From Sphingopyxis sp. USTB-05 (GTDB taxonomy: Bacteria; Pseudomonadota; Alphaproteobacteria; Sphingomonadales; Sphingomonadaceae), in NCBI RefSeq assembly GCF_023822045.1, contig NZ_CP084712.1, positions 3,286,001 through 3,350,000 on the forward strand: a DNA stretch of 64,000 nt, in the 5' to 3' direction. Shown piece after piece: positions 1-64,000 of this stretch. The notes under the pieces were generated by a model. That model was not told the origin of the DNA and did no database searches. It was given only the letters and a program-made list of their open reading frames with translations. Each line of letters begins with the position of its first letter. Position 1 is the first letter of the stretch. A program made the translations under genes and the position numbers.

Positions 1-194
1 CAATATGTATGCCAGCCGGGCGCGATGTCCTGTCGGACGGCGACGATCGCCGTCGACCCGGGGGCCGCCCATTGGTGCATCGGGGCGAGCGAGACTTCGA
101 CATTCGGCGAAAACATCGTCTGCGCCGAGCTTGTCGCCGCGCCGGTTACCGCGATGAGCAATGCAAACAGGATAAGGCGGAACGAAGCGATCAT
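1..194 (-). CDS. DsbD-like thiol:disulfide interchange protein, N-terminal fragment
   Basis: The minus strand reads from an ATG at 194 off the left edge, giving 64 residues with no stop. Residues 1-25 form a signal peptide (basic start, hydrophobic core, ending SSAQT). The mature part contains HQWAAPGSTATIAV and PGWHTYW, which resembles the periplasmic alpha domain of DsbD/ScsB proteins, where a GWH-YW motif is typical. Those proteins pass electrons from the cytoplasm across the inner membrane to periplasmic disulfides. Only the first tenth of the protein is present, so the membrane and thioredoxin parts are unseen. The family is likely, the exact member is not certain. Confidence 0.6.
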   Translation of the reverse strand, partial: MIASFRLILFALLIAVTGAATSSAQTMFSPNVEVSLAPMHQWAAPGSTAIVAVRQDIAPGWHTY

Positions 195-356
195 GGACAG
201 ACCCGTCGAAAAATTTCGGACGCGACACGCCGGTCTGCCGCGCGGGGGAAAGGAGCATCACGATTTTGTCGCAACATTATGGCAGAGGCAAATCTATCCG
301 CGCTGCCGCCACCAAAGCCGTCGCCAGGCCAGCCCGAACCAGCTTGATCAGCAATA

Positions 357-433
357 TGGCGCGCCCGGCAGGATTCGAACCTGCGACCACCCGCTTAGAA
401 GGCGGGTGCTCTATCCAGCTGAGCTACGGGCGC
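357..433 (-). tRNA. tRNA-Arg(TCT)
   Basis: On the minus strand the 7-bp acceptor stem GCGCCCG/CGGGCGC, a D arm (GCTCAGCTGGATAGAGC), an anticodon stem with loop CTTCTAA, and a T arm with GGTTCGAATCC all fold. The anticodon is TCT, which reads AGA/AGG. The CCA end is encoded in the DNA (357-359). The gene sits between two divergent protein genes. Confidence 0.97.
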
Positions 434-504
434 GTGCACGAGGCTGTGGGCAGCGCGAATAGCGCGGTTTGCGTATGCTGCAAAGCACGTTAAGCAGCGG
501 CTGC

Positions 505-1254
505 ATGTCTGACTCTCCTTCCCTGACGAACAAGCCGGTCGCGGTCAGCGCCGCCAGCGTGCGTCACTTCCGCTATTACGACCTTTTGATGGCGGCGTTC
601 GTCGCAATACTGTTGTTGTCGAACATCATCGGAGCGTCAAAACCCAGCTACGTTACGCTGCCGGACGGCACGCAATGGGCGTTCGGTGCCGGGGTCCTGT
701 TCTTTCCGATCAGCTATATCATCGGCGACGTGCTGACCGAGGTCTATGGCTATGCCCGCGCCCGGCGTGTCATCTGGACGGGGTTCGCCGCGCTCGCCTT
801 CATGGCGTTCATGGCATGGATCGTCGTAGCATTGCCGCCCGCCGACGGCTGGCCCGGACAGGCGAGCTACGAGTTCGTCTTCGGCAATAGCTGGCGCATC
901 GTCATCGCGTCGATGACGGCCTTTTGCGTGGGCGAATTTGCAAACTCCTATGTGCTGGCACGAATGAAACTATGGACCGGCGGCAAGCAATTATGGGCGC
1001 GGACGATCGGGTCTACAATTGTCGGTCAGGGTCTCGACAGCCTGATTTTCTATCCGCTCGCCTTTTACGGCCTGGCCGGCTGGCCGCCCGAGCAGCTTTA
1101 CGAAGTCGTCCTGTCGCAATGGCTGATCAAGACCGCGTGGGAAGCCGCACTGACGCCCGCAACCTATGTGGTCGTGGGCGCGTTGAAGCGGCGCGAAGGT
1201 GTCGATGTGTTCGACGAAGGCACCGATTTCAACCCGTTCGGCGCCAAGGTTTGA
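505..1254 (+). CDS. yhhQ: Queuosine precursor transporter (YhhQ/VUT family)
   Basis: A 249-residue inner-membrane protein with about six hydrophobic segments. It matches the YhhQ (DUF165, VUT) family, with the characteristic LLSNIIGAS segment near residue 40, PISYIIGDVLTEVYGY near residue 75, and a late GQGLDSLIFYP segment. Family members import queuine or preQ0/preQ1 for queuosine tRNA modification. The ATG at 505 was preferred because the family begins shortly before the first helix; an upstream in-frame start at 469 adds 12 unconvincing residues. Neither start has a clear ribosome site. The next gene begins 4 bases after the stop. Confidence 0.85.
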   Translation: MSDSPSLTNKPVAVSAASVRHFRYYDLLMAAFVAILLLSNIIGASKPSYVTLPDGTQWAFGAGVLFFPISYIIGDVLTEVYGYARARRVIWTGFAALAFMAFMAWIVVALPPADGWPGQASYEFVFGNSWRIVIASMTAFCVGEFANSYVLARMKLWTGGKQLWARTIGSTIVGQGLDSLIFYPLAFYGLAGWPPEQLYEVVLSQWLIKTAWEAALTPATYVVVGALKRREGVDVFDEGTDFNPFGAKV

Positions 1255-1258
1255 TCCC

Positions 1259-1654
1259 ATGACTCTCATCGAAATCGCCTCGCTGTTCGAGGCGCGAAAA
1301 GGCTCGGTCATCGACGCTACCGGGCTCGATAAGGACGCGCTGCATATCTATTTCGGGTTGGCGTTGTTCCTCACCATCCGGCTCGTGTGGCGCTGGCGTG
1401 GCGGCTGGATCGTTGCCTGGCTCGCGGTAATTGCGATGGCCTGCGGCGGCGAATGGCTGGACATGACGGCCGAAGTCGGACGATCGGCAATCCAGCCCGA
1501 CCCCGCGCATTGGCACGACATCTGGAACACGGCCTTCTGGCCTACTGTCCTGCTAATCGTCGGTCGCTGGCTTCAACCTAAAGCAAAAGTCCCGGCCGCC
1601 GCGCCGGAACCCACCTCAGGCGAGGACGCCGAGCGCCGCTTCGAACAGGCGTAG
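1259..1654 (+). CDS. Small integral membrane protein, unknown function
   Basis: 131 residues with three hydrophobic stretches, roughly 30-46, 49-65 and 92-108, and a proline/alanine-rich tail. I do not recognise the family. It starts 4 bases after the queuosine-precursor transporter stop, so the two are probably cotranscribed. Its last 39 bases overlap the 3' end of purQ on the other strand, a convergent overlap. A role in queuosine uptake is possible from position alone. Confidence 0.6.
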
Positions 1655-2281
1655 TCCGTCGGTGCCGCCATGCGCGCGATCGATCGCGCGCTCGGGGTGC
1701 GGCATCATACCGAGCACATTGCCGGCGTCATTGAGCACGCCCGCGATATCGCGCGCCGATCCATTGACACTGTCGGCGTAGCGGAAGGCGACGCGCCCCT
1801 CACCCTCGATCCGGTCGAGCGTGCCTGCGTCCGCGAAATAATTGCCGTCATGATGTGCGACGGGAATGTTGATTTCTTCGCCCGCGTTATAGCTCGCGGT
1901 GAACAGCGACTGGCTGTTCTCGACCTTCAACGGTACGGTACGGCACACGAAGTTGAGGCCGGCATTGCGCATCAATGCGCCGGGCAGCAACTGCGCTTCG
2001 GTCAACACCTGAAAGCCGTTGCACACGCCGAGCACGGGAACGCCGCGGCCCGCGGTGTCCGAGACCGCGCGCAGGATCGGCGACCGCGCGGCCATCGCGC
2101 CCGAACGGAGATAATCGCCATAGGAAAAGCCGCCCGGCAGCGCGATGAAGTCGATGCCATCCGGCAGTTCGGTCTCGCGATGCCACACCATCGCGGGGGC
2201 GCGGCCGGTCACCTGCTCCAGCGCAACGGCCATGTCGCGATCGCAGTTGGAACCCGGAAAGACAATAACGGCGGTCTTCAT
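1616..2281 (-). CDS. purQ: Phosphoribosylformylglycinamidine synthase, glutaminase subunit PurQ
   Basis: 221 residues, the normal length for PurQ. It supplies ammonia from glutamine to PurL, the step that makes FGAM in purine synthesis. The class I amidotransferase triad is visible: nucleophile Cys87 in LGVCNGFQ, and His195 and Glu197 in MMPHPERA. The N-terminus [12 protein letters not shown] is typical. purS lies 14 bases upstream on the same strand, so a purS-purQ transcript is likely; purL is not in the window. The open frame continues 24 codons upstream but the family start is at 2281. Confidence 0.97.
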
Positions 2282-2295
2282 GGCTTGGGCTCCTG

Positions 2296-2526
2296 TTACG
2301 GGCGTTCGATACGGTAGTTTTCGATCACCGTGTTGGCGAGCAGCTTGGCGCACATCGCGTCAAGGTCGGCATCGCTCGTGCCGTCGGCGACGTCGAGTTC
2401 GATGAAGCGGCCCGCACGGACATCGGCAACGCCGCCGAAACCAAGCCCCTCAAGCGCATGATGGATCGCCTTGCCCTGCGGGTCGAGCACCCCTGGCTTG
2501 AGCGTCACATAGACATTCACTTTCAT
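2296..2526 (-). CDS. purS: Phosphoribosylformylglycinamidine synthase subunit PurS
   Basis: 76 residues, typical for PurS, the small bridging subunit of the PurL-PurQ-PurS complex. The opening [17 protein letters not shown] and the [13 protein letters not shown] segment are family hallmarks, and the end ([10 protein letters not shown]) also fits. It is first in the purS-purQ pair and is divergent from bfd across about 190 bases. Confidence 0.95.
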
Positions 2527-2641
2527 GGGGGCGGACCTTTGCTTTGACGGGCGGAGAATATGCGCGCGCCTATGCCCGCGAATCACTTCGGGGGCAAGGG
2601 CCGGAGGACCGGCCGATCGCTGAAAAATGCCGTTGTTCGGA

Positions 2642-2718
2642 TTGCGAACCAGTCGCATCTTTCCTGTTGCGAATCCCTCGCACTATCCCTAAATCAGCAT
2701 TGTTGAGAAGGATTCGCA
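2642..2718. promoter_or_regulatory. Cluster of Fur-like iron boxes before bfd
   Basis: Three related 18-base elements occur between purS and bfd. Two read forward: TTGCGAACCAGTCGCATC at 2642 and TTGCGAATCCCTCGCACT at 2667. One reads on the minus strand, TGCGAATCCTTCTCAACA at 2718-2701. The last matches the box at 3563 (TTGCGAATAATTCTCAATAGCA) closely, covers the bfd Shine-Dalgarno (AGAAGGA, 2705-2711) and stops just before its ATG. The Fur assignment is inference from similarity to alphaproteobacterial iron boxes and from the gene context; the 2642 copy is the weakest. Confidence 0.5.
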
Positions 2719-2719
2719 C

Positions 2720-2893
2720 ATGGTCGTCTGTGTCTGCAACGCAATAAGGGAAAGCCAGCTGCGTGATGTCGCGCGCGATGGCCAATTGCGGTGCGCCAAG
2801 GCCGCCTATGCGCAATTGGGTCGCAAACCCAAGTGCGGCCAGTGCCTGCCTTTCGCTCGCAATATCATCAGCGACGTCGCCGCGACCGCCTGA
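2720..2893 (+). CDS. bfd: Bacterioferritin-associated ferredoxin
   Basis: A 57-residue (2Fe-2S) protein. Cys4 and Cys6 (VCVCN) with Cys39 and Cys42 (KCGQC) give the C-X-C...C-X2-C cluster pattern of Bfd. Bfd binds bacterioferritin and passes electrons in, so that stored ferric iron is released. bfr lies 100 bases downstream on the same strand, the classic pairing. The start at 2720 has a strong AGAAGGA ribosome site inside a Fur-like box, so repression when iron is plentiful would fit. Confidence 0.93.
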   Translation: MVVCVCNAIRESQLRDVARDGQLRCAKAAYAQLGRKPKCGQCLPFARNIISDVAATA

Positions 2894-2922
2894 TTTTTCT
2901 TGGTTTTCCGCCATTTTTGACC

Positions 2923-2952
2923 TTGGCCTGAAGGGGCTGGGGCGCGTATAAT
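2923..2952 (+). promoter_or_regulatory. Sigma-70-type promoter of bfr
   Basis: TTGGCC at 2923-2928 and a perfect TATAAT at 2947-2952 are separated by 18 bases, 42 bases before the bfr start. No iron box overlaps it, so bfr may be expressed separately from bfd. Confidence 0.6.
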
Positions 2953-2994
2953 GCGCCCACTCCATTCCAAGACAAAAATGACAGGACAGACACC

Positions 2995-3477
2995 ATGAAG
3001 GGCGACGAAAAGGTCATCGATTTTCTGAACGAGGCGCTCAAGAACGAGCTGACCGCGATCAACCAATATTGGCTGCATTATCGAATGCTCGACAATTGGG
3101 GCGTGGCGAAGCTCGCAGCGTTCGAACGCGAAGAATCGATCGACGAGATGAAGCACGCCGACAAGCTGGCCGACCGCATCCTCTTCCTCGGCGGCCTTCC
3201 CAATTTCCAGATGCTCGGGCGCCTCCGCGTCGGCGAGACGGTCGAAGAGATTTTGAAGGCCGACCTCGCGCTCGAAGAAGAAGCGCTCCCGCTGCTTAAG
3301 GATGCAATCGCGCATTCGGAAAGCGTACGCGACTATGTCAGCCGCGACCTGTTCGCCGACATTCTCGAAAGCGAAGAGCATCATGTCGACGAACTGGAAA
3401 AGCAGTTCGAGATGATCGAACGCATGGGTATCGCAAATTATATCCAGCTCCAGTCGAAGCCGGTGAGCGACGACTGA
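2995..3477 (+). CDS. bfr: Bacterioferritin
   Basis: 160 residues, the normal size for the 24-subunit haem-containing iron-storage shell. The dinuclear ferroxidase ligands are all at their standard numbers: Glu18, Glu51, His54, Glu94, Glu127 and His130, with Tyr25 nearby. Met52, the haem axial ligand, is also present. So this should be an active ferroxidase subunit. It is preceded by its own TATAAT promoter and by bfd, and followed by a strong terminator. Confidence 0.98.
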   Translation: MKGDEKVIDFLNEALKNELTAINQYWLHYRMLDNWGVAKLAAFEREESIDEMKHADKLADRILFLGGLPNFQMLGRLRVGETVEEILKADLALEEEALPLLKDAIAHSESVRDYVSRDLFADILESEEHHVDELEKQFEMIERMGIANYIQLQSKPVSDD

Positions 3478-3524
3478 GTGATTCGGCGACGGAAAGGGCA
3501 TGTCCACACCCTAAGTCGTTGAGA

Positions 3525-3553
3525 AAAGAGGCGCTTTCGGGCGCCTCTTTTTT
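3525..3553 (+). terminator. Rho-independent terminator of bfr
   Basis: A perfect 10-bp stem AAAGAGGCGC/GCGCCTCTTT with a 6-base loop ends in a run of six T, 48 bases after the bfr stop. Confidence 0.9.
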
Positions 3554-3562
3554 CGCTTGTAT

Positions 3563-3584
3563 TTGCGAATAATTCTCAATAGCA
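3563..3584. promoter_or_regulatory. Fur-like iron box upstream of an unknown gene
   Basis: TTGCGAATAATTCTCAATAG followed by CA has the TGC...GCA ends and AT-rich core of alphaproteobacterial iron boxes. It lies right after the bfr terminator and 116 bases before the gene at 3700. The regulator that binds it is inferred. Confidence 0.55.
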
Positions 3585-3603
3585 AGGTGCGGCAGTCCCC
3601 TCC

Positions 3604-3655
3604 TGCCGGCCGCTGCAACTTAAAGCTGCGCTTTAAAGCGGCCGGCATCTTTTTA
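3604..3655 (+). terminator. Long hairpin with T-run (attenuator or small-RNA end)
   Basis: An 11-bp perfect outer stem TGCCGGCCGCT (3604-3614) with AGCGGCCGGCA (3637-3647), an inner 7-bp stem TTAAAGC/GCTTTAA, then TCTTTTT. It has the form of an intrinsic terminator but lies between an iron box and the start of the next gene, where a terminator would block that gene's leader. Confidence 0.65.
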
Positions 3656-3699
3656 AAAACGGGACGGACGGACTGCATGGGCCGGGAGAAACGAACCTC

Positions 3700-4119
3700 A
3701 TGCAAAGCAGCGAGCTGATCCGCCAATTGTCCGAACAGCCGCTGGTGCGCGATTTGACCGTCGAAGCAGCGCAGGCTGTGCTCGCCCTCAGATACTGCAT
3801 TCTATGCCGCCGCAGCGAACGCGACCCGATGCCCGAACTCGAACGGCGATGGGGCAATATCCTCGCCGCGCGCCGCTATCGCCTTGTGGTCGAAGCGATC
3901 GGCCATGTCTGGCCCGAACCCTTTGCGGTCGCCCCGCCCTGCTGCCCGCGCGTCAGTTTCGACGAAGCGCTGCTCGCCGCAATCGTCGGCGCTGCCTCGC
4001 GCAGCGACCGCGTTCAATTCGACTGGCTGACCGCCGAGATGCTCGGCAGCGACGCGCGGGAGATGCTGTTCGTCGCACTCGAGAATTTCATCCGCGCCCG
4101 CGCCCCGGGGCGAGTGTAG
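3700..4119 (+). CDS. Unknown cysteine-containing protein under a putative iron box
   Basis: 139 residues, mostly helical by composition, soluble, without a signal peptide. Cysteines occur as CILC (residues 33-36) and as an adjacent pair in PPCCPR (residues 85-86), an arrangement that could bind metal or a cluster. I do not recognise the family. A GGGAGAAA ribosome site precedes the ATG. The upstream region carries a Fur-like box and a terminator-like hairpin, and the neighbours are bfd and bfr, so a role in iron handling is a reasonable inference only. Confidence 0.7.
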   Translation: MQSSELIRQLSEQPLVRDLTVEAAQAVLALRYCILCRRSERDPMPELERRWGNILAARRYRLVVEAIGHVWPEPFAVAPPCCPRVSFDEALLAAIVGAASRSDRVQFDWLTAEMLGSDAREMLFVALENFIRARAPGRV

Positions 4120-4155
4120 CGTCCGTTGTGGGGTGGTGAGCTGACATCCCATTTT

Positions 4156-4247
4156 CGTCACCCCGGACTTGATCCGGGGTCCCGCTTGAGGTCCAAGCCG
4201 GTCGATGCGCAAGAAAAGCGGGATCCCGGGTCAAGCCCGGGATGACG
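4156..4247. repeat. Palindromic repeat, family 1 (paired)
   Basis: Two palindromes face each other: CACCCCGGACTTGATCCGGG and CCCGGGTCAAGCCCGGGATG, each with CCCGCTT/AAGCGGG inner arms. Near-identical copies are at 32469, 32721, 50826 and 61289, and a half copy at 27297. It is a REP-like intergenic element between convergent genes. Confidence 0.85.
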
Positions 4248-4291
4248 ATAGGGAGAGGGCCGCAATCGGCCGAAAACTGCCCCTTCGCTGC

Positions 4292-4864
4292 CTAATCGCT
4301 CGCGACCGGCTCTACGTCCAGGAAACCCTGCTCGCACACCGGGCTGTCATCTCCGGCGAGGCAGTCCGACCAGCGATATAATTTCTCGATGCGAATGGTT
4401 GGACCGTCGGACCCGCCGCCGCCCATGCCGATAAATTGCTTGCCTATGACCTCCCCGATGATCGTGACATTGCTGTGCGCATTTATCAGGTCGGCATCAT
4501 AGACGCCCGGTCCACAGGCGACGAAGGTCTGGTAGGTCGGTTCGGGTGTCCAGCGCGGCTCACCATAATCGCCGCTCCGCGCGAAGAGGATCGTCAGGCA
4601 AGGTCCGTCGATGGCATAGACGCCGCCCGCCCAGCGCACGCGCTTGCCGATATGCTGTTCGCCCAGCGCGTCGTCGGGCGTCAGCGGGGCAACCTCGGCC
4701 GTCCGCAAGGCTTCGATCTGCCGCAGGAGTTCGGCTTGTCCATCCACTTCCTTGGGTTCGGACGGCCGGGTCCAGGCGGCGGTGGCGCCCAGCGCAAGCA
4801 ACGCGAAAAGCGCAGCCGCCCCGATGGCGCGGGAACCGACAGGATTTCTCTTCGACCACAACAC
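4292..4864 (-). CDS. Secreted or membrane-anchored protein of unknown function
   Basis: 190 residues. A positively charged start and a hydrophobic segment (about 14-31) form a signal peptide or anchor. The mature part has GKRVRWAGGVYAI and later NVTIIGEVIGKQF, ending RIEKLYRW, faintly like the OB-type fold of Slp lipoproteins; this is a weak resemblance. Three or four cysteines suggest disulfides. It starts 13 bases after the M16 peptidase stop on the same strand, so the two are likely cotranscribed. Confidence 0.65.
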   Translation of the reverse strand: MLWSKRNPVGSRAIGAAALFALLALGATAAWTRPSEPKEVDGQAELLRQIEALRTAEVAPLTPDDALGEQHIGKRVRWAGGVYAIDGPCLTILFARSGDYGEPRWTPEPTYQTFVACGPGVYDADLINAHSNVTIIGEVIGKQFIGMGGGGSDGPTIRIEKLYRWSDCLAGDDSPVCEQGFLDVEPVASD

Positions 4865-4877
4865 GGCTCGCAGCCTG

Positions 4878-7772
4878 TTATTTGCCCGCCTTGTCGCTAA
4901 CCGCCTTGATCACCAGCGCCTTGTCATCGACCAGATAGCGCTTCGCGAGAGCCTGCAACTCAGCCGGCGTCGCCGCCTCGACCTCGCCGATCCCCTTACG
5001 GCTGCGGTCGAGGCGATCGGCGTGGCTTGCCGCTTCCGAAACATAGTTCAGCCAATAGCTGTTCTCACGCCGCGATTTGACCATCGCTTCGAGCAACGGC
5101 TTACGCGCACGATCGAGCAGGTCGGCGTCGACGGGTTTGTCGCGCAATTCCTTGGCGATGGCGAAGATCGCGGCGCGCGTTGTCGCGAGATCCTTGTAGT
5201 CGACGTTGCTCGCAGCGAAAAGATGGCCATAGCCCGGAAACTCGTCCGACAAGCTTGCCGCCGCTCCGGGGCTGTAGCTTTCACCTAGCTTTTCGCGCAA
5301 TTCTTCGGTCAGCATTAGCTGCATCACGCGCGACAACAGGGTGAGCTGCATCGCTTCGGCCAGGTCGCTGTCGTCGCGCGCCGGCCAATATACGCGCAGT
5401 TCCGCTTGTTCGGCGGGCCCCTTGTGGATCAACGTGCGTTCGCTGCGGTCGGTCGCATATTGGCGAATACGGGCATCGGCGCGCGGATCGAAGGCCGCAC
5501 GCCGCTCAGGCAGCGCACCGAAGGTCGCGGCGATGGCGTCGATCGCCGACTGTTCGCCGATATCCCCGACGACGCCGATCTCGATCGCGCCATGCGCGAA
5601 GCTGTCGGCGACGACGGGCTTGAGCTGCGCCCAGTCGAGCGCCATCACCTTTTCGAGCGGCGGGGTCTGCGAGCGTGGGTCGTCATTGGCAAGAATGCCG
5701 CCGACATCGCGCCCTAGCACTGCCGCCGGCGTCGCGTCGTTCGCCGCATATTGCTGAGGCAGCACGCGGCGGATCAACGCGAGCCCGTCGGCGCGGTATC
5801 CGGGGTGCGTAAGATAGGCCGCCATCAGCTTGGCCTGCAGCGCGAAATCCTCGGGCGAGGTCAGCGCGCTACCGCCAAAGGCATCGGTGGAGTTGCCGAA
5901 GACCGGGCTGATCGTCTTGCCTGCAAGGATCGAGCGCAGATCGTCGAGGCTGTGCGCCTCGAGCCCGCCGAGCATCAGCGACCCCGCAAGCGACACCTTC
6001 GTCGGATCGTCTCGCGTCGCGAGCAGGTTACCGCCGTCGACGCGCAGCGACAGCATGACCTTGTCCTTCTGGAAATCGGTCGTCTTGATGTTGAGCATCA
6101 CATTATTGGCAAAGCGGATGCGGCGGATACCAAGATCCTCGACGCGTTCGTCGCTGACGATTTTGCCCGGGGTACCGAAACTATCGTAGGCAAAGGCAGC
6201 ATTCGCCGCCTCGGTCGGTGCAGCGACGGCAACCTTGGTCGATGCCCGCAAATCGGCGAGGATCGCGGCCGTGCCGCCCTCGATCGGCTTTTTCGCCGAG
6301 ACGCGCGCGAGCGGCGCACTCAGACCTTCCATTCGCTTGCGAAAAGCCGCGGTGACCGCTGCGGCGTTCAGCGAAGGCGCCGCCGCTTCGAACAATGCCT
6401 GCGACGTTTCCGGACGCACGAAGACGAAATCGCCCTCGGCCGCCGCGATCAGCGTATCGGCCAGGCCGTCGCTGCGCCGCGTCGTGACGCCCGCAACGGC
6501 ATTTTTGAACGCGGTGCGGCGGTTCGCGATCTGCTCGTCGACCTCGGCCTGTGTAAAGCCATGCTCGACCGCGCGACGCTGTTCCTGCTCGACGAGCGCG
6601 AGCGCCTCTTTCCACGCGCCTTCCTTGGCGACCGCGCCGATGGTGACTTGATCGAATTTCTTCCACCCTTCGGCGTCGCTGAAATAGCCGGTCAGGATCG
6701 GCGAATCCTCATTCAGCGCGATCTTTGCGAGCCGGCGGCTGATGATCGCCTCACCGACGTCCTCGGCAAGCTTGCGCGCACGCTTCGCTTTGGTGTCGGG
6801 CTCGTCCACCCAAGGCTTGAAGCTTGCGATCGTCACAGAATCCTGGATCGCGGGATCGACGAAATCGTCCGCCGCGGATGCCCGCTTATAGTCGACATTG
6901 CCGATATCCGGGTCGGCACCGGCGGGGCCGCGCCCTTTCCAATCGGCAAAGCGCGCCTTGATCTTCGCCTCCATCGCCGCAGGATCGAAATCGCCGACCA
7001 TCACCAACGTCGCGCGTTCGGGGCGGTAATAGCGCTCGTAAAGGTCACGGATACGCGATGCGGGCGCGGTCTTGATCACCTCCTCGGTCCCGACGGGGAT
7101 GCGGTTCGCAACCGTCATTCCCTTCATCTGGAAATCGAGCTGGTCGATCAGATTGCGCAGTTGATAGGTATCGCGCGCGCGCCGCTCGGACAGGATGATC
7201 CCGCGCTCGCGGTCGACCGCGGCGGGATCGATCGTCAGATTACCGCCCGTCTCGCGCATCAGCATCAGGCCCGTGTCGATCAGATCGTCCGATGCGTTGG
7301 GCAGGTCGAGCTTGTAGATCGTCTCATCGAAGCCGGTCGACGCATTGGTATCGGCGCCGAACGCCAGCCCTTTGCGTTCGAGCAGCTTGATCATCTCGCC
7401 CTCGGGCACGTTGGTCGATCCGTTGAACGCCATATGTTCGAGGAAGTGCGCGAGGCCGCGCTGGTCTTCGGCCTCTGCGAAGCTGCCGACCGCGAAGCGC
7501 ATGCGCAGCACGACGCTGTCCTTGGGCGTGCTGTTCTTCAGCAGCGCATATTTCATCCCGTTGGTCAGCACGCCGAAGATGATGTTCGGGTCGACCGGCA
7601 CGTCGCTCGCCGCGAAGTTCCACGCCTTGGCCGCCTCGCTCTGCGGATTGACCGCCGCCGATGCGGCAACCTTTACGGCCGCTTCTCTGGCCCAGGCCGG
7701 GGCGGTGCTGGCGATGAGGAAAACGAGGGGCGACAGCGCGGTCGAAGCACGCCGGACAAAGGACTTGGTCAT
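4878..7772 (-). CDS. M16 family zinc peptidase, periplasmic
   Basis: 964 residues with a signal peptide (1-28, cut near AWA-RE). The inverted zinc motif HXXEH is at His109-Glu112-His113 in GLAHFLEHMAFNGS. It has the layout of long PqqL-like M16 peptidases: an active N-terminal domain, its middle partner (GDFDPAAMEAKIKARF), and a second inactive pair. These enzymes degrade peptides in a clamshell chamber. The ATG at 7772 gives a proper signal peptide. It is followed by the small secreted protein at 4292-4864. Confidence 0.93.
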   Translation of the reverse strand: MTKSFVRRASTALSPLVFLIASTAPAWAREAAVKVAASAAVNPQSEAAKAWNFAASDVPVDPNIIFGVLTNGMKYALLKNSTPKDSVVLRMRFAVGSFAEAEDQRGLAHFLEHMAFNGSTNVPEGEMIKLLERKGLAFGADTNASTGFDETIYKLDLPNASDDLIDTGLMLMRETGGNLTIDPAAVDRERGIILSERRARDTYQLRNLIDQLDFQMKGMTVANRIPVGTEEVIKTAPASRIRDLYERYYRPERATLVMVGDFDPAAMEAKIKARFADWKGRGPAGADPDIGNVDYKRASAADDFVDPAIQDSVTIASFKPWVDEPDTKAKRARKLAEDVGEAIISRRLAKIALNEDSPILTGYFSDAEGWKKFDQVTIGAVAKEGAWKEALALVEQEQRRAVEHGFTQAEVDEQIANRRTAFKNAVAGVTTRRSDGLADTLIAAAEGDFVFVRPETSQALFEAAAPSLNAAAVTAAFRKRMEGLSAPLARVSAKKPIEGGTAAILADLRASTKVAVAAPTEAANAAFAYDSFGTPGKIVSDERVEDLGIRRIRFANNVMLNIKTTDFQKDKVMLSLRVDGGNLLATRDDPTKVSLAGSLMLGGLEAHSLDDLRSILAGKTISPVFGNSTDAFGGSALTSPEDFALQAKLMAAYLTHPGYRADGLALIRRVLPQQYAANDATPAAVLGRDVGGILANDDPRSQTPPLEKVMALDWAQLKPVVADSFAHGAIEIGVVGDIGEQSAIDAIAATFGALPERRAAFDPRADARIRQYATDRSERTLIHKGPAEQAELRVYWPARDDSDLAEAMQLTLLSRVMQLMLTEELREKLGESYSPGAAASLSDEFPGYGHLFAASNVDYKDLATTRAAIFAIAKELRDKPVDADLLDRARKPLLEAMVKSRRENSYWLNYVSEAASHADRLDRSRKGIGEVEAATPAELQALAKRYLVDDKALVIKAVSDKAGK

Positions 7773-7814
7773 TCGCCAGATGTGGCCACCGCCCTGCGGG
7801 CGGTCAAGCCAGTG

Positions 7815-8960
7815 TTACGCGACCCGGCCGATGCTTTCGACAGACGACGTCTTCTCGCGATCGGCGGCTTTCGCAGCATAGAGTGCGCGGTCGGCAACCT
7901 CGAGCAATTTGCGCGCGCTGTCGCCATGTTCGGGCCAGCTCGCGGTGCCGATTCCCGCGCCGACGCCGATCGACCGGCCGCCGATGCGGTAGGGCGCGGC
8001 GAGCGCGGAAAGAACATGGTCGGCGAGCGATGTTTTGAGCAGGATCGACCCGGCGGGGACGAGGATCGCAAATTCATCGCCGCCTTGGCGCGCGACCACC
8101 GCATGATCGCCGCATGCGCGCCGCAGACGCTCGGCGAGTTCGCACAAGACGCCGTCGCCGATAGCGTGGCCGTGCTGGTCGTTGATCGGCTTGAAGCCGT
8201 TGAGATCGAGCAGCGCGATCGCAAACGGGCTCGACGCGTCGCCTTTCGCAATTTCCTCGTCGAGCCGCATGTCGAACTCGCGGCGATTGGCGAGGCCGGT
8301 CAGCGGATCGGTGTGCGCAAGGTCGCGCATCTGATGCTGAAGCTGGAGCAGGTCGATGAGTTGGTCATGCTGCTGAAGAATCATGCGGAGCAGGAAGATC
8401 GTGGCGACGACCAGGCTGGTGCCCGCAGCGATTTCGGGCGGGTTACCCGACGTCAGCATCAGGAACGAAATCGGCACAAGCCCGATCAGCAGGTTGATGA
8501 AGGTCGCCAGGCGGATCGACGACAGGCAATAAGCGGTCGCGAGCGAGCCCATCGCCATGATCATCGCATAATAGCTGTGCGTCGAGGGCGGAGCGGCCAT
8601 CCAGTTGATCACCGTCCAGCTACTGCACATCGCGCCCGTCGTTCCCGACAGCCACATCGATTCCTTGATCATCCTCCGCGCGCGGCGCAGGCTCATTCGC
8701 CGGCCGCGATTGTGCATCAGAAAAATGAAGCCGAGCAAACCGATGATCGCGAGCGTAACCGGAAAGCCGATGCGGACGATCGGGTGAACCGTGTCGACGC
8801 CCGCATAGATGGCGGTCGGCGTCGTCGCCGCCAGCATCAGGAACAGCATCGGGGTCAGCGTTTCGACGCGATTGGCGCGCAGCAAGGCGACGTCGTCCCG
8901 AATCGCATCCGGAATCGGCGGAAAAAAGCGCGTCCGCAGCCAGTGATAGACCCCCGTCAT
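7815..8960 (-). CDS. Membrane-bound diguanylate cyclase
   Basis: 381 residues. About six membrane helices occupy residues 37-195, followed by a GGDEF domain with DLNGFKPIND at 252-261 and GGDEF at 293-297. It should make c-di-GMP from GTP. The position of the inhibitory RXXD site (five residues before GGDEF) reads GDHA, so product feedback through the I-site is probably absent. The gene is divergent from the lipoxygenase, sharing a 159-base intergenic region. Confidence 0.92.
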   Translation of the reverse strand: MTGVYHWLRTRFFPPIPDAIRDDVALLRANRVETLTPMLFLMLAATTPTAIYAGVDTVHPIVRIGFPVTLAIIGLLGFIFLMHNRGRRMSLRRARRMIKESMWLSGTTGAMCSSWTVINWMAAPPSTHSYYAMIMAMGSLATAYCLSSIRLATFINLLIGLVPISFLMLTSGNPPEIAAGTSLVVATIFLLRMILQQHDQLIDLLQLQHQMRDLAHTDPLTGLANRREFDMRLDEEIAKGDASSPFAIALLDLNGFKPINDQHGHAIGDGVLCELAERLRRACGDHAVVARQGGDEFAILVPAGSILLKTSLADHVLSALAAPYRIGGRSIGVGAGIGTASWPEHGDSARKLLEVADRALYAAKAADREKTSSVESIGRVA

Positions 8961-9119
8961 AGGGGCTGGATAGCAAGCGCAAGTAAAGCAGGGGTTAAGG
9001 AATGAAAACCTGTCTTATCACTTACCTAACGGCTCCGCACGGGCACATGGCTTGCGAAATATTAACCATGTTTAGCGATAGCGACCGCCGAATTTATCGC
9101 GCCCGACAGGAGCAACGCC

Positions 9120-11108
9120 ATGTCTTATCCGATGACGCCTTTGACTTCACCCGCCGCCGCGCCGACCGTGCCGATGCCGGCAAGCGATCCCACGCTGCCG
9201 CAGAATGACACGCCTGCCGAGCAGGCCGCGCGCGCCGCGCAGCTCACCGCGACGCAGGCGGTCTACACATGGACGACCGAAATCCCGACCCTGCCCGGCG
9301 TTCCACTCGCGACCGATGTGCCGAAGAGTGACGAGCCGACGATCGCCTGGTTCGTGATCCTGATCGGCGTCGGGCTCGGCATCGTGCGCAACGCGCTGAC
9401 GGTAAAGCTGGGCGCCGTCGACAAGGGCGAACTTAACAGTCCGCGTGCCGAGTATGAGGCGGCATTGGTCGAGTGCGACGCGATCGAAACCTCGGCGGCG
9501 AAGATCGCGGCCGAACATGGCGTCCACACCGGTGGCAATATTTTCGAGCGCATGATCGGCGATGTCGAAAATGCGGTCGCCGCCGCGGAGCGTGATGCGC
9601 ATGTCGCTTTGCTCAAGGGTTATAAGGACCGCCTCGAAGAACTGATGAAGGTCGAAGACGCCGACGGCCTCGGCAGCAAGACCCCGCGCAGCATTGAGGC
9701 GTATCGCGCACTGTTCGCGACGCTGCCGGTTCCGGGCATCAGCTATATGTTTCAGGACGATAACGAGTTCGCGCGCCTCCGCGTTCAAGGCCCGAACTGC
9801 ATGTTGATCGCCGCGGTCGGCGATGCGTTGCCCGCCAATTTTCCGCTCAGCGCCGCGAAATATGCCGCCGTCGTCAATGGCGATACGCTGGCCGCCGCGC
9901 TGGCTGACGGACGCCTGTTCATGCTCGACTATGCCGCGCTCGCGGTGATCGACCCCGGCACTTATGGAACCGAGGCAAAATATATCTGGCAGCCGATGGC
10001 GCTGTTCGCGGTACCCCCGGGCGGATCGTCGCTGATTCCCGTCGCGATCCAGTGCGGACAGGATCCGGTCGACTATCCGATCTTCAGCCCCTCACCCGTT
10101 GCCGAGAAAATCTGGGGATGGGAAATGGCGAAGTTCGTCGTCCAGGTCGCCGACGGCAATTATCACGAGCTGTTCGCGCACCTTGCGCGCACGCATCTGG
10201 TGATCGAAGCCTTTGCGGTCGCGACGCACCGCCACCTCGCCGAAGTGCACCCGGTTTGGGCCCTGCTCGTCCCGCATTTCGAGGGCACCTTGTTCATCAA
10301 CGAACAGGCGGCGACCTCGCTGATCGCGGCAGGCGGCCCGATCGACCATATTTTCGCGGGCACTATCGCATCGAGCCAGCTCGCCGCGGTCGATGCGCGC
10401 CTCGCTTTCGACTTTTATGGCAAGATGCTTCGCACCGACCTGTCTGCGCGCGGGGTCGGCGTCGATACTGCGCTTACCGACTATCCGTACCGCGACGACG
10501 CGCTGCTCGTGTGGGACGCGATCCACGAATGGGCGCGGCAATATGTCGACCTCTATTACGCCCATGACGCCGACGTCGTCGCCGACACCGAGCTGACGGC
10601 ATGGGCGACGTGCCTCGCCGGCGAAGCCAAGATCAAAGGCTTCGGCCCCGTCACGACGCGCGCGCAGCTCGCCGAAATCTGTACGATGGTGATGTTCACC
10701 GCGAGCGCGCAGCATGCCGCGGTCAATTTCCCGCAAAAGAACATCATGGCCTTTGCGCCCGCCGTCACCGGCGCGGGCTGGCAGGCGGCACCGAACGGCC
10801 AGCGCGGGCACGACAAGCCGGGTTGGCTCGCGATGATGCCGCCGATGGCCCTCGCGCTCGAACAGCTCAATGTGCTCGAACTATTGGGGTCGGTGCATTA
10901 TCGGCCGCTCGGCGATTATCGCAGCAACGCCTTTCCCTATCCGCTCTGGTTTCAGGATCCGCGCGTGACGGGGGCCGAGGGGCCGCTGGCATGGTTCCAG
11001 GCGGTGCTGCAGGGCGTCGAGGCGGAGATCGCCACGCGCAATGCCGAGCGGATGCAGCCTTATCCCTATCTGCAGCCGAGCCTGATCCCGACAAGCATCA
11101 ATATCTAG
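9120..11108 (+). CDS. Bacterial lipoxygenase
   Basis: 662 residues, the length of bacterial lipoxygenases lacking the plant PLAT domain. The iron ligands are complete: His354 and His359 (HLARTH), His532 (SAQHAAVN), Asn536 and the C-terminal carboxylate of Ile662 (SINI). It should add oxygen to polyunsaturated fatty acids to give hydroperoxides. There is no signal peptide; residues 1-70 are Pro/Ala/Thr-rich and residues 75-89 are a 15-residue hydrophobic run that might insert in a membrane. AGGAG lies 7 bases before the ATG. Regio- and stereospecificity cannot be read by eye. Confidence 0.95.
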   Translation: MSYPMTPLTSPAAAPTVPMPASDPTLPQNDTPAEQAARAAQLTATQAVYTWTTEIPTLPGVPLATDVPKSDEPTIAWFVILIGVGLGIVRNALTVKLGAVDKGELNSPRAEYEAALVECDAIETSAAKIAAEHGVHTGGNIFERMIGDVENAVAAAERDAHVALLKGYKDRLEELMKVEDADGLGSKTPRSIEAYRALFATLPVPGISYMFQDDNEFARLRVQGPNCMLIAAVGDALPANFPLSAAKYAAVVNGDTLAAALADGRLFMLDYAALAVIDPGTYGTEAKYIWQPMALFAVPPGGSSLIPVAIQCGQDPVDYPIFSPSPVAEKIWGWEMAKFVVQVADGNYHELFAHLARTHLVIEAFAVATHRHLAEVHPVWALLVPHFEGTLFINEQAATSLIAAGGPIDHIFAGTIASSQLAAVDARLAFDFYGKMLRTDLSARGVGVDTALTDYPYRDDALLVWDAIHEWARQYVDLYYAHDADVVADTELTAWATCLAGEAKIKGFGPVTTRAQLAEICTMVMFTASAQHAAVNFPQKNIMAFAPAVTGAGWQAAPNGQRGHDKPGWLAMMPPMALALEQLNVLELLGSVHYRPLGDYRSNAFPYPLWFQDPRVTGAEGPLAWFQAVLQGVEAEIATRNAERMQPYPYLQPSLIPTSINI

Positions 11109-11123
11109 TCAGACCAACCCCAT

Positions 11124-11205
11124 CCGTTCGTGTCGAGCGAAGTCGAGACACCCCTAGGGGCAGCGCCAGGCCGAGAGGCATCTCGACTTCGCTCGATGCG
11201 AACGG
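11124..11205. repeat. Palindromic repeat, family 3
   Basis: CCGTTCGTGTCGAGCGAAGT at the left is mirrored by ACTTCGCTCGATGCGAACGG at the right, around a variable centre. A second copy is at 62855-62936. It lies between the convergent lipoxygenase and purC genes and may act as a two-way terminator. Confidence 0.8.
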
Positions 11206-11227
11206 GGATTAGAGAGCGAGTTGAAGC

Positions 11228-12007
11228 TCAGCTACCCTTTTTCTTCCGATGGCTCTCAAGGTCGAGCACCGCATTCTCGCTGCCCTCGGGCATCAGACCC
11301 AGCCGGCGCGCGACTTCCTGATAGGCCTCGACTTCGCCGCCAAGGTCGCGGCGGAAGCGGTCCTTGTCGAGCTTTTCATTCGTCGTCATGTCCCACAGAC
11401 GGCAGCCGTCAGGGCTGATCTCGTCGGCGAGGATGATGCGGCTGAAGTCGCCTTCATAAAGGCGGCCGAATTCGAGCTTGAAGTCGACGAGGCGGATGCC
11501 GACCGCGGCGAACATGCCCGACATGAAGTCGTTGATGCGGATCGCCATGTCCTGAATGTCGTGAAGCTCGTCCTGGCTGCACCAGTTGAAGCAGGCGATA
11601 TGCTCTTCGGCGACGAGCGGATCGCCCAGCGCGTCATCCTTGTAGCAATATTCGATCAGGGTGCGGGGAAGCTGCGTCCCTTCCTCGATGCCGAGGCGCT
11701 TCGACAGCGTTCCCGCGGCGACATTGCGCACGATCACTTCGATCGGCACGATCTCTACCTGGCGGATCAGCTGCTCGCGCATGTTGAGGCGGCGGATGAA
11801 GTGGGTCGGCACGCCGATATTGCCGAGCAGCGTGAACACATGCTCAGAAATTCGGTTGTTGAGCACGCCCTTGCCGTTGATCGTGCCGCGCTTCTGCGCG
11901 TTGAACGCAGTCGCGTCATCCTTGAAATACTGAATCAAAGTGCCCGGTTCGGGGCCTTCGTAAAGGATCTTGGCTTTGCCTTCGTAGATCTGGCGGCGAC
12001 GGGCCAT
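11228..12007 (-). CDS. purC: SAICAR synthase
   Basis: 259 residues, normal for bacterial PurC, which joins aspartate to CAIR in purine synthesis. Family motifs are clear: [16 protein letters not shown] at the start, [18 protein letters not shown] near residue 40, and LVDFKLEFG and [13 protein letters not shown] in the second half. Start chosen at 12007; the frame is open 124 codons further but that part is not PurC-like. It is not linked here to purS-purQ. Confidence 0.98.
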
Positions 12008-12215
12008 GGGCACAAACTTTCTGTCGGAACCAAATGAATGACCCCGGCAAAGCGACTCAGGCAGAGGCGCGGCGCCGGGGCGGTTGGGCGCCCTATAGCG
12101 GCAAAGGTCGGGCGCGTCATCCCCGGCATGACACCCTCTCCCCTTACGTTTACGTAAAGTGCTTGCGCTCGGGGCGCTCGCTTGCAAGGCTGTGCCAAAC
12201 CAAGGAGAGAGATGG

Positions 12216-13139
12216 ATGAGCTTCGACCAGATTCGCCTCGACAAGCATGAGGGTATCGCGCTGCTGACGCTGCACCGGCCCGACCGGATGAACGCCTTCA
12301 CCACCGAAATGATGCTCGAAATCGTGGCGGCGCTCGACGAATGTGACGCCGACGATGGCGTGCGCGCGGTGATCTTCACCGGATCGGGCGACCGCGCCTA
12401 TTGCGCCGGCGCCGACCTGGGCCAAGGTGCCGCGACCTTCGATTATGACAAGCGCACCGACAAGCAGGCAATCTTGCCCGACGGCATGTCGGCCAGTCCC
12501 GTTGCCGAAGACGGCACGATCGACTGGTCGCACCCGCTGATCCGCGATTCGGGCGGCCGCGTGTCGATGCGCATCTTTGACTGCAAAAAACCCGTGCTCG
12601 GTGCGATCAATGGCGCCGCGGTGGGTATCGGCGCGACGATGACGCTGTCGATGGACGCGCGCCTCGCCAGCGAAACCGCCCGCTATGGCTTCGTTTTCGC
12701 CCGCCGCGGGATTGTGCCCGAAGCGGCGTCGAGCTGGTTCCTGCCGCGCCTCGTTGGCATCCAAAACGCGGTCGACTGGTGCTATTCGGGGCGGCTGATC
12801 GACGCCGCCGAGGCGCATGACAAGGGCCTCGTCCAGTCGGTGCACGCCCCCGGCGAACTCATCGACGCCGCGATCGCCAAGGCGCGCGAACTCACCGAGC
12901 ACAGCGCGCCGGTATCGGTCGCCCTCACCCGCCACATGCTGTGGCGGATGCTTGGCGCGCCGCACCCGATGAGCGCGCATCGCTGGGACAGCCGCGCGAT
13001 CTTCGCGCGCGGGCGCAGCGCCGATGCCGCCGAGGGCGTGTCGAGCTTCCTTGAGAAGCGCCCCGCGAACTTCACCGTCAGCGTCGCGAACGATTATCCG
13101 TGGTTCGCCGAGTTCGAGGACACGCCGCCCTATAGCTGA
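12216..13139 (+). CDS. Enoyl-CoA hydratase/isomerase family protein
   Basis: 308 residues of the crotonase fold. RPDRMNAF at 21-28 and the oxyanion-hole segment CAGADL at 63-68 and [10 protein letters not shown] later are typical. A Glu in [13 protein letters not shown] sits where one of the two hydratase acids is expected. It is longer than the usual 260 residues because of an insert after CAGADLG. It probably acts on a fatty or branched acyl-CoA; the substrate is unknown. The start at 12216 has an AAGGAGAGA site; another ATG at 12212 is out of frame. Confidence 0.9.
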
Positions 13140-13143
13140 GAGT

Positions 13144-13359
13144 TCAGCCCGCTGCGCTGCCGCGCTTCCTGAAATAGGGCCGGAAGAACATGTAGAGCCC
13201 GGAGAATATCAGCAGGAACAGCGGCGGCAGCGGCAAATAATAGACCCATTGGGCGGGCTCTTGCCCCGCCCCCAGCATGACGAAAATCGCTAGCACGATC
13301 GCCGAAAAGATAATCGATACCCAGCGGTGAAACTGCCGGATCCACAGACTCCAGTTCAT
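13144..13359 (-). CDS. Small two-helix membrane protein
   Basis: 71 residues. The opening SLWIRQFHRWVSIIFS leads into one membrane helix, and LPPLFLLIFSGLYMFF forms a second, followed by a basic tail (RPYFRKRGS). The RQFHRWVS segment resembles the start of PepSY-associated membrane proteins, a weak hint. A GGAGATAG ribosome site precedes the ATG. It lies just downstream of the ArsR-AHSA1 pair on the same strand and could be cotranscribed. Confidence 0.7.
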   Translation of the reverse strand: MNWSLWIRQFHRWVSIIFSAIVLAIFVMLGAGQEPAQWVYYLPLPPLFLLIFSGLYMFFRPYFRKRGSAAG

Positions 13360-13378
13360 AACTATCTCCCTGTTTCGA

Positions 13379-13804
13379 TTATGCGCCGAGGCCCGCGACC
13401 ACCTTCTCGAGATTTTCGAGGTGAATCTTCCAGCCACCCTTGGCACCGCCGAACGCCTGCTTCTGATCGGGGCGGAAACCGACCTGTTCCATGCGGAGCA
13501 AGGTGCCAGCGGCCGTCGGTTCGAGCGTGAATGTCACGGTGCTATCAAGCCGGTAGGCCGGGTCGTCGTGCGCGTAGTTCCATGTGTAGGAGAGGCTGCG
13601 GCCGGGCTCGACGTCGAGTATCTCACAATCGACATTGCCCCAGTCGCCGCGCAACTGAAAACGATGGCCGAGATCGAGGCCGAAGTCGTTTTTCATCAGC
13701 CATTCCTCGATCAGATGCTGCGTCGTCAGCGCGCGCCAGATCTTTTCGGGCGGATGCGGGATTTCACGCTCCACGGTCACGCTACGCACGTCGGTATCGG
13801 TCAT
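13379..13804 (-). CDS. AHSA1/SRPBCC domain protein
   Basis: 141 residues. The opening SVTVEREIPHPPEKIWRALT and the WGNVDCEILDVEPGRSLSYTW and GGWKIHLENLEK segments match the AHSA1-type START-like fold, a hydrophobic-ligand pocket. Its ATG overlaps the TGA of the ArsR gene (ATGA, 13804-13801), so translation is coupled. ArsR-AHSA1 pairs are common; the ligand or substrate is usually unknown. Confidence 0.93.
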   Translation of the reverse strand: MTDTDVRSVTVEREIPHPPEKIWRALTTQHLIEEWLMKNDFGLDLGHRFQLRGDWGNVDCEILDVEPGRSLSYTWNYAHDDPAYRLDSTVTFTLEPTAAGTLLRMEQVGFRPDQKQAFGGAKGGWKIHLENLEKVVAGLGA

Positions 13805-14127
13805 TGATCCATCCTTTTGAGCAAATCTTCGAGATCGTCGAACCGCGCTTCCCAGAAGCGGTTCATGCGCCCGGTCCAGTCGACGAGCGGCGCGAGCGCG
13901 CGTTGCTGGGCGCTGTAATGCGTTTGGCGCCCCTCCTCCCGGCCCTCCACCAGCCCCGCCTGTTTGAGAATGCCGAGATGCTTCGAAACCGCGGGCTGCG
14001 ATATGCCCGCGCCGGCGGTAAGTGCGCCGACCGTCTGTTCGCCGCCCAGGCAAAGCCGCTCGAACAGCGCACGCCGGCTGGGATCGGCGAGTGCCTTGAA
14101 AAGAAGGTCGGGCGATGTGTCGGTCAT
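13801..14127 (-). CDS. ArsR family transcriptional regulator
   Basis: 108 residues with a winged helix: FKALADPSRRALFERL, then AGISQPAVSKHLGILKQAGLV as the recognition helix region, then a wing. No Cys pair of the metal-sensing subtype is seen, since the only cysteine is Cys26 (ERLCLGG), so it may sense another signal. It is the first gene of the ArsR-AHSA1 pair. A perfect palindrome 31 bases upstream is the probable autoregulatory operator. Confidence 0.93.
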   Translation of the reverse strand: MTDTSPDLLFKALADPSRRALFERLCLGGEQTVGALTAGAGISQPAVSKHLGILKQAGLVEGREEGRQTHYSAQQRALAPLVDWTGRMNRFWEARFDDLEDLLKRMDQ

Positions 14128-14157
14128 AATTCATAACTCTCTGGCTATGCGTTTCCA

Positions 14158-14173
14158 ATAACCATATGGTTAT
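14158..14173. promoter_or_regulatory. Palindromic operator of the ArsR-AHSA1 operon
   Basis: ATAACCATATGGTTAT is a perfect 16-base palindrome, 31 bases before the ArsR start. Its position in the promoter and perfect dyad suit an ArsR dimer. Binding is inferred. Confidence 0.65.
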
Positions 14174-14360
14174 GAGTGTCAAGCGCCGTCGTTATGCCGG
14201 GCGGGCCGCCGATCGGACGCTGGAGCGTACCATCGCCTTCACGTTAGATGCGGTGGTGAACATATCGGACGCCCCTCTCCGTCACTCCTCGCGTCGCTCG
14301 GTCTGTGCCGGGGTGCTGGCGGGGATAGTCGTCCCGTCCATCCGAATGACGAGGTCCCCC

Positions 14361-14729
14361 ATGCCCAATCGCGCGATCAATCCCACCGGCGTCTCCTACG
14401 CGCAGGCGCATCTTGTCGAAAACCCGACGCGATGGCTGTTCGTCAGCGGCCAAATTCCCGTCGATGCGAAGGAGGAGGTGCCGGCGGCGTTCGAGGATCA
14501 GTGCCGGCTGGTCTGGCGCAACGTCGAAAAACAGCTCCTCGCTGCGGGGATGAATTTGCAGGACCTCGTCAAGGTCACCGTATTCCTGTCGGACCGCCGC
14601 TATCGCGAAGCGAACTACAAGGTGCGGCACGACGTGCTGGGCGGTCATTCGCCCGCGCTGACGATCATCATCGCCGACATCTACGATGCGGCGTGGTTGC
14701 TTGAGATCGAAGCGATCGCGGCCGTTTAG
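14361..14729 (+). CDS. Rid (YjgF/YER057c) family protein lacking the catalytic arginine
   Basis: 122 residues of the Rid family, with GQIPVDAKEE near residue 30 and EIEAIA near the end. RidA enzymes that hydrolyse reactive enamines use an Arg in a PAR motif. An ungapped alignment to the well-known end of E. coli RidA places Leu100 (SPALT) there instead. So this is likely one of the non-deaminating Rid subgroups. ATG 14361 was chosen; an in-frame ATG at 14346 is possible. The gene stands alone, convergent with the Lrp gene. Confidence 0.88.
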   Translation: MPNRAINPTGVSYAQAHLVENPTRWLFVSGQIPVDAKEEVPAAFEDQCRLVWRNVEKQLLAAGMNLQDLVKVTVFLSDRRYREANYKVRHDVLGGHSPALTIIIADIYDAAWLLEIEAIAAV

Positions 14730-14738
14730 CCGAGCCCG

Positions 14739-15155
14739 TCAGCGATCCTTGTCGCGTTTCAGAATCAGCGCGGTCGTCGTATCCTCCACCCCTGCGATCA
14801 GCGCAATCCGGTCGCGCGCGGCGTTGAGCTGCGCCGAGTCCGCCGCCGCGATTTCAACGAGCAGATCGATCTCGCCGCTCAGCGAATAGCAGCGCGCAAC
14901 CTCCGCCATCCCCGTCACCGCCGCAACGATCTCCGGCGAGGGCGTGCGCGCGAGCCGCAGTTGCAGGATCGCCGCGATCCCGCCTTCATCGACGATGCGC
15001 GCGTGATATCCGCCGATCGTTCCCGCGGCCTCCAGCTTCGACAATCGCTCGCGAACCGAACTGCGCGCCAGCCCGACGGTCGCCGCGATCGTCTTCAGCG
15101 GCAGGCGGGCATTGTCGCGCAGCATCGCCACAATTTGTCGGTCGATCGCGTCCAT
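14739..15155 (-). CDS. Lrp/AsnC family transcriptional regulator
   Basis: 138 residues. The N-terminal helix-turn-helix reads DAIDRQIVAMLRDNARLPLK and then VGLARSSVRERLSKLEAAG, followed by an RAM (ligand-binding) domain from about residue 60. Such proteins respond to amino acids. Its target is unclear; it is divergent from the lipoprotein gene at 15272 with a 116-base gap. Confidence 0.93.
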   Translation of the reverse strand: MDAIDRQIVAMLRDNARLPLKTIAATVGLARSSVRERLSKLEAAGTIGGYHARIVDEGGIAAILQLRLARTPSPEIVAAVTGMAEVARCYSLSGEIDLLVEIAAADSAQLNAARDRIALIAGVEDTTTALILKRDKDR

Positions 15156-15271
15156 ATCCTCTCCCCGCCGCCCTTTCGGCGCCGCCGCCGCCGATCGGAC
15201 GATGGCCAAGCACCTGCACTCGGGCAAAGATCCTCAATGCTTCTGCTAGCGTCTTGCCGGAGAGAAAGTCC

Positions 15272-16174
15272 ATGCCGTTTGCCAACCGCGCGCCGCCCCT
15301 CCTCTGCCTTACGGTGCTTGCCGGGTGCACCGCCGCCGCGGATACGCCCGGACCGGCTAGCGCGACGCTGTGGACTCCCGCTGCCATCTCGGGGCCCGGC
15401 TATGAATCCTCGCCAACCTTCACGCCGGACGGCCGGACGATGCTGTACCTTGCGGCGGACAAGGATTTCCGAAACTACCGGCTGATGCAGTCGCGCTGTG
15501 AAAACGGCGCTTGGGGAAAACCTGCGCCGCCGACCTTCGCCATGCCGTCGCCGGTGATCGAGGCCGATCCGTTCGTCACCCCCGACGGAAAGCGGCTCTA
15601 TTATATCTCGTCGCGCCATGCGCCCGCGAAGGAGGACTTCGACATATGGTATGTCGAGCATACCACCGAGGGCGGCTGGGGCGAACCGCAGCGCCTGCCC
15701 GAACCCGTCAACTCGCCCGAGGCAGAGCTCCTCCCGCGCGCCGACGCCGCCGGCCGCCTCTATTTCGGATCGAGCCGCGCGGGCAGCGCGGGCGGCGGTG
15801 ACATCTATGTCGCAACCGAAGTCCGGCCCGGCGAATGGAAGGTCGAAAATCTCGGCCCGCCGGTCAGCGCGGGCGGTTATGAATATGAGGCGGAGATTTC
15901 GCGCGACGGGCGGACGATGATCGCCGTGTCCGACCGCGGCGACCGGTCGCATCTCTATCGCTTCCGCCGCGAAGGCGATCGCTGGGTCGAAGTCGGTCGC
16001 ATTCCGGCCGATCTTGACCAGTTTCAGGTCGGTCCATTGCTGTCGCCGACAGGCGATCGGCTACTCTTTGCGCAGCGATACGGCGACCGTTCGGGCGAGA
16101 TGTTCGTCATCGATCTGGTGCCTGAACCAGACCGGTCGTGGCCATCCGACTGCCGCGATCAGGCGGCGTTATAG
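15272..16174 (+). CDS. Lipoprotein with TolB-like beta-propeller repeats
   Basis: 300 residues. A short signal ends in the lipobox LAGC, so it is probably lipid-anchored at the envelope. The mature part repeats PD40/TolB-type blades: SSPTFTPDGRTMLYLA, then DPFVTPDGKRLYYISS, then LLSPTGDRLLFAQ. Function beyond a protein-interaction propeller is unknown. ATG at 15272 follows a GGAGAGAAAG ribosome site; a TTG at 15254 lies upstream of that site and is unlikely. The last 16 bases overlap phoD on the other strand. Confidence 0.8.
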   Translation: MPFANRAPPLLCLTVLAGCTAAADTPGPASATLWTPAAISGPGYESSPTFTPDGRTMLYLAADKDFRNYRLMQSRCENGAWGKPAPPTFAMPSPVIEADPFVTPDGKRLYYISSRHAPAKEDFDIWYVEHTTEGGWGEPQRLPEPVNSPEAELLPRADAAGRLYFGSSRAGSAGGGDIYVATEVRPGEWKVENLGPPVSAGGYEYEAEISRDGRTMIAVSDRGDRSHLYRFRREGDRWVEVGRIPADLDQFQVGPLLSPTGDRLLFAQRYGDRSGEMFVIDLVPEPDRSWPSDCRDQAAL

Positions 16175-17790
16175 ACGCGCCGCCCGCGATCTGCCGTCAT
16201 GCTGTGCGTGCCCTTCAGCGCGAGCGAACGCGCCCGGATCGTTTCGACGCTGTGCCAGTTTGCCGTCACTCGCTCGGGTGCGAATTGGACAGTCACATAG
16301 CCCCGATCTGCAGTATTCGCCCATTTGAGTTGCGGCGACGCCCGGCGCAGCGCCGCGACGCGCGTTTCGTCGGAAACGCCGCGGATATAGCTTTCATAGC
16401 CCGGCGACGTGACGCTCTGTCCCGCGATCTCGATCCCCGCCGGCCGGCCATCCTCGGCGAGGTCGAAGGCCCAGGCGTTGTGCGTGTCGCCCGTCAGCGT
16501 GACGAGGTCGGCGTCGGCACGCTGCGCGGCGGCGAGCAAGCGGCTGCGCGCGGCGGGATAACCATCCCATGCGTCGAGGTTGAGCGGCAAGCCCGCCTTC
16601 GCCGCCAGCTGACCGGTTTCCACCCGCCGGCGGACATAGTCAGGCTGTTCACCCGCGAACCAGTCGCGTGTCTCGGGCGGAGTGAACAGCGTGCCCATCA
16701 CGACCTGTTGAGCGCAGACCTGCCAGCGCGTACCCGCCTTGGTCGAAACCGCGAGCCCGTCGAACAGCCATTTCTCCTGTTCGGCGCCGAGCATCTGGCG
16801 CGCGGGGTCGCGATAGCCGGTTTCGGCAAACTGCTTAAGCTTCGCCGCGGCATCGCCGCCCCCTGTGACGATCTCGTCAATTTCGAATTGCCGGTCGCGC
16901 GCCGTCACGCGCGTTTCGGGAAGGAAGATCGTCGCGAGGTCGCCGACCTGATATTGGCGCCAGCGCTTGTCGGCGACGGGCATCCATTCGCGATAGGCGC
17001 GCTCGGCGGCGGCCATGCGCGCGGGCCATTCGCCCTCACCCTCATTGTGATTTTCGGCGCCGCCCTTCCAGACGTCGTTCGCGAATTCATGATCGTCCCA
17101 TTGCGCGATCATCGGAAACATCTGGTGCAACTTCTGGAGGTCGGGGTCGGCACGATAGGCGGCATAGCGCAGCCGATAATCGGCAAGCGCGACGATCTCG
17201 TGCGCGGGCTGGATCTCGCGCCCCGGAAGCGCCTCTTTTGCTGACGGATAGTCGCCCGCCTTATACTCGTAGAGATAATCGCCGACATGCGCGACAAGGT
17301 CGATGTCGCCGCGCGCCGCGGCATGGCCATAGGCGGTGAACCAGCCGAACGGCATGTTCGAACAGGAAAAGAGCGCAAGGTTGAACGCCTTGGTCGATCC
17401 CTGCGGCAGGGTGCGCGTGCGGCCGGTCACCGACTTGGTGCCATCGGGGGCGACGAAGCGATAATGATACCAGCGGCCGGGCTTGAGCCCCTCGACGACC
17501 AGCTTTGCGGTATGATCGCGTTCGCCCGCCGCCACGACGCTGCCGCCCGCGACGACCCTTGAAAAATCCTCACTTTCCGACAGTTCGACGGTCAGCCTTG
17601 TGTCATTCGCCGCCGCATAGCGCGTCCACAACAGCACCGAATGCGCGCCCGGCTCTCCGCTTGCGACGCCGTGGGTAAAGCCCTGCGCCATCGCCGCCTG
17701 TGCCGCGCCGGGCAGCGACAGCGCGGCAAGCCCCGCCGTGCCAAGCTTGATGAGCAAACGGCGATCGATTTCGTTCCACAGCTGATGCAT
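16159..17790 (-). CDS. phoD: PhoD-family alkaline phosphatase
   Basis: 543 residues. The N-terminus has twin arginines before a hydrophobic stretch (DRRLLIKLGTAGLAALSL), a Tat-type export signal, as usual for PhoD. Metal-site motifs include VAHVGDYLYEY, IAQWDDHEFANDVW and LTGDTHNAWAFDL. It should release phosphate from phosphodiesters or monoesters in the periplasm, using calcium and iron. No phosphate-box is obvious upstream. Confidence 0.95.
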   Translation of the reverse strand: MHQLWNEIDRRLLIKLGTAGLAALSLPGAAQAAMAQGFTHGVASGEPGAHSVLLWTRYAAANDTRLTVELSESEDFSRVVAGGSVVAAGERDHTAKLVVEGLKPGRWYHYRFVAPDGTKSVTGRTRTLPQGSTKAFNLALFSCSNMPFGWFTAYGHAAARGDIDLVAHVGDYLYEYKAGDYPSAKEALPGREIQPAHEIVALADYRLRYAAYRADPDLQKLHQMFPMIAQWDDHEFANDVWKGGAENHNEGEGEWPARMAAAERAYREWMPVADKRWRQYQVGDLATIFLPETRVTARDRQFEIDEIVTGGGDAAAKLKQFAETGYRDPARQMLGAEQEKWLFDGLAVSTKAGTRWQVCAQQVVMGTLFTPPETRDWFAGEQPDYVRRRVETGQLAAKAGLPLNLDAWDGYPAARSRLLAAAQRADADLVTLTGDTHNAWAFDLAEDGRPAGIEIAGQSVTSPGYESYIRGVSDETRVAALRRASPQLKWANTADRGYVTVQFAPERVTANWHSVETIRARSLALKGTHSMTADRGRRVYNAA

Positions 17791-17845
17791 CGCATATCCT
17801 CCCGCGTCGCCGGGTCTGTGGCGCGTCTTTGTTACAGATTCGCGC

Positions 17846-18982
17846 CTATCCGCTGATCCCGAGCGCGAGCAGCAGAAGCATGAACCAGATTACCGAAAAC
17901 AGGCTGAAAAAGAGCAGCAGCGCTGCGCGCACAAGCGATCCGAAGCGCGACGAGCGATAGGCGCCGCGAAGCTGGCGATACATATGGAAGGGCACATAGA
18001 GCATCGCAAAGAAAGTCGCGACATCGCCAATGATCGTTAGGTTCAGCAGGCGCACGACGACGAAGAGGAGCAGCATGAAGCTGATCGAGTAGGTGACGAA
18101 AACGAAATGGTCATAGGTGTGAAAGCGCCGGCTGAAAGGAAAGAGCAACCACATGAACGGCAGCGACAGCGGGATCAGCGCCCAGGCGAATTTATAGGCG
18201 TTCGCCTGCAATTTATAGAGGACGAGCGCGGGGTTCGCGAACGCCTTCTTCAGCCCGTGATCGATGAACGGCACCCCGGTATCGATCTTGTTCTGCGAAA
18301 TGAAATCGGCGCTCGTCTTCACCTGCGTGACGGGGTTTTCGAGGACGGGCGGCCCCGCGGCGCGATCGGCAGCGCGTTCGGTCTTGCTGCGGCTGCGCGC
18401 AACGCCAAGATAGTCGGCGCTTTTTTGCAGCACATCGCGTTCGGTCTCCAACTCCCGGCGCTTGTCGGCGGACAGGTCCTTCCGGACCAGCTCGGCGTCG
18501 ACCCGGTCGACCTCGGCCTGCATACTGTCCTTGATCGCGGTCGTGCGCGTCTGTTCGGCCGCCGCCTTGCTCAACCCCTCGCCGACCCCGCCGCCGCTGC
18601 CGACCATCGCGAGCACCGCATAGGTCAGAAAGACGGCGAACAGGAACAGCGCGAGCGGCGAGATGAAGCGCGCGCGTTCACCGTGGATATAGCGACGCGT
18701 CAGGTCGCCGGGCCGCCAACTGAGGAGTGGCAGCGTATTCCAGATCTTGCCTTCGAAATGAAAGATCGCGTGGACGAGGTCGTGTCCGATCGCGCTGAAA
18801 CTGCGATGCACGTCCGCGCGCTGTCCGCAATGATGGCAATGCGAGCCCGCTAGGCTGGTGCCGCAATTCAGACAGCGCAGCGGCGCTTGGCCGTGCGCGG
18901 CACCACCGTGCCCTGGCTCGACCGTATGCCCCGCCAAACCGGCGGTCACCGCCGCCCCGATGCCTTCAATATCCCCGCTCAT
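17846..18982 (-). CDS. DUF3667 membrane protein with N-terminal zinc ribbon
   Basis: 378 residues. A zinc ribbon C-X2-C...C-X2-C (CLNCGTSLAGSHCHHCGQ) is followed by the DUF3667 signature with FHFEGKIWNTL, LSWRPGDLTRRYIHGERARF and then ISPLALFLFAVF. A charged middle region, about 120-220, is probably a coiled coil, and four or so membrane helices close the protein. Function unknown. Start at 18982 places the zinc ribbon at residue 36. It is divergent from proA. Confidence 0.9.
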   Translation of the reverse strand: MSGDIEGIGAAVTAGLAGHTVEPGHGGAAHGQAPLRCLNCGTSLAGSHCHHCGQRADVHRSFSAIGHDLVHAIFHFEGKIWNTLPLLSWRPGDLTRRYIHGERARFISPLALFLFAVFLTYAVLAMVGSGGGVGEGLSKAAAEQTRTTAIKDSMQAEVDRVDAELVRKDLSADKRRELETERDVLQKSADYLGVARSRSKTERAADRAAGPPVLENPVTQVKTSADFISQNKIDTGVPFIDHGLKKAFANPALVLYKLQANAYKFAWALIPLSLPFMWLLFPFSRRFHTYDHFVFVTYSISFMLLLFVVVRLLNLTIIGDVATFFAMLYVPFHMYRQLRGAYRSSRFGSLVRAALLLFFSLFSVIWFMLLLLALGISG

Positions 18983-19061
18983 GACGCCCTGCCTAAAGGC
19001 GCGCGCGGCGGCACGCAACGGGACTTTCGCGGCCCGTGCAAAGCGTGATAGTGGCAGCGCC

Positions 19062-20348
19062 ATGAACGCCGAAGCCCTCACCGCCCCGCCGATGCCCGGC
19101 GATGCCGTCGCCCTGATCGCCGACATGGGCGCGCGTGCGCGCGCCGCGTCGAAAGCGCTCGCGCTCGCGCCGACGGCGAACAAGGCCGCGGGACTGGTTG
19201 CTGCGGCATCGCAAATTCGTGCGCGGGCGGCCGACATTCTGGCCGCCAATGCCGAAGACATGGCCGCTGGACAAAAGAACGGCCTGTCCGGCGCGATGCT
19301 CGACCGGCTGCGGCTCGACGATGGACGGCTGGGCTCTATTGCAGATGCGATCGACGATGTTGCGGCGCTGCCCGACCCCTCGGGCGCCGAGATCGACCGC
19401 GTGACGCGGCCTAACGGTCTGGTGCTGAGTCGCGTGCGCGTGCCGCTCGGCGTTGTCGGCATCATCTATGAAAGCCGCCCCAATGTGACCGCCGATGCGG
19501 CGGCGCTCGGGCTGATGTCCGGCAACGCCGTGATCCTGCGCGGCGGCAGCGAGGCAGCGCATTCGAACCGCGCGATCCACGCGGCGTTCGCGGCGGGGCT
19601 GGTCGAGGTTGGGCTGCCCGCCGATGCGGTGCAGCTCGTCCCGACGCAGGACCGCGCTGCGGTTGGCGCGATGCTTCGCGCGCAGGGACTGATCGACATC
19701 ATCATCCCGCGCGGCGGCAAGGGCCTCGTCGCGCGCGTGCAGGACGAGGCGCGCGTGCCCGTGCTCGCGCATCTCGACGGGATCAACCACCTGTATATCG
19801 ACGGCGCCGCCGATCCCGCAAAAGCGGTCGAGCTTGCGGTCAACGCCAAGATGCGCCGCACCGGCGTCTGCGGCGCGACCGAGACGATCCTGATCGACCG
19901 CGCCTATCCCGCACCGCTCGCCATCATCGAGGCATTGGTGCAGGCGGGTTGCGAAGTGCGCGGCGACAAGGCCGTCGAGGCGCTGAGCCCGCATGTCGAC
20001 GCCGCATCGGCCGGCGACTGGGACACCGAATATCTCGACGCGATCGTATCGATCGCCATGGTCGACGGACTTTCCGGCGCACTAGCACATATCGACGCGC
20101 ATTCGAGCAAGCACACCGACGCGATCGTCACCGAGGATGCCGCGACCGCCGAGCGTTTCCTCACCGGCGTCGACAGCGCGATCGTGATGCACAATGCCTC
20201 GACGCAATTCGCCGACGGCGGTGAATTCGGCCTCGGCGCCGAAATCGGCATCGCCACCGGCCGCCTCCACGCCCGCGGGCCCGTCGCGCTCGAAGGGCTG
20301 ACGACCTATAAATGGTTGGTACGTGGGACGGGGCAGGTCCGGCGTTGA
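19062..20348 (+). CDS. proA: Gamma-glutamyl phosphate reductase
   Basis: 428 residues. It reduces gamma-glutamyl phosphate to the semialdehyde with NADPH, the second step of proline synthesis. The catalytic Cys270 sits in RRTGVCGATETIL, and GVVGIIYESRPNVT and IIPRGGKGL are family motifs. It heads a tightly packed run; its stop overlaps a TTG start of the next gene. No proB is in the window. Confidence 0.97.
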   Translation: MNAEALTAPPMPGDAVALIADMGARARAASKALALAPTANKAAGLVAAASQIRARAADILAANAEDMAAGQKNGLSGAMLDRLRLDDGRLGSIADAIDDVAALPDPSGAEIDRVTRPNGLVLSRVRVPLGVVGIIYESRPNVTADAAALGLMSGNAVILRGGSEAAHSNRAIHAAFAAGLVEVGLPADAVQLVPTQDRAAVGAMLRAQGLIDIIIPRGGKGLVARVQDEARVPVLAHLDGINHLYIDGAADPAKAVELAVNAKMRRTGVCGATETILIDRAYPAPLAIIEALVQAGCEVRGDKAVEALSPHVDAASAGDWDTEYLDAIVSIAMVDGLSGALAHIDAHSSKHTDAIVTEDAATAERFLTGVDSAIVMHNASTQFADGGEFGLGAEIGIATGRLHARGPVALEGLTTYKWLVRGTGQVRR

Positions 20349-20692
20349 CGGCGACCAAACGCCTGTGGCGTCCCGTCGGCCCCAAGGAACTCGCGCTGAT
20401 CGCCGCCAGCGGCATGCGCGAGTTCCCGCCAAGGCTTCCCGAACAACCGATTTTCTATCCGGTCACCACATTCGACTATGCGGTGAAAATCGCTCGTGAC
20501 TGGAACGTCCCCGCGTCGGGATCCGGTTTTGTCACCGAGTTCGACGTCGCGACCGACTATCTCGCCGGCTACAAGATCGAGCAAGCGGGCGGGCACGCAC
20601 ATGAAGAATACTGGATTCCGGCGGAAAAATTGCCTGCGTTCAATGAAGCGATCGTCGGCCATATCCGAGTGGTGAAATCATTCCCCGAATGA
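20345..20692 (+). CDS. Small conserved protein (misnamed ADP-ribosylation/crystallin J1 family)
   Basis: 115 residues if it starts at the TTG (20345-20347) that overlaps the proA stop as TTGA. It reads RLWRPVGPKELALIAASG, then PRLPEQPIFYPV and ARDWN, then HAHEEYWIPAEKLPAFN. I recall this pattern from small proteins annotated as crystallin J1-like, which are not proven ADP-ribosylhydrolases. The in-frame ATG at 20312 lies inside proA. Function unknown. Its stop overlaps the nadD start (ATGA). Confidence 0.75.
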   Translation: MTATKRLWRPVGPKELALIAASGMREFPPRLPEQPIFYPVTTFDYAVKIARDWNVPASGSGFVTEFDVATDYLAGYKIEQAGGHAHEEYWIPAEKLPAFNEAIVGHIRVVKSFPE

Positions 20693-21342
20693 TCCCCACC
20701 GGCCTCCTCGGCGGCAGCTTCAATCCGGCGCATGGCGGCCATCGCGCGATCAGTTTGAATGCGATCGATGCGCTGGGGCTCGACGAGCTCTGGTGGCTGG
20801 TCTCTCCCGGCAATCCGCTGAAGCCCAAGGTGGGAATGGCGTCACTCCCTGCGCGCCTCGGTTCGGCGCAGCACATGGCGCAGCGGTCGCCGATTCGGGC
20901 GACGGCAATCGAGGCCGAACTCGGCACGCGCTACACGATCGATACGCTCAAAAAGCTCGTCCGGCGTTACCCGAACCGGCAGTTCATCTGGATCATGGGG
21001 GCCGACAATCTGGTCCAACTGCCCCAATGGCGCGACTGGCGGGGGATCGCCCGACTCATGCCGATTGCGGTTATCGCGCGTCCGGGCTATAATGACCGCG
21101 CCCATGCAAGACGTGCGATGGGTTGGCTTCGGCGCTTCGTCCGGCCCGTGGACCAGAAATTGCATTGGACGGACTGGAGACCGCCCGCCCTCGTGTTCCT
21201 GCGATTTTCGCCCGATGTGCGATCCGCAACTGCGATACGGCAGGCCAACCCCCGCTGGTTCGAACGCTATGAAGGCCGCGCAATGCGCGACCCGCTAACG
21301 CGTTCGCGGCTTGTGGACACGAACAGGAAAGGACGCATTTGA
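20689..21342 (+). CDS. nadD: Nicotinate-nucleotide adenylyltransferase
   Basis: 217 residues. It joins ATP and nicotinate mononucleotide to form deamido-NAD. The nucleotidyltransferase signature GGSFNPAHGGH is at residues 8-18, and SPDVRSATAIR near the end corresponds to the second ATP-binding motif. Start overlaps the previous stop; end overlaps rsfS. nadD-rsfS-rlmH is a widely kept gene order. Confidence 0.96.
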   Translation: MIPTGLLGGSFNPAHGGHRAISLNAIDALGLDELWWLVSPGNPLKPKVGMASLPARLGSAQHMAQRSPIRATAIEAELGTRYTIDTLKKLVRRYPNRQFIWIMGADNLVQLPQWRDWRGIARLMPIAVIARPGYNDRAHARRAMGWLRRFVRPVDQKLHWTDWRPPALVFLRFSPDVRSATAIRQANPRWFERYEGRAMRDPLTRSRLVDTNRKGRI

Positions 21343-21749
21343 TCTCCGCAACCCAGGATGCCGCCAATGGCGCCGCATCCGCCCAAAAGTCTTCGGACGC
21401 CAGCGTGGATACGCTCCACGCGCTGATCCTCCACCAACTGGATGAGGACCAGGCCCAGGAAACCATCTCCATCCCGCTTGCCGGTAAAAGCAGCATCGCC
21501 GATCATATGGTGATCGCGAGCGGCCGGTCGACGCGCCATGTCTCGGCCATCGCCGAGAAACTTGCGCAGCGTATCAAGCAGGAAGCGGGCCGCCAGGTTC
21601 GCGTCGAGGGACTGCCCAATGCCGATTGGGTGCTGCTCGATGCGGGCGACGTCATCGTCCACCTGTTCCGCCCCGAGGTCCGTAGCTTCTACAACCTCGA
21701 ACGCATGTGGTCGTTCGGCGACGCGCCGCCGGTTGCCGCCGCAAATTGA
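21339..21749 (+). CDS. rsfS: Ribosome silencing factor RsfS
   Basis: 136 residues. It binds ribosomal protein L14 and stops the subunits joining under starvation. Family features are SIADHMVIASGRSTRHVSAIAE and GLPNADWVLLDAGDVIVHLF, ending near YNLERMW. The best start is TTG at 21339, which overlaps the nadD stop and follows a GAAAGGA ribosome site. No ATG gives a full domain. Confidence 0.93.
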   Translation: MISATQDAANGAASAQKSSDASVDTLHALILHQLDEDQAQETISIPLAGKSSIADHMVIASGRSTRHVSAIAEKLAQRIKQEAGRQVRVEGLPNADWVLLDAGDVIVHLFRPEVRSFYNLERMWSFGDAPPVAAAN

Positions 21750-21782
21750 CGTCCGCCCCGCCTACCGGCTAGGCGGACGCTC

Positions 21783-22211
21783 ATGTTGCTGCACATCATC
21801 GCGCGCGGGCGCATCGGGCGCGGGCCCGAGGCCGAGCTGGTCGAGCGCTATATGAAGCGCGTGACCTGGGCGCAGAAAATTTCGGAGCTTCCCGATACGG
21901 GCGGCCGCATGCCAGCTGCCGCCGACAACAGCCGCACTGTCCTGCTCGACGAGGGGGGCGACCAGATGTCGTCGCTCGAATTCGCGAGACTGCTCGAAAA
22001 ATGGCGCGATGGTGGCGTCCGCGAGGCACGCTTTTGCCTCGGCGCTGCCGACGGTTTCACACCCGAGGAGCGCGAGGGCGCCGACAAGGTCATTGCCTTT
22101 GGCCGCGCGACCTGGCCGCATCTGATGGCGCGCGCGATGCTCGCCGAACAATTGTGGCGCGCGACGAGCATCGTCGCCGGCCACCCCTATCACCGCGAGG
22201 GTCGCCAATGA
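21783..22211 (+). CDS. rlmH: 23S rRNA pseudouridine(1915) N3-methyltransferase
   Basis: 142 residues of the SPOUT fold. It methylates pseudouridine 1915 in helix 69. VLLDEGGDQMSSLEFA, CLGAADGFTPEE and the knot region AMLAEQLWRATSIVAGHPYHR match RlmH. A 7-bp hairpin GTCCGCC/GGCGGAC (21751-21778) lies directly before the ATG, which has no clear Shine-Dalgarno. The stop overlaps the next start (ATGA). Confidence 0.96.
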   Translation: MLLHIIARGRIGRGPEAELVERYMKRVTWAQKISELPDTGGRMPAAADNSRTVLLDEGGDQMSSLEFARLLEKWRDGGVREARFCLGAADGFTPEEREGADKVIAFGRATWPHLMARAMLAEQLWRATSIVAGHPYHREGRQ

Positions 22212-23422
22212 GGCGCGCCCTTTCAGCCATCGCGATGGCGGGCGTGTTCGCGGGCGGGGCGCTCGCGCTGGCGCAGAGCGACATTTTCGATCCGCAAGCG
22301 ATCGCCGCGCGCGAGCGTACGCAGTTGATCGATGCCAAGCAGCAATCGGCGGCCGCTATGGCGCGCAGCGCGCTGCTCGAACGACAGGCCGTGGCGGCGA
22401 ACAGTGAAGCCGACCGGCTGAAAAAGCGTAGCGCCGCGCTCGCCGCGCGCATCCAGTCTGCCGAGGCTGATATCAGCGCGGGCGAAGCGCGCGTCGCGCT
22501 CGTCACCCGCCGCCTGTCGGCACAGCGCGCCCGGCTTGCTCAGCAACAACAGCCCCTGCTCGAACTCGCCGCCTCGCTCCAGCAACTCAGCCGCCAGCCG
22601 CCGGTGAGCGTGCTCGCGCAGCCCGGCTCGCTTACCGACATGGTGCACGCACGCGCCGTGATCGACGCCGCGATGCCGGTGATCGAGCGCCGGACCGCCG
22701 GCGCGCGGCACGAACTCGCGATGCTGCAGACGGTGCGACGGCAACAGGCCGTAGCGCTGAAGTCGCTCTCGGCCAGCAAGGCGCAACTCGCACAGCGCCG
22801 CGATGCGCTGACGCGGCTCGAAAATGAAGGCCGGCTGCGCTCGCGCGAGCTGATGAGCAGCGCGCAGCTAGAGGCCGACCGCGCATTGGGGCTTGGTGAG
22901 AAGGCGCGCGATATTGTCGACCTGATGGACTCTCTCGAAGCCGACAGTGCGGTTCGCGCCGAGCTTGCGCAGCTCGCGGGCCCGCTGCCGCGTCCACGCA
23001 ATCCGGAAGGCAGCATCGTGAATGCAGCGCCCCCGGCGGAGGCAGAGGCCGACCTTGCCCAGGGCGCCTATCGCTTGCCCGTCGTCGGACGCATCGTCGC
23101 GGGACTGGGGGAAGTCAATGAAAGCGGCGTGCGATCGCGCGGTGTCACCATCGCCGCGCGTCCGGGTGGGCAGGTCGTCGCCCCAGCGCCCGGCCGCGTC
23201 AGCTTTGCAGGCGACTATCGCGGCTATGGCAAGATCGTGATCATCGACCATGGCGGCGGCTGGGTGTCGTTGCTGACCGGCATGATCGCGCTGTCGGTCG
23301 GGGTTGGCGACACGCTCGATGCCGGCGCGCCGGTCGGCCGCGCGGGATCCGACGACAGCCGCATCACCGTCGAGCTGCGTCGCGCCGGGCGTCCGGTCGA
23401 TATCGTCGCGATGATCGGCTGA
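22208..23422 (+). CDS. EnvC-like murein hydrolase activator
   Basis: 404 residues. A signal peptide (1-22) leads to a long coiled coil (about 30-240) and a C-terminal LytM/M23 fold (about 290-400). The M23 zinc ligands are largely lost: the first His/Asp pair reads GVTI and the HXH position reads RITVE, although IDHGGG is kept. EnvC activates amidases at the septum rather than cutting murein itself, so this degeneracy fits. ATG overlaps the rlmH stop. Confidence 0.88.
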   Translation: MRRALSAIAMAGVFAGGALALAQSDIFDPQAIAARERTQLIDAKQQSAAAMARSALLERQAVAANSEADRLKKRSAALAARIQSAEADISAGEARVALVTRRLSAQRARLAQQQQPLLELAASLQQLSRQPPVSVLAQPGSLTDMVHARAVIDAAMPVIERRTAGARHELAMLQTVRRQQAVALKSLSASKAQLAQRRDALTRLENEGRLRSRELMSSAQLEADRALGLGEKARDIVDLMDSLEADSAVRAELAQLAGPLPRPRNPEGSIVNAAPPAEAEADLAQGAYRLPVVGRIVAGLGEVNESGVRSRGVTIAARPGGQVVAPAPGRVSFAGDYRGYGKIVIIDHGGGWVSLLTGMIALSVGVGDTLDAGAPVGRAGSDDSRITVELRRAGRPVDIVAMIG

Positions 23423-23556
23423 CCCGCGGCGTTAATCGCCCATTATGCTGCATTTCGGTAGAGCGATGCCGTGCTTGACGCCCGCAGATTTGCGTAGGAG
23501 GATGGCGCGCTGGGGATTATAAGGCGGGATTGCTCTCGCGTGACTGAAAGACGCCC

Positions 23557-24957
23557 ATGACCGAATCGACCAAGACCACCTCGTCTCCCCGGCGCCGTTT
23601 CGCCCTGTGGCAGGGCGCTGCCGCGCTCTCGACGCTGGCGCTCGTCCCGCTGGCGACCGGCGCGATGGCAACCGTCGATTCGAAGACGCAGGAAGAAATT
23701 TCGCGCTTCATGGACGTCTATCTCGAGGTCAAATCCAACTATGTCGAACAGGTCGACGATTCGAAGCTGATCGAGGGCGCAATCAACGGCATGCTCGCCA
23801 GCCTCGATCCGCATTCAGGTTATCTCGACGCGCGCGGCTTTTCGAACCTGCGCACCCAGACAGACGGCGAATATGGCGGGCTCGGCCTGTCGGTGACGAT
23901 GGAAGACGGCGTGGTCAAGGTCATCGCGCCGACCGCCGACACCCCGGCCGCCAGGGCGGGAATCAAGGCGGGCGACTATATCACGCATATCAACAAGGAA
24001 CTGATCTTCGGCCTGACTTTGGACGAGGCGGTCGAACAGATGCGCGGCAAGCCCGGAACCAAGATCGACGTCACCGTCGTTCGCGAAGGTCAGGACAAGC
24101 CGATCGAGATGTCGCTGACGCGCGAAATCATCGACCTGAAGCCCGTGAAATGGGAAGTCAGCGGCGATGTCGGCGTGCTCACCGTCTCCAGCTTCTCGGC
24201 TGACGCGACGACCGACCTCAAGGCCGCGATGATGGCGGTCGAAAAATCGCTCGGCAAGAAACCGCGCGGCTGGATCCTCGACCTCCGCTCGAACCCGGGC
24301 GGGTTGCTGGACGAAGCCGTCGGTATCAGCGACCTGTTCCTCGAACGCGGCGAGATCGTTTCGCAGCGCGGCCGCAAAAAGGGCGATATCGAACGCTATT
24401 TCGCCGAACCCGGCGATCTGGCCGGCGGTGCGCCGGTCGTCGTGCTGATCGACTCGGGCTCGGCCTCGGCGTCCGAAATCGTCGCGGGCGCGCTGCAGGA
24501 CCAGCATCGTGCGGTCGTGATGGGCGAACGCAGCTTCGGCAAGGGATCGGTGCAGACCGTCTTGCCGCTGACCGACACCACCGCGCTCCGCCTGACCACC
24601 GCGCGCTACTACACGCCGTCGGGTCGCAGCGTACAGGAAGGCGGTATCGAGCCTGATATCCGCGTGCCGCAGATTTCGGACCCCGACTATGCCTCGCGTC
24701 CGAAGTTCCGCGAAAGCGACCTGCGCCGTCACCTGATCAACGAGAAAAAGGTCGACAACGGCCTGCTCGAAAAGGACGAAAAGGCCGACCCGCGCTTCAC
24801 CGCGACCGCCGCCGAGCTTAAGGAAAAGGGCATCGAGGACTTCCAGCTTCACTATGCGCTGCAGACGATCGGACGGATCAACGCGGCCACGCCGCGCATG
24901 GCGCAAAGCGGAAAGGCCCCGGTGAAGCCCGCCGCCAAGCCCACCGCGCGCAACTAA
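23557..24957 (+). CDS. ctpA: S41 family C-terminal processing peptidase
   Basis: 466 residues with an N-terminal signal or anchor (about 18-38), a PDZ domain (GYLDARG to about 180) and the S41 core. The catalytic residues are Ser304 (SASASEI), Lys329 (GKGSVQ) and Gln333, with the spacing of Tsp. It probably trims periplasmic proteins such as murein-enzyme regulators, which suits the EnvC-like neighbour. It is separated from that gene by 134 bases. Confidence 0.95.
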   Translation: MTESTKTTSSPRRRFALWQGAAALSTLALVPLATGAMATVDSKTQEEISRFMDVYLEVKSNYVEQVDDSKLIEGAINGMLASLDPHSGYLDARGFSNLRTQTDGEYGGLGLSVTMEDGVVKVIAPTADTPAARAGIKAGDYITHINKELIFGLTLDEAVEQMRGKPGTKIDVTVVREGQDKPIEMSLTREIIDLKPVKWEVSGDVGVLTVSSFSADATTDLKAAMMAVEKSLGKKPRGWILDLRSNPGGLLDEAVGISDLFLERGEIVSQRGRKKGDIERYFAEPGDLAGGAPVVVLIDSGSASASEIVAGALQDQHRAVVMGERSFGKGSVQTVLPLTDTTALRLTTARYYTPSGRSVQEGGIEPDIRVPQISDPDYASRPKFRESDLRRHLINEKKVDNGLLEKDEKADPRFTATAAELKEKGIEDFQLHYALQTIGRINAATPRMAQSGKAPVKPAAKPTARN

Positions 24958-24970
24958 GGGACGTGCGGAC

Positions 24971-25453
24971 ATGCTGAAATCGCGCCTCGCCGCGCCCTTC
25001 GTCGCGTTCCTCGCGCCGCTGCTGCTCTATGGCGGCGCGCTCGTATCGCAATATGGCTTTGGCCTGCACCCTTGCGAGATGTGCTACTGGCAGCGTTGGC
25101 CGCATCAGGCGGCGATCGTGCTGGCGCTGCTCGCGCTGTTGCTCCGCAGCAATGACAAGGCGATGCGCGCGCTCACCCTGCTGGCGGCCGTCGCAATTGC
25201 CGTCAGCGGCGCGATCGGCATTTTCCATGCCGGGGTCGAATATGGCTTCTGGGAAGGCATCACGACCTGCGCGACCGGCGCCAGCGGCCCCGTGTCGCTC
25301 GATTCGATCATGAACGCCCCGCTGATCCGCTGCGACACCGCGCAATGGACGCTGCTGGGCATCTCGCTCGCGGGTTTCAACGCGATCTTCTCGGCTTGCG
25401 CGGCGGCACTCGTCTTGACCTTGCTGCGCCGGAAGACCACATCGGCGGCATGA
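24971..25453 (+). CDS. dsbB: Disulfide bond formation protein B
   Basis: 160 residues with four membrane helices. The two redox pairs are Cys35/Cys38 (HPCEMCYWQRW) and Cys100/Cys121. DsbB passes electrons from DsbA to ubiquinone. It starts 13 bases after ctpA, and its stop overlaps the start of coq7, which makes ubiquinone, its electron acceptor. Confidence 0.95.
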   Translation: MLKSRLAAPFVAFLAPLLLYGGALVSQYGFGLHPCEMCYWQRWPHQAAIVLALLALLLRSNDKAMRALTLLAAVAIAVSGAIGIFHAGVEYGFWEGITTCATGASGPVSLDSIMNAPLIRCDTAQWTLLGISLAGFNAIFSACAAALVLTLLRRKTTSAA

Positions 25454-25980
25454 GCCCAAAAAACTCCAGCGCCGGAAAAAACGCATCGATGATCCGCGTC
25501 GACCAGGCGGGCGAATATGGCGCGACGCGCATCTACGCCGGCCAGCTCGCGGTGATGGGCGACCGCCATCCGATGGCCCGCGAAATCGCACATATGGCCG
25601 AGCAGGAAGAACGACACCGTAAATTCTTCGATGCCATGATCGCCGAGCGGGGGGTTCGCCCCACCGCGCTCCAGCCCTTCTGGAATGTCGCGGGCTTTGC
25701 GCTCGGCGCGGTAACCGCCGCGATGGGCCCCCGCGCCGCAATGGCTTGCACAGCAGCGGTCGAGACCGAAATCGACCGCCATTATCAGCATCAGCTCGAC
25801 GAGCTTGGCGACAGCGACCCCGAACTCAGTGCAGCGGTCGAGGATTTCCGCGCCGAAGAGCTCGAGCATAAGGAAGCCGCCCTCGCTGCGGGCGCCGAGA
25901 GCGCCCCGGGTTACCCCGTTCTCAGCCTCGCGATCCGCGCCGGTTGCCGTGCAGCCATCGCGCTGTCGAAACGTATCTGA
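25450..25980 (+). CDS. coq7: Demethoxyubiquinone hydroxylase (COQ7 family)
   Basis: 176 residues. A di-iron protein that hydroxylates demethoxyubiquinone, near the end of ubiquinone synthesis. Iron-ligand segments EYGATRIYAGQ, MAEQEERHRKFF, VETEIDRHYQHQL and AEELEHKEAAL give the Glu/His set. ATG at 25450 overlaps the dsbB stop (ATGA). Confidence 0.95.
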   Translation: MSPKNSSAGKNASMIRVDQAGEYGATRIYAGQLAVMGDRHPMAREIAHMAEQEERHRKFFDAMIAERGVRPTALQPFWNVAGFALGAVTAAMGPRAAMACTAAVETEIDRHYQHQLDELGDSDPELSAAVEDFRAEELEHKEAALAAGAESAPGYPVLSLAIRAGCRAAIALSKRI

Positions 25981-26059
25981 TACATAAGGGCCCGCACCGT
26001 TCATGACGGATGCAGGGTCGCGGTGCCAAGCCGCACCAAATTGACAAAGGAAGATCGAG

Positions 26060-26665
26060 ATGACCCGCCTCCCCCTGTTCGCGCTGATCCTCGCCGGCAG
26101 TGCTGCCGCCATGCCCGCCGCGGCGCAGCAGCAGACGGTCGATGCCGAAAAGATCAACCAGGTCATCGTTTACGGCAACGACAAGTGCGAACAGTCGAGC
26201 CCCGACGAAATCGTCGTCTGTAACCGCCTGCCCGAGACCGAACGCTATCGCGTTCCCGAAATGCTCCGCGGCAATCCGCTCGACGTGCGTAACGAGGCCT
26301 GGGCGAACAAGGTCGTCGCACTCGAACGCGTCGGCCGTTTCGGCACCGATAGCTGCTCGCCGACCGGACTGGGCGGCTTTACCGGCTGTACGCAGGCGCT
26401 GGTCGCGGGTGCGAAGGCCGAACGTCAGGCGGCGAACAAGACCGACTGGCAGGCAATGATCGCCGACGAACGCGCCAAGCGCATCGCGGGCATCGACGCC
26501 GCGGCGGACGAAGTCGAAGCCGCCGTCGTCGCCGAAGAGCGCGCGCTCGCCGAACGGCAGAAGGCGGCCGAAGAACTCGAACGGCAGGCCAGCGGCCAGG
26601 CCCCCGCGCCGACCGCCCCCGACGAAGCCGACGCGCAGCCGCTGCCGACCCCGCCGAAACGCTGA
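26060..26665 (+). CDS. Periplasmic protein of unknown function
   Basis: 201 residues. Signal peptide 1-22 ends in AAAQQQ. The mature N-terminal half has four cysteines (DKCEQS, VVCNRLPE, DSCSP, TGCTQ), likely two disulfides. From about 140 there is an Ala/Glu-rich, probably helical stretch and a Pro-rich tail (PTPPKR). I cannot name the family, though it looks like a protein shared among sphingomonads. An AGGAAGA site precedes the ATG. Confidence 0.75.
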   Translation: MTRLPLFALILAGSAAAMPAAAQQQTVDAEKINQVIVYGNDKCEQSSPDEIVVCNRLPETERYRVPEMLRGNPLDVRNEAWANKVVALERVGRFGTDSCSPTGLGGFTGCTQALVAGAKAERQAANKTDWQAMIADERAKRIAGIDAAADEVEAAVVAEERALAERQKAAEELERQASGQAPAPTAPDEADAQPLPTPPKR

Positions 26666-26753
26666 TCTTCCCCCCTTAGCAATAAACCCCGCTCCACCGC
26701 CCCAAAAGGGGCGGCCATCCTGCCAGAAATGTAGCATTTTTGCGGCTTAGCGC

Positions 26754-26859
26754 GATTCAGTTGCGAATCCGCGCCGAACTGAGTGCAAAAATTAACGAAT
26801 CGCTGGCAGAGTGTCTTGACTTGGGAATTTTTGGGGCAAAACGTGCGGTTCTGGGAATC
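26754..26859. promoter_or_regulatory. Cluster of four GANTC (CcrM-type) sites
   Basis: GATTC at 26754 and GAATC at 26765, 26797 and 26855 fall in 106 bases before the gene at 26882. At this base composition such a site is expected about once in 300 bases. The stretch is AT-richer than its surroundings and includes TTAAC at 26792 and TTGACT at 26816-26821, a possible -35. CcrM methylation of GANTC is known cell-cycle control in alphaproteobacteria; its use here is inferred. Confidence 0.4.
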
Positions 26860-26881
26860 GCCAGCCTAAGGGGGCTGTAAC

Positions 26882-27280
26882 ATGGCATCAACTTTTGGAC
26901 CGCGCCTGTGGAGGCGCACGACCGTCAGCGTGCCGCCGGCACGGAGTCTCGGTCGCCGAATGACCTGGCATGCCGCTGCTGCCCTCCTCGCCTTTGCCGC
27001 TCTTCAGATCTGGCTCGTGATGAGCGCCGTCGCTGCCGGAGCGTCGTCGGCCTTCATCGTCGTCGCGCTGATCATGCTGGTCGCGCTCGCGCTTCCCGTG
27101 GCGCGGTCCACCGAACGGCACTGGTATCGGCTGAGCCGGCAGGCACTCGCAAGCTGGGGCCTTCATGCGCGCTTCCGCCGCGACGTCCGCCGCCTTTGGA
27201 TCGCCGCGCTGACGCTGCCCTTCCTGTGGACCAGCGGCGCAATCGCCGCAACCGACGCGCTCGCTGCGATCATCAAATAA
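26882..27280 (+). CDS. Membrane protein of unknown function
   Basis: 132 residues. A basic N-terminus is followed by three hydrophobic segments (about 29-49, 54-76 and 107-130). I do not recognise it. It stands alone, downstream of a region with four GANTC sites and followed by a repeat element. Confidence 0.6.
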   Translation: MASTFGPRLWRRTTVSVPPARSLGRRMTWHAAAALLAFAALQIWLVMSAVAAGASSAFIVVALIMLVALALPVARSTERHWYRLSRQALASWGLHARFRRDVRRLWIAALTLPFLWTSGAIAATDALAAIIK

Positions 27281-27296
27281 GCTTTTCCTTGTCACC

Positions 27297-27395
27297 GTCA
27301 CCCCGGACTTGATCCGGGGGCCAAGACTTTGCCGCCGAAATGGATTTCGGCTCGAGCCTGCACTGAGCCTGTCGAAGGGTTCAGGCTGACGGGTT
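27297..27395. repeat. Half copy of repeat family 1 plus a second palindrome
   Basis: GTCACCCCGGACTTGATCCG (27297 on) is a single arm of family 1. After it AGCCTG...GAGCCTGTCGAAGG...CAGGCT folds as another short palindrome. Both fill the gap before pmbA. Confidence 0.65.
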
Positions 27396-27443
27396 CGGTG
27401 ACTTTATTTTGACCCTTGCCCGCGTGCCGTATAGGGCGCGGGG

Positions 27444-28787
27444 ATGCTGACCGTTTCCGAAGCCCTCGACCGCGCAAAGATGCTGTGCGACGCCGCGACC
27501 AAGGCCGGCGCCGATGCCGCCGACGCGCTCTATTATTGCAACGCCGCGACGTCGGTCTCGATGCGGCTCGGCGCGCTTGAGGATGTCGAGCGGTCCGAAG
27601 GGCAGGATATTTCGCTGCGCGTCTTCGTTGGCCAGCGCAGCGCGAGCGTGTCGACCGCCGACATGGACGCGGGCGAACTTGCCAAGCTGGTCGAACGCTG
27701 CGTCGCGATGGCACGCGAAGCCCCCGAGGACCCCTATTCCGGTCTCGCGCCCGAAGAATTGCTGTTCAAGGGTGCCACCCCCGATTTCGACCTCGATGAC
27801 GGCAGCGAAGCCGACCCGGCCGCGCTGCGCGAAGCCGCCCTGGCGGTCGAGGAAGCCGCGCGCGCTGTCGCCGGCGTCACCAACAGCGAAGGCGGCAGCG
27901 CCAGCCACAGCCGCACGCGCTTCGCTCTCGCCACCAGCCACGGCTTTGCCGGCGGCTATGGATCGAGCGGCCACAGCCTGTCGGCAAGCGTCATCGCGGG
28001 CGAAGGCGCAGGCATGCAGCGCGACTATGGCTGGCACAGCGCGCACTACCTCACCGACCTCGAAAGCGCCGCAGAGATCGGCGCGCGCGCTGGCACGCGT
28101 GCCGTCGCGCGGCTTAATCCCGGCAAGGCCCCGAACGGCAAGCTTCCGGTCCTGCTCGACCCGCGCATCAGCGGCGGCATCGTCGGACACCTGCTCGGCG
28201 CGATCGCCGGACCCGCAATCGCACGCGGGACGAGCTTCCTGCTGGGCAAGGAAGATCAGAAGCTGTTCGACAGCAGCATCGTCATCCGCGACGAACCCCA
28301 TCGTCCGCGCGGCCTGCGCAGCCGGGCCTTCGACGGCGAGGGCCTGCCGACCGCGGCACGCGATCTCGTCGCCGATGGCAGGATCACCGGCTGGCTGCTC
28401 GACACCGCATCGGCCAAGCAGCTTGGCTTGGCCCCGACCGGCCACGCGAGCCGTGGCGGCGGCGCGTCGGGGGTCGGCGCAAGCAACCTGCATCTCGCGG
28501 CGGGCAGCGCGACCCCCGCGGCACTGATGGAAGGCATCGCCGAGGGCGTCTATATCACCGAGTTGATCGGTCAGGGCGTCAACCCGGTCACCGGCGACTA
28601 CAGCCGCGGCGCATCGGGCTTCCTGATCAGGGACGGCGCGCTCGCCGGGCCGATCGCCGAGTTCACCATCGCGAGCAATCTTATCGATATGTTCGCCGCA
28701 CTTATCCCGGCGAACGACCTTGAATTCCGGCACGGCACCAACGCGCCGACGTTGCGCATCGACGGCATGACCGTCGCGTCGAGCTAG
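27444..28787 (+). CDS. pmbA: TldE/PmbA-type metallopeptidase
   Basis: 447 residues. PmbA pairs with TldD in a heteromeric protease that processes modified peptides and antitoxins. The N-terminal RLGALEDVERSEGQDISLRVFVG and the C-terminal GASGVGASNLHLAAG and TGDYSRGASGFLI segments are typical. TldD carries the zinc site, so PmbA itself need not. tldD is not in the window. It is followed after 11 bases by the CysQ-like gene. Confidence 0.93.
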   Translation: MLTVSEALDRAKMLCDAATKAGADAADALYYCNAATSVSMRLGALEDVERSEGQDISLRVFVGQRSASVSTADMDAGELAKLVERCVAMAREAPEDPYSGLAPEELLFKGATPDFDLDDGSEADPAALREAALAVEEAARAVAGVTNSEGGSASHSRTRFALATSHGFAGGYGSSGHSLSASVIAGEGAGMQRDYGWHSAHYLTDLESAAEIGARAGTRAVARLNPGKAPNGKLPVLLDPRISGGIVGHLLGAIAGPAIARGTSFLLGKEDQKLFDSSIVIRDEPHRPRGLRSRAFDGEGLPTAARDLVADGRITGWLLDTASAKQLGLAPTGHASRGGGASGVGASNLHLAAGSATPAALMEGIAEGVYITELIGQGVNPVTGDYSRGASGFLIRDGALAGPIAEFTIASNLIDMFAALIPANDLEFRHGTNAPTLRIDGMTVASS

Positions 28788-28798
28788 GACCGGCGCCG

Positions 28799-29590
28799 AT
28801 GCCCGGCCGCAACCTCGAAGCCGCGATCGCCGCGACCCGCGAAGTCGGCGACATGGCGATGGCGCGCTGGCGCGGCGAGGGGCAAGCCGTCAACGTCTGG
28901 AACAAATCGCACGACAATCCGGTCAGCGACGTCGATCTGGCGGTCGACGCACGGCTGAAAGCGGTGCTGGGCGCGATGGTGCCCGAGGCGGGATGGCTCT
29001 CGGAAGAGACCGCCGACAACGAAGCCCGCCTGTCGTGCCGTGCGATGTGGTGCGTCGACCCGATCGACGGCACGCGCGATTTCATCCGCGGCCGCCCCGG
29101 CTGGTGCGTGTCGGTCGCGCTCGTGATCGACGGCACGCCCGAATTCGGCATTCTCTATGCCCCTGCCCTCGACGAATTATGGGTAGCGCAAAAGGGTCAG
29201 GGAGCTTTGCTGAACGGCGAGACCCTGCACGCCAGCCAACGCACGCGGTTTCCGGGATCGCGTGTTCCCGCCGACGCGCTGCCCAAGGTCGACAGCGATC
29301 TGGTCATCGTGACCAAACCGAACAGCATCGCGCTGCGCATGGCACTCGTCGCCGACGATCGCGCCGATCTGGTCGCGACGCTGCGCTGGGGGTTCGAGTG
29401 GGACGTCGCGGCCGCCGCGCTGATCGCCAGCGAGGCGGGCGCGACCGTCACCGACGCGTTCGGCGAGCCCCTGAAGTTCAATACGCCCCGCGCGCAAGCC
29501 TTTGGTGTCATCGCCTGCGCGCCCGGGATTCATGCGGCGGTCGTCGACCGCTTGCGCGATCGGGCGGTCGCCCTTACATCGCATTCGTGA
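28799..29590 (+). CDS. Inositol monophosphatase family protein, CysQ-like
   Basis: 263 residues. The metal site is complete: Glu69/Glu70 in WLSEET, Asp87 and Asp90 in WCVDPIDGTRDFIRG, and a late Asp in WDVAAAALIASEAG. By overall look it is nearest to 3'(2'),5'-bisphosphate nucleotidases (CysQ), which clear pAp, though an inositol or histidinol phosphatase is possible. It begins 11 bases after pmbA. Confidence 0.85.
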   Translation: MPGRNLEAAIAATREVGDMAMARWRGEGQAVNVWNKSHDNPVSDVDLAVDARLKAVLGAMVPEAGWLSEETADNEARLSCRAMWCVDPIDGTRDFIRGRPGWCVSVALVIDGTPEFGILYAPALDELWVAQKGQGALLNGETLHASQRTRFPGSRVPADALPKVDSDLVIVTKPNSIALRMALVADDRADLVATLRWGFEWDVAAAALIASEAGATVTDAFGEPLKFNTPRAQAFGVIACAPGIHAAVVDRLRDRAVALTSHS

Positions 29591-29625
29591 GCACCCGTTC
29601 CGACACGCAATCCACCGCAGTTCAC

Positions 29626-29654
29626 TTGACTTTCGGGGCGACTCACCCTAACTG
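29626..29654 (+). promoter_or_regulatory. Promoter of the alpha ribosomal operon
   Basis: TTGACT and TAACTG with 17 bases between, in the 200-base leader before rpsM. The position and spacing are right for the housekeeping sigma factor; the -10 is imperfect. Confidence 0.5.
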
Positions 29655-29790
29655 CGCGATCATTCCGACAGCCTGACCGGACGGCGAAGCGCCCTCATGC
29701 GCATCGTGGTCCGTTTTTTGCGTTGGAAATTCAGACGCTTTGAGATGGGGTCGTTTGCCTGCGACCCTGTGGAGCAGGAGAAAGTTACCA

Positions 29791-30159
29791 ATGGCACGTA
29801 TCGCGGGCGTCAACTTGCCCACCAACAAGCGCGTGATCATCGCGCTCACCTATATCCACGGCATCGGCCGCAAGAGCGCGATCGACATCGCCGACAAGCT
29901 GGGCATCGACCATACGCGCCGCGTACAGGACCTGTCCGACGCCGAAGTGCTGCAGATCCGTGAAACGATCGACGCCGACCACACGGTCGAGGGTGACCTT
30001 CGCCGCAACACGGCGATGAACATCAAGCGCCTGATGGACCTCGCCTGCTATCGCGGCCTGCGTCATCGCAAGGGCCTTCCGGTCCGTGGCCAGCGCACGC
30101 ACACCAATGCGCGCACCCGCAAGGGCAAGGCCAAGGCGATCGCCGGTAAGAAGAAATAA
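29791..30159 (+). CDS. rpsM: 30S ribosomal protein S13
   Basis: 122 residues, normal for S13. [20 protein letters not shown] at the start and [20 protein letters not shown] near the end are diagnostic. GGAGCAGGAGAAAG upstream gives a strong ribosome site. It heads rpsM-rpsK-rpoA-rplQ. No secY, adk or rpmJ precedes it, so the alpha operon is detached from the spc operon at this point. Confidence 0.99.
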
Positions 30160-30262
30160 GGTTTGAGCGCGTCCATCTGGGCGCGCTTCCTTGTTTCCCC
30201 CTGCCGGGGCAGCGGCGCATCGCCCGCCACCGGCCGTTCAGGATTTAGGTTAGGAATATATC

Positions 30263-30652
30263 ATGGCTCGTGAACCGCAGCGCCTTCGTCGGCGCGAACG
30301 CAAAAACATCTCGTCGGGCGTCGCCCACGTCAACGCGACCTTCAACAACACGATGATCACCATCACCGACGCACAGGGCAACGCGATTGCCTGGTCGAGC
30401 GCCGGCATGATGGGCTTCAAGGGCAGCCGCAAGTCGACCCCGTATGCGGCGCAGGTTTGCGCCGAAGACGCCGGCAAGAAGGCCGCCGAACATGGCGTCC
30501 GTACGCTGGAAGTCGAAGTGAAGGGCCCGGGCGCCGGTCGTGAATCAGCTCTCCGCGCGCTGCAGGCTGTCGGGTTCCACATCACGTCGATCCGCGACGT
30601 GACGCCGATCCCGCACAATGGCGTCCGCCCGGCCAAGCGCCGCCGCGTCTGA
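30263..30652 (+). CDS. rpsK: 30S ribosomal protein S11
   Basis: 129 residues. [20 protein letters not shown] and [17 protein letters not shown], ending with [13 protein letters not shown], match S11, a platform protein near the 3' end of 16S rRNA. It sits 103 bases after rpsM. Confidence 0.99.
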
Positions 30653-30758
30653 CGTCTTTTTTCGGGCGCGCCTCACCGCCGGGGCGCCGCCCGCATAAAA
30701 ATCCTCGCTGGACAGGCAGCCGACCCCCGCCCGTCCCGCCCAAAGCAAAGGGAAATCC

Positions 30759-31817
30759 ATGACTGTCAATATCCGGAACTGGCAGGAATTGAAGAAGCCC
30801 AGCAACCTGGAAATCAAGGCTGGCAGCGACGGCAAGCGCAAGGCGACCTTCGTCGCCGAACCGCTCGAGCGCGGCTTTGGCCTGACGCTTGGCAACGCGC
30901 TGCGCCGCGTGCTGCTTTCGTCGCTCCAGGGTGCGGCTATCACGTCGATCAAGATCGAGAACGTCCTGCACGAATTCTCGAGCCTGGCCGGCGTGCGTGA
31001 AGATGTCACCGACATCGTCCTCAACGTGAAGCAGATCGCGCTCAAGATGGAAGGCGAAGGCCCGAAGCGTCTTCAGCTTTCGGCGACCGGTCCCGCGACC
31101 GTCAAGGCCGGCGACATCATGGTTTCGGGCGACATCAAGGTGATGAACCCCAACCACATCATCTGCCACCTCGACGATGGTGCGACGCTGAACATGGAAC
31201 TCGTTGCCGACACCGGCAAGGGTTACGTCCCCGCGACCGCAAACCGTCCGATCGACGCGCCGATCGGCCTGATCCCGGTCGACTCGCTCTACTCGCCGGT
31301 GCGCCAGGTCGCCTACAAGGTCGACAATGCCCGCATCGGTCAGGAACTGGACTATGACAAGCTGAACCTGACCGTCGAAACCGACGGCACGATCACCCCG
31401 GAAGACGCCGTCGCTTATGCCGCGCGCATCCTCCAGGACCAGCTCCAGGTCTTCGTCCACTTCGAAGAAGCGATGAACGACAGCGGTCTCATCGGCATGG
31501 CGGCTCCGTCGGCCACTGCCGACGAATCGGACGTCAACCAGCTCAACCGCTTCCTTCTCAAGAAGGTCGACGAGCTCGAACTGTCGGTCCGTTCGGCCAA
31601 CTGCCTCAAGAACGACAACATCATCTACATCGGTGATCTCGTTCAGAAGACCGAAGCCGAAATGCTTCGCACCCCGAACTTTGGCCGCAAGTCCTTGAAT
31701 GAAATCAAGGAAGTGCTGTCGTCGATGGGTCTTCGCCTCGGCATGGACATCCCCGGCTGGCCGCCGGAGAACATCGAAGAAATGGCCAAGAAGCTCGAAC
31801 AAGAGCTGCTGGGCTAA
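30759..31817 (+). CDS. rpoA: RNA polymerase subunit alpha
   Basis: 352 residues. The N-terminal assembly domain contains [20 protein letters not shown]; the C-terminal domain (from about 265) has [20 protein letters not shown] and [12 protein letters not shown], which contact UP elements and activators. Normal length and order in the alpha operon. Confidence 0.99.
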
Positions 31818-31825
31818 TCGAGATA

Positions 31826-31847
31826 GCGCCCCGGTTCGCCGGGGCGC
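31826..31847 (+). promoter_or_regulatory. UUCG-capped hairpin between rpoA and rplQ
   Basis: A perfect 9-bp stem GCGCCCCGG/CCGGGGCGC closed by TTCG, 9 bases after the rpoA stop, with no T-run. UUCG tetraloops are very stable, so this may slow decay of the rpoA end or adjust rplQ expression. Confidence 0.6.
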
Positions 31848-31932
31848 CGTCACAACGGGAATGGGTCGGCCCGCAAATCGACCTGGCTTGGGGTACCTTG
31901 AACGGCCCCTCTGACAAACGAAGGACAAAGAT

Positions 31933-32355
31933 ATGCGTCATAAATCAGGTGGCCGGAAGCTTCAGCGCACGAGCGCGCATCGCACCGCCCTTTTCCGCAA
32001 CATGTCGGCATCGCTCATCAAGCATGAGCAGATCACGACGACCGTCGCCAAGGCGAAGGAACTGCGTCCCTACGTCGAAAAGCTGGTGACGCTCGCCAAG
32101 CGCGGTGGCCTTGCCAACCGTCGCCTCGCGAACAGCCGCCTTCTCGACGACACGCAGCTCAAGAAGCTGTTCGACGTCCTCGCCGAGCGCTACAAGGACC
32201 GCAACGGCGGTTACACCCGCATCATCAAGGCCGGCATCCGCGCCTCGGACGCGGCACCGATGGCGGTCATCGAATTCGTCGACCGCGACGTCGACGCCAA
32301 GGGCCAGGATTCGGGCCCCGTCGAGCAGTATGACGACGAGGTGGAAGCCGCGTAA
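31933..32355 (+). CDS. rplQ: 50S ribosomal protein L17
   Basis: 140 residues. [20 protein letters not shown] and [18 protein letters not shown] are L17 signatures; the acidic tail past residue 118 is common in alphaproteobacteria. Last gene of the alpha operon, followed by a terminator. Confidence 0.99.
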
Positions 32356-32380
32356 AACGCGCTTTCAGCGAAACGAGATC

Positions 32381-32414
32381 AAGGGCGGCATCCGAAAGGA
32401 TGGCCGCCCTTTTT
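32381..32414 (+). terminator. Terminator of the alpha operon
   Basis: AAGGGCGGCATCC pairs with GGATGGCCGCCCTT (one bulged base) around GAAA, ending in a short T-run, 26 bases after the rplQ stop. Confidence 0.85.
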
Positions 32415-32468
32415 CATGGCCGCGGTGTCGGCTTTGGGTTGGAAAGCGGGCATCCCGTCCCCCGCTTC

Positions 32469-32559
32469 CGTCATCCCGGGCTTGACCCGGGATCCCGCTT
32501 TTTGACGCACTCACTGGCTTCGATTTCAAGCGGGACCCCGGATCCAGTCCGGGGTGACG
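32469..32559. repeat. Palindromic repeat, family 1 (paired)
   Basis: CGTCATCCCGGGCTTGACCC...AAGCGGGACCCCGGATCCAG... with a TTTTTGACGCACTCACTGG centre. First of three repeats packed into the 540-base gene-free stretch between rplQ and the GbsR-type gene. Confidence 0.85.
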
Positions 32560-32597
32560 AAAAAGGATTGGTCGGCAACCGGTCGTTTCCCATTTGC

Positions 32598-32684
32598 GCA
32601 CCCCGGCGAAGGCCGGGGCCCAGGGCTTCAGAGAGCCGACCTCTGCTCGTTGCGCTCTGGACCCCGGCCTTCGCCGGGGCACAC
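32598..32684. repeat. Palindromic repeat, family 2 (paired)
   Basis: CACCCCGGCGAAGGCCGGGG at the left is mirrored by CCCCGGCCTTCGCCGGGGCA at the right, with a CCAGGG/TCTGGA inner pair. A second copy is at 50956-51040, again next to a family 1 element. Confidence 0.85.
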
Positions 32685-32720
32685 ACCTGCAACGGCAGCA
32701 ATCGGTCATTACCCGAACCT

Positions 32721-32801
32721 CGTCATCCCGGGCTTGACCCGGGATCCCGCTTCTTGAGGCGCCCACTGGCTTCAACTTCACGCGGGACCCCGGATCAAGT
32801 C
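32721..32801. repeat. Palindromic repeat, family 1, right end truncated
   Basis: The left arm CGTCATCCCGGGCTTGACCC is intact, but the right arm stops after CGGGACCCCGGATCAAGTC and loses the GGGGTGACG end seen in other copies. Confidence 0.75.
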
Positions 32802-32877
32802 GAACGAGCCACGTGTCGCGTTCGAGGGTAACGATGATGGAAAGGGCCGCAACCGGTCGAAACCCGCCCGCCGGTAC

Positions 32878-32923
32878 TTGACTTCCTATCCCCTATGTCC
32901 GATATTTCTGTCATGACAGAAAT
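32878..32923 (+). promoter_or_regulatory. Promoter with overlapping 20-base palindromic operator
   Basis: TTGACT (32878-32883), 17 bases, then GATATT (32901-32906). The perfect palindrome ATTTCTGTCATGACAGAAAT spans 32904-32923. It covers the -10 end, the expected transcription start and the ATG at 32913. A regulator bound here would block its own gene. Confidence 0.65.
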
Positions 32924-33488
32924 TACCGAAAACCTGTCGAAGCTTTCCCCGGCCGCGACCGAGTTCATCCTTCACTGGGGCAATCTTGGCAACCAGTGGG
33001 GCGTCAACCGCTCGGTGGCGCAGATCCACGCGCTATTGTTCATCTCCGACCGCCCGCTCCATGCCGAAGAAATCGCAGAAATGCTTGGGCTGGCACGTTC
33101 CAATGTTTCCAATTCGATCAAGGAGCTGCTCGGCTGGCGGCTGATCGAACGCGTTCCGCTGCTCGGCGACCGGCGCGACCATTTCACGGCCGAGAAGGAC
33201 ATCTGGGAAATGGTCACGCGCATCGCCGCGGGGCGCAAGGCGCGGGAGGTCGACCCCGCCGAAGCGGCGCTGAAAGCGTGTGTCGCCCGCGCGGCGGATG
33301 ACCCACAATTGAGCGGCGAAGCCAAGGCGCGGCTCGCCGACATGCTCGATTTCGTCACGACGATGGGGCGCTGGCACGACGAGATGCTGAGCGTGCCCAA
33401 ACCTGCACTGATGCGGCTCATCAAACTCGGCGCCGGGGTGACCAAGCTGATCAACTGGCGCCCGGGCAAGGGCAAGGACGCCGGATAG
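32913..33488 (+). CDS. GbsR/MarR family transcriptional regulator
   Basis: 191 residues. A winged helix spans about 25-90, with SVAQIHALLFISDRPLHAEE and IAEMLGLARSNVSNSIKELL as the DNA-reading part, and a C-terminal helical dimer region. It resembles GbsR-type MarR proteins. An in-frame ATG at 32895 lies upstream of the predicted -10 end, so the ATG at 32913, at the predicted transcript start, was chosen; the message would be leaderless. The next gene follows after an AGGAGG site that overlaps its stop. Confidence 0.85.
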   Translation: MTEITENLSKLSPAATEFILHWGNLGNQWGVNRSVAQIHALLFISDRPLHAEEIAEMLGLARSNVSNSIKELLGWRLIERVPLLGDRRDHFTAEKDIWEMVTRIAAGRKAREVDPAEAALKACVARAADDPQLSGEAKARLADMLDFVTTMGRWHDEMLSVPKPALMRLIKLGAGVTKLINWRPGKGKDAG

Positions 33489-33498
33489 GAGGCCAGCG

Positions 33499-34167
33499 AT
33501 GCGCGGCACGGCAAAGCGGATGATCGACGCACGGGAACCCGCCGCGTGCGAAAGTGGCGAGGCGCTGTCCGACGATCGCTTCCGCCGCCTCGTTCCGCGC
33601 GCTGCATGGGACGCACTCCCCCATGATGTCCGTCAACGCTTCAGCAAGCGCCTCTCCGGCACGGCGGTCGCGACCTATCGCGGCGAGATTGTCTGGACGC
33701 GCCTTTCGCGCGCCGGATGGTTGCTCGCACAGTTCTGCCGGTTGATCGGCGCGCCCTTGCCGACCAGCCGCAGCGGCCCCGCACCTGCCGCCGTCGCCGT
33801 CAGCGAAGACCGCAAAAGCGGCGGCCAATGCTGGACGCGACTCTACGGTCGCGCCCGTGGCCACCCGCAAGTCATCCATAGTGCAAAAAGCTTTGCGGGA
33901 CCGACGGGGCTGGAGGAACATATCGGTGGCGGCTTCGGCATGGCGCTTGCCGTCCGCGCCGAGGCCGACGCGCTGATCTTTACGTCCGATCATTATTTCT
34001 GGCAGGCGGCGGGACTTCGGTTCCGCATCCCCGGCTGGCTCTCCCCCGGCACGACCGTCGTGACGCACCAGCATCTGGGCAGCGGCCTTTTCGCCTTCGA
34101 TCTCAAGGTCACGCATCCGCAGCTTGGCGAACTCCTCAACCAGCACGGGCTGTTCCGCGATGCCTGA
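33499..34167 (+). CDS. Standalone DUF4166 protein
   Basis: 222 residues. RFRRLVPRAAWDALPHDVRQRF, a GGEQ-like SGGQCWTRLYG strand and the final HPQLGELLNQHGLFRD match DUF4166, whose function is unknown. No signal peptide. The same domain recurs at the C-terminus of the gene at 34564. A perfect AGGAGG lies 6 bases before the ATG, and the DCC gene overlaps its end by 8 bases. Confidence 0.8.
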   Translation: MRGTAKRMIDAREPAACESGEALSDDRFRRLVPRAAWDALPHDVRQRFSKRLSGTAVATYRGEIVWTRLSRAGWLLAQFCRLIGAPLPTSRSGPAPAAVAVSEDRKSGGQCWTRLYGRARGHPQVIHSAKSFAGPTGLEEHIGGGFGMALAVRAEADALIFTSDHYFWQAAGLRFRIPGWLSPGTTVVTHQHLGSGLFAFDLKVTHPQLGELLNQHGLFRDA

Positions 34168-34567
34168 CCAAGCCGGCCCGATCATCCTGTTCGATGCCGA
34201 ATGCGTGCTGTGCTCGGCCAATGCGCAATTCGTCCTGCGCCACGACAAGTCCGCACGGTTCCGCCTTGCGTCGATCCAGGGCGAGGCGGGCCGCGCATTA
34301 TGCCGCGAACACGGTCTCGATCCGAACGATCCGACGACCATTCTCGTGATCAAAGACGCGCGCGTGCGGCGCGATAGCGATGCGGTTCTGGCGATTTACG
34401 AAGGGCTCGGCCGGCCCTGGCGGCTATTTTCGCTTTTACGCCTCGTTCCCGCGTTGCTCCGCGATCCGGTTTACCGATGGATCGCGCGCAATCGTTACCG
34501 GCTGTTCGGAAGACGCACGTCCTGTTGGATCGCCCCGCCCGAATATCGCAGCAGGATATTGCCATGA
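34160..34567 (+). CDS. DCC family thiol-disulfide oxidoreductase (DUF393)
   Basis: 135 residues. The defining opening is IILFDAECVLCSANAQFVLR, a thioredoxin-like fold with a CXXC pair (ECVLC). The middle has DPTTILVIKD and the end VYRWIARNRYRLFG, both typical of DCC proteins. Its substrate is unknown. It overlaps the genes on both sides (8 bases before, ATGA after), so it belongs to the four-gene unit. Confidence 0.9.
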   Translation: MPDQAGPIILFDAECVLCSANAQFVLRHDKSARFRLASIQGEAGRALCREHGLDPNDPTTILVIKDARVRRDSDAVLAIYEGLGRPWRLFSLLRLVPALLRDPVYRWIARNRYRLFGRRTSCWIAPPEYRSRILP

Positions 34568-36219
34568 AGATATTGATCCTCGGGGGCTATGGCGTGTTCG
34601 GCGGCCGCCTTGCCGAACTGCTCGCCGATTTGCCCGACCTCGACCTGCTGATCTGCGGCCGCGACCTCGCCCGCGCGGAACGCTTCTGCGCGGCCTATCG
34701 TGGCGCCGCGCGCGTCCATCCGCACGCGCTCGACCGGCGCGATATCGCCGGCGCGCTGGACGATCTCCTGCCCGACCTCGTCGTCGATGCGTCGGGGCCT
34801 TTTCAGGACTATGGCGCCGACCGTTATCGCGTCGTCGAAGCCTGCATCGCGGCAAAGACCGACTATCTCGACTTTGCCGATGGCGCCGATTTCGTCTTCG
34901 GCATCGATCGCTTCGATGCACAGGCAAAGGCCGCCGATATCTTCATCCTGACGGGCGTCAGCAGCTTTCCCGCACTTACCGGGGCGGTGCTGCGCGAGAT
35001 GGCAAAGACGATGGACATCCGCACCGTCGAAGGCGGGATCGCGCCCTCGCCTTTTGCAGGAATCGGGCTCAACGTGATGCGCGCGGTCGTCGGCTATGCC
35101 GGCGCGCCGGTTAAATTGCGGCGCGGCGGTCGGGACGGCCATGGCATCGGCCTGGCCGAGAGTCTGCGCTATACCGTCGCAGTCCCCGGCCGGTTGCCGC
35201 TCAGGAACATTCATTTCTCGCTCGTCGACGTCCCCGATCTCCAACTCATTCCGCGCGCATGGCCTGCGATTACGGACATCTGGATGGGCGCCGGGCCGGT
35301 GCCCGAAATCCTGCACCGCATCCTGAACCTTCTCGCCAAAACGCGCGCGCGTTTTCACCTGCCCTCGTTCGAGCCGTTTTCTCGACTTTTCTATGCAGTG
35401 CTCAACCGCATGCGTTTCGGCGAGCATCGCGGTGGCATGTTCATCCGCGCGCGCGGTCTGGTCGACGACCGGCCGGCGGAGCGGAGTTGGCATCTTTTGG
35501 CCGAGGGCGATGACGGCCCCTATATTCCTTCGATGGCGATCGAGGCGATCGTCCGCAAACTGCGCACCGGCGACCGCCCGGCCGCGGGCGCGCGATCCAG
35601 CGTCGATGCGCTGACGCTGGCCGACTATGACGCGCTTTTCGACGGCCGCTCGATCCACACCGGGTTTCGCAGCGAAGAAGCGGGCGCCCCGCTCTATCGT
35701 CAGATACTCGGAGCTGCCTTCGACACCCTGCCGCCGCAGCTTCGGTCGCTGCACGGAAGCAAGGCCGAACGCCGGTGGCAAGGCCATGCGGAAGTCCGCC
35801 GCGGCACGGGGCTGCTCGCGCGCCTTGCCGCCGCCATCATCGGTTTCCCCAAAGCCGCGGCAAGCGTGCCGGTCACGGTCGCTTTCACCGCCGAAGAGGG
35901 GGGCGAGCGCTGGAGCCGCGATTTCGGCGGCAAGCGCTTTTCGTCGCTGCAGTCGCGCGGAACCGGACGAAGCGACTATCTGCTCGTCGAACGCTTCGGT
36001 CCCCTGTCCTTTGCCATGGCGCTCGTGACCCGGGATGAGCGCCTCTATCTCGTCCCGCGCCGATGGTCGGCCTTTGGCATTCCCATGCCGCGCTGGCTGA
36101 TGCCGGACGGCACGAGTTTTGAGGCGGAAGCCGATGGCCGGTTCTTCTTTGACGTGGAAATCTCTGCGCCGCTTGTCGGATTGATCGTCGCCTATCGCGG
36201 ATCGCTCGAACCCGTCTGA
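34564..36219 (+). CDS. Saccharopine dehydrogenase-like NADP-binding domain fused to DUF4166
   Basis: 551 residues. Residues 1-130 form a Rossmann domain (LILGGYGVFGGRLAELL, then VVDASGPFQDYG) like that of saccharopine dehydrogenase-related enzymes, a group that includes lipid trans-acting enoyl reductases. Residues from about 375 on (DALFDGRSIHTGF, PLYRQILGAAFDTLPPQLRS) are a DUF4166 domain. A fold bridging the two is unassigned. ATG overlaps the DCC stop as ATGA. It likely reduces or oxidises a substrate held by DUF4166; this is inference. Confidence 0.85.
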   Translation: MKILILGGYGVFGGRLAELLADLPDLDLLICGRDLARAERFCAAYRGAARVHPHALDRRDIAGALDDLLPDLVVDASGPFQDYGADRYRVVEACIAAKTDYLDFADGADFVFGIDRFDAQAKAADIFILTGVSSFPALTGAVLREMAKTMDIRTVEGGIAPSPFAGIGLNVMRAVVGYAGAPVKLRRGGRDGHGIGLAESLRYTVAVPGRLPLRNIHFSLVDVPDLQLIPRAWPAITDIWMGAGPVPEILHRILNLLAKTRARFHLPSFEPFSRLFYAVLNRMRFGEHRGGMFIRARGLVDDRPAERSWHLLAEGDDGPYIPSMAIEAIVRKLRTGDRPAAGARSSVDALTLADYDALFDGRSIHTGFRSEEAGAPLYRQILGAAFDTLPPQLRSLHGSKAERRWQGHAEVRRGTGLLARLAAAIIGFPKAAASVPVTVAFTAEEGGERWSRDFGGKRFSSLQSRGTGRSDYLLVERFGPLSFAMALVTRDERLYLVPRRWSAFGIPMPRWLMPDGTSFEAEADGRFFFDVEISAPLVGLIVAYRGSLEPV

Positions 36220-36304
36220 CGGGTATCAAATCCCCTTGCCCGTCTCCTGTCGATGCCTACATATCGGCGCACGATAATTTCCCCAGAAAAGAGGTCGCCT
36301 TGCC

Positions 36305-38470
36305 ATGCCCCGTAAAACCCTGTCCGCGCCGCTGGCGCTTGTTGCCCTGACGATGATTCCGGGCGCAGCACAGGCGGCCGACGCCGCCGCGGCATCGGCA
36401 TCGGCATCGGTCAAGGCGCTGGCCTATCCCGATACGGCGCGCGGCGACACGATCGACCCTCAGTTCGGGGTCGATGTCGCCGACCCCTATCGCTGGCTCG
36501 AGGATGATGTTCGCGTCAACCCCAAGGTCGCCGACTGGGTCGTGGAACAGAACAAGGTGACCGATGCCTATCTGGACACGCTGCCCGGGCGTGACACGTT
36601 CAAGAAGCGGATGACCGAACTTTACAACTACGAGCGCTTCGGCCTGCCGACGAAGGCGGGGACGCGCTATTTCTACAGCCGCAACGACGGGCTCCAGCCG
36701 CAGTCGGTGCTTTACGTCCGCGAAGGGTTGAAGGGCGAAGGCCGCGTGCTGATCGACCCCAATAGCTGGGCCAAGGACGGCGCGACCGCGCTCGGGGAAT
36801 GGAATCCGTCGGAGGACGGCAAACATCTCCTCTATTCGGTGCAGGACGGCGGCACCGACTGGCGCATCGTCCGGGTCAAGGATGTCGCGACCGGGCAGGA
36901 TTTGTCCGACGAGGTCCGCTGGGTTAAATTCTCCGCGCTCGATTGGGCAAAGGACGGCAGCGGCTTTTATTATTCGCGCTTCCCCGAACCCAAGGAGGGC
37001 GAGGCCTTCCAGTCGCTCAACGAGAATCACAGCGTCTATTTCCACAAGCTCGGGACGCCGCAGAGCGCCGACGTGCTGATCCACGCGACCCCCGACAAGC
37101 CCAAGCTGAACAACAGCGCGGTGGTCACCGACGACGGCAAATATCTGCTCGTCGTCTCGTCCGAAGGCACCGACGAACGCTATGGCCTGACGCTGTATCC
37201 GACCGACAAGCGCAGCGCGAAGCCGATCGTGCTGGTGGACGACTTTGCGAACAATTGGGAATATGTGACCAACGAGGGGCCGCGCTTCACCTTCGTCACC
37301 AACAAGGGCGCACCGCGCGGGCGCCTGGTCTCGCTCGACATCAAAAAGTCCGCGGCGCTGACCGAACTGGCCGGCGAGAATGAGGCGACACTGGTCGGCG
37401 CGTCGCGCGTCGGCAATCGCATCATCCTCTCCTACCTCGGCGATGCGAAGTCGGAAGCGCGGATGATCGCGCTCGACGGAAAGCCGGTCGCCAACATCAA
37501 CCTTGCCGACATCGGTTCGGCCTCGGGCTTCGGCGGCAAGTCGAGCGATCCCGAAACCTTTTATGCCTTTTCAAGCTATGCGCGGCCGACGACTATCTAT
37601 CGCTTCGACACGCAGACCGGGCGGAGCGAGATTTTCGCCGAGCCGAAGCTGACCTTCAAACCGGCCGATTTCAGCGTCGAACAGCGCTTTTACAAATCAA
37701 AAGACGGTACCGAAGTGCCGATGTTCCTGGTGATGAAAAAGGGCCTCGACCGCAGCAAGGGCTCGCCGACGCTTCTTTACGGCTATGGCGGCTTCAACGT
37801 CTCGATGACCCCCGGCTTCTCGCCGACGCGCCTCGCCTGGGTCGACAAGGGCGGCGTGCTGGCGATCGCCAACCTGCGCGGCGGCGGCGAATATGGGAAG
37901 GCGTGGCACGATGCCGGCCGCCTCGACAAGAAGCAGAATGTCTTCGACGATTTCATCGCGGCGGGCGAATATCTGATTGCAGAGGGGATTGCCGGCAAGG
38001 GCCAGATCGCGATCGAGGGCGGGTCGAACGGCGGGCTGCTCGTCGGCGCAGTCACCAACCAGCGCCCCGACCTGTTCGCCGCCGCGCTGCCCGCGGTCGG
38101 CGTGATGGACATGCTGCGCTTCGACCGCTTCACCGCGGGGCGCTATTGGGTCGACGATTATGGCTATCCGTCGAAGGAAGGCGATTTCAAGAACCTGCTC
38201 GCCTATTCGCCCTACCATAATATCAAGGACGGCACCGCCTATCCCGCGGTGCTGGTGACCACCGCCGATACCGACGACCGCGTCGTTCCGGGGCACAGCT
38301 TCAAATATACCGCCGCGCTCCAGCACGCGAAGGCGGGCGACAAGCCGCATCTGATCCGCGTCGAAACGCGGGCGGGCCATGGCAGCGGCAAGCCGACGGA
38401 CAAGATCATCGCAGAGGCGGCCGACAAATATGCCTTTGCGGCGAAGTGGACCGGGCTGAGCGTCGAATAA
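36305..38470 (+). CDS. Prolyl oligopeptidase, exported (S9A)
   Basis: 721 residues with a signal peptide (1-24). A seven-bladed propeller (about 80-440) precedes the alpha/beta hydrolase domain. Catalytic residues are Ser574 (GGSNGG), Asp657 (TADTDDRV) and His692 (GHGSG). It cuts short peptides after proline, probably in the periplasm. The next gene starts on the last base of its TAA. Confidence 0.96.
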   Translation: MPRKTLSAPLALVALTMIPGAAQAADAAAASASASVKALAYPDTARGDTIDPQFGVDVADPYRWLEDDVRVNPKVADWVVEQNKVTDAYLDTLPGRDTFKKRMTELYNYERFGLPTKAGTRYFYSRNDGLQPQSVLYVREGLKGEGRVLIDPNSWAKDGATALGEWNPSEDGKHLLYSVQDGGTDWRIVRVKDVATGQDLSDEVRWVKFSALDWAKDGSGFYYSRFPEPKEGEAFQSLNENHSVYFHKLGTPQSADVLIHATPDKPKLNNSAVVTDDGKYLLVVSSEGTDERYGLTLYPTDKRSAKPIVLVDDFANNWEYVTNEGPRFTFVTNKGAPRGRLVSLDIKKSAALTELAGENEATLVGASRVGNRIILSYLGDAKSEARMIALDGKPVANINLADIGSASGFGGKSSDPETFYAFSSYARPTTIYRFDTQTGRSEIFAEPKLTFKPADFSVEQRFYKSKDGTEVPMFLVMKKGLDRSKGSPTLLYGYGGFNVSMTPGFSPTRLAWVDKGGVLAIANLRGGGEYGKAWHDAGRLDKKQNVFDDFIAAGEYLIAEGIAGKGQIAIEGGSNGGLLVGAVTNQRPDLFAAALPAVGVMDMLRFDRFTAGRYWVDDYGYPSKEGDFKNLLAYSPYHNIKDGTAYPAVLVTTADTDDRVVPGHSFKYTAALQHAKAGDKPHLIRVETRAGHGSGKPTDKIIAEAADKYAFAAKWTGLSVE

Positions 38471-38958
38471 TGAGTTACGCGCTTTCCTTCACCGCAACCG
38501 ATCCCGCTGAACTCTGGGCCGAGGCAGGCGACGCTGCCGCGGCGCTCGTCGAGGGCGAGCCCGACGGCATCGCCAATATGGCGAATGTCGCGGCGCTGAT
38601 CTGGCAGGCGATCCCCGACCTCAACTGGGCGGGTTTCTATCGGTTCGACGGGACAGAACTGGTCCTCGGTCCATTCCAGGGCAAGGCAGCGTGCATCCGC
38701 ATTCCGCTCGAAAAGGGCGTATGCGGTGCCGCCGCGCGGCTGCGTGCGACTCAGCGTGTCGAGGACGTTCACGCCTTTCCCGGCCACATCGCGTGCGACG
38801 CCGACAGCCGCAGCGAACTCGTCGTGCCGGTGATCGCGGGCGATCGCCTCATCGGCGTGCTCGATCTCGACAGCCCGCTTCCCGCGCGCTTCACGGCCGC
38901 CGATCAGGCGGGCGCCGAAGCACTGGTCGCGCGCATCGCTGCGTCGCTCGCCGCCTGA
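38470..38958 (+). CDS. Free methionine-(R)-sulfoxide reductase (GAF fold)
   Basis: 162 residues of a single GAF domain. Cys75, Cys85 and Cys109 have exactly the 10- and 24-residue spacing of the three catalytic cysteines of fRMsr (YebR). It repairs free Met-R-sulfoxide, and the motif NWAGFYRFDG is typical. ATG overlaps the oligopeptidase stop as TAATG, so the two are coupled; peptide-derived methionine could be its source. Confidence 0.93.
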   Translation: MSYALSFTATDPAELWAEAGDAAAALVEGEPDGIANMANVAALIWQAIPDLNWAGFYRFDGTELVLGPFQGKAACIRIPLEKGVCGAAARLRATQRVEDVHAFPGHIACDADSRSELVVPVIAGDRLIGVLDLDSPLPARFTAADQAGAEALVARIAASLAA

Positions 38959-38998
38959 ATCCCTGACCCAAAACGGGACGCATTCTTCAGGGTTAACG

Positions 38999-39039
38999 GA
39001 TTCGCGACGAATCGCTAATTTTGCTAACAAACTGTTAAC
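38999..39039. promoter_or_regulatory. CtrA-like box with two GANTC sites
   Basis: GATTC at 38999 and GAATC at 39009 precede CTAA-N7-TTAAC (39024-39039), one base off the full CtrA consensus TTAA-N7-TTAAC. It ends 36 bases before the start of the glycine-zipper gene. Use as cell-cycle control is inferred. Confidence 0.45.
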
Positions 39040-39074
39040 CAATCGGTTCGCGCCGAGGGAACAGGGAGTTTGGC

Positions 39075-39890
39075 ATGCGTACGACTATGTTGTTGGGACT
39101 GGCCGCAGGGACGTTGCTGTTGACGGCAAACGCCAGCGCCGAACAGCCCGCGCTCGACTATGGCGTTCCGGCCGACCCCGATGCCCGCGTCTATACCGGC
39201 TATCCCGATCGCGTGCCGAGCGAAGTCGAGTACCGCCGCGTCTCGGGCTATGATGCCGAGGGTCGCTGGACCGGGACGTGGGACGGAACCTACGAGACTC
39301 CCGACGGCCGCCGCTACGAAGGCCGCTACGAAGGCACCATCGAAGGCCATGGCCCCGACTACCCCCCACCCCCCGCTTACGATCCTTATTATCACGGCGG
39401 ATATGACGCCCGTTACAACGAAGAGATGGAACGCCGCTGTGGCCGGGGGGGCACAGTGGGCGGCGCGGTTGTCGGCGGGCTCGTGGGGGGCATCGCCGGC
39501 AACCGCATAGCCGGACGCGGTGACCGCACCGCCGGCACGCTGATCGGCGCCGGAGTCGGCGCGCTTGCCGGCAGCGCGATCGGCAATGCCGCGGACAAAA
39601 AGAAGTGCGAAGATTATTGGTCGAGCCGCAGCGCGCGCTACGACGGCTATTATCAGGGCGGCACTTATCCGGGCGGATATTCGACGACCTACCAATATGG
39701 CGGCTACGGCTATGGCTATTACACTCCCGGCGTCGTCGTCACGACGATCATCAGCGGAGCGCCAGTCGTGACCGAGCGGGTCGAGACCTCGACGCGCACC
39801 TATTATGAAAATGTGCCGGTGCGGAAACGTTATGTGGCGAAGAAAAAGTGGAGGCCGAAACCCAAGGCCGCCCCGCGCTGCGTCTGCTGA
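39075..39890 (+). CDS. Exported glycine-zipper surface protein
   Basis: 271 residues. Signal peptide 1-22. A Tyr/Asp/Arg-rich N-terminal half (DGRRYEGRYEGTIEGH) is followed by a glycine zipper (about 124-170, GGAVVGGLVGGIAGNRIAG, then GAGVGALAGSAIG) of the 17-kDa surface antigen type. A Tyr/Gly-rich stretch (YGGYGYGYY) and a basic tail ending CVC close it. Likely sits in or under the outer membrane. A CtrA-like box lies upstream and a terminator downstream. Confidence 0.85.
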   Translation: MRTTMLLGLAAGTLLLTANASAEQPALDYGVPADPDARVYTGYPDRVPSEVEYRRVSGYDAEGRWTGTWDGTYETPDGRRYEGRYEGTIEGHGPDYPPPPAYDPYYHGGYDARYNEEMERRCGRGGTVGGAVVGGLVGGIAGNRIAGRGDRTAGTLIGAGVGALAGSAIGNAADKKKCEDYWSSRSARYDGYYQGGTYPGGYSTTYQYGGYGYGYYTPGVVVTTIISGAPVVTERVETSTRTYYENVPVRKRYVAKKKWRPKPKAAPRCVC

Positions 39891-39927
39891 GATTTAAGAG
39901 ACGGGTCTGGTCACCTGTAGCTGGTCC

Positions 39928-39962
39928 AAAGGCCCGTCATCTTCAGGATGGCGGGCCTTTTC
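39928..39962 (+). terminator. Terminator after the glycine-zipper gene
   Basis: AAAGGCCCGTCATC pairs with GGATGGCGGGCCTTT around TTCA with one mismatch, ending in a T-run. Confidence 0.85.
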
Positions 39963-40076
39963 TTGGGGCTCGCCTTACCGCGCTGCGGCAACGGTTCAGC
40001 GGCGCGAAAGCATCGCGGGCGTAGGGCGGGATCATTGCGGGCCGGACCATCCGGGGCCCACAGGGAGTTTCCCTCG

Positions 40077-40610
40077 ATGCGCAAATTGACCAGCTTCACC
40101 ACCGCCGCGGCGATCGTCGTGACCTCGATCGGCCTTAGCGCCACCCCCGCCGAAGCGCGTGGACGATATGGCGGCTGGGGCTATCGCCACCACGACCGGA
40201 TCAGCACTGGCGACGTGCTCGGCGGGCTGCTCATCATCGGCACCATTGCAGCCATCGCCAGTTCGGTCAGCAAGGACAAGCGCGAGCGCGCGCCCGATTA
40301 TCGGTACGAGCCGCCGTATCGCAGCGATGACGGCCGGCAAGAAGTGCCGCGTTACGAACCCGAAGCGCAGAACGACGCCGTCCCCGGCCCCTATGGCCGC
40401 GGCGAAGCCGAAAGCCGTGCCGCCGATGCCTGTAGCTGGGCGGTCGAGGGCGAGTTGGGCGACGACGCCCGCGTCGACAGCATCACCGGGACCGAGCCCA
40501 ACAATGGCGGCTGGTATGTCACCGGCACCGCCTCGCGCCTCGGCGGCGAGGTGAAAAGCTTTGGCTGCAGTTACCGGAATGGCCGCGTCGTCGACGTCAA
40601 TTTCGGCTGA
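40077..40610 (+). CDS. Periplasmic RYGGWGY/GDVLGG protein, paralogue A
   Basis: 177 residues. Signal peptide about 1-26, then a Tyr/Arg/Gly-rich linker, a single hydrophobic segment (GDVLGGLLIIGTIAAIASS, about 42-60) and a C-terminal domain with two cysteines (DACSWAVEG and SFGCSYRNGRVVDVNF). It shares this layout with the gene at 40795. Function unknown. ATG is preceded by CAGGGAG. Terminators lie on both sides, so it is its own unit. Confidence 0.8.
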   Translation: MRKLTSFTTAAAIVVTSIGLSATPAEARGRYGGWGYRHHDRISTGDVLGGLLIIGTIAAIASSVSKDKRERAPDYRYEPPYRSDDGRQEVPRYEPEAQNDAVPGPYGRGEAESRAADACSWAVEGELGDDARVDSITGTEPNNGGWYVTGTASRLGGEVKSFGCSYRNGRVVDVNFG

Positions 40611-40627
40611 CGGAATGCCATAGCGGC

Positions 40628-40664
40628 AAAGGCCCCCCGCCCCATGGCGCGGGGCCTTTTTCTT
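40628..40664 (+). terminator. Terminator after paralogue A
   Basis: AAAGGCCCC/GGGGCCTTT stem with an inner GCC/GGC pair and a run of five T. Confidence 0.85.
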
Positions 40665-40794
40665 TATGAACGCCAGCAAAACCAAGGCTGAACGCCAGAT
40701 AAGCGCCGGGTTCAGGACGGCGTCACAGCGCCTGCAATATATCATCCTCAACAGGCCGCGAAACGCCGCCTGCGCTTTTTGAGGAGACCGAACC

Positions 40795-41328
40795 ATGGCT
40801 ATCAATACCAACCTGACCAAGGCCGCAATTGGTGCGGCCACCGCCGGCGCGATGCTGATGAGCGCTGCCCCCGCCGCGGCACGCGACCGCTATGACCGCG
40901 ACGGCATCAGCGCAGGCGAAATCATCGCCGGCGCGGTGGTGATCGGCGGGCTCGCCGCGATCCTGTCGAGCGGCAATAACGATCGTTACGACCGCGATGG
41001 CCGCTATGACGATCGTTATCGTGGCCGCTACGACGATGCGCGCTACGGCTACGGCTATGACTATAACCGCTATGGCAACAGCCGCAGCGCGGTCAGCCAG
41101 TGCGTCAACGCCGTCGAACGCGGCAGCCGCCGCTATGGCCGCACCGACGTCACCGAAGTGACGAGCATCGACCGCAAGCGCGAGGGTTATCGCGTCAAAG
41201 GCCGCGTGATCGTTAACGACGGCTGGCGTGGCCGCTGGGGCCGCGGCGGATCGTATGACAGGGGCAAGTTCACGTGCGACATCCGCTATGGCCGTGTCCA
41301 GGATATCCGCTTCTCGGGCCTCGGCTAA
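40795..41328 (+). CDS. Periplasmic DRYDRDG/GEIIAG protein, paralogue B
   Basis: 177 residues, the same length as paralogue A. Signal peptide 1-30, a hydrophobic segment (GEIIAGAVVIGGLAAILSS, about 41-59), a long Asp/Arg/Tyr-rich repeat region (RYDRDGRYDDRYRGRYDD) and a C-terminal domain with two cysteines (SQCVNAVERG and FTCDIRYGRVQDIRF). The Asp/Arg/Tyr region may be disordered or bind metal; this is inferred. Function unknown. GGAG lies upstream of the ATG. Confidence 0.8.
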   Translation: MAINTNLTKAAIGAATAGAMLMSAAPAAARDRYDRDGISAGEIIAGAVVIGGLAAILSSGNNDRYDRDGRYDDRYRGRYDDARYGYGYDYNRYGNSRSAVSQCVNAVERGSRRYGRTDVTEVTSIDRKREGYRVKGRVIVNDGWRGRWGRGGSYDRGKFTCDIRYGRVQDIRFSGLG

Positions 41329-41350
41329 TCTCCCGATGCCCTGACGATCC

Positions 41351-41389
41351 GGCCCGCCCGTGCTCAGGCACGCGGCGGGCCTTCTTTTT
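41351..41389 (+). terminator. Terminator after paralogue B
   Basis: GGCCCGCC/GGCGGGCC outer stem, CGTGC/GCACG inner stem with TCAG loop, one bulge, then TTCTTTTT. Confidence 0.85.
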
Positions 41390-41599
41390 GTGCGGTTCCC
41401 GCCTCCGCGGCTGGTTGGGCCGCCGGATCCCGCGCTGGTGGAGGAATCACGTCCGCCAAATATCTTCGGCGACCCGAATAATTCGTGGATATTATCAAAC
41501 ACGCTATACGAAAATTTACCTTCCTCCTTTAGGACTGGGATCGGGACCAATCAGATAACCGTCCGAGGTGGGAATCGGGCGGCAGTTGTCGAGTCGCGC

Positions 41600-42034
41600 A
41601 TGTCGAATCCCGAGGCCTCCCCTGCCTCATCGCTACCGGATGAAAAGCGCCAGCCGCGACAGTCACGGCTGGTCAAGGCGGCGCTCGGCTGTCAGCGGCT
41701 GGGCCGGTTCGACGTCACGCTTCGCAACGTCTCACTAACGGGAATCGGCGGACAAGGGCCGCATATCCTGCAGATCGGCGAGCGCATGACGGTGTTCTTG
41801 CCCGGGCACGAGCCAATGATGGGAACCGTACGCTGGGTCGCGGGAACACGCTTCGGAATCCAGACCGACCGCGAAATCGAAACCATCCGCCTGCGCGCTG
41901 CGCACAACGACCAGATCGTCGCCGCCGACAGCCGCGCCGATTTCCAGATCGTGCCGCCGCCGCGCGTCGACACCTGGCGCCCGGGACTGACGCGCGCGAC
42001 CAGCCTGCCAGGGCAATTCGGGCGGAAGCGCTGA
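41600..42034 (+). CDS. PilZ domain protein
   Basis: 144 residues. The short RQSRLVKAALGCQ and NVSLTGIGGQG, then MGTVRWVAGTRFGIQTD, resemble a PilZ beta-barrel, which often binds c-di-GMP. The RXXXR and D/NXSXXG pieces are present as RQPRQSR and NVSLTG. ATG at 41600 was chosen since the 80 codons upstream in frame look non-coding and AT-rich. It is one of two PilZ genes nearby. Confidence 0.75.
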   Translation: MSNPEASPASSLPDEKRQPRQSRLVKAALGCQRLGRFDVTLRNVSLTGIGGQGPHILQIGERMTVFLPGHEPMMGTVRWVAGTRFGIQTDREIETIRLRAAHNDQIVAADSRADFQIVPPPRVDTWRPGLTRATSLPGQFGRKR

Positions 42035-42186
42035 CCGACGTCCATCCTGGAGCCGAGAAGCCGGTTGTGGACGTATCTTCGCGATCCGCTGACGCTTAAA
42101 GCCACAGCAGTTTTTTGCGGAAATCCGCCTAAGGGTGGCGAGCGGAGGCCAGCAGCTCCAACCCGCACCCCGGGACCGCGATTCGC

Positions 42187-43131
42187 CTATTTCTTGAGCC
42201 CGATTTCGCGGAGCCGTTCCTGCAAATAATCGTCCGCGGTTATCGGCGTCGGATAGAGGTTCGGGTGCGAGGCGTCGATGCAGCTTTCGAGCGTTTCGAT
42301 CGGATAGTCCGAACGGAAATGCAGGAAGAAAGGCATCGAGTAACGCGCGACACTCGCGCGGCCTTCGTCGGGGTTGCGGACGCGGTGCGTCGTCGAGGGC
42401 AGCTTGTTGTTGGTCAGCCGCTGCAACATGTCGCCGACATTGACCGCCATCGCACCAGGCGGCGGGCTGACCGGAAGCCAGCTACCGTCCTTGTCGAGGA
42501 TCTCGAGCCCAGCCTCTTCAGCGCCGAGCAGCAGCGTGATCGTGTTGATATCCTCATGCGCTTCGGCGCGGATGCCCTTTGCGGGAGCTTCGACCGGCGG
42601 GTAATGGAGCAGGCGCATCACGCTGTTGCCATCGGCGACGGTGTCATCGAAGAAATCGGGTGCGAGGCCAAGGTAGCGCGCGATCCCCGAAAGCAGCCGA
42701 CCGCCCACACGGTCGAATTCGGCGAACAGCTTGTCATAGGCGGTGCGGAATCCTTCGACCTCGGCGGGCCAGACATTGTTCGGCTGCTGCGCCGCGAGGC
42801 GGTGGCCGACGGGCAGGTCGCGGCCGACGTGCCAGAATTCCTTGAGGTCGACTTCCTTTGCGCCCTTCGCGATCTCCGTCCCGAACGGGGTGTAACCGCG
42901 CGCACCGCCGCCGCCGGCGATATGATAGGCGCGCTTCGTTTCTTCGGGCAGCGCGAAGAAGGCCTTCGCCTTGTCCCAGGCTTCGTCGATCAGCGCAGGG
43001 TCGATGCCGTGGTCGGTGATCATCGCGAAGCCGAAACGTTCGAACGACGCTCCGAAATCTTTCGCGAACTGATCGGCAGGAAGCGACATGGAAATGACGG
43101 GAACGGCAGCGGTCATGAAAGATAAGTCCAT
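42187..43131 (-). CDS. Isopenicillin N synthase-like 2-oxoglutarate/Fe(II) dioxygenase
   Basis: 314 residues. The iron facial triad reads His-Glu-Asp in AEAHEDINTITLLL and His in STTHRVRNP; RYSMPFFLHF supplies the RXS 2-oxoglutarate anchor. The N-terminal ITDHGIDPALIDEAW is characteristic of the IPNS family. Substrate unknown; members act on amino-acid or hormone-like acids. It is divergent from the EVE gene. Confidence 0.93.
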   Translation of the reverse strand: MDLSFMTAAVPVISMSLPADQFAKDFGASFERFGFAMITDHGIDPALIDEAWDKAKAFFALPEETKRAYHIAGGGGARGYTPFGTEIAKGAKEVDLKEFWHVGRDLPVGHRLAAQQPNNVWPAEVEGFRTAYDKLFAEFDRVGGRLLSGIARYLGLAPDFFDDTVADGNSVMRLLHYPPVEAPAKGIRAEAHEDINTITLLLGAEEAGLEILDKDGSWLPVSPPPGAMAVNVGDMLQRLTNNKLPSTTHRVRNPDEGRASVARYSMPFFLHFRSDYPIETLESCIDASHPNLYPTPITADDYLQERLREIGLKK

Positions 43132-43250
43132 CTGATAAGGGGCGGCGCCCGTCGGGGCGCGTCATGAGTCGCGATTTAGGCGCTGCGCGGCCGCGGTTAA
43201 AGGGAAAAAGGCGGTTTCGCCGCGCGATCGGCTCGGCTAAGTCCCGCCCC

Positions 43251-43676
43251 ATGGCAAAGCAATATTGGCTGATGAAATCCGAACCCGACGCCTATGCGTG
43301 GGAACAACTCGTGCGTGAAGGCACAGGGATGTGGGACGGGGTGCGCAATCACACCGCGAAGCTGAACCTTATGGCGATGAAGGTCGGCGACGAGGCGCTC
43401 TTTTATCACAGCAATATCGGCAAGGAATGCGTGGGGATCATGACGATCACCGAGACCGCCTCGCCCGATCCCACCGCCGAAAAGGGTTCGCCCTGGGTCA
43501 TCGTTCGCGTTGCCCCGGTGCGCGCGCTGAAGCATCCGGTAACGCTTGCGGCGATCAAGGCCGACCCGGCACTCGCTGACATGGACCTGATCCGTCAGTC
43601 GCGGCTGTCGGTCGGGCGCGTGACGCCCGCCGAATGGAAGCATATTCTGAAAAAGTCGGAAAAGCCCGAGGGCTGA
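43251..43676 (+). CDS. EVE domain protein
   Basis: 141 residues. YWLMKSEPDAYAWEQL and WDGVRNHTAKLNLMAMKVGD, then LFYHSNIGKECVGIMTI, are the EVE (thymocyte nuclear protein 1-like) signature. EVE is a PUA-related fold that reads modified bases in nucleic acids. The gene is convergent with the PilZ gene at 43700. The ATG at 43251 starts the domain. Confidence 0.95.
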   Translation: MAKQYWLMKSEPDAYAWEQLVREGTGMWDGVRNHTAKLNLMAMKVGDEALFYHSNIGKECVGIMTITETASPDPTAEKGSPWVIVRVAPVRALKHPVTLAAIKADPALADMDLIRQSRLSVGRVTPAEWKHILKKSEKPEG

Positions 43677-43699
43677 TCCCGCACCGTTACCGGGCTCCG

Positions 43700-44029
43700 T
43701 CACTCGCCACGAAGTTTCGCCTGCAGGTGCGCCGCCACCGACACATGAAGCGGGTTGACGAATTCGCAGCCGTAATTGTTGCCGTCGGCACGGCGGACGA
43801 CGGCCTCCAGAGGCTGAAGTCCTGGCAGGTTCACCCAGATATTCTTGCCGATTTGCGGGCGGAACGAGGTTACCATGCGAAAACCGGTCGACGACAGGTC
43901 GAACAGCTCGACGTCGAAGGGGTTGAGTCCGGGTTCCCGAAAGCGCGCGCGCGCCTTAACGGGAGCGCGTTCGGCGCCACGCCCGGCGGTCGGCGCCTTT
44001 CTGGTTTCGATGGTGCGATTCCCCAACAC
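43700..44029 (-). CDS. PilZ domain protein
   Basis: 109 residues. VKARARFREPGLNPFDVELFDLSSTGFRM contains an R-rich loop and DLSSTGF in the place of the PilZ D/NXSXXG motif, followed by NIWVNLPGLQPLEAVVRRAD and YGCEF. Probably a c-di-GMP sensor; the partner is unknown. Confidence 0.85.
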   Translation of the reverse strand: MLGNRTIETRKAPTAGRGAERAPVKARARFREPGLNPFDVELFDLSSTGFRMVTSFRPQIGKNIWVNLPGLQPLEAVVRRADGNNYGCEFVNPLHVSVAAHLQAKLRGE

Positions 44030-44116
44030 GGCTTGGTCCCTGCGTTGATCTTTTGATTCGCCCGCTTTTAGGGCGCCGTTGGTTATCGTAAAGTGAAGCG
44101 ATATGGTGAAAATCAG

Positions 44117-44707
44117 CTACACTGGAGGCGTGTCGCCCACCGCCATCAACTGGCTGGGATAGGGAATTGCGAGCGTCACCGCGGCACGCCATTCGCCGCT
44201 TAGCCAAGTAGCATAGTCCTCAGGATGCACGATCACCGGCATGCCCTTCGGCTGATGATATGCGACGAGCCGGTTCGGGTCGGTCATGAGCATCGCGAAG
44301 CAGGGCCAGTCCTCACCCTGGCGCAGGATTCCGGCGAAGGCGAACACCGGCCGCGATGGCACCGAAAACCAGTGCTGGCGCCGCGCGCCTTCGCTGCCCG
44401 ACCAATATGCAAAGGCGGTGACCGGAATCAGGCAGCGCAGCTCGGCGTGGCGGAGCGTGCCGATCCAGAATGGGCTTTGAAGATTGCGGACATGGGTGAC
44501 CGGCTGGGTGCCCTGCGGCGGCGGCGGAACGCCCCATAATTTTGGGCGGAGATAGCGGCGCGCGCCGCCGCGGCCGTCGCTGACGATCACCGGCGCAGGG
44601 CGCGCCGGCGCGACATAATCGCCGGTCCAGGGGTCCTTCCCCGCCTCGGCGCCGAACGCGGCGGCAATCGCGCTCGCGGGTGCATCGAGGCGGTAGAGAC
44701 TTGTAAT
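44117..44707 (-). CDS. SRAP (HMCES/YedK-like) family protein, degenerate, ATT start
   Basis: 196 residues if translated from ATT at 44707. No ATG, GTG or TTG lies between it and the in-frame TGA at 44717-44719 (the arfB stop), while GTG at 44590 would lose 39 residues including TSLYRLDAPAS, which looks like the usual opening. TGAGG lies 7 bases upstream. SRAP proteins crosslink to abasic sites through Cys2; here residue 2 is Thr. Asn75 (RNLQSPF) is kept but the active Glu position in CLIPVTAFAYW is Tyr. Probably a specialised or non-catalytic member. Confidence 0.75.
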   Translation of the reverse strand: MTSLYRLDAPASAIAAAFGAEAGKDPWTGDYVAPARPAPVIVSDGRGGARRYLRPKLWGVPPPPQGTQPVTHVRNLQSPFWIGTLRHAELRCLIPVTAFAYWSGSEGARRQHWFSVPSRPVFAFAGILRQGEDWPCFAMLMTDPNRLVAYHQPKGMPVIVHPEDYATWLSGEWRAAVTLAIPYPSQLMAVGDTPPV

Positions 44708-44716
44708 TGCGGGGCC

Positions 44717-45118
44717 TCAGTCGCTTCCGCGCACCCGCCCGCGTCCGGCCTTGATCGTGCTGCGCGCCTTCTTGCTGTCGACGCGCTTCGCCTTGGCCGC
44801 CTTGCTCGGCTTGGTCTTGATACGGCGTTCGGGGCGGATGAGTGCGGCGTCGATCAATTCGGAAAGGCGCGCACGCGCATCGGCGCGATTCGCTTCCTGC
44901 GTACGAAAGCTCCGGGCGAGAATGACGAGTTCGCCCGCTGCGGTCATCTTGCTCCCTGCGAGCGCCTTGAGCCGCCGATAGGTATCCGGCGCCAGCCCCA
45001 GCGCAAAAACGTCGACGCGCAGTTGGCAGGCGGTCGCGACCTTGTTTACATTCTGCCCCCCAGGGCCCGACCCCGCGAGAAACTTCTCGCTGATCGCGCT
45101 TTCTGGAATTTCAGCCAC
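44717..45118 (-). CDS. arfB: Alternative ribosome-rescue factor ArfB
   Basis: 133 residues. The peptidyl-tRNA hydrolase motif GGQ is at 20-22 in GSGPGGQNVNKV, and the C-terminal tail is Lys/Arg-rich (KPSKAAKAKRVDSKK) as needed to enter an empty mRNA channel. It rescues stalled ribosomes. The GTG at 45118 starts the family domain and overlaps the end of the pseudouridine-synthase gene by 8 bases. Confidence 0.93.
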   Translation of the reverse strand: MAEIPESAISEKFLAGSGPGGQNVNKVATACQLRVDVFALGLAPDTYRRLKALAGSKMTAAGELVILARSFRTQEANRADARARLSELIDAALIRPERRIKTKPSKAAKAKRVDSKKARSTIKAGRGRVRGSD

Positions 45119-45794
45119 GCGTGGGCTCCGCTCCCTCCGGTGCCGCAAAGCCCAATGCGACGAAGCTGTCGGGGAACGGCGCCTCGGCAATTATAGACGG
45201 CTTGACGTCACGTTTTACGACCAGCCTTTCGGCGTGGAGCAAGGTGCGCGTTTTGGTGCCGCCGCGGCCGTAGACGGGATCGCCGACGAGCGGGAAGCCG
45301 AGCCCTTCGAGCGCATGGACGCGCAACTGGTGGGTGCGGCCGGTTTCAGGGCGGAAGCGCAGCAGGCTGCGGCCCTCGACGACGGCAAGCTTTTCCCAGT
45401 GCGAAACCGACGGCTTGCCCTTGGGATCGCCGACCATGCGCCAGCCATCTTCGGCGGTCGACACCTTGGCGAGCGCAATATCGATCGTGCCACCATCCCC
45501 TTCGGGCACGCCATCGACGATCGCCAGATATTGCTTTTCGACCTCGCGGCTCTCGAACGCGCGGGTGAAGCGGCCGTGCGCCTTGGGATTGCGCGCAAGG
45601 AGCAGGCAGCCCGAGGTGTCGCGATCGAGCCGGTGGACCGCGAGCGGCCAGCGCTTGAATCCGAACCGCAACAGGTCGAGATGATTTTCGAGGCTGAGGC
45701 TGCCGTCGCGCGGCGCATCGACGGGAAGGCCCGCTGGCTTGTCGATGACGAGGGCCTCGCCATCGAGGAAAAGGACACGATCTGAAAGGAGCAT
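45111..45794 (-). CDS. RluA-type pseudouridine synthase
   Basis: 227 residues. The catalytic Asp57 is in HRLDRDTSG, with VIDKPAGLPV before it and PETGRTHQLRVH after. No S4 domain precedes the fold, so it may act on a tRNA or a single rRNA site; the target is not evident. Overlaps arfB, so both are probably in one transcript with the SRAP gene. Confidence 0.93.
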   Translation of the reverse strand: MLLSDRVLFLDGEALVIDKPAGLPVDAPRDGSLSLENHLDLLRFGFKRWPLAVHRLDRDTSGCLLLARNPKAHGRFTRAFESREVEKQYLAIVDGVPEGDGGTIDIALAKVSTAEDGWRMVGDPKGKPSVSHWEKLAVVEGRSLLRFRPETGRTHQLRVHALEGLGFPLVGDPVYGRGGTKTRTLLHAERLVVKRDVKPSIIAEAPFPDSFVALGFAAPEGAEPTRG

Positions 45795-45818
45795 GGCGCG
45801 CTATAGGCGCGCCGCCGC

Positions 45819-46619
45819 CTAGTCGAAAGTGTAAACGTCCATTGCGAGCAGGCCATAGGTGACGCTGTGGTGCAAACGTTCGGCCTTAAGCGGCACTCCG
45901 CCAGCGCCCATCGCGACGAACAGCGGCAAAATATGGTCGGGCGTCGGATGATTGTCGGCGCCGTGCGGCGCCCGTTCGACGCAGTTCAGCACATCGTCGA
46001 TGGCCCCCGCAGACATGCGTTCCGCGATCCAATCGGTGAAGTCGGTAACCCAGGCTGGCGCCGGGGCGTCGATCGGCAGCCGCGCCGAAAACAGCGCGCG
46101 GAGGTTGTGCGTGATGCTGCCCGATCCGACGATCAGCACGCCCTCGTCGCGCAGCGGCGCCAGCGCCTGCCCCAATGCGAAATGCCATTCGGGCGACGCG
46201 TTCGAGTGGATCGAAAGCTGGACCACGGGAATATCGGCGTGCGGATAGATCAGCGACAGCGGCACCCATGCGCCATGGTCGAGCCCGCGTTCGTGATCGG
46301 CGGTGACGGCAAGGCCGTGGCCAGCGAGCAATTCGACGACGCGCGATGCCAGCGCCGGATCGCCCGGCGCGGGATAGCGCATCGCGAACAGTTCATCGGG
46401 GAAGCCACCGAAGTCGTGGATCGTCGGCGGCGCGGGTGATGCCGTCACCGTCGCGCGGCCGCCCTGATACGCCGCGTCATGGTGCGCCGATACGACAAGG
46501 ATCGCGCGCGGGCGTGGCAATTGGTCGCCCAGCCCAGCGAGGAAGTCCCGCGCCGGGCTGGGCTCGAGCGCCATCATCGGCGAGCCGTGCGAAAGGAAAA
46601 GGCTCGGGAGACGGCGCAT
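45819..46619 (-). CDS. Extradiol ring-cleavage dioxygenase (DODA/LigB type)
   Basis: 266 residues. SHGSPMMA, LVVSAHHDA, GLDHGAWVPLSLIYP and HPTPDHILPLFVAMGA give the zinc-site histidines of the LigB/YgiD fold. Such enzymes open catechol rings (DOPA is the model substrate). ATG at 46619 starts 4 bases after the wrbA stop; a TTG at 46631 would overlap wrbA. It is last in the run pirin-azoR-wrbA-dioxygenase. Confidence 0.9.
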   Translation of the reverse strand: MRRLPSLFLSHGSPMMALEPSPARDFLAGLGDQLPRPRAILVVSAHHDAAYQGGRATVTASPAPPTIHDFGGFPDELFAMRYPAPGDPALASRVVELLAGHGLAVTADHERGLDHGAWVPLSLIYPHADIPVVQLSIHSNASPEWHFALGQALAPLRDEGVLIVGSGSITHNLRALFSARLPIDAPAPAWVTDFTDWIAERMSAGAIDDVLNCVERAPHGADNHPTPDHILPLFVAMGAGGVPLKAERLHHSVTYGLLAMDVYTFD

Positions 46620-46623
46620 CGTC

Positions 46624-47229
46624 TCAGACAATCAGTTTCGCGGCGGTGCGCGCGACGCGCTCGCCAAGATAGCGGGCGCCGGCAAGGTCGGCCTCGCCCG
46701 GCTGGCGCGAGCCGTCGGCACCGGCGATCGTCGTCGCGCCATAAGGCGCGCCGCCCTTCACCTCGTCGACTCCCATTTGGCCAGCAAAGCCATAGTCCAG
46801 CCCGACGATCGTCATGCCGAAGTGAATGAGGTTGGTGAGGACCGAGAAGAGCGTCGTTTCCTGGCCGCCATGCTGCGATCCGGTCGAAGTGAAGGCCGCG
46901 CCGACCTTGCCATTCAACTTGCCCTGCGCCCAGACGCCGCCGGCGGTGTCCCAGAAGCTTGCCATCTGGCTCGACATACGGCCGAAGCGCGTCGGCGTGC
47001 CGACGACGATCGCGTCATAATTGGCGAGTTCGTTGGGATCGCTGAGCAGCGGATGCGCGGTGTCGGTCTTGAACCCCGCGGCCTGCACGACCGCGGCGGG
47101 CGCGGTCTCGGCAACGCGGCGGATATCGACCTCGGCGCCCGCGGCGCGGGCGCCGTCGGCGACGGCGTCGGCCATCTGTTCGACATGACCATAGCTCGAA
47201 TAATAAAGCACCAGTACCTTGGCCATCAT
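46624..47229 (-). CDS. wrbA: NAD(P)H:quinone oxidoreductase WrbA
   Basis: 201 residues. A flavodoxin-like protein that reduces quinones by two electrons. [17 protein letters not shown] (phosphate loop), [13 protein letters not shown] and [13 protein letters not shown] are WrbA motifs. An AAAGGAC site precedes the ATG. It lies 61 bases after azoR. Confidence 0.96.
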
Positions 47230-47290
47230 ATAGTCCTTTCATTCAAACGAAGCCGCCGCCGCGGGAGGAAGGCGCGACGGCGGCAGGGAG

Positions 47291-47887
47291 TCAGGCGGCC
47301 TGTTTCAGGTCTGCGATCGCAGTGGTCGCCTGGTTGATCGCTTCGCCGTTCATCATCTGCTGGTCGGCGGCGATGATGTTGACATCGGTGATGCCGACGA
47401 AGCCCAGAACGTGGCGCAGATAGCCGGTGGCGAAGTCATAATCGCTGCCGACGGGCACGCCGCCCGAGGTGACGACAAGATAGGCCTTCTTGCCCTTGAG
47501 CAGCCCCTCCGGCCCCGCTTCGGTGTAGCGGAAGGTCTTGCGGGCGCGGGCGATCAGGTCGATCCACGCTTTCAACGCGGCGGGGATGCTGAAATTATAG
47601 ATGGGCACGCCGATGACGATCGTGTCGGCGGCTTCGAGTTCGGCGATCATTTCGTCCGACGCGGCGAGCGCGGCTTTCTGGTCATCCGAACGGTCGGCAT
47701 CGTCGGTGAAATTGGCACCGACCCAGTTTTCGGTGAGCAAGGCCGGCGGCGTGTTCGCGAGATCGCGGTGGGTAACGGCGGCGCCGTAACCTTGTTCGAC
47801 CAGGCGGGTCACAAGCTGGTCGGTCAACTGACGGCTCGTCGAACCATTGTGGCGGGCGCTCGAATCGATGCGGAGAATATGGCTCAT
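47291..47887 (-). CDS. azoR: FMN-dependent NADH-azoreductase
   Basis: 198 residues. HILRIDSSARHNGSTSRQL and IGVPIYNFSIPAALKAWIDL with TFRYTEAGPEGLLKGKKA are AzoR motifs. It reduces azo bonds and quinones via FMN. AAGGAGCAGCAAG precedes the ATG. Part of the electrophile cluster next to the LysR gene. Confidence 0.96.
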   Translation of the reverse strand: MSHILRIDSSARHNGSTSRQLTDQLVTRLVEQGYGAAVTHRDLANTPPALLTENWVGANFTDDADRSDDQKAALAASDEMIAELEAADTIVIGVPIYNFSIPAALKAWIDLIARARKTFRYTEAGPEGLLKGKKAYLVVTSGGVPVGSDYDFATGYLRHVLGFVGITDVNIIAADQQMMNGEAINQATTAIADLKQAA

Positions 47888-47922
47888 CTTGCTGCTCCTT
47901 GATTTTGGATGGGAGGGAGGGG

Positions 47923-48009
47923 GTGCCGCGAGTCGCCCGATCTTTGGGGGGAAGGGAACTCGCGGCACAGGTTGGGCCGCCGACAGGGAGGGGGTTAGGC
48001 GGCGGCCCA
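47923..48009 (-). promoter_or_regulatory. Two hairpins between pirin and azoR
   Basis: GTGCCGCGAGT (47923-47933) pairs with ACTCGCGGCAC (47958-47968) and TGGGCCGCC (47973-47981) with GGCGGCCCA (48001-48009). Neither has a T-run. They fill the gap between the pirin stop and the azoR leader and may set relative expression. Confidence 0.5.
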
Positions 48010-48019
48010 GGGGACTTCG

Positions 48020-48727
48020 TCAGAGGCTGTCCACGAGCACCAGTTCGGCGTCGTCGAGCGCCTCGACCTCGATCGTGCCGACATCGCGGAGTGCGATGCC
48101 GTCGCGGGGGTCGGCGTCCGTGCCATTGACGCGGATGCGGCCCTTCGCGGCGACCAGATAGGCGTGGCGTCCGGGCTCGAGGTCGTAGGAGACGCTCTCA
48201 CCAGCGTTCACCGCTGCTGCCGCGACGCGGGCATTGGCGCGGATCGGAAGGGCCCCAAAGCCCTCGACGTCGCCCTCGATGCCGCTTGCCAGCGTCACGA
48301 ACTGGCCCGACCGGTCGGCTTTGGGGAACTGTCGAGCGCCCCAGCCGGGATTGCCGCCGTCGCGGTCGGGCATGATCCAGATCTGGAAAAGCGTCGTTTC
48401 CTCATCTTCCAGGTTGAACTCGCTGTGCGTCACGCCGGTGCCGGCGCTCATCACCTGGACGTCGCCCGCCGCGGTGCGGCCGGTGTTGCCCATGCTGTCG
48501 CGGTGCGTGATCGCGCCGGTGCGGACATAGGTGATGATTTCCATGTCACGGTGCGGGTGCGGCGGAAAACCCGACTGCGCCGCGATGGCATCGTCATTCC
48601 AGACGCGCAGCGCGCCCCAGCCCATCCGCTTCGGGTCGTGATAGCTCGCGAAAGAGAAATGGTGACGGGCGTCGAGCCAGCCGTGGTTGGCGTGGCCCAG
48701 CGTGTCGAATTTGCGGATGTCGATCAT
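48020..48727 (-). CDS. Pirin family protein
   Basis: 235 residues of a bicupin. The metal set is visible as FPPHPHRDMEIITY and GVTHSEFN. Bacterial pirins are reported to have quercetin 2,3-dioxygenase activity; the role here is inferred to be in quinone or flavonoid handling. MIDIRKF begins at 48727 after an AAGGACAAGG region; a start at 48802 would enter the shared promoter. It is the first gene after the divergent LysR promoter. Confidence 0.93.
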   Translation of the reverse strand: MIDIRKFDTLGHANHGWLDARHHFSFASYHDPKRMGWGALRVWNDDAIAAQSGFPPHPHRDMEIITYVRTGAITHRDSMGNTGRTAAGDVQVMSAGTGVTHSEFNLEDEETTLFQIWIMPDRDGGNPGWGARQFPKADRSGQFVTLASGIEGDVEGFGALPIRANARVAAAAVNAGESVSYDLEPGRHAYLVAAKGRIRVNGTDADPRDGIALRDVGTIEVEALDDAELVLVDSL

Positions 48728-48828
48728 TGGCCTTGTCCTTTCCTTGCCGCCCGGCAGCTTTGATGCCCGGCGGCGTTCATCTGTTGAGGACAAAATAGTC
48801 ATTGGGATCGTTTCGAAAATAGCGTAGA

Positions 48829-48847
48829 TGGAAAACCATCGTTTCCA
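48829..48847. promoter_or_regulatory. LysR-type operator in the divergent promoter
   Basis: TGGAAAACCATCGTTTCCA has a TGGAAA-N7-TTTCCA dyad with the T...A ends typical of LysR boxes. It lies 15 bases before the LysR start and about 100 before the pirin start. Binding is inferred. Confidence 0.6.
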
Positions 48848-48861
48848 ATCATGAGGTATTC

Positions 48862-49809
48862 GTGGCGCTTCCCGACTATGAAGGCTGGGCCTGTTTCGTT
48901 GCCGTCGCCGACGGCGGCAGCTTTACTTCGGCGGCGGCGTCGCTCGGCCTGTCAAAGGCGAGCGTGTCGAAGGCGGTGACACGGCTCGAGGCTTCGCTTG
49001 GCATCACCCTGCTTCATCGCAGTTCGCGCGTCGTCGCGGTTTCGACCGCCGGCGCGGGCCTGCTGGACGAGGCGCGCGCCATGGTCGCGGCAGCGACGGC
49101 GGCGACCGAGGCTGCACGCGGCGACCGCGTCGACCTTGCGGGCCCGATCCGCCTCGCCGCGCCGATGAGCTTCGGGATCAAAGTGCTCGGCCCCCCGCTC
49201 GCGGTTTTTCTCGACCGGCATCCCGCGGTCGAGATCGAGGTGTTGCTGAGCGACGCGCGCAACGATCCCGTCGCCGAAGGCATCGACCTGACTCTGCGTA
49301 TCGCCCCGCTCGCCGATTCGAGTCTGCTCGCCCGCACGATCGCCCCGGTCGCGGCGTCGGTGATCGCAAGCCCCGCCTATCTGGAAAAGCACGGCGTCCC
49401 GAAACACCCGCTCGAACTCGCGGGCCATCGGTTGATCGGTTACGGTCACCGCCAGCGCGCGATGCCGCTGCACTTCCATCGCAAGGGCGAGGAAGCGACC
49501 GTGCTGCCGACCGGGCCGCTGTTCGCAAACAATGGCGATGTCGCGGTACCCCTGGTCGTCGCCGGGGTGGGAATTGCTGCCCTGCCCGACTTCATTGCCG
49601 CCGAGGCATTGGCATCGGGCGCGGTCGTCCCGATTCTGACCGACTGGTCGCTGCCGCAGTCGCACCTGCACCTGTTGTCGCCGCCGTCGCGGCTGCGTCC
49701 GGCACGCGTGCGCGCGCTTTCTGACCATCTCGTCGACACGCTGAAGATGTCCTGTACCGGGGCACATGACCGCTATGTGGCGCTTCACCATGATCTTAAA
49801 ACGGCCTGA
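48862..49809 (+). CDS. LysR family transcriptional regulator
   Basis: 315 residues, typical length. The N-terminal helix-turn-helix reads SFTSAAASLGLSKASVSKAV, then TRLEASLGITLLHRSSRVVA; the rest is a two-lobed inducer domain. GTG at 48862 follows GAGG (TGAGGTATTC). It is divergent from pirin-azoR-wrbA-dioxygenase, the usual layout for a regulator and its target, and probably senses a quinone or phenolic compound. Confidence 0.93.
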   Translation: MALPDYEGWACFVAVADGGSFTSAAASLGLSKASVSKAVTRLEASLGITLLHRSSRVVAVSTAGAGLLDEARAMVAAATAATEAARGDRVDLAGPIRLAAPMSFGIKVLGPPLAVFLDRHPAVEIEVLLSDARNDPVAEGIDLTLRIAPLADSSLLARTIAPVAASVIASPAYLEKHGVPKHPLELAGHRLIGYGHRQRAMPLHFHRKGEEATVLPTGPLFANNGDVAVPLVVAGVGIAALPDFIAAEALASGAVVPILTDWSLPQSHLHLLSPPSRLRPARVRALSDHLVDTLKMSCTGAHDRYVALHHDLKTA

Positions 49810-49831
49810 GCTACTGTTGCAAAATGGCCGC

Positions 49832-49867
49832 GACTCGCGGACTTCTGCGGGTTAAATCAAAATTAAC
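49832..49867 (+). promoter_or_regulatory. CtrA box and GANTC site in the ctrA promoter
   Basis: GACTC at 49832-49836 is a CcrM-type site, and TTAA-N7-TTAAC at 49852-49867 is a perfect CtrA box, 122 bases before the ctrA start. In Caulobacter the ctrA promoter region has a GANTC site and autoregulatory CtrA boxes; the same parts occur here. The regulatory link is inferred from that. Confidence 0.7.
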
Positions 49868-49989
49868 CTTTTCCCTTCATTAGTTTCGTGGTTAATGTTC
49901 CGGCAGTCCCGCAACGGGGGTTGGTCGGTGACATCCTTGATGGTCACGCGATCGGTTCGCGGGATTATCGTGGGAAAAAGGGGTGCCCA

Positions 49990-50697
49990 ATGCGCGTACT
50001 GCTGATCGAGGACGAGCCGACGACCGCGAAAGCGATCGATACGATGCTCACGACCGAAGGCTTCAATGTCTATACCACCGATCTCGGTGAGGAAGGCTTG
50101 GACCTGGGTAAGCTCTATGATTACGACATCATCCTGCTCGACCTGAACCTGCCCGACATGCACGGCTCTGACGTGCTGAAGAAGCTTCGCACCGCCAAGG
50201 TGCAGACGCCGGTGCTGATCCTGTCGGGCATTTCGGAAATGGATTCGAAGGTGCGCTCGTTCGGCTTTGGCGCCGACGATTATGTCACCAAGCCGTTCCA
50301 CCGCGACGAACTGGTCGCCCGCATCCATGCGGTCGTCCGCCGGTCGAAGGGCCACAGCCAGAGCGTCATCAAGACGGGCAAGCTGGCGGTCAATCTGGAT
50401 ACCAAGACGGTCGAGGTCGACACGACGCGTGTGCATCTGACCGGCAAGGAATATCAGATGCTCGAGCTGCTCAGCCTGCGCAAGGGCACGACGCTCACCA
50501 AGGAAATGTTCCTGAACCACCTTTATGGTGGGATGGACGAACCCGAACTGAAGATCATCGACGTCTTCATCTGCAAGCTGCGCAAGAAACTCGCGCTCGC
50601 CTGTCACGGCGAAAATTATATCGAAACGGTCTGGGGCCGCGGTTACGTCCTTCGCGATATCGATGACGAAGGCAATGAAGTACGCCGCGTCGCCTGA
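49990..50697 (+). CDS. ctrA: Cell-cycle response regulator CtrA
   Basis: 235 residues, OmpR type. Phospho-acceptor Asp51 in [15 protein letters not shown]; a lysine in [20 protein letters not shown]; the DNA-binding domain (from about 125) has [37 protein letters not shown] and TVWGRGYVL, which match CtrA. It controls cell division and many alphaproteobacterial developmental genes. ATG 49990 follows GGGAAAAAGG. The long leader contains its own box. Confidence 0.97.
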
Positions 50698-50731
50698 CGC
50701 GTAGCGCATTATAGCAGTTTACCGAGGGAAC

Positions 50732-50760
50732 CCGGCGCGGAGCGATCCGCGCCGGTTTTC
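50732..50760 (+). terminator. Terminator of ctrA
   Basis: CCGGCGCGGA/TCCGCGCCGG perfect 10-bp stem with GCGA loop, followed by TTTTCGTTTT. Confidence 0.9.
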
Positions 50761-50825
50761 GTTTTGGCGGTGTCGGTGATAGAGCGCGGAGTCAGATGAC
50801 GACCGATTGCGGACCTCTCCATCAT

Positions 50826-50916
50826 CGTCACCCCGGACTTGATCCGGGGTCCCGCTTGAAGTCGAAGTCGGTGAGTGCGTCAAAAAGCGGGATCCCGGGT
50901 CTAGCCCGGGATGACG
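50826..50916. repeat. Palindromic repeat, family 1 (paired)
   Basis: Near-identical to the copy at 4156, with the CCCGCTT/AAGCGGG arms intact. Followed 40 bases later by a family 2 copy. Confidence 0.88.
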
Positions 50917-50955
50917 AGAGCGAAGAAACGACCGGACACTAACGACGGTATTGTG

Positions 50956-51040
50956 TGCCCCGGCGAAGGCCGGGGTCCAGGGCGGCAATCCGCATAACTC
51001 GGCTTTCCAATGCCCTGGGCCCCGGCCTTCGCCGGGGTAC
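50956..51040. repeat. Palindromic repeat, family 2 (paired)
   Basis: GTGCCCCGGCGAAGGCCGGG on the left and CCCCGGCCTTCGCCGGGGTA on the right, centred on GGCGGCAATCCG. Same layout as the copy at 32598. Confidence 0.88.
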
Positions 51041-51355
51041 AACATAGTAGCAAACGTCCGCTCCCCACCCCAAACAGACATCGCCTCCAAAAAGGTCTTT
51101 CCTACATTATCCGGCCGTGCCAGCCTTCATCCGGCTCTTTCATTCGGTGAACAAAAAGGGGGTCGCTGCCGGGCTTACGGTTGCGACCATGATGGGACGT
51201 GCCGCGCACATCCAGCGCTCTACAACTTGCAAATCGGCGCGCTCATAGGGCTGAACTTTCCTGAACTTTGGAATATTGCGCGGCCCTGATCCCGGATCCT
51301 GCCGGCGATATCCAAAGGGGGTAACGGCAGTTCCCCACCCCAATGCAGCCCCGCA
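51041..51355. other. Gene-free stretch before the acyltransferase 3' end
   Basis: About 310 bases after the repeat pair. Open frames here are short and have no recognisable product or ribosome site, and I see no terminator for the convergent acyltransferase gene. Nothing can be assigned. Confidence 0.5.
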
Positions 51356-52696
51356 TCAGGTCCGCGACTGTGTCAGCCGATGAACCGGGCCGAACTGTGC
51401 AATTGCGGCACCGACGAACGGTAGCGCGACAAGCCAGAGCCGCACGCCCGTCACGCCCAGCGGACTCGCGATGCTGATCGCAGCCGTGGCGCCGAGTCCT
51501 GCGCAAATCAGCAGCAGGCCTACGATCAGGCGCCAGTGCGGCACCTCGCCGCTGTCCTTGCTCGCGCGTTCGTAGCGCGCGAAGAGCGTGATCAACGGGA
51601 AAAGCGCCGCGATGTAGAGGATGAACCACACCGGGCGCGCGAGCCACCATGCCGCGCTGCCGGGTTGCACATCGAGCCCGATCCCGCCGAGCAACCACGC
51701 CGCGACCATCACAAGGACAAAAGCGGTGAGGTGCCAGAGATAGATCGTCATGATCATGCCGTTGACGAGCACGACGCCGGTCCAGATGCGAAGATTATCG
51801 AGCATCCGCCGCCCCGCGGGTTCAAGCGCAAGCGCGAAACCCGCCTGTGCAATGCCGAGCGCAAGCAGCGCGAGCGTCGGCGGCATCGAGTTGCTGAGGC
51901 CGCTTCCCGGTACGCCGATCATCGCGATCGGATAGGGTCCGAGACCGACAAGCAGCGCGAGCGCGGCTAGCCCGCCAATGCCCCATAGAATCGCCCTGCC
52001 CGGCGCAAGTCGCCCCTCGCTCCACGCGAAACCGAGCTGGTGGATCGCAAGCCAAACGAAGGCGAAGTTGAGGAAATTGACGTAGGGCACGCCGAAGTGC
52101 AGGGCCGCGACGTCGATCGCGACCGCCCCCGCGACGAGCGCCCAGAAGGACGCAAAGCCCCAGCGTTTCCAGGCCTTCCAGGTCAACGGCACGACCGCCG
52201 CGACCATCAGATAGACCGACAGGAACCATACCGGGATCAGCGCGAGTTGCGCCGCCATTGCGACGATGCCGCGGTCGATCCCCGCGAGTGTCCCGAACAT
52301 CGCGACGAGCGTCCAGATCAGGAACAGGGGCAGCACCGGGTTGATCAGCCGCTGCAATCGTCCGCTGTACCAGCTTTCATAGCTGCCGCCCTTGCGCAGC
52401 GTTGCCGCCCACGACATGCCGTTCGAGAAACCGCCGACGAGGAAAAAGAGCGGCATGACCTGAAAACCCCAGGTCAGCCACTGCGTCCACGGCAGGATGC
52501 CGAGCAGATGCCCGCCCTCGACCGCGCCGTCCTTCATATAGGGCGCGGCGACGAGCCAGTGACCGACGACGACCGCGAGGATCGACAGCGCGCGGAGGAA
52601 ATCGACATAGCGGTTGCGTTCGGGCGGCGCCTGTTGCGCCATGTCCTTCGCGCGCGACCAGATGCTTTTGCGAACGGTGCCAGTGGTTTCGCTCAA
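51356..52696 (-). CDS. Membrane-bound acyltransferase (acyltransferase 3 family)
   Basis: 446 residues with ten or more membrane helices. RNRYVDFLRALSILAVVVGHWLV contains the RXXXXDXLR...H motif of acyltransferase 3 proteins that acylate sugars or peptidoglycan. The middle has QWLTWGFQVMPLFFLVGGFSN, which is usual in family members. The acceptor is unknown. It is divergent from parC by a 99-base gap. Confidence 0.9.
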   Translation of the reverse strand: MSETTGTVRKSIWSRAKDMAQQAPPERNRYVDFLRALSILAVVVGHWLVAAPYMKDGAVEGGHLLGILPWTQWLTWGFQVMPLFFLVGGFSNGMSWAATLRKGGSYESWYSGRLQRLINPVLPLFLIWTLVAMFGTLAGIDRGIVAMAAQLALIPVWFLSVYLMVAAVVPLTWKAWKRWGFASFWALVAGAVAIDVAALHFGVPYVNFLNFAFVWLAIHQLGFAWSEGRLAPGRAILWGIGGLAALALLVGLGPYPIAMIGVPGSGLSNSMPPTLALLALGIAQAGFALALEPAGRRMLDNLRIWTGVVLVNGMIMTIYLWHLTAFVLVMVAAWLLGGIGLDVQPGSAAWWLARPVWFILYIAALFPLITLFARYERASKDSGEVPHWRLIVGLLLICAGLGATAAISIASPLGVTGVRLWLVALPFVGAAIAQFGPVHRLTQSRT

Positions 52697-52795
52697 GATG
52701 TCGTCCCTCTCCCGGTGGATATGCCAAGCTAGTGTTGCGCAGCGTCAACGCAAGCCTTTGCCTTGGCGCGCCAGCCTTGCTATCGGCTCCGGACA

Positions 52796-55099
52796 ATGGC
52801 GAACACCACAGACGACTTCCCCCCTTCCGAACCCGTCCCCGGCATGACCGACACCTCGTTCGACAGCGCGCTGTCCGAACGCTATCTGGTCTATGCGCTG
52901 TCGACGATCACCGCGCGTTCGCTGCCCGACCTTCGCGACGGGCTGAAGCCCGTTCACCGCCGCCTGCTGTGGGCGATGCGCGCGATGCGGCTCGACCCGT
53001 CGCAGGGCTACAAGAAATCGGCACGCGTCGTCGGCGATGTCATCGGCAAATTCCACCCGCACGGCGACACCGCGGTCTATGACGCGATGGTCCGCCTCGC
53101 GCAGGATTTCTCGCTCCGCTATCCACTCGTCGACGGTCAGGGCAATTTCGGCAATATCGACGGCGATAATGCCGCCGCCTATCGTTATACCGAGGCGCGG
53201 CTGACGCGCGTCGCGGTCGACCTGATGCAGGGGCTCGACGAGGGCACGGTCGATTTCCGTCCGACCTATAATGGCGAGGATGAAGAGCCCGAGATCATGC
53301 CGGGCCTCTTCCCGAACCTGCTCGCCAATGGCGCGAGCGGGATCGCGGTCGGCATGGCGACGAACATCCCGCCGCACAACGCCGCCGAGGTGATCGGCGC
53401 CGCGCTGCTGTTGATCGAAAACCAGAACGCCGAGCTGTCCGAACTCCTCGAACATGTGAAAGGTCCCGATTTCCCGACCGGCGGGATCGTCGTCGACAGC
53501 GCCGAAACGATCGCCCACGCCTATGAAACCGGGCGCGGCGGCTTTCGCGTTCGCGCGCGCTTTTCGACCGGCAAACTCGGTGATGGCAGTTGGGAAGAGA
53601 GCGGGATCGAGAAATTGTCAGGCGGTACCTGGCAACTGGTCATCAGCGAAATCCCCTATGGTGTGGCCAAGGGTAAGCTGATCGAGCAGATCGCGCAATT
53701 GATCGCCGACAAGAAGCTACCGATCCTTGAGGATGTTCGCGACGAAAGCGCCGAGGATCTGCGCATCGTGCTCGAACCGAAGAGCCGCAATGTCGATCCC
53801 GAGGTGCTTAAGGACAGCCTGTTCCGGCTGACCGACCTCGAAAGCCGTTTCGCGCTCAATCTCAACGTCTTGGACGCGACGCGCACGCCGAAGGTGATGG
53901 GGCTGAAACAACTGCTCACCGAATGGCTGCAGCATCAGATCATCGTCCTCGTCCGCCGCGCGCAGCACCGCATCGCGAAGATCGACGACCGGCTCGAACT
54001 CGTCGCCGGCTATATCATCGCCTTCCTCAACCTCGACCGGATCATCGAAATCATCCGCACCGAGGACGAGCCGAAACCGGTGATGATCGCGGAATTCATC
54101 CTGACCGACCGACAGGCTGAAGCGATCCTCAACATGCGGCTGCGGAGCCTCCGCCGGCTCGAGGAAATGGAGCTGAAGCGCGAACAGGCCGATTTGACCG
54201 CCGAGCGCGAGGAGTTGGCCAAGCTCGTCGAAAGCCCGGCGCGGCAAAAGACGCGGCTGCGCAAGGACCTTGAAAAGCTTCGCGACGTCTATGGCTTGGA
54301 AACGCTGCTCGGCGCGCGCCGCACGACGATAGCCGAGGCCGCTCCGACCCGCGAAATCCCGCTCGATGCGATGATCGAGAAGGAACCCGTGACGGTGATC
54401 CTGTCGAAGCGCGGCTGGATCCGCGCGCAGCGCGGCCATGTCGCTGCCGACCAGTGGGGCGAGTTCAAGTTCAAGGAAGGCGACGAACTCCTGTTCGCAG
54501 CGCACGCTCAGACGACCGACAAGCTGCTGATCGCGGCGAGCGACGGGCGTTTCTTTACCGTCGGCGCCGACAAGCTGCCCGGCGGGCGCGGCTTCGGCGA
54601 ACCGTTGCGGCTGATGGTCGATATCGATCCCGAAGCACGTATCGTCGCGATGATCCCCGCGAGCGCCGAAGGGCGGTTGCTGCTCGCCTCGACCAGCGGC
54701 CATGGCTTCGTCGCGCAGATGGCCGAAGTGGTCGCCGAAACGCGCAAGGGTCGCAACGTCGTCAACCTGAAACCCAAGGCTGTGCTTGCGGTAGTCCGGC
54801 CGATCGCGGCGGGCGACGACAGCGTCGCGGCGGTGGGTGAGAATCGCAAGCTCGTCGTCTTCCCGCTTGCCGAGGTGCCGGTGATGGCGCGCGGCCAGGG
54901 CGTAATGCTGCAACGCTATCGCGACGGCGGCTTGTCGGACGCGGTGAGCTTTGCCTTTGCCGAAGGGCTGAGCTGGGCGATGGGCGGCGATACGGGGCGC
55001 ACGCGCACCGAAACCGACCTTGCGCCCTGGCGCGTCGCGCGCGGCGCTGCCGGCCGAATGCCTCCGACCGGTTTTCCAAGGAACAATCGCTTCGGCTGA
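52796..55099 (+). CDS. parC: DNA topoisomerase IV subunit A
   Basis: 767 residues, right for ParC. The breakage-reunion Tyr is Tyr131 ([11 protein letters not shown]). The quinolone region [12 protein letters not shown] has Thr92 and Asp96 where E. coli ParC has Ser80 and Glu84. The C-terminal beta-pinwheel begins around 510 with [29 protein letters not shown] is close to the end. It decatenates daughter chromosomes with ParE, not in the window. The ATG at 52796 was chosen over one at 52763. Confidence 0.97.
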
Positions 55100-55158
55100 T
55101 CGTAATTCCGGGTAGCCGTAAATCCCTTCTTTACTTCCCGTGACCTAGGCTTTGGGCA

Positions 55159-56871
55159 ATGGGGAAAGGTCGCACAAAACCCTCTGTTATGCCTATCGAT
55201 AGAACCGGCGAAGACCGGCCCTTGTTGTTCGTCGGCTGGATCGACGCGTTGCCCGTTCCGGCCGCGCTGATCAGACCGATGGCGCGCGGCAATTTCCGAC
55301 TCCACGCGAGCAACGCGGCGTTCGACCGGCTGAGCCTGTCGCCGGTGGGCGTCGATGCGCCGATCGAGCTGCTGCGCGCGATCGAACGGGCGTCGCAATT
55401 CCCCGATGAATCGCAGGAATTTTCGTGCCAGCTCGGCGACGGCCCCGCAGCCCGCGACCTGCGCGGATCCATCGGGCCGTTGCCGACCGAATCGGGCGAC
55501 GACGGGCTGTTCCTGTTGACGCTGATCGACCGGACGCAGGAAATGATGACCGAGCGCAACCTGCGCCGCGAACTCGTTTCCGACAGTCTGACCGGCCTTC
55601 CCAACCGCGCCGGGTTCGAGGAACTCGTCGAACAACGCTCGATCACCGACGGCATCGGCGCCGACCATGCCATCCTGCTGCTCGACCTCGCGCGGTTCAG
55701 CCGCATCAACGAACATATCGGGCCGATGGCGGGCGACGAGTTGATCATCACCGTCGCGCGGCGGCTGAAATCGAGCCTGCGCAGCGGAGACATATTGGCG
55801 CGCACCGGAGGCGACGAGTTCGCAATATCGACGCGCGTCGCGGGCGGGCGCGCCGACGTGCGCGAGATGGCGCGGCGCATCCGTGGCTGTTTCGATCACC
55901 CTTATCGCATCGGCGAACTCAAGGTCAGCGTCGACTGCGCGCTCGGCTGCGCGATTCAGCCGGCGATTGACACCGATATCGCGGACCAGATCCGCCATGC
56001 CCAGATCGCGCTCAAGCGCGCAAAGCAGACCGACCGCATCGAAATCTATGAGCCTGAAGCGGCGATGCTGTCGGACAATCGTTTCGGGCTGGAAACCGAG
56101 CTGCGCAACGCGATCGAGGAAGACCGCCTCCACCTCGCCTTCCAGCCGTTGATCGAGCTGTCGAGCGGGCGCGTCGCCGGCTTCGAGGCACTCGCCCGCT
56201 GGGACAACAGCAACGGCCACTCGGTCTCTCCAACCGAATTCATCCCGATCGCCGAGGATTCGGGATTGATCGTCCCGCTGGGCCAATGGGCGATCGGCAA
56301 GGCGGCAGCCGTGCTCGCCGACTGGGACAAGCAGAATGGCGGCGCGGTCGTCGATGCCTATTTCTCGGTCAATGTGTCGGCGATCCAGCTAGTTCGCGAC
56401 GATGTCGCCGCGGTCGTGCGCGACGCCCTCGAACGCGAAAAAATCGGCGGCGAGCGGTTGATGATCGAACTTACCGAAAGCGCGATCATCGGCGATCCCG
56501 ACCTGGCGCTGTCGGTCCTCAGCGAGTTGAAGGCACTCGACGCGCGCGTCGCGATGGACGATTTCGGTACAGGCTATTCGAACCTAGCCTATCTGCAGCG
56601 GCTGCCGATCGACGTTCTCAAGATCGACCGCAGCTTTGTCGAGCATATGGTCGACGACCGCGACAAGGTGGCGATCGTCCGCACGATCCAGAGCCTGGCC
56701 GAGGTGCTGGGGATGCGCACGACGGCGGAGGGCGTCGAGACCGCCGATCAGGCGCGGCTGCTGTCGGCGCTCGGATGCGATTTCGGCCAGGGCTACCTGT
56801 TCGCGCGGCCGATGGATGGCAAGGCCGCGCTCGAATATTGGCGTCAGTCGTTGGTGCGGCCGATCTTCTGA
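55159..56871 (+). CDS. PAS-GGDEF-EAL bifunctional c-di-GMP protein
   Basis: 570 residues, no membrane segments. A PAS-like region (about 20-128) precedes a GGDEF domain (TGGDEF near 217) and an EAL domain (GFEALARW, then MDDFGTGYSNL and TAEGVET). The EAL metal and catalytic motifs look complete, so it should degrade c-di-GMP. The GGDEF domain keeps an I-site (RSGD five residues before GGDEF) but its nucleotide loop is altered (LARFSRINE instead of DXFKXIND), so it may only bind GTP. Its 3' end overlaps cca. Confidence 0.93.
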   Translation: MGKGRTKPSVMPIDRTGEDRPLLFVGWIDALPVPAALIRPMARGNFRLHASNAAFDRLSLSPVGVDAPIELLRAIERASQFPDESQEFSCQLGDGPAARDLRGSIGPLPTESGDDGLFLLTLIDRTQEMMTERNLRRELVSDSLTGLPNRAGFEELVEQRSITDGIGADHAILLLDLARFSRINEHIGPMAGDELIITVARRLKSSLRSGDILARTGGDEFAISTRVAGGRADVREMARRIRGCFDHPYRIGELKVSVDCALGCAIQPAIDTDIADQIRHAQIALKRAKQTDRIEIYEPEAAMLSDNRFGLETELRNAIEEDRLHLAFQPLIELSSGRVAGFEALARWDNSNGHSVSPTEFIPIAEDSGLIVPLGQWAIGKAAAVLADWDKQNGGAVVDAYFSVNVSAIQLVRDDVAAVVRDALEREKIGGERLMIELTESAIIGDPDLALSVLSELKALDARVAMDDFGTGYSNLAYLQRLPIDVLKIDRSFVEHMVDDRDKVAIVRTIQSLAEVLGMRTTAEGVETADQARLLSALGCDFGQGYLFARPMDGKAALEYWRQSLVRPIF

Positions 56872-58064
56872 TCGACGAACTGGGCGACAAGCTCGGCGAC
56901 TCTGGCGGCATCCGGAAAATCCTCCGCGACCCATTCGGCCTCGACCGCCTTCAGGATATGCGCAACCTCCGGCCCCGCCGCAATCCCGCGCGCGACGATG
57001 TCGCCGCCTTTCAGCGGCATTTCGGGGACGGTCCAGTCCGACAACGCCTCGACCGCCGCCCGTGCAGCAGCCGCATCGTCCGCGAGCAGATGCACGTCGC
57101 GCGCGGCGTCGACACCGACCGCATACGCCAGTTGCCGAACCGGGCGCACAATGTCGGCGCGGTGCCTGCCGAGCGCGGCGAGGTGCTTGCGCTGCCGCGT
57201 CGACAGGCGAAGGCGGCTCGCAACCTGTTCGGCGACAGCAGCGTCAGCGGGAAGCAGCGCCGCAAGACGGCGGAGCGGCACGATGACGGCGGCCGACGCT
57301 TCCTCATTCGCAATCAGACGATCGAAAGCCGAAGCGAAATCCGGTTCGAGTTCGGGAAGCAGCACCGCAAAAATACCGTCCGCCGCCATTTGCCGGACGA
57401 TGCCGCGCGGATCGGCGAGTGACAGTATCTTGAGCAGTTCATCCGCGACGCGTTCGCGCGACAGGCTTTTGAGCGACTGGCGCGCGGTTACCACCGCAGC
57501 ATGGCTCTCCGCGTCGAGTTCGCCACTACCGAAGCGCGCCGCAAAGCGGTAGAAGCGCAGGATACGCAGATGATCCTCGGCGATGCGCGTCGCGGCATCA
57601 CCGATGAAGGCGACGCGCCCGGCGTCCAGATCGGCGATGCCGCCGAACCAGTCGTCGAGCGCGCCGCTATCGACATCGGCATAGAGCGCATTGATCGTGA
57701 AGTCGCGCCGCGCCGCGTCATCGCGCCAGTCGTCGGCGAAGGCGACCGTCGCGCGGCGACCGTCGGTTTCGACATCGCGGCGCAGCGTCGTGATTTCGTG
57801 ATGATCGCCGCTTGCGATCGCAGTGACGGTGCCATGCGCGATGCCAGTCGGGATAACCTTGATATCGGCCGCCTGAAGCCGCCGCGTTACCTCGGTCGGC
57901 AGGAGCGGGGTGGCAAGGTCGATGTCGGCGACGGGGAGCCCAAGCAGCGTATCGCGTACCGCGCCGCCGACCGCCTTGACCGCGCCGCCATCGGCAGTCA
58001 GCGCCGCAACGATGCGACGGAGCCCCGGTCGTTCGCGCCATTCGGCGGCGGGCAGCACGGTCAC
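56844..58064 (-). CDS. cca: CCA tRNA nucleotidyltransferase
   Basis: 406 residues. AVKAVGGAVRDTLLGLPVAD and DIDLATPL form the nucleotidyltransferase head; RRDFTINALYAD and LRILRFYRFAARFG continue class II CCA-adding/poly(A) polymerase signatures. It restores or checks tRNA CCA ends. The GTG start at 58064 overlaps the NUDIX stop as GTGA; an upstream frame through the NUDIX gene is not part of it. Converges with the EAL gene. Confidence 0.93.
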   Translation of the reverse strand: MTVLPAAEWRERPGLRRIVAALTADGGAVKAVGGAVRDTLLGLPVADIDLATPLLPTEVTRRLQAADIKVIPTGIAHGTVTAIASGDHHEITTLRRDVETDGRRATVAFADDWRDDAARRDFTINALYADVDSGALDDWFGGIADLDAGRVAFIGDAATRIAEDHLRILRFYRFAARFGSGELDAESHAAVVTARQSLKSLSRERVADELLKILSLADPRGIVRQMAADGIFAVLLPELEPDFASAFDRLIANEEASAAVIVPLRRLAALLPADAAVAEQVASRLRLSTRQRKHLAALGRHRADIVRPVRQLAYAVGVDAARDVHLLADDAAAARAAVEALSDWTVPEMPLKGGDIVARGIAAGPEVAHILKAVEAEWVAEDFPDAARVAELVAQFVDQKIGRTND

Positions 58065-58645
58065 CGGTGCCACCCCGCAGGCAGACGCCGTGCCAGATTG
58101 ATGATGATACCCGCCGTCACGCCCCAGATCCGCCGTCCCTGCCAGTCCATGTCGTAATAATGGCGGTCGTGCCCCTGCCAATTCGCATGTTGGCGCGCAT
58201 AATTGTCGGGATCGAACAATATGTCGAGCGGCACCTCGAACCAATCCTCGACCTCGTCGGGATTGGGATCGAGCGGCAAGTCCGGCGGGATGACGCCGAG
58301 CACCGGGGTGATGAGGTAACCACTGCCCGACCGATAGGCTTCGGTGGCACCCGCGACCAGGACGTCGCGGCGGTTGAGGCCGATCTCCTCCTCGGCCTCG
58401 CGCAGCGCCGCATCGATCGCATCGCGGTCGCCCGGATCGATCTTGCCGCCCGGAAAGGCGACCTGCCCGGCATGGCTGCGCAGCCATTGCGGCCGCTGGG
58501 TCAGGATGACGCCAGGATCTGGCCGATCGGTGAAGGCGATGAGCACCGCAGCATCGCGCAGCGTCGGCATGCCGAGGTAGGTTTCGTCCTCGCCCGCGTC
58601 GGGCAGCAGATTGTCGAGCGCAGTACGCAGCTTTTCGGAGAGCAT
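58061..58645 (-). CDS. NUDIX hydrolase, CoA pyrophosphatase type
   Basis: 194 residues. A NUDIX box occurs as GGKIDPGDRDAIDAALREAEEEIGL split over 66-90, with Asp in place of the first Glu. LTQRPQWLRSHAGQVAFPGG before it is the coenzyme A pyrophosphatase signature. It likely splits CoA or acyl-CoA. It shares bases with both neighbours: start overlaps the DUF1285 stop, stop overlaps the cca start. Confidence 0.93.
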   Translation of the reverse strand: MLSEKLRTALDNLLPDAGEDETYLGMPTLRDAAVLIAFTDRPDPGVILTQRPQWLRSHAGQVAFPGGKIDPGDRDAIDAALREAEEEIGLNRRDVLVAGATEAYRSGSGYLITPVLGVIPPDLPLDPNPDEVEDWFEVPLDILFDPDNYARQHANWQGHDRHYYDMDWQGRRIWGVTAGIIINLARRLPAGWHR

Positions 58646-59229
58646 CAGCGATCCACCAACGGGAACCGCGCGCCGTTCGACCAGATCGCAGGCGGATCGC
58701 TTGCGTCGGCGAGCGCCATCTCGACAATCTCATAGTAAAGCGCGCGGTCGATCCGCGCCTCAAGCCCGTTGCCGACCGCGCCGCGCACATGCAGACGCGG
58801 GTCGGGGTTGTCGGGGTCGCTGCCAAAACCGAGTGGATGGTCGGGTCCCGCCATGACGAGATCATCGGTATCGAGGCGAAAGACGAGCTTGCGGCCCTCC
58901 CCTTCGCCTTCGCTTTTCATCTCGACCGCGCGGAAAGGCGTGTCCGCGACGGCAATTACCAATTTCTCCGCCGGGGTAACCAGAACATGGCTGCCGTCGG
59001 CTTCGCGGCGCAGGATGGTCGAGAAGAGTTTCACCATCGCGGGTCGGTTGATGCGTCCGCCCTCATGATACCAGCTTCCGTCGGCGTGAATCTCCATCGC
59101 GCTGTCACCGCTGCGCTCGGGATGCCATTGTTCGACCGGCGGCAGTTTGCGCGCCGCAAGCAGTTCGGCAGCCTCGGTCAGCGAAAGCTGCGCGAAGTCC
59201 TTGGGAAGTGAAGGTACGGGGGTGACCAT
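58645..59229 (-). CDS. DUF1285 protein
   Basis: 194 residues. PPVEQWHPERSGDSAMEIHADGSW, then YHEGGRINRPAMVKLFSTILRREADG and RALYYEIVEMAL, match DUF1285, an unknown-function family kept next to NUDIX and cca in alphaproteobacteria. It heads this three-gene operon. The ATG at 59229 was chosen since the frame upstream, open for 91 codons, covers a repeat region. Confidence 0.88.
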   Translation of the reverse strand: MVTPVPSLPKDFAQLSLTEAAELLAARKLPPVEQWHPERSGDSAMEIHADGSWYHEGGRINRPAMVKLFSTILRREADGSHVLVTPAEKLVIAVADTPFRAVEMKSEGEGEGRKLVFRLDTDDLVMAGPDHPLGFGSDPDNPDPRLHVRGAVGNGLEARIDRALYYEIVEMALADASDPPAIWSNGARFPLVDR

Positions 59230-59294
59230 CTCCCTGACATAGGAAGGTGGGTGCGCATGTAAAGGCGCGACGGCGCGGGCTTGCACAGTAAGAG

Positions 59295-59484
59295 CAGCGG
59301 AAAACTGCGCAACTTCACTCGCGATTTGCATTTGAGACGGTTGCGGTTGGCGGCCACGACGCGCGCGCACCCAGTCACGTCCGGGGTGACGAACGAGCGA
59401 ACGTAGATAATGCGGGCGCGGAACGGCCATATTTTCGAAATCCGCAGAAAACTGCGTAACTTCACTCGCAAATCGCATCTGAAG
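59295..59484. repeat. Two direct 42-base repeats before DUF1285
   Basis: AAAACTGCGCAACTTCACTC at 59301 and AAAACTGCGTAACTTCACTC at 59448 are the cores of two copies that run about 42 bases each (59295-59336 and 59444-59484). The copies continue with GCGATTTGCATTTGAGA and GCAAATCGCATCTGAAGA. They are 149 bases apart in a 320-base gap without genes. I know no family for them. Confidence 0.7.
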
Positions 59485-59550
59485 AGGGAAAATCAGCACC
59501 ATCCCACAACGCTATGCGGGCCGGATAATGTAGGACAGAATTTTTTGCCC

Positions 59551-60054
59551 CTATCGCGGCCCGATCATTCCCGCATCGGTCGGCAGGCTGTGCCCATTCA
59601 CCGCCCGCGCGAGCAGGCGGCGCGCCTCGAACGGTCCGGGCAAGTCCCACGCGGCGGTCGCATCGGCATCGAAGCCGAAGAACCGGCCATAATATTCCGG
59701 ATCGCCGATCATCATCAGTGCGCTGTCCGCTTTGGTTTCGGCGGCTTCGAGCATATGCGCCATCAGCGCGCGACCATGGCCGCCACGCTGGACGTCGGGG
59801 CGCACCGCGACGGGTCCGACCATGACAAGCGGCGTTATGGTGCCACCGGCCGCGCGGTGGGCGACGGGCCAGCACTGGATCGTGCCGATCAACATGCCGT
59901 CCTCGACCGCCGCGAAACTCAACGCCGGCACCGCATCCATGCCTTCGCGGATGCGGTAGGCGGTTCGTCCAAAGCGATCCGATCCGAAAGCGACGTCGAG
60001 GAGATCCTCGACTGCCTGCGGTTCGATATCGGACAATGGAAGTAACTCGACCAA
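59551..60054 (-). CDS. GNAT family N-acetyltransferase
   Basis: 167 residues. The acetyl-CoA loop QRGGHGRALMAHMLE follows a beta bulge in LVMVGPVAVRPDVQ, and the end ALMMIGDPEYYGRFFGF matches the YhbS/COG3153 subgroup. The acceptor is unknown. It is divergent from folB by 90 bases. Confidence 0.9.
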   Translation of the reverse strand: MVELLPLSDIEPQAVEDLLDVAFGSDRFGRTAYRIREGMDAVPALSFAAVEDGMLIGTIQCWPVAHRAAGGTITPLVMVGPVAVRPDVQRGGHGRALMAHMLEAAETKADSALMMIGDPEYYGRFFGFDADATAAWDLPGPFEARRLLARAVNGHSLPTDAGMIGPR

Positions 60055-60144
60055 CGCATACCCTTTCGCTAATGCGGCGGCGCTTTAGGGTCCGGCGTCG
60101 GCAATGCAAAGCCGAATGTCGCGCTCGTTCGACAGGAATTTCTT

Positions 60145-60516
60145 GTGACCGATACATTGTGGCTGGAAGTGAACGGGCTGACCGTCGACGTACTGACCGG
60201 CATCTATTCCGAAGAAACGCACCTGCCGCAGCCGCTGCGCATCTCGGTGCGCGCGAAGCTGGCGATGGCCGATCACTACGAGCCGACGACGCCTTTGAGC
60301 CGTTCGAAGAACTATATGCACCTGAAATTCGCGGCGACCGAGGGTATTCCCAAGGATGTTCATTTCGTGCTGATCGAAAGCGTCGCCGACCATATCATCG
60401 ACACCCTGTTCCTGCAGGACGAAAAGGTCGAGGAGGTCGAGGTCAAGATCGTCAAGCTCGCGATCGCTGAGGACGGCGAAGAGATCGGCATCACGATGCG
60501 GCGGGCGCGCAAGTGA
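60145..60516 (+). CDS. folB: Dihydroneopterin aldolase
   Basis: 123 residues. LWLEVNGLTVDVLTGIYSEE at the start and a C-terminal VEVKIVKLAIAEDGEEIGI match FolB, which cleaves dihydroneopterin to the folate precursor 6-hydroxymethyl-dihydropterin. GTG at 60145 follows an ACAGGAA site. Its stop overlaps the next start as GTGA. Confidence 0.88.
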   Translation: MTDTLWLEVNGLTVDVLTGIYSEETHLPQPLRISVRAKLAMADHYEPTTPLSRSKNYMHLKFAATEGIPKDVHFVLIESVADHIIDTLFLQDEKVEEVEVKIVKLAIAEDGEEIGITMRRARK

Positions 60517-61274
60517 CGCAGAAGCTCGCTCTCGTCACGGGCGGGCTCCACCGCGTCGGTGCCGCGATTTCGGCGCGCCTCGCGCGCGAAGGCTATGCGC
60601 TGGCGATCCACAAGCGCAGTCCAGGCGACGCCGATCCGGTACTGGCGGATGCGCTCGCCGAGACGGGAGCGCTTGGCCACCGCTTCGCCGCCGACCTCGC
60701 CGATCCGGCGGCGGTCGACGGGCTGATCCCCGCGGTGATCGAGAAATTCGGCCGCGCGCCCGATTTGCTCGTCAACAATGCCGCGCTCTTCGCCGAAGGT
60801 GAGTGGCCCGACCTGTCCGCCGCAAAGCTGACCGAGATGATGCAGGTCAATCATCACGCCCCGGTGATGCTGGCGAAAGCGCTCGTCGCGGCGAGCGAGG
60901 GCAAGCGGCCCGCGATCGTCAATATCGTCGATCAGCGCGTCGTCCATCCGGTACCCGACCAGGTCGCATACAGCCTGTCGAAATCGGCGCTGTGGCAGGC
61001 GACCCAGACGCTTGCCGTCGCGTTCGGAAGCCGCGCGCGCGTCAATGCCGTTGCTCCCGGGCTGACAATGGCGACCGACGATTATTCGGCGGCGCAGGTC
61101 GAACGGCTGGCCAAGCTCATGCCGCTCGGCGCGCTGCCGACGCCGGCGCAGATTGCCGATGCGGTGGTCTATCTCGCGCGTGCCGAGGCGGTGACGGGGC
61201 AGACGATCTTCGTCGACGGCGGCGCGCATCTGGCACCGATGGAGCGCGATTTCGTCGCGCTGGAGCGCGACTGA
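60513..61274 (+). CDS. SDR family pteridine reductase (FolM-like)
   Basis: 253 residues. The Rossmann loop is TGGLHRVG (9-16), where the Arg marks NADPH and pteridine-reductase types; the catalytic pair is Tyr153 and Lys157 (YSLSK), and MERDF closes the fold. With folB just before it, a dihydromonapterin or dihydropteridine reductase role is likely. Overlapping GTGA start. It is followed by a family 1 repeat. Confidence 0.82.
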   Translation: MTQKLALVTGGLHRVGAAISARLAREGYALAIHKRSPGDADPVLADALAETGALGHRFAADLADPAAVDGLIPAVIEKFGRAPDLLVNNAALFAEGEWPDLSAAKLTEMMQVNHHAPVMLAKALVAASEGKRPAIVNIVDQRVVHPVPDQVAYSLSKSALWQATQTLAVAFGSRARVNAVAPGLTMATDDYSAAQVERLAKLMPLGALPTPAQIADAVVYLARAEAVTGQTIFVDGGAHLAPMERDFVALERD

Positions 61275-61288
61275 CCATATACTTGTTT

Positions 61289-61378
61289 CGTCAGCCCGGG
61301 CTTGGCCCGGGATCCCGCTTTTTCGGCGCCGGCTGACCTCGATTTACAGCGGGACCCCGGGTCAAGCCCAGGGTGACG
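61289..61378. repeat. Palindromic repeat, family 1 (paired)
   Basis: CGTCAGCCCGGGCTTGGCCC and GACCCCGGGTCAAGCCCAGG with the shared AGCGGGA arm. Lies between the convergent FolM-like and SSADH genes. Confidence 0.85.
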
Positions 61379-61402
61379 AGAGAAAAGAAGGACCGACGCC
61401 CG

Positions 61403-62836
61403 TCAGTAAATATGGACGGCCTTCGTCGCGAGATATCCATCCAGCCCCTCGGGCCCGCTTTCGCTGCCGAAGCCGGATTCCTTGATCCCGCCGAACGGCA
61501 TGTCGTTTGCCGAGATCACGAAGCTGTTGATCCCCACCATCCCGCTTTCGACGCCGTCGGCGATACGGTTGATACGGCGGCCATTCTCGGTGAAGGCAAA
61601 GGCGGCGAGGCCATAGGGCAGCCGGTTTGCCTGTTCGAGGGCCTCGTCCTCGGTCCCGAACGGGCGGATTAGCGCCATCGGGCCAAAGGGTTCGTTGTTC
61701 ATCGCATCGGCGTCGAGCGGCACATCGGCGAGTGCGGTCGGCTGGAAGAAATAGCCCTCGCCTGTGGGCGCGCCGCCTGCGATGACTCGCGCGCCCTTCG
61801 CGGTCGCATCGGCAATCATCGCTTCCAAGGCGGGGGCGCGGCGGGCGTTGGCGAGCGGCCCCATCTGCGTATCGGCGTTGAGTCCGCTGCCGATCTTCAC
61901 CTTCCTCGTCCGTTCTGCGAAACCCGCGACGAAGGCGTCATAGATGCCCTCCTGAACGTAGAAGCGCGTCGGCGAGATGCAGACCTGCCCCGCGTTGCGG
62001 AACTTCTGCAGCACGACGCGATCAAGCGTCGTTTCGAGATCGCAGTCGTCGAAGATCAGCACCGGGGCGTGGCCGCCCAGTTCCATCGTGATCCGCTGTA
62101 CCCGGTCGGCGGCGAGCTTCATCAAATGCTTGCCGACTGCGGTCGAACCGGTGAAGCTAACCTTGCGGATCACTTCGCTGCCGAGCAGGTGGCGGCTGAT
62201 CATATCCGGATTGCCATAGACGAGCTGGACGACATCGCCAGGGATACCCGCGTCGGCGAGGCAGCGCATGATCGCGCTGGTGCAGCCTGGCGTTTCCTCG
62301 GGCGCCTTGGCGATCACGACGCAGCCCGCCGCGAGCGCGGGGGCGATCTTTTTCACCATCAGATTGACCGGAAAGTTCCACGGGCTGAACGCTGCGACCG
62401 GGCCCACGGGCTGGCGCAACACCATCGCGCGCTGGCCCGCGGGACGCTGGACGACGCGGCCCCCGATGCGCTTTCCTTCTTCCGCGAAATATTCGAGCAG
62501 CGACGAGGCCGACAATACTTCGCCCCGCGCTTCGGCAATCGGCTTACCCTGTTCCAGCGTCAGCAGCGTCGCGATATGGTCGACGCGCTCACGGATGATG
62601 CCCGCGGCCTTGCGCATCAGCGCGGCGCGTTCGTCGGGGGTCTTCGCGCGCCATACCGGCCAGCCGCGCGCCGAGGCGGCGAGCGCCTCATCGAGATCGG
62701 CTGCGGTCGCGACCGGCAATTCGGCGATGGTGCCTGCGGTCGCGGGATTATAGACCGGCCGCGCCTCGCGCCCCTCGCCGCTCCGCCATGCGCCATTGAT
62801 GAAGAGCTGGAGGTCGGCGTCGTAGGTCGCGGTCAT
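61403..62836 (-). CDS. gabD: NAD(P)-dependent succinate-semialdehyde dehydrogenase
   Basis: 477 residues. An aldehyde dehydrogenase: SPWNFPVNL, MELGGHAPVLIFDDCD with its general-base Glu, and the catalytic Cys in NAGQVCISPTR. The N-terminal KPIAEARGEV and NNEPFGPMALI fit succinate-semialdehyde or glutarate-semialdehyde dehydrogenases. AGGAA sits 6 bases before the ATG at 62836 but directly against the one at 62842, so 62836 is preferred. Single gene. Confidence 0.9.
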   Translation of the reverse strand: MTATYDADLQLFINGAWRSGEGREARPVYNPATAGTIAELPVATAADLDEALAASARGWPVWRAKTPDERAALMRKAAGIIRERVDHIATLLTLEQGKPIAEARGEVLSASSLLEYFAEEGKRIGGRVVQRPAGQRAMVLRQPVGPVAAFSPWNFPVNLMVKKIAPALAAGCVVIAKAPEETPGCTSAIMRCLADAGIPGDVVQLVYGNPDMISRHLLGSEVIRKVSFTGSTAVGKHLMKLAADRVQRITMELGGHAPVLIFDDCDLETTLDRVVLQKFRNAGQVCISPTRFYVQEGIYDAFVAGFAERTRKVKIGSGLNADTQMGPLANARRAPALEAMIADATAKGARVIAGGAPTGEGYFFQPTALADVPLDADAMNNEPFGPMALIRPFGTEDEALEQANRLPYGLAAFAFTENGRRINRIADGVESGMVGINSFVISANDMPFGGIKESGFGSESGPEGLDGYLATKAVHIY

Positions 62837-62854
62837 ATGCATTTCCTGTCTGAT

Positions 62855-62936
62855 CCGTTCGCATCGAGCGAAGTCGAGATGCCCCTCGACCTTGCTCCAC
62901 GCCGATGGGTGTCTCGACTTCGCTCGACCCGAACGG
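62855..62936. repeat. Palindromic repeat, family 3
   Basis: CCGTTCGCATCGAGCGAAGT on the left and ACTTCGCTCGACCCGAACGG on the right, like the copy at 11124. Lies upstream of the SSADH gene and downstream of the 2OG oxygenase. Confidence 0.8.
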
Positions 62937-62973
62937 AAATGGGGGTGGTCAGATGCCGACCATATAATGCCGA

Positions 62974-63573
62974 TCAGCGATAGTTAAAGCTGATGCTGAT
63001 CCGTTCGCCCTTGCCCGAATGCGGCATGACCTCGTGACGCAGCCAGCTTTCCCATAGAAAGACGCGGCCGGCGGCCGGTTCGGCATAGATGAAGGGGCGC
63101 AGATGCTCGGGCGCGTCGTCGGTCCGGCCGGGCGCCGCCATCAGCATCGGCAGGCGCGGATCCTCGAGCTTGAGGGCGCCCGATCCCGGCGGGACCGCGA
63201 CGTAAAAGGTGCCCGACACGATGCTGTGCGGGTGAATATGCCCGCTGTGCGTGCCGCCGGGCTTCAATATATTCACCCACAGGCTGTCGAGCTTGAGCGG
63301 CTTGGCGAGGTCGAAGTGGCAAGCCCTGGCAAACGCCTTCACTTCCTTGTCGAGCAGCTTCTTGAGGTCGTGGAACGCGGGGTCGCGCTCGGGCAGATCG
63401 CCGAGGCTCGCATAGCTGGTGTAACCCTTATAGCCATGCTCGCGGCTCCAGCGCCGCCCCGCGCCATCCTCTTCGGCGAACAGACGGCTGCTTTCCTCCA
63501 GCTCTTCGAGCAGGTCGGGCGTGCCGATGTCGGCCTCGTAAAAATTGGTGGCGAAGAGCGTGCGAACGGGCAT
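62974..63573 (-). CDS. Putative 2OG-Fe(II) oxygenase (TIGR02466 type)
   Basis: 199 residues. RTLFATNFYEADI at the start, SLWVNILKPGGTHSGHIHPHS and LWESWLRHEVMPHSG give a likely His-X-His/His iron site and a conserved tail RISISFNYR. The substrate is unknown. ATG at 63573 was taken because the frame upstream shows no ribosome site; the domain begins with MPVRTLF. It is divergent from the SMP-30 gene. Confidence 0.88.
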   Translation of the reverse strand: MPVRTLFATNFYEADIGTPDLLEELEESSRLFAEEDGAGRRWSREHGYKGYTSYASLGDLPERDPAFHDLKKLLDKEVKAFARACHFDLAKPLKLDSLWVNILKPGGTHSGHIHPHSIVSGTFYVAVPPGSGALKLEDPRLPMLMAAPGRTDDAPEHLRPFIYAEPAAGRVFLWESWLRHEVMPHSGKGERISISFNYR

Positions 63574-63619
63574 GATGGCCGCAAAGCACAGCAAGTGCGG
63601 ACACGCAAGGGAGATGGGG

Positions 63620-64000
63620 ATGGCCGAGTTTGAACTGATCGCCGACGGATTACGCTTTCCCGAGGCGCCGGTGGTGATGGAGGACGGCAGCGTCATCGTC
63701 GTCGAGATCGAGGCGAAGCGCATCACGCGCTGCTGGCCCGGCGGAAAGAAACAGGTCATCGCGACCCCCGGCGGCGGCCCTAACGGCCTCGCCATCGGCC
63801 CAGACGGCAAGCTTTATTGCTGCAACAACGGCGGGTTCAACTATGTCGAATCGAACGGCTATCTGGCGCCGCACGGTATCGCCGACGATTATTCGGGGGG
63901 GCGAATCGAGCGCATCGATATCGAAACGGGCGCGGTCGAGGTGCTGTACAAATCGGGCGACCATGGCGTCGTACTGCGCGGGCCGAACGATATCATGTTC
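63620..64000 (+). CDS. SMP-30/gluconolactonase-like protein, 5' part
   Basis: 127 codons to the window edge. The start EFELIADGLRFPEAPVV and the propeller strands GGGPNGLAIGPDGKLYCCNNG and RGPNDIMF match SMP-30/gluconolactonase lactonases, which open sugar lactones. GGAGATGGGG precedes the ATG. The end and the catalytic residues are outside the window. Confidence 0.85.
   Translation, partial: MAEFELIADGLRFPEAPVVMEDGSVIVVEIEAKRITRCWPGGKKQVIATPGGGPNGLAIGPDGKLYCCNNGGFNYVESNGYLAPHGIADDYSGGRIERIDIETGAVEVLYKSGDHGVVLRGPNDIMF

Follow-up and report, generated by a model that had tools for sequence, protein, structure and literature searches.

A candidate redox operon, probably self-regulated, with two DUF4166 subfamilies in Sphingopyxis sp. 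USTB-05

A 64,000-nucleotide stretch of the Sphingopyxis sp. USTB-05 genome (the window) contains four consecutive genes for a MarR/GbsR-type regulator, a stand-alone DUF4166 protein, a DCC1-like thiol protein, and a fusion of a saccharopine-dehydrogenase-like enzyme (SDH) to a second DUF4166 domain. They are best read as a locally repressed NADPH oxidoreductase unit that would act on a hydrophobic, perhaps electrophilic compound with the aid of a thiol helper. Related units recur in many other Proteobacteria. All four genes, their order, and their overlaps were confirmed at the positions first described; the promoter and a palindrome overlapping it are new and had been missed. The features are as follows:

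32878 to 32883, plus strand: −35 box TTGACT, from a sigma-70 scan; TTGAC lies 20 to 31 nt before the palindrome in 41 of 44 MarR-DUF4166 loci
32901 to 32906, plus strand: −10 box GATATT, 17 nt from the −35 box
32904 to 32923, no strand assigned: presumed operator, perfect 20-bp palindrome ATTTCTGTCATGACAGAAAT, with the regulator start codon at its centre
32913 to 33488, plus strand: MarR/GbsR-type regulator, 191 aa from the corrected start
33279 to 33281, plus strand: codon of Cys123, the only Cys of the 191-aa regulator, in a conserved column of the aligned regulators
33487 to 33492, plus strand: Shine-Dalgarno AGGAGG, overlapping the regulator stop codon TAG (33486 to 33488)
33499 to 34167, plus strand: stand-alone DUF4166 protein, type I (the MarR-linked subfamily), 222 aa; from Pfam, the subfamily split, and the predicted barrel
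34160 to 34567, plus strand: DCC1-like thiol-disulfide oxidoreductase, 135 aa, with DxxCxxC and a third conserved Cys
34564 to 36219, plus strand: saccharopine-dehydrogenase-like/DUF4166 (type II) fusion, 551 aa
34564 to 35679, plus strand: dehydrogenase part of the fusion, residues 1 to 372, with Rossmann motif GGYGVFGG and Arg33 after strand 2
35728 to 36207, plus strand: type II DUF4166 domain of the fusion, residues 389 to 548; from Pfam, the subfamily split, and conservation

The junctions between the genes are those of the original prediction: a Shine-Dalgarno placed over the preceding stop, an overlap of 8 bases (34160 to 34167), and an ATGA overlap (34564 to 34567). The beginning of the unit, placed earlier at 32895, probably lies further on, at position 32913, where a second ATG would open the regulator gene. 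The first ATG, at 32895, is missing from the 10 other aligned Sphingopyxis-clade loci; GTG or TTG occupies the equivalent place in four of them (L034, L039, L048, and L050, by eye), so the longer form could still be made.

The palindrome spans both the −10 box and the regulator start codon. With at most one mismatch, it is found at the regulator start in 43 of the 44 MarR-DUF4166 loci (perfect in 35; L193 is the single exception), a start-type codon lies at its centre in 38, and it is absent from all 124 DUF4166 loci without a regulator. There is one perfect copy in the whole genome; at up to three mismatches, 0.03 matches were expected in the window and one was found. The regulator thus appears to have a dedicated, conserved site, a putative operator. 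A MarR repressor of its own operon would bind a palindromic operator at the operon promoter; here a conserved palindrome occupies that place. Transcription is expected to start near 32912 to 32914, so the mRNA is probably leaderless.

Separate promoters within the run had been named as a refutation of the unit. A simple sigma-70 scan of 32300 to 36700 revealed none between the genes; its two matches, where shuffled sequence gave 0.7 on average, were the operon promoter and a match at 35497 inside the last gene. A second palindrome precedes DUF4166 in some relatives, so a single promoter is not universal. A common regulon, in which the MarR protein also controls unlinked DCC/fusion loci, is unsupported, since in five genomes where the MarR-DUF4166 and DCC/fusion loci are separate (G550, G564, G566, G334, and G441) the fusion loci (L170, L172, L173, L181, and L182) have no site at up to three mismatches. 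Some palindrome sites have no adjoining MarR gene or partner (L284 and L285), and several operator-linked operons without DUF4166 encode small membrane proteins that belong to no Pfam family; one operator-linked operon without DUF4166, L270, encodes a DCC1-like protein. The hint of a lipid role comes from a single site in a single genome.

The proposal that the genes co-occur elsewhere held for the parts, which are found together far beyond this genome, but the exact order is mainly a Sphingopyxis form, with partial sets in other bacteria. An even set of 398 Pseudomonadota genomes contained DUF4166 matches in 50 genomes, at 56 loci. A partner (MarR, DCC, or SDH, either fused to DUF4166 or no more than 3 kb away on its strand) was present at 50 of these loci and absent from 6; the unit is therefore not a chance neighbourhood. 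DCC was the commonest neighbour (29/56). The four-gene order was observed in all 11 Sphingopyxis-clade loci fetched by their fusion, the window counted, as well as in G039 and, so far as can be judged from its loci, in G185; other arrangements were MarR-DUF4166, DCC-SDH/DUF4166, DUF4166-DCC, and MarR-DUF4166-SDH. At 12 of the sample's 15 MarR-linked loci, no DCC or SDH gene lies within 3 kb, so the type I barrel needs no adjoining copy of either. Conserved neighbours did not reveal a function: gene clusters outside the module, few of them annotated, were common only to related loci, and because most neighbours carry no annotation, a pathway gene could have been missed. One such gene, a downstream S9 peptidase, is common to the 11 Sphingopyxis-clade loci. 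Genes close to DCC-linked solo DUF4166 elsewhere (sigma-70, DnaG primase, pseudouridine synthase, and Cu-oxidase_4, by Pfam) look like positional neighbours.

The regulator matches MarR_2 (E 2.1e-12), passes the MarR cut-offs (47.5 versus 27 bits for PF12802 and 25.7 versus 24.6 bits for PF01047), and is the only match in the genome at E ≤ 0.001. It shares the MarR-type helix-turn-helix with the GbsR/CudC-type regulators of choline and glycine-betaine control, and CudC (NF047500) is its nearest NCBIfam model, at 44.8 bits versus a cut-off of 218. Unlike that type, it has its own palindrome over its start codon, and no choline or betaine genes were found among the neighbours annotated here. An anti-phage role was rejected: PADLOC matched the regulator only weakly, to Csa3 (19.6 bits, E 0.00019), and gave nothing for the other three proteins at E ≤ 0.01. 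Of 31 aligned regulators, 29 have a Cys at the position of Cys123, and a second set gave one Cys column shared by 28 of 30 DUF4166-linked regulators; among 16 related regulators without an adjoining DUF4166, 10 have a Cys in a different column. One-Cys MarR proteins that sense organic peroxides exist, OhrR being an example. The single conserved Cys is a feature common to both, but here it follows the DNA-binding domain, whereas that of OhrR is located near the N terminus.

The DCC protein belongs to the DCC1-like thiol-disulfide oxidoreductases (PF04134, YuxK) at 103.5 bits (E 2e-29), well over the cut-off. The DxxCxxC motif is present in 83 of 83 DCC sequences and the C-terminal Cys in 82; a PDB sequence search gave chance-level matches only. 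Of the 80 named fusion loci, 30 lack DCC within the available flanking stretch (which ends 122 bases upstream in L098 and at 1.5 kb in L085), as do 11 Sphingopyxis MarR-DUF4166-SDH loci; a core reaction must therefore be able to run without it.

In an alternative, the operon is primarily a thiol-stress unit: Cys123 would sense an oxidant or electrophile, DCC would handle disulfides or thiol adducts, and the NADPH enzyme would supply reducing power or remove the electrophile, with no need for a lipid. The conserved lone regulator Cys led us to rate this explanation higher and the nitrogen-compound module described below lower. The frequency of DCC beside DUF4166, the DCC1-like protein of L270, and the SDH-DCC pairs lacking DUF4166 at 3 of 15 fetched Sphingopyxis loci also agree with it. 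The presence of DCC at only 2 of the 15 MarR-linked loci of the sample and at none of the 11 Sphingopyxis loci above argues against it, as does a predicted barrel fold resembling binders of hydrophobic ligands. We consider it a serious but rather unlikely alternative.

In the fusion, Sacchrp_dh_NADP (E 5.6e-11) and DUF4166 are joined in one protein. The dehydrogenase part scores 43.3 bits against the PF03435 cut-off of 25.1, and G7, G8, Y9, G10, F12, and G13 are invariant in 65 rows. Its model suggests an NADPH-dehydrogenase fold, closest among solved structures to carboxyspermidine dehydrogenase, lysine dehydrogenase, and saccharopine reductase; PDB sequence matches are from the same family. 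Sequence similarity to these relatives does not extend past the first ~145 residues; the seven best solved chains are 12 to 16% identical, and, unlike them, the enzyme here is fused to DUF4166. The unit could accordingly be imagined as a biosynthetic or catabolic module for a nitrogen compound, in which the dehydrogenase forms or splits a C–N bond, as carboxyspermidine- or saccharopine-type enzymes do, and the barrels bind an amine or imine. The predicted match in fold and the PDB sequence matches speak for this module, which we consider quite unlikely given the early end of sequence similarity, the resemblance of the barrels to binders of hydrophobic ligands, and the lack of neighbours common beyond close relatives among the few that are annotated. 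The nearest solved dehydrogenase structures, being amino-acid and polyamine enzymes rather than lipid enzymes, also speak against a lipid substrate.

Both DUF4166 (PF13761) domains score far above the Pfam cut-off of 23 bits: 123.2 bits (E 1.3e-35) for the stand-alone protein and 113.1 bits (E 1.6e-32) for the fusion. The family also includes a Bacillus subtilis protein, which was matched in a control genome. The idea that one unknown domain occurs both alone and fused did not survive, as the copies belong to two well-separated subfamilies, one MarR-linked (type I) and one DCC/SDH-linked (type II), and the operon holds one of each. Models suggest a nitrobindin/lipocalin-like barrel. The best fold matches were nitrobindins, at 7 to 12% identity, with the spirocyclases OssO and OlmO equally good; Foldseek returned no match at E ≤ 0.001, and a PDB sequence search gave chance-level matches only. 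DUF4166 differs from these barrels in its own invariant Arg-Ser-Glu set.

Nitrobindin is a barrel with a conserved axial histidine, and three His are conserved across the MarR-linked type I rows (in 24 to 26 of 26); because of these residues, we retained the possibility that type I is a haem or NO protein like nitrobindin. These His are not among the conserved residues of type II, whose only conserved His is at the first helix (73/73), and with the predicted fold pointing as well to OssO and OlmO at such low identity, a haem or NO function is improbable. That the genes are merely co-transcribed neighbours with no joint function, an explanation rated slightly higher because of the 12 MarR-linked loci without DCC or SDH and compatible with partial sets, is the least probable, since these parts turn up again, and are fused, in varied gene surroundings, plasmids included, and since within a single genus a distant SDH follows a regulator and site of this kind.

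We therefore return to the locally repressed NADPH oxidoreductase unit. The MarR/GbsR-type protein would repress the operon by binding the palindrome, which spans the −10 box, the place where transcription is expected to begin, and the start codon of the regulator gene itself. Repression would be lifted by a small molecule, possibly an electrophile that Cys123 detects. Conservation of the site and of the Cys is observed; binding, repression, and signal are what we infer. The operon would then yield an NADPH-dependent saccharopine-dehydrogenase-fold enzyme with its own DUF4166 barrel, a free barrel of the other subfamily, and a small CxxC thiol protein. The most likely role of the barrels would be to bind a hydrophobic carbonyl, enoyl, or imine compound, probably derived from lipid, so that NADPH can reduce it; in units that have a DCC protein, that protein may keep a system thiol reduced or remove a thiol adduct. 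A single NADPH-dependent reaction, as first proposed, is plausible; a lipid or envelope substrate is suggested by the predicted fold and weak regulon hints. Taken as a whole, a self-regulated, horizontally moving redox operon working by these steps is the explanation we favour, by a small measure. Only tentatively do we go further and propose a new barrel class for DUF4166, marked by the invariant Arg-Ser-Glu, that would either catalyse or present the substrate. It would work with NADPH dehydrogenases in a hitherto undescribed pathway directed at a hydrophobic electrophile from the membrane, under a one-cysteine GbsR-type repressor acting at a leaderless-start palindrome, with the enzyme behind this regulator swapped between lineages as a cartridge.

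DUF4166 or PF13761 was named nowhere in the 5.39 million papers searched, which include a minority of subscription papers, and the setting of DCC1-like proteins beside DUF4166 was not found described there. Searches on DCC with saccharopine, DUF393/YuxK, and DCC names, and on the palindrome letters, GbsR operators, and leaderless MarR autoregulation, gave no description of the four-gene unit. The palindrome and the linkage make DUF4166 function directly testable: the palindrome can serve as a reporter in a screen for the inducing compound, and the inducer would be expected to match the substrate or resemble it closely. If our reading is true, the operon would add an NADPH-dependent reaction and provide a function for a domain of unknown function.

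Four genes run in one direction from 32913 to 36219 in this 4.68-Mb genome, whose proteins are nearest to Sphingopyxis, with the ribosomal L17 gene upstream and an S9 peptidase gene downstream.

First gene, from 32913: MarR/GbsR-type regulator (MarR), 191 aa
Second gene: stand-alone DUF4166 protein, 222 aa
Third gene: DCC1-like thiol protein (DCC), 135 aa
Fourth gene: fusion of a saccharopine-dehydrogenase-like NADP-binding enzyme (SDH) to a second DUF4166 domain, 551 aa

When the window sequence was rechecked, the Shine-Dalgarno sequence, the 8-base overlap and the ATGA overlap all agreed with the original prediction. The intergenic DNA separating L17 from the operon contains, at 32469–32801, two copies of a GC-rich repeat (81 nt each, 90% alike) and an inverted repeat of 26 nt.

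To estimate linkage, we used an even sample of 398 Pseudomonadota genomes, 50 of which, including the window's own, encode DUF4166. Partners were sought with profiles built in this analysis at 56 DUF4166 loci fetched from outside the own genome. At 50 of these, a partner was fused or located at most 3 kb away on the same strand (DCC at 29, fused SDH at 19, MarR at 15, and separate SDH at 6); no such partner was found at L157, L163, L166, L178, L191, and L198, although an epimerase-type NAD(P) enzyme is encoded upstream at L166. A separate Pfam count in the 50 DUF4166-bearing genomes placed 33 of 54 DCC matches within 3 kb of DUF4166, against about 0.2% expected per gene. Among the best 80 of 269 named fusion relatives, the stretch examined contained a DCC gene in 50 (directly upstream in 49) and MarR with a stand-alone DUF4166 in 11. 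The expected co-occurrence of DUF4166, DCC, and the fusion in other genomes is thus borne out as a partnership but not as a fixed set: partial sets are common, and 12 of the 15 MarR-linked loci in the phylum sample had neither DCC nor SDH within 3 kb.

A tree of 104 DUF4166 domains, calculated after thinning of the named fusion loci, splits in two with full support. One subfamily, which we call type I, is mainly the MarR-linked stand-alone protein (31 rows, 26 MarR-linked); the other, type II, is linked to DCC and SDH (73 rows, 53 SDH-fused and 14 stand-alone beside DCC). The window operon holds one of each, so the idea that a single domain occurs both alone and fused does not hold, and the operon is two joined cassettes rather than the product of domain duplication.

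The genus survey revealed the same modularity. The fusion was present in 15 of 60 genomes, including the own one, as a single frame in 14 and as two frames in G797. In the latter (L306, G797:C3:395788-397435), the split is near residue 260, and the other three genes are full-length profile matches. Eighteen further genomes had only a distant SDH (35 to 42% identity). All five fusion loci fetched (of 15) contained the four genes and a 20-bp palindrome at the regulator start, perfect in four. Of the 15 distant-SDH loci fetched (from 18 genomes), 11 had the order MarR-DUF4166-SDH and a perfect palindrome but lacked DCC on those stretches, three were SDH-DCC without MarR and DUF4166, and one was SDH alone. 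Thus, two different enzyme cartridges appear to be driven by the same kind of regulator. At L286:3522-6452 (G652), MarR-DUF4166 is followed by an epimerase/DUF1731 protein in place of SDH, making it a third enzyme behind this kind of regulator.

In an alignment of 11 Sphingopyxis-clade loci, the DNA before the regulator shows little general conservation until a TTGAC box, shared by all 11, is reached; a −10 box and the palindrome ATTTCTGTYATGACAGAAAT follow. This palindrome, a presumed operator, is perfect in the window and lies at 32904–32923. The regulator was originally predicted to start at 32895. The ATG there is absent from the other 10 loci, although inspection by eye shows GTG or TTG at this place in four; the likely start is 32913, at the palindrome center. 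Since the −10 box ends at 32906, the transcript is expected to begin at or beside this ATG, and the operon mRNA is probably leaderless. The regulator bound to the palindrome would block the promoter. At up to three mismatches, the palindrome was found once in the window versus 0.03 expected. Genome-wide, there were one perfect match, one at two mismatches, and four at three; the reversed control pattern gave four matches at up to three mismatches.

The site was counted at fetched loci numbered up to L199 with profiles run, leaving aside L117–L143 (shorter copies of refetched places), the repeats L001, L002, L011, and L014, and L102, where the distance from MarR to the DUF4166 domain exceeds the 2.6-kb limit and sites occur at one and two mismatches. 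Of 44 loci where MarR and DUF4166 are neighbors, 43 (all except L193) have the palindrome with at most one mismatch at the regulator start, and 35 have it in perfect form. A start-type codon forms its center in 38 of the 44, and in 41 a TTGAC is found 20 to 31 nt ahead of it. The palindrome was found at none of 124 DUF4166 loci without the regulator, a set of differing lengths with some places fetched twice. Some relatives have a second copy ahead of DUF4166 itself. In G606 and G620, the site precedes a DUF4166-SDH pair although the 7-kb stretch lacks a regulator; one that has a site of its own is located elsewhere in these genomes.

The palindrome is more than conserved coding sequence: one half falls outside the gene, on its upstream side, and a related regulator group has the center about 16 to 49 bp before the start. 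In this group (L267–L283 and L236; e.g., L270:3451-5876), a second copy often precedes a small membrane protein that belongs to no Pfam family; the L270 operon encodes a DCC1-like protein (PF04134 match), as apparently does that of L269 (CxxC sequence, by eye). Across Sphingomonadales, sites with at most one mismatch occurred in 110 of 396 genomes, including those of the second regulator group, compared to 11 genomes for the reversed control (counted from the listing). Sites without an adjoining regulator or partner (L284 and L285) are probably due to chance. At L237:4010-6292 (G205), two copies (one and two mismatches) precede a 132-aa open reading frame, an epimerase-DoxX_3 fusion, and a DUF2269 protein. 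This may be an analogous unit in which the NAD(P) enzyme is a different one.

Position 123 holds the only cysteine of the regulator, and 29 of 31 aligned regulators have a cysteine there (all but L102 and L164). A second set of DUF4166-linked regulators has one common cysteine column in 28 of 30, while among 16 related regulators without DUF4166 a different column is common to 10. A redox or electrophile signal to the regulator is therefore possible.

In the fusion tree, 11 rows grouped as Gammaproteobacteria nest within Alphaproteobacteria, and at least three changes are forced by supported branches (quick method). One of the 11, L068, from a contig labeled Bacillus subtilis SK7B5, falls inside a Stenotrophomonas clade and thus probably represents contamination. 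A search of 72,556 plasmid records gave 20 matches to the fusion, and in 12 of these the match covers most of it. Together, the nesting and the plasmid matches indicate that the unit moves horizontally. A Ruegeria sp. TM1040 megaplasmid carries DCC-SDH/DUF4166 (L114), and a Variovorax sp. SRS16 plasmid carries DUF4166-DCC, preceded at a distance of about 1.2 kb by a DoxX gene (L116).

Gene linkage, a dedicated site that is conserved, a conserved cysteine in the regulator, two subfamilies, modular exchange, and redox motifs are observed features of this system. In the working model, the regulator would bind the palindrome and repress the operon until a metabolite or electrophile frees it; the SDH part would then apply NADPH to a compound held in the DUF4166 barrel, with DCC as an optional thiol helper. 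A hydrophobic compound is suggested by the predicted barrel fold and by one perfect palindrome (L235:4001-4020, G019) that has a fatty-acid desaturase gene on one side and a divergent YhhN gene on the other, possibly a lipid regulon member. Small membrane proteins are found in other operator-linked operons, at least one of which includes a DCC protein as well; this fits an envelope theme without proving it.

Each of the four proteins belongs to a known family. No description of DUF4166 function, the assembled unit, or the palindrome was found in the literature searched, whose scope excluded most subscription papers. The unit would be a MarR-controlled redox operon built around an uncharacterized enzyme.
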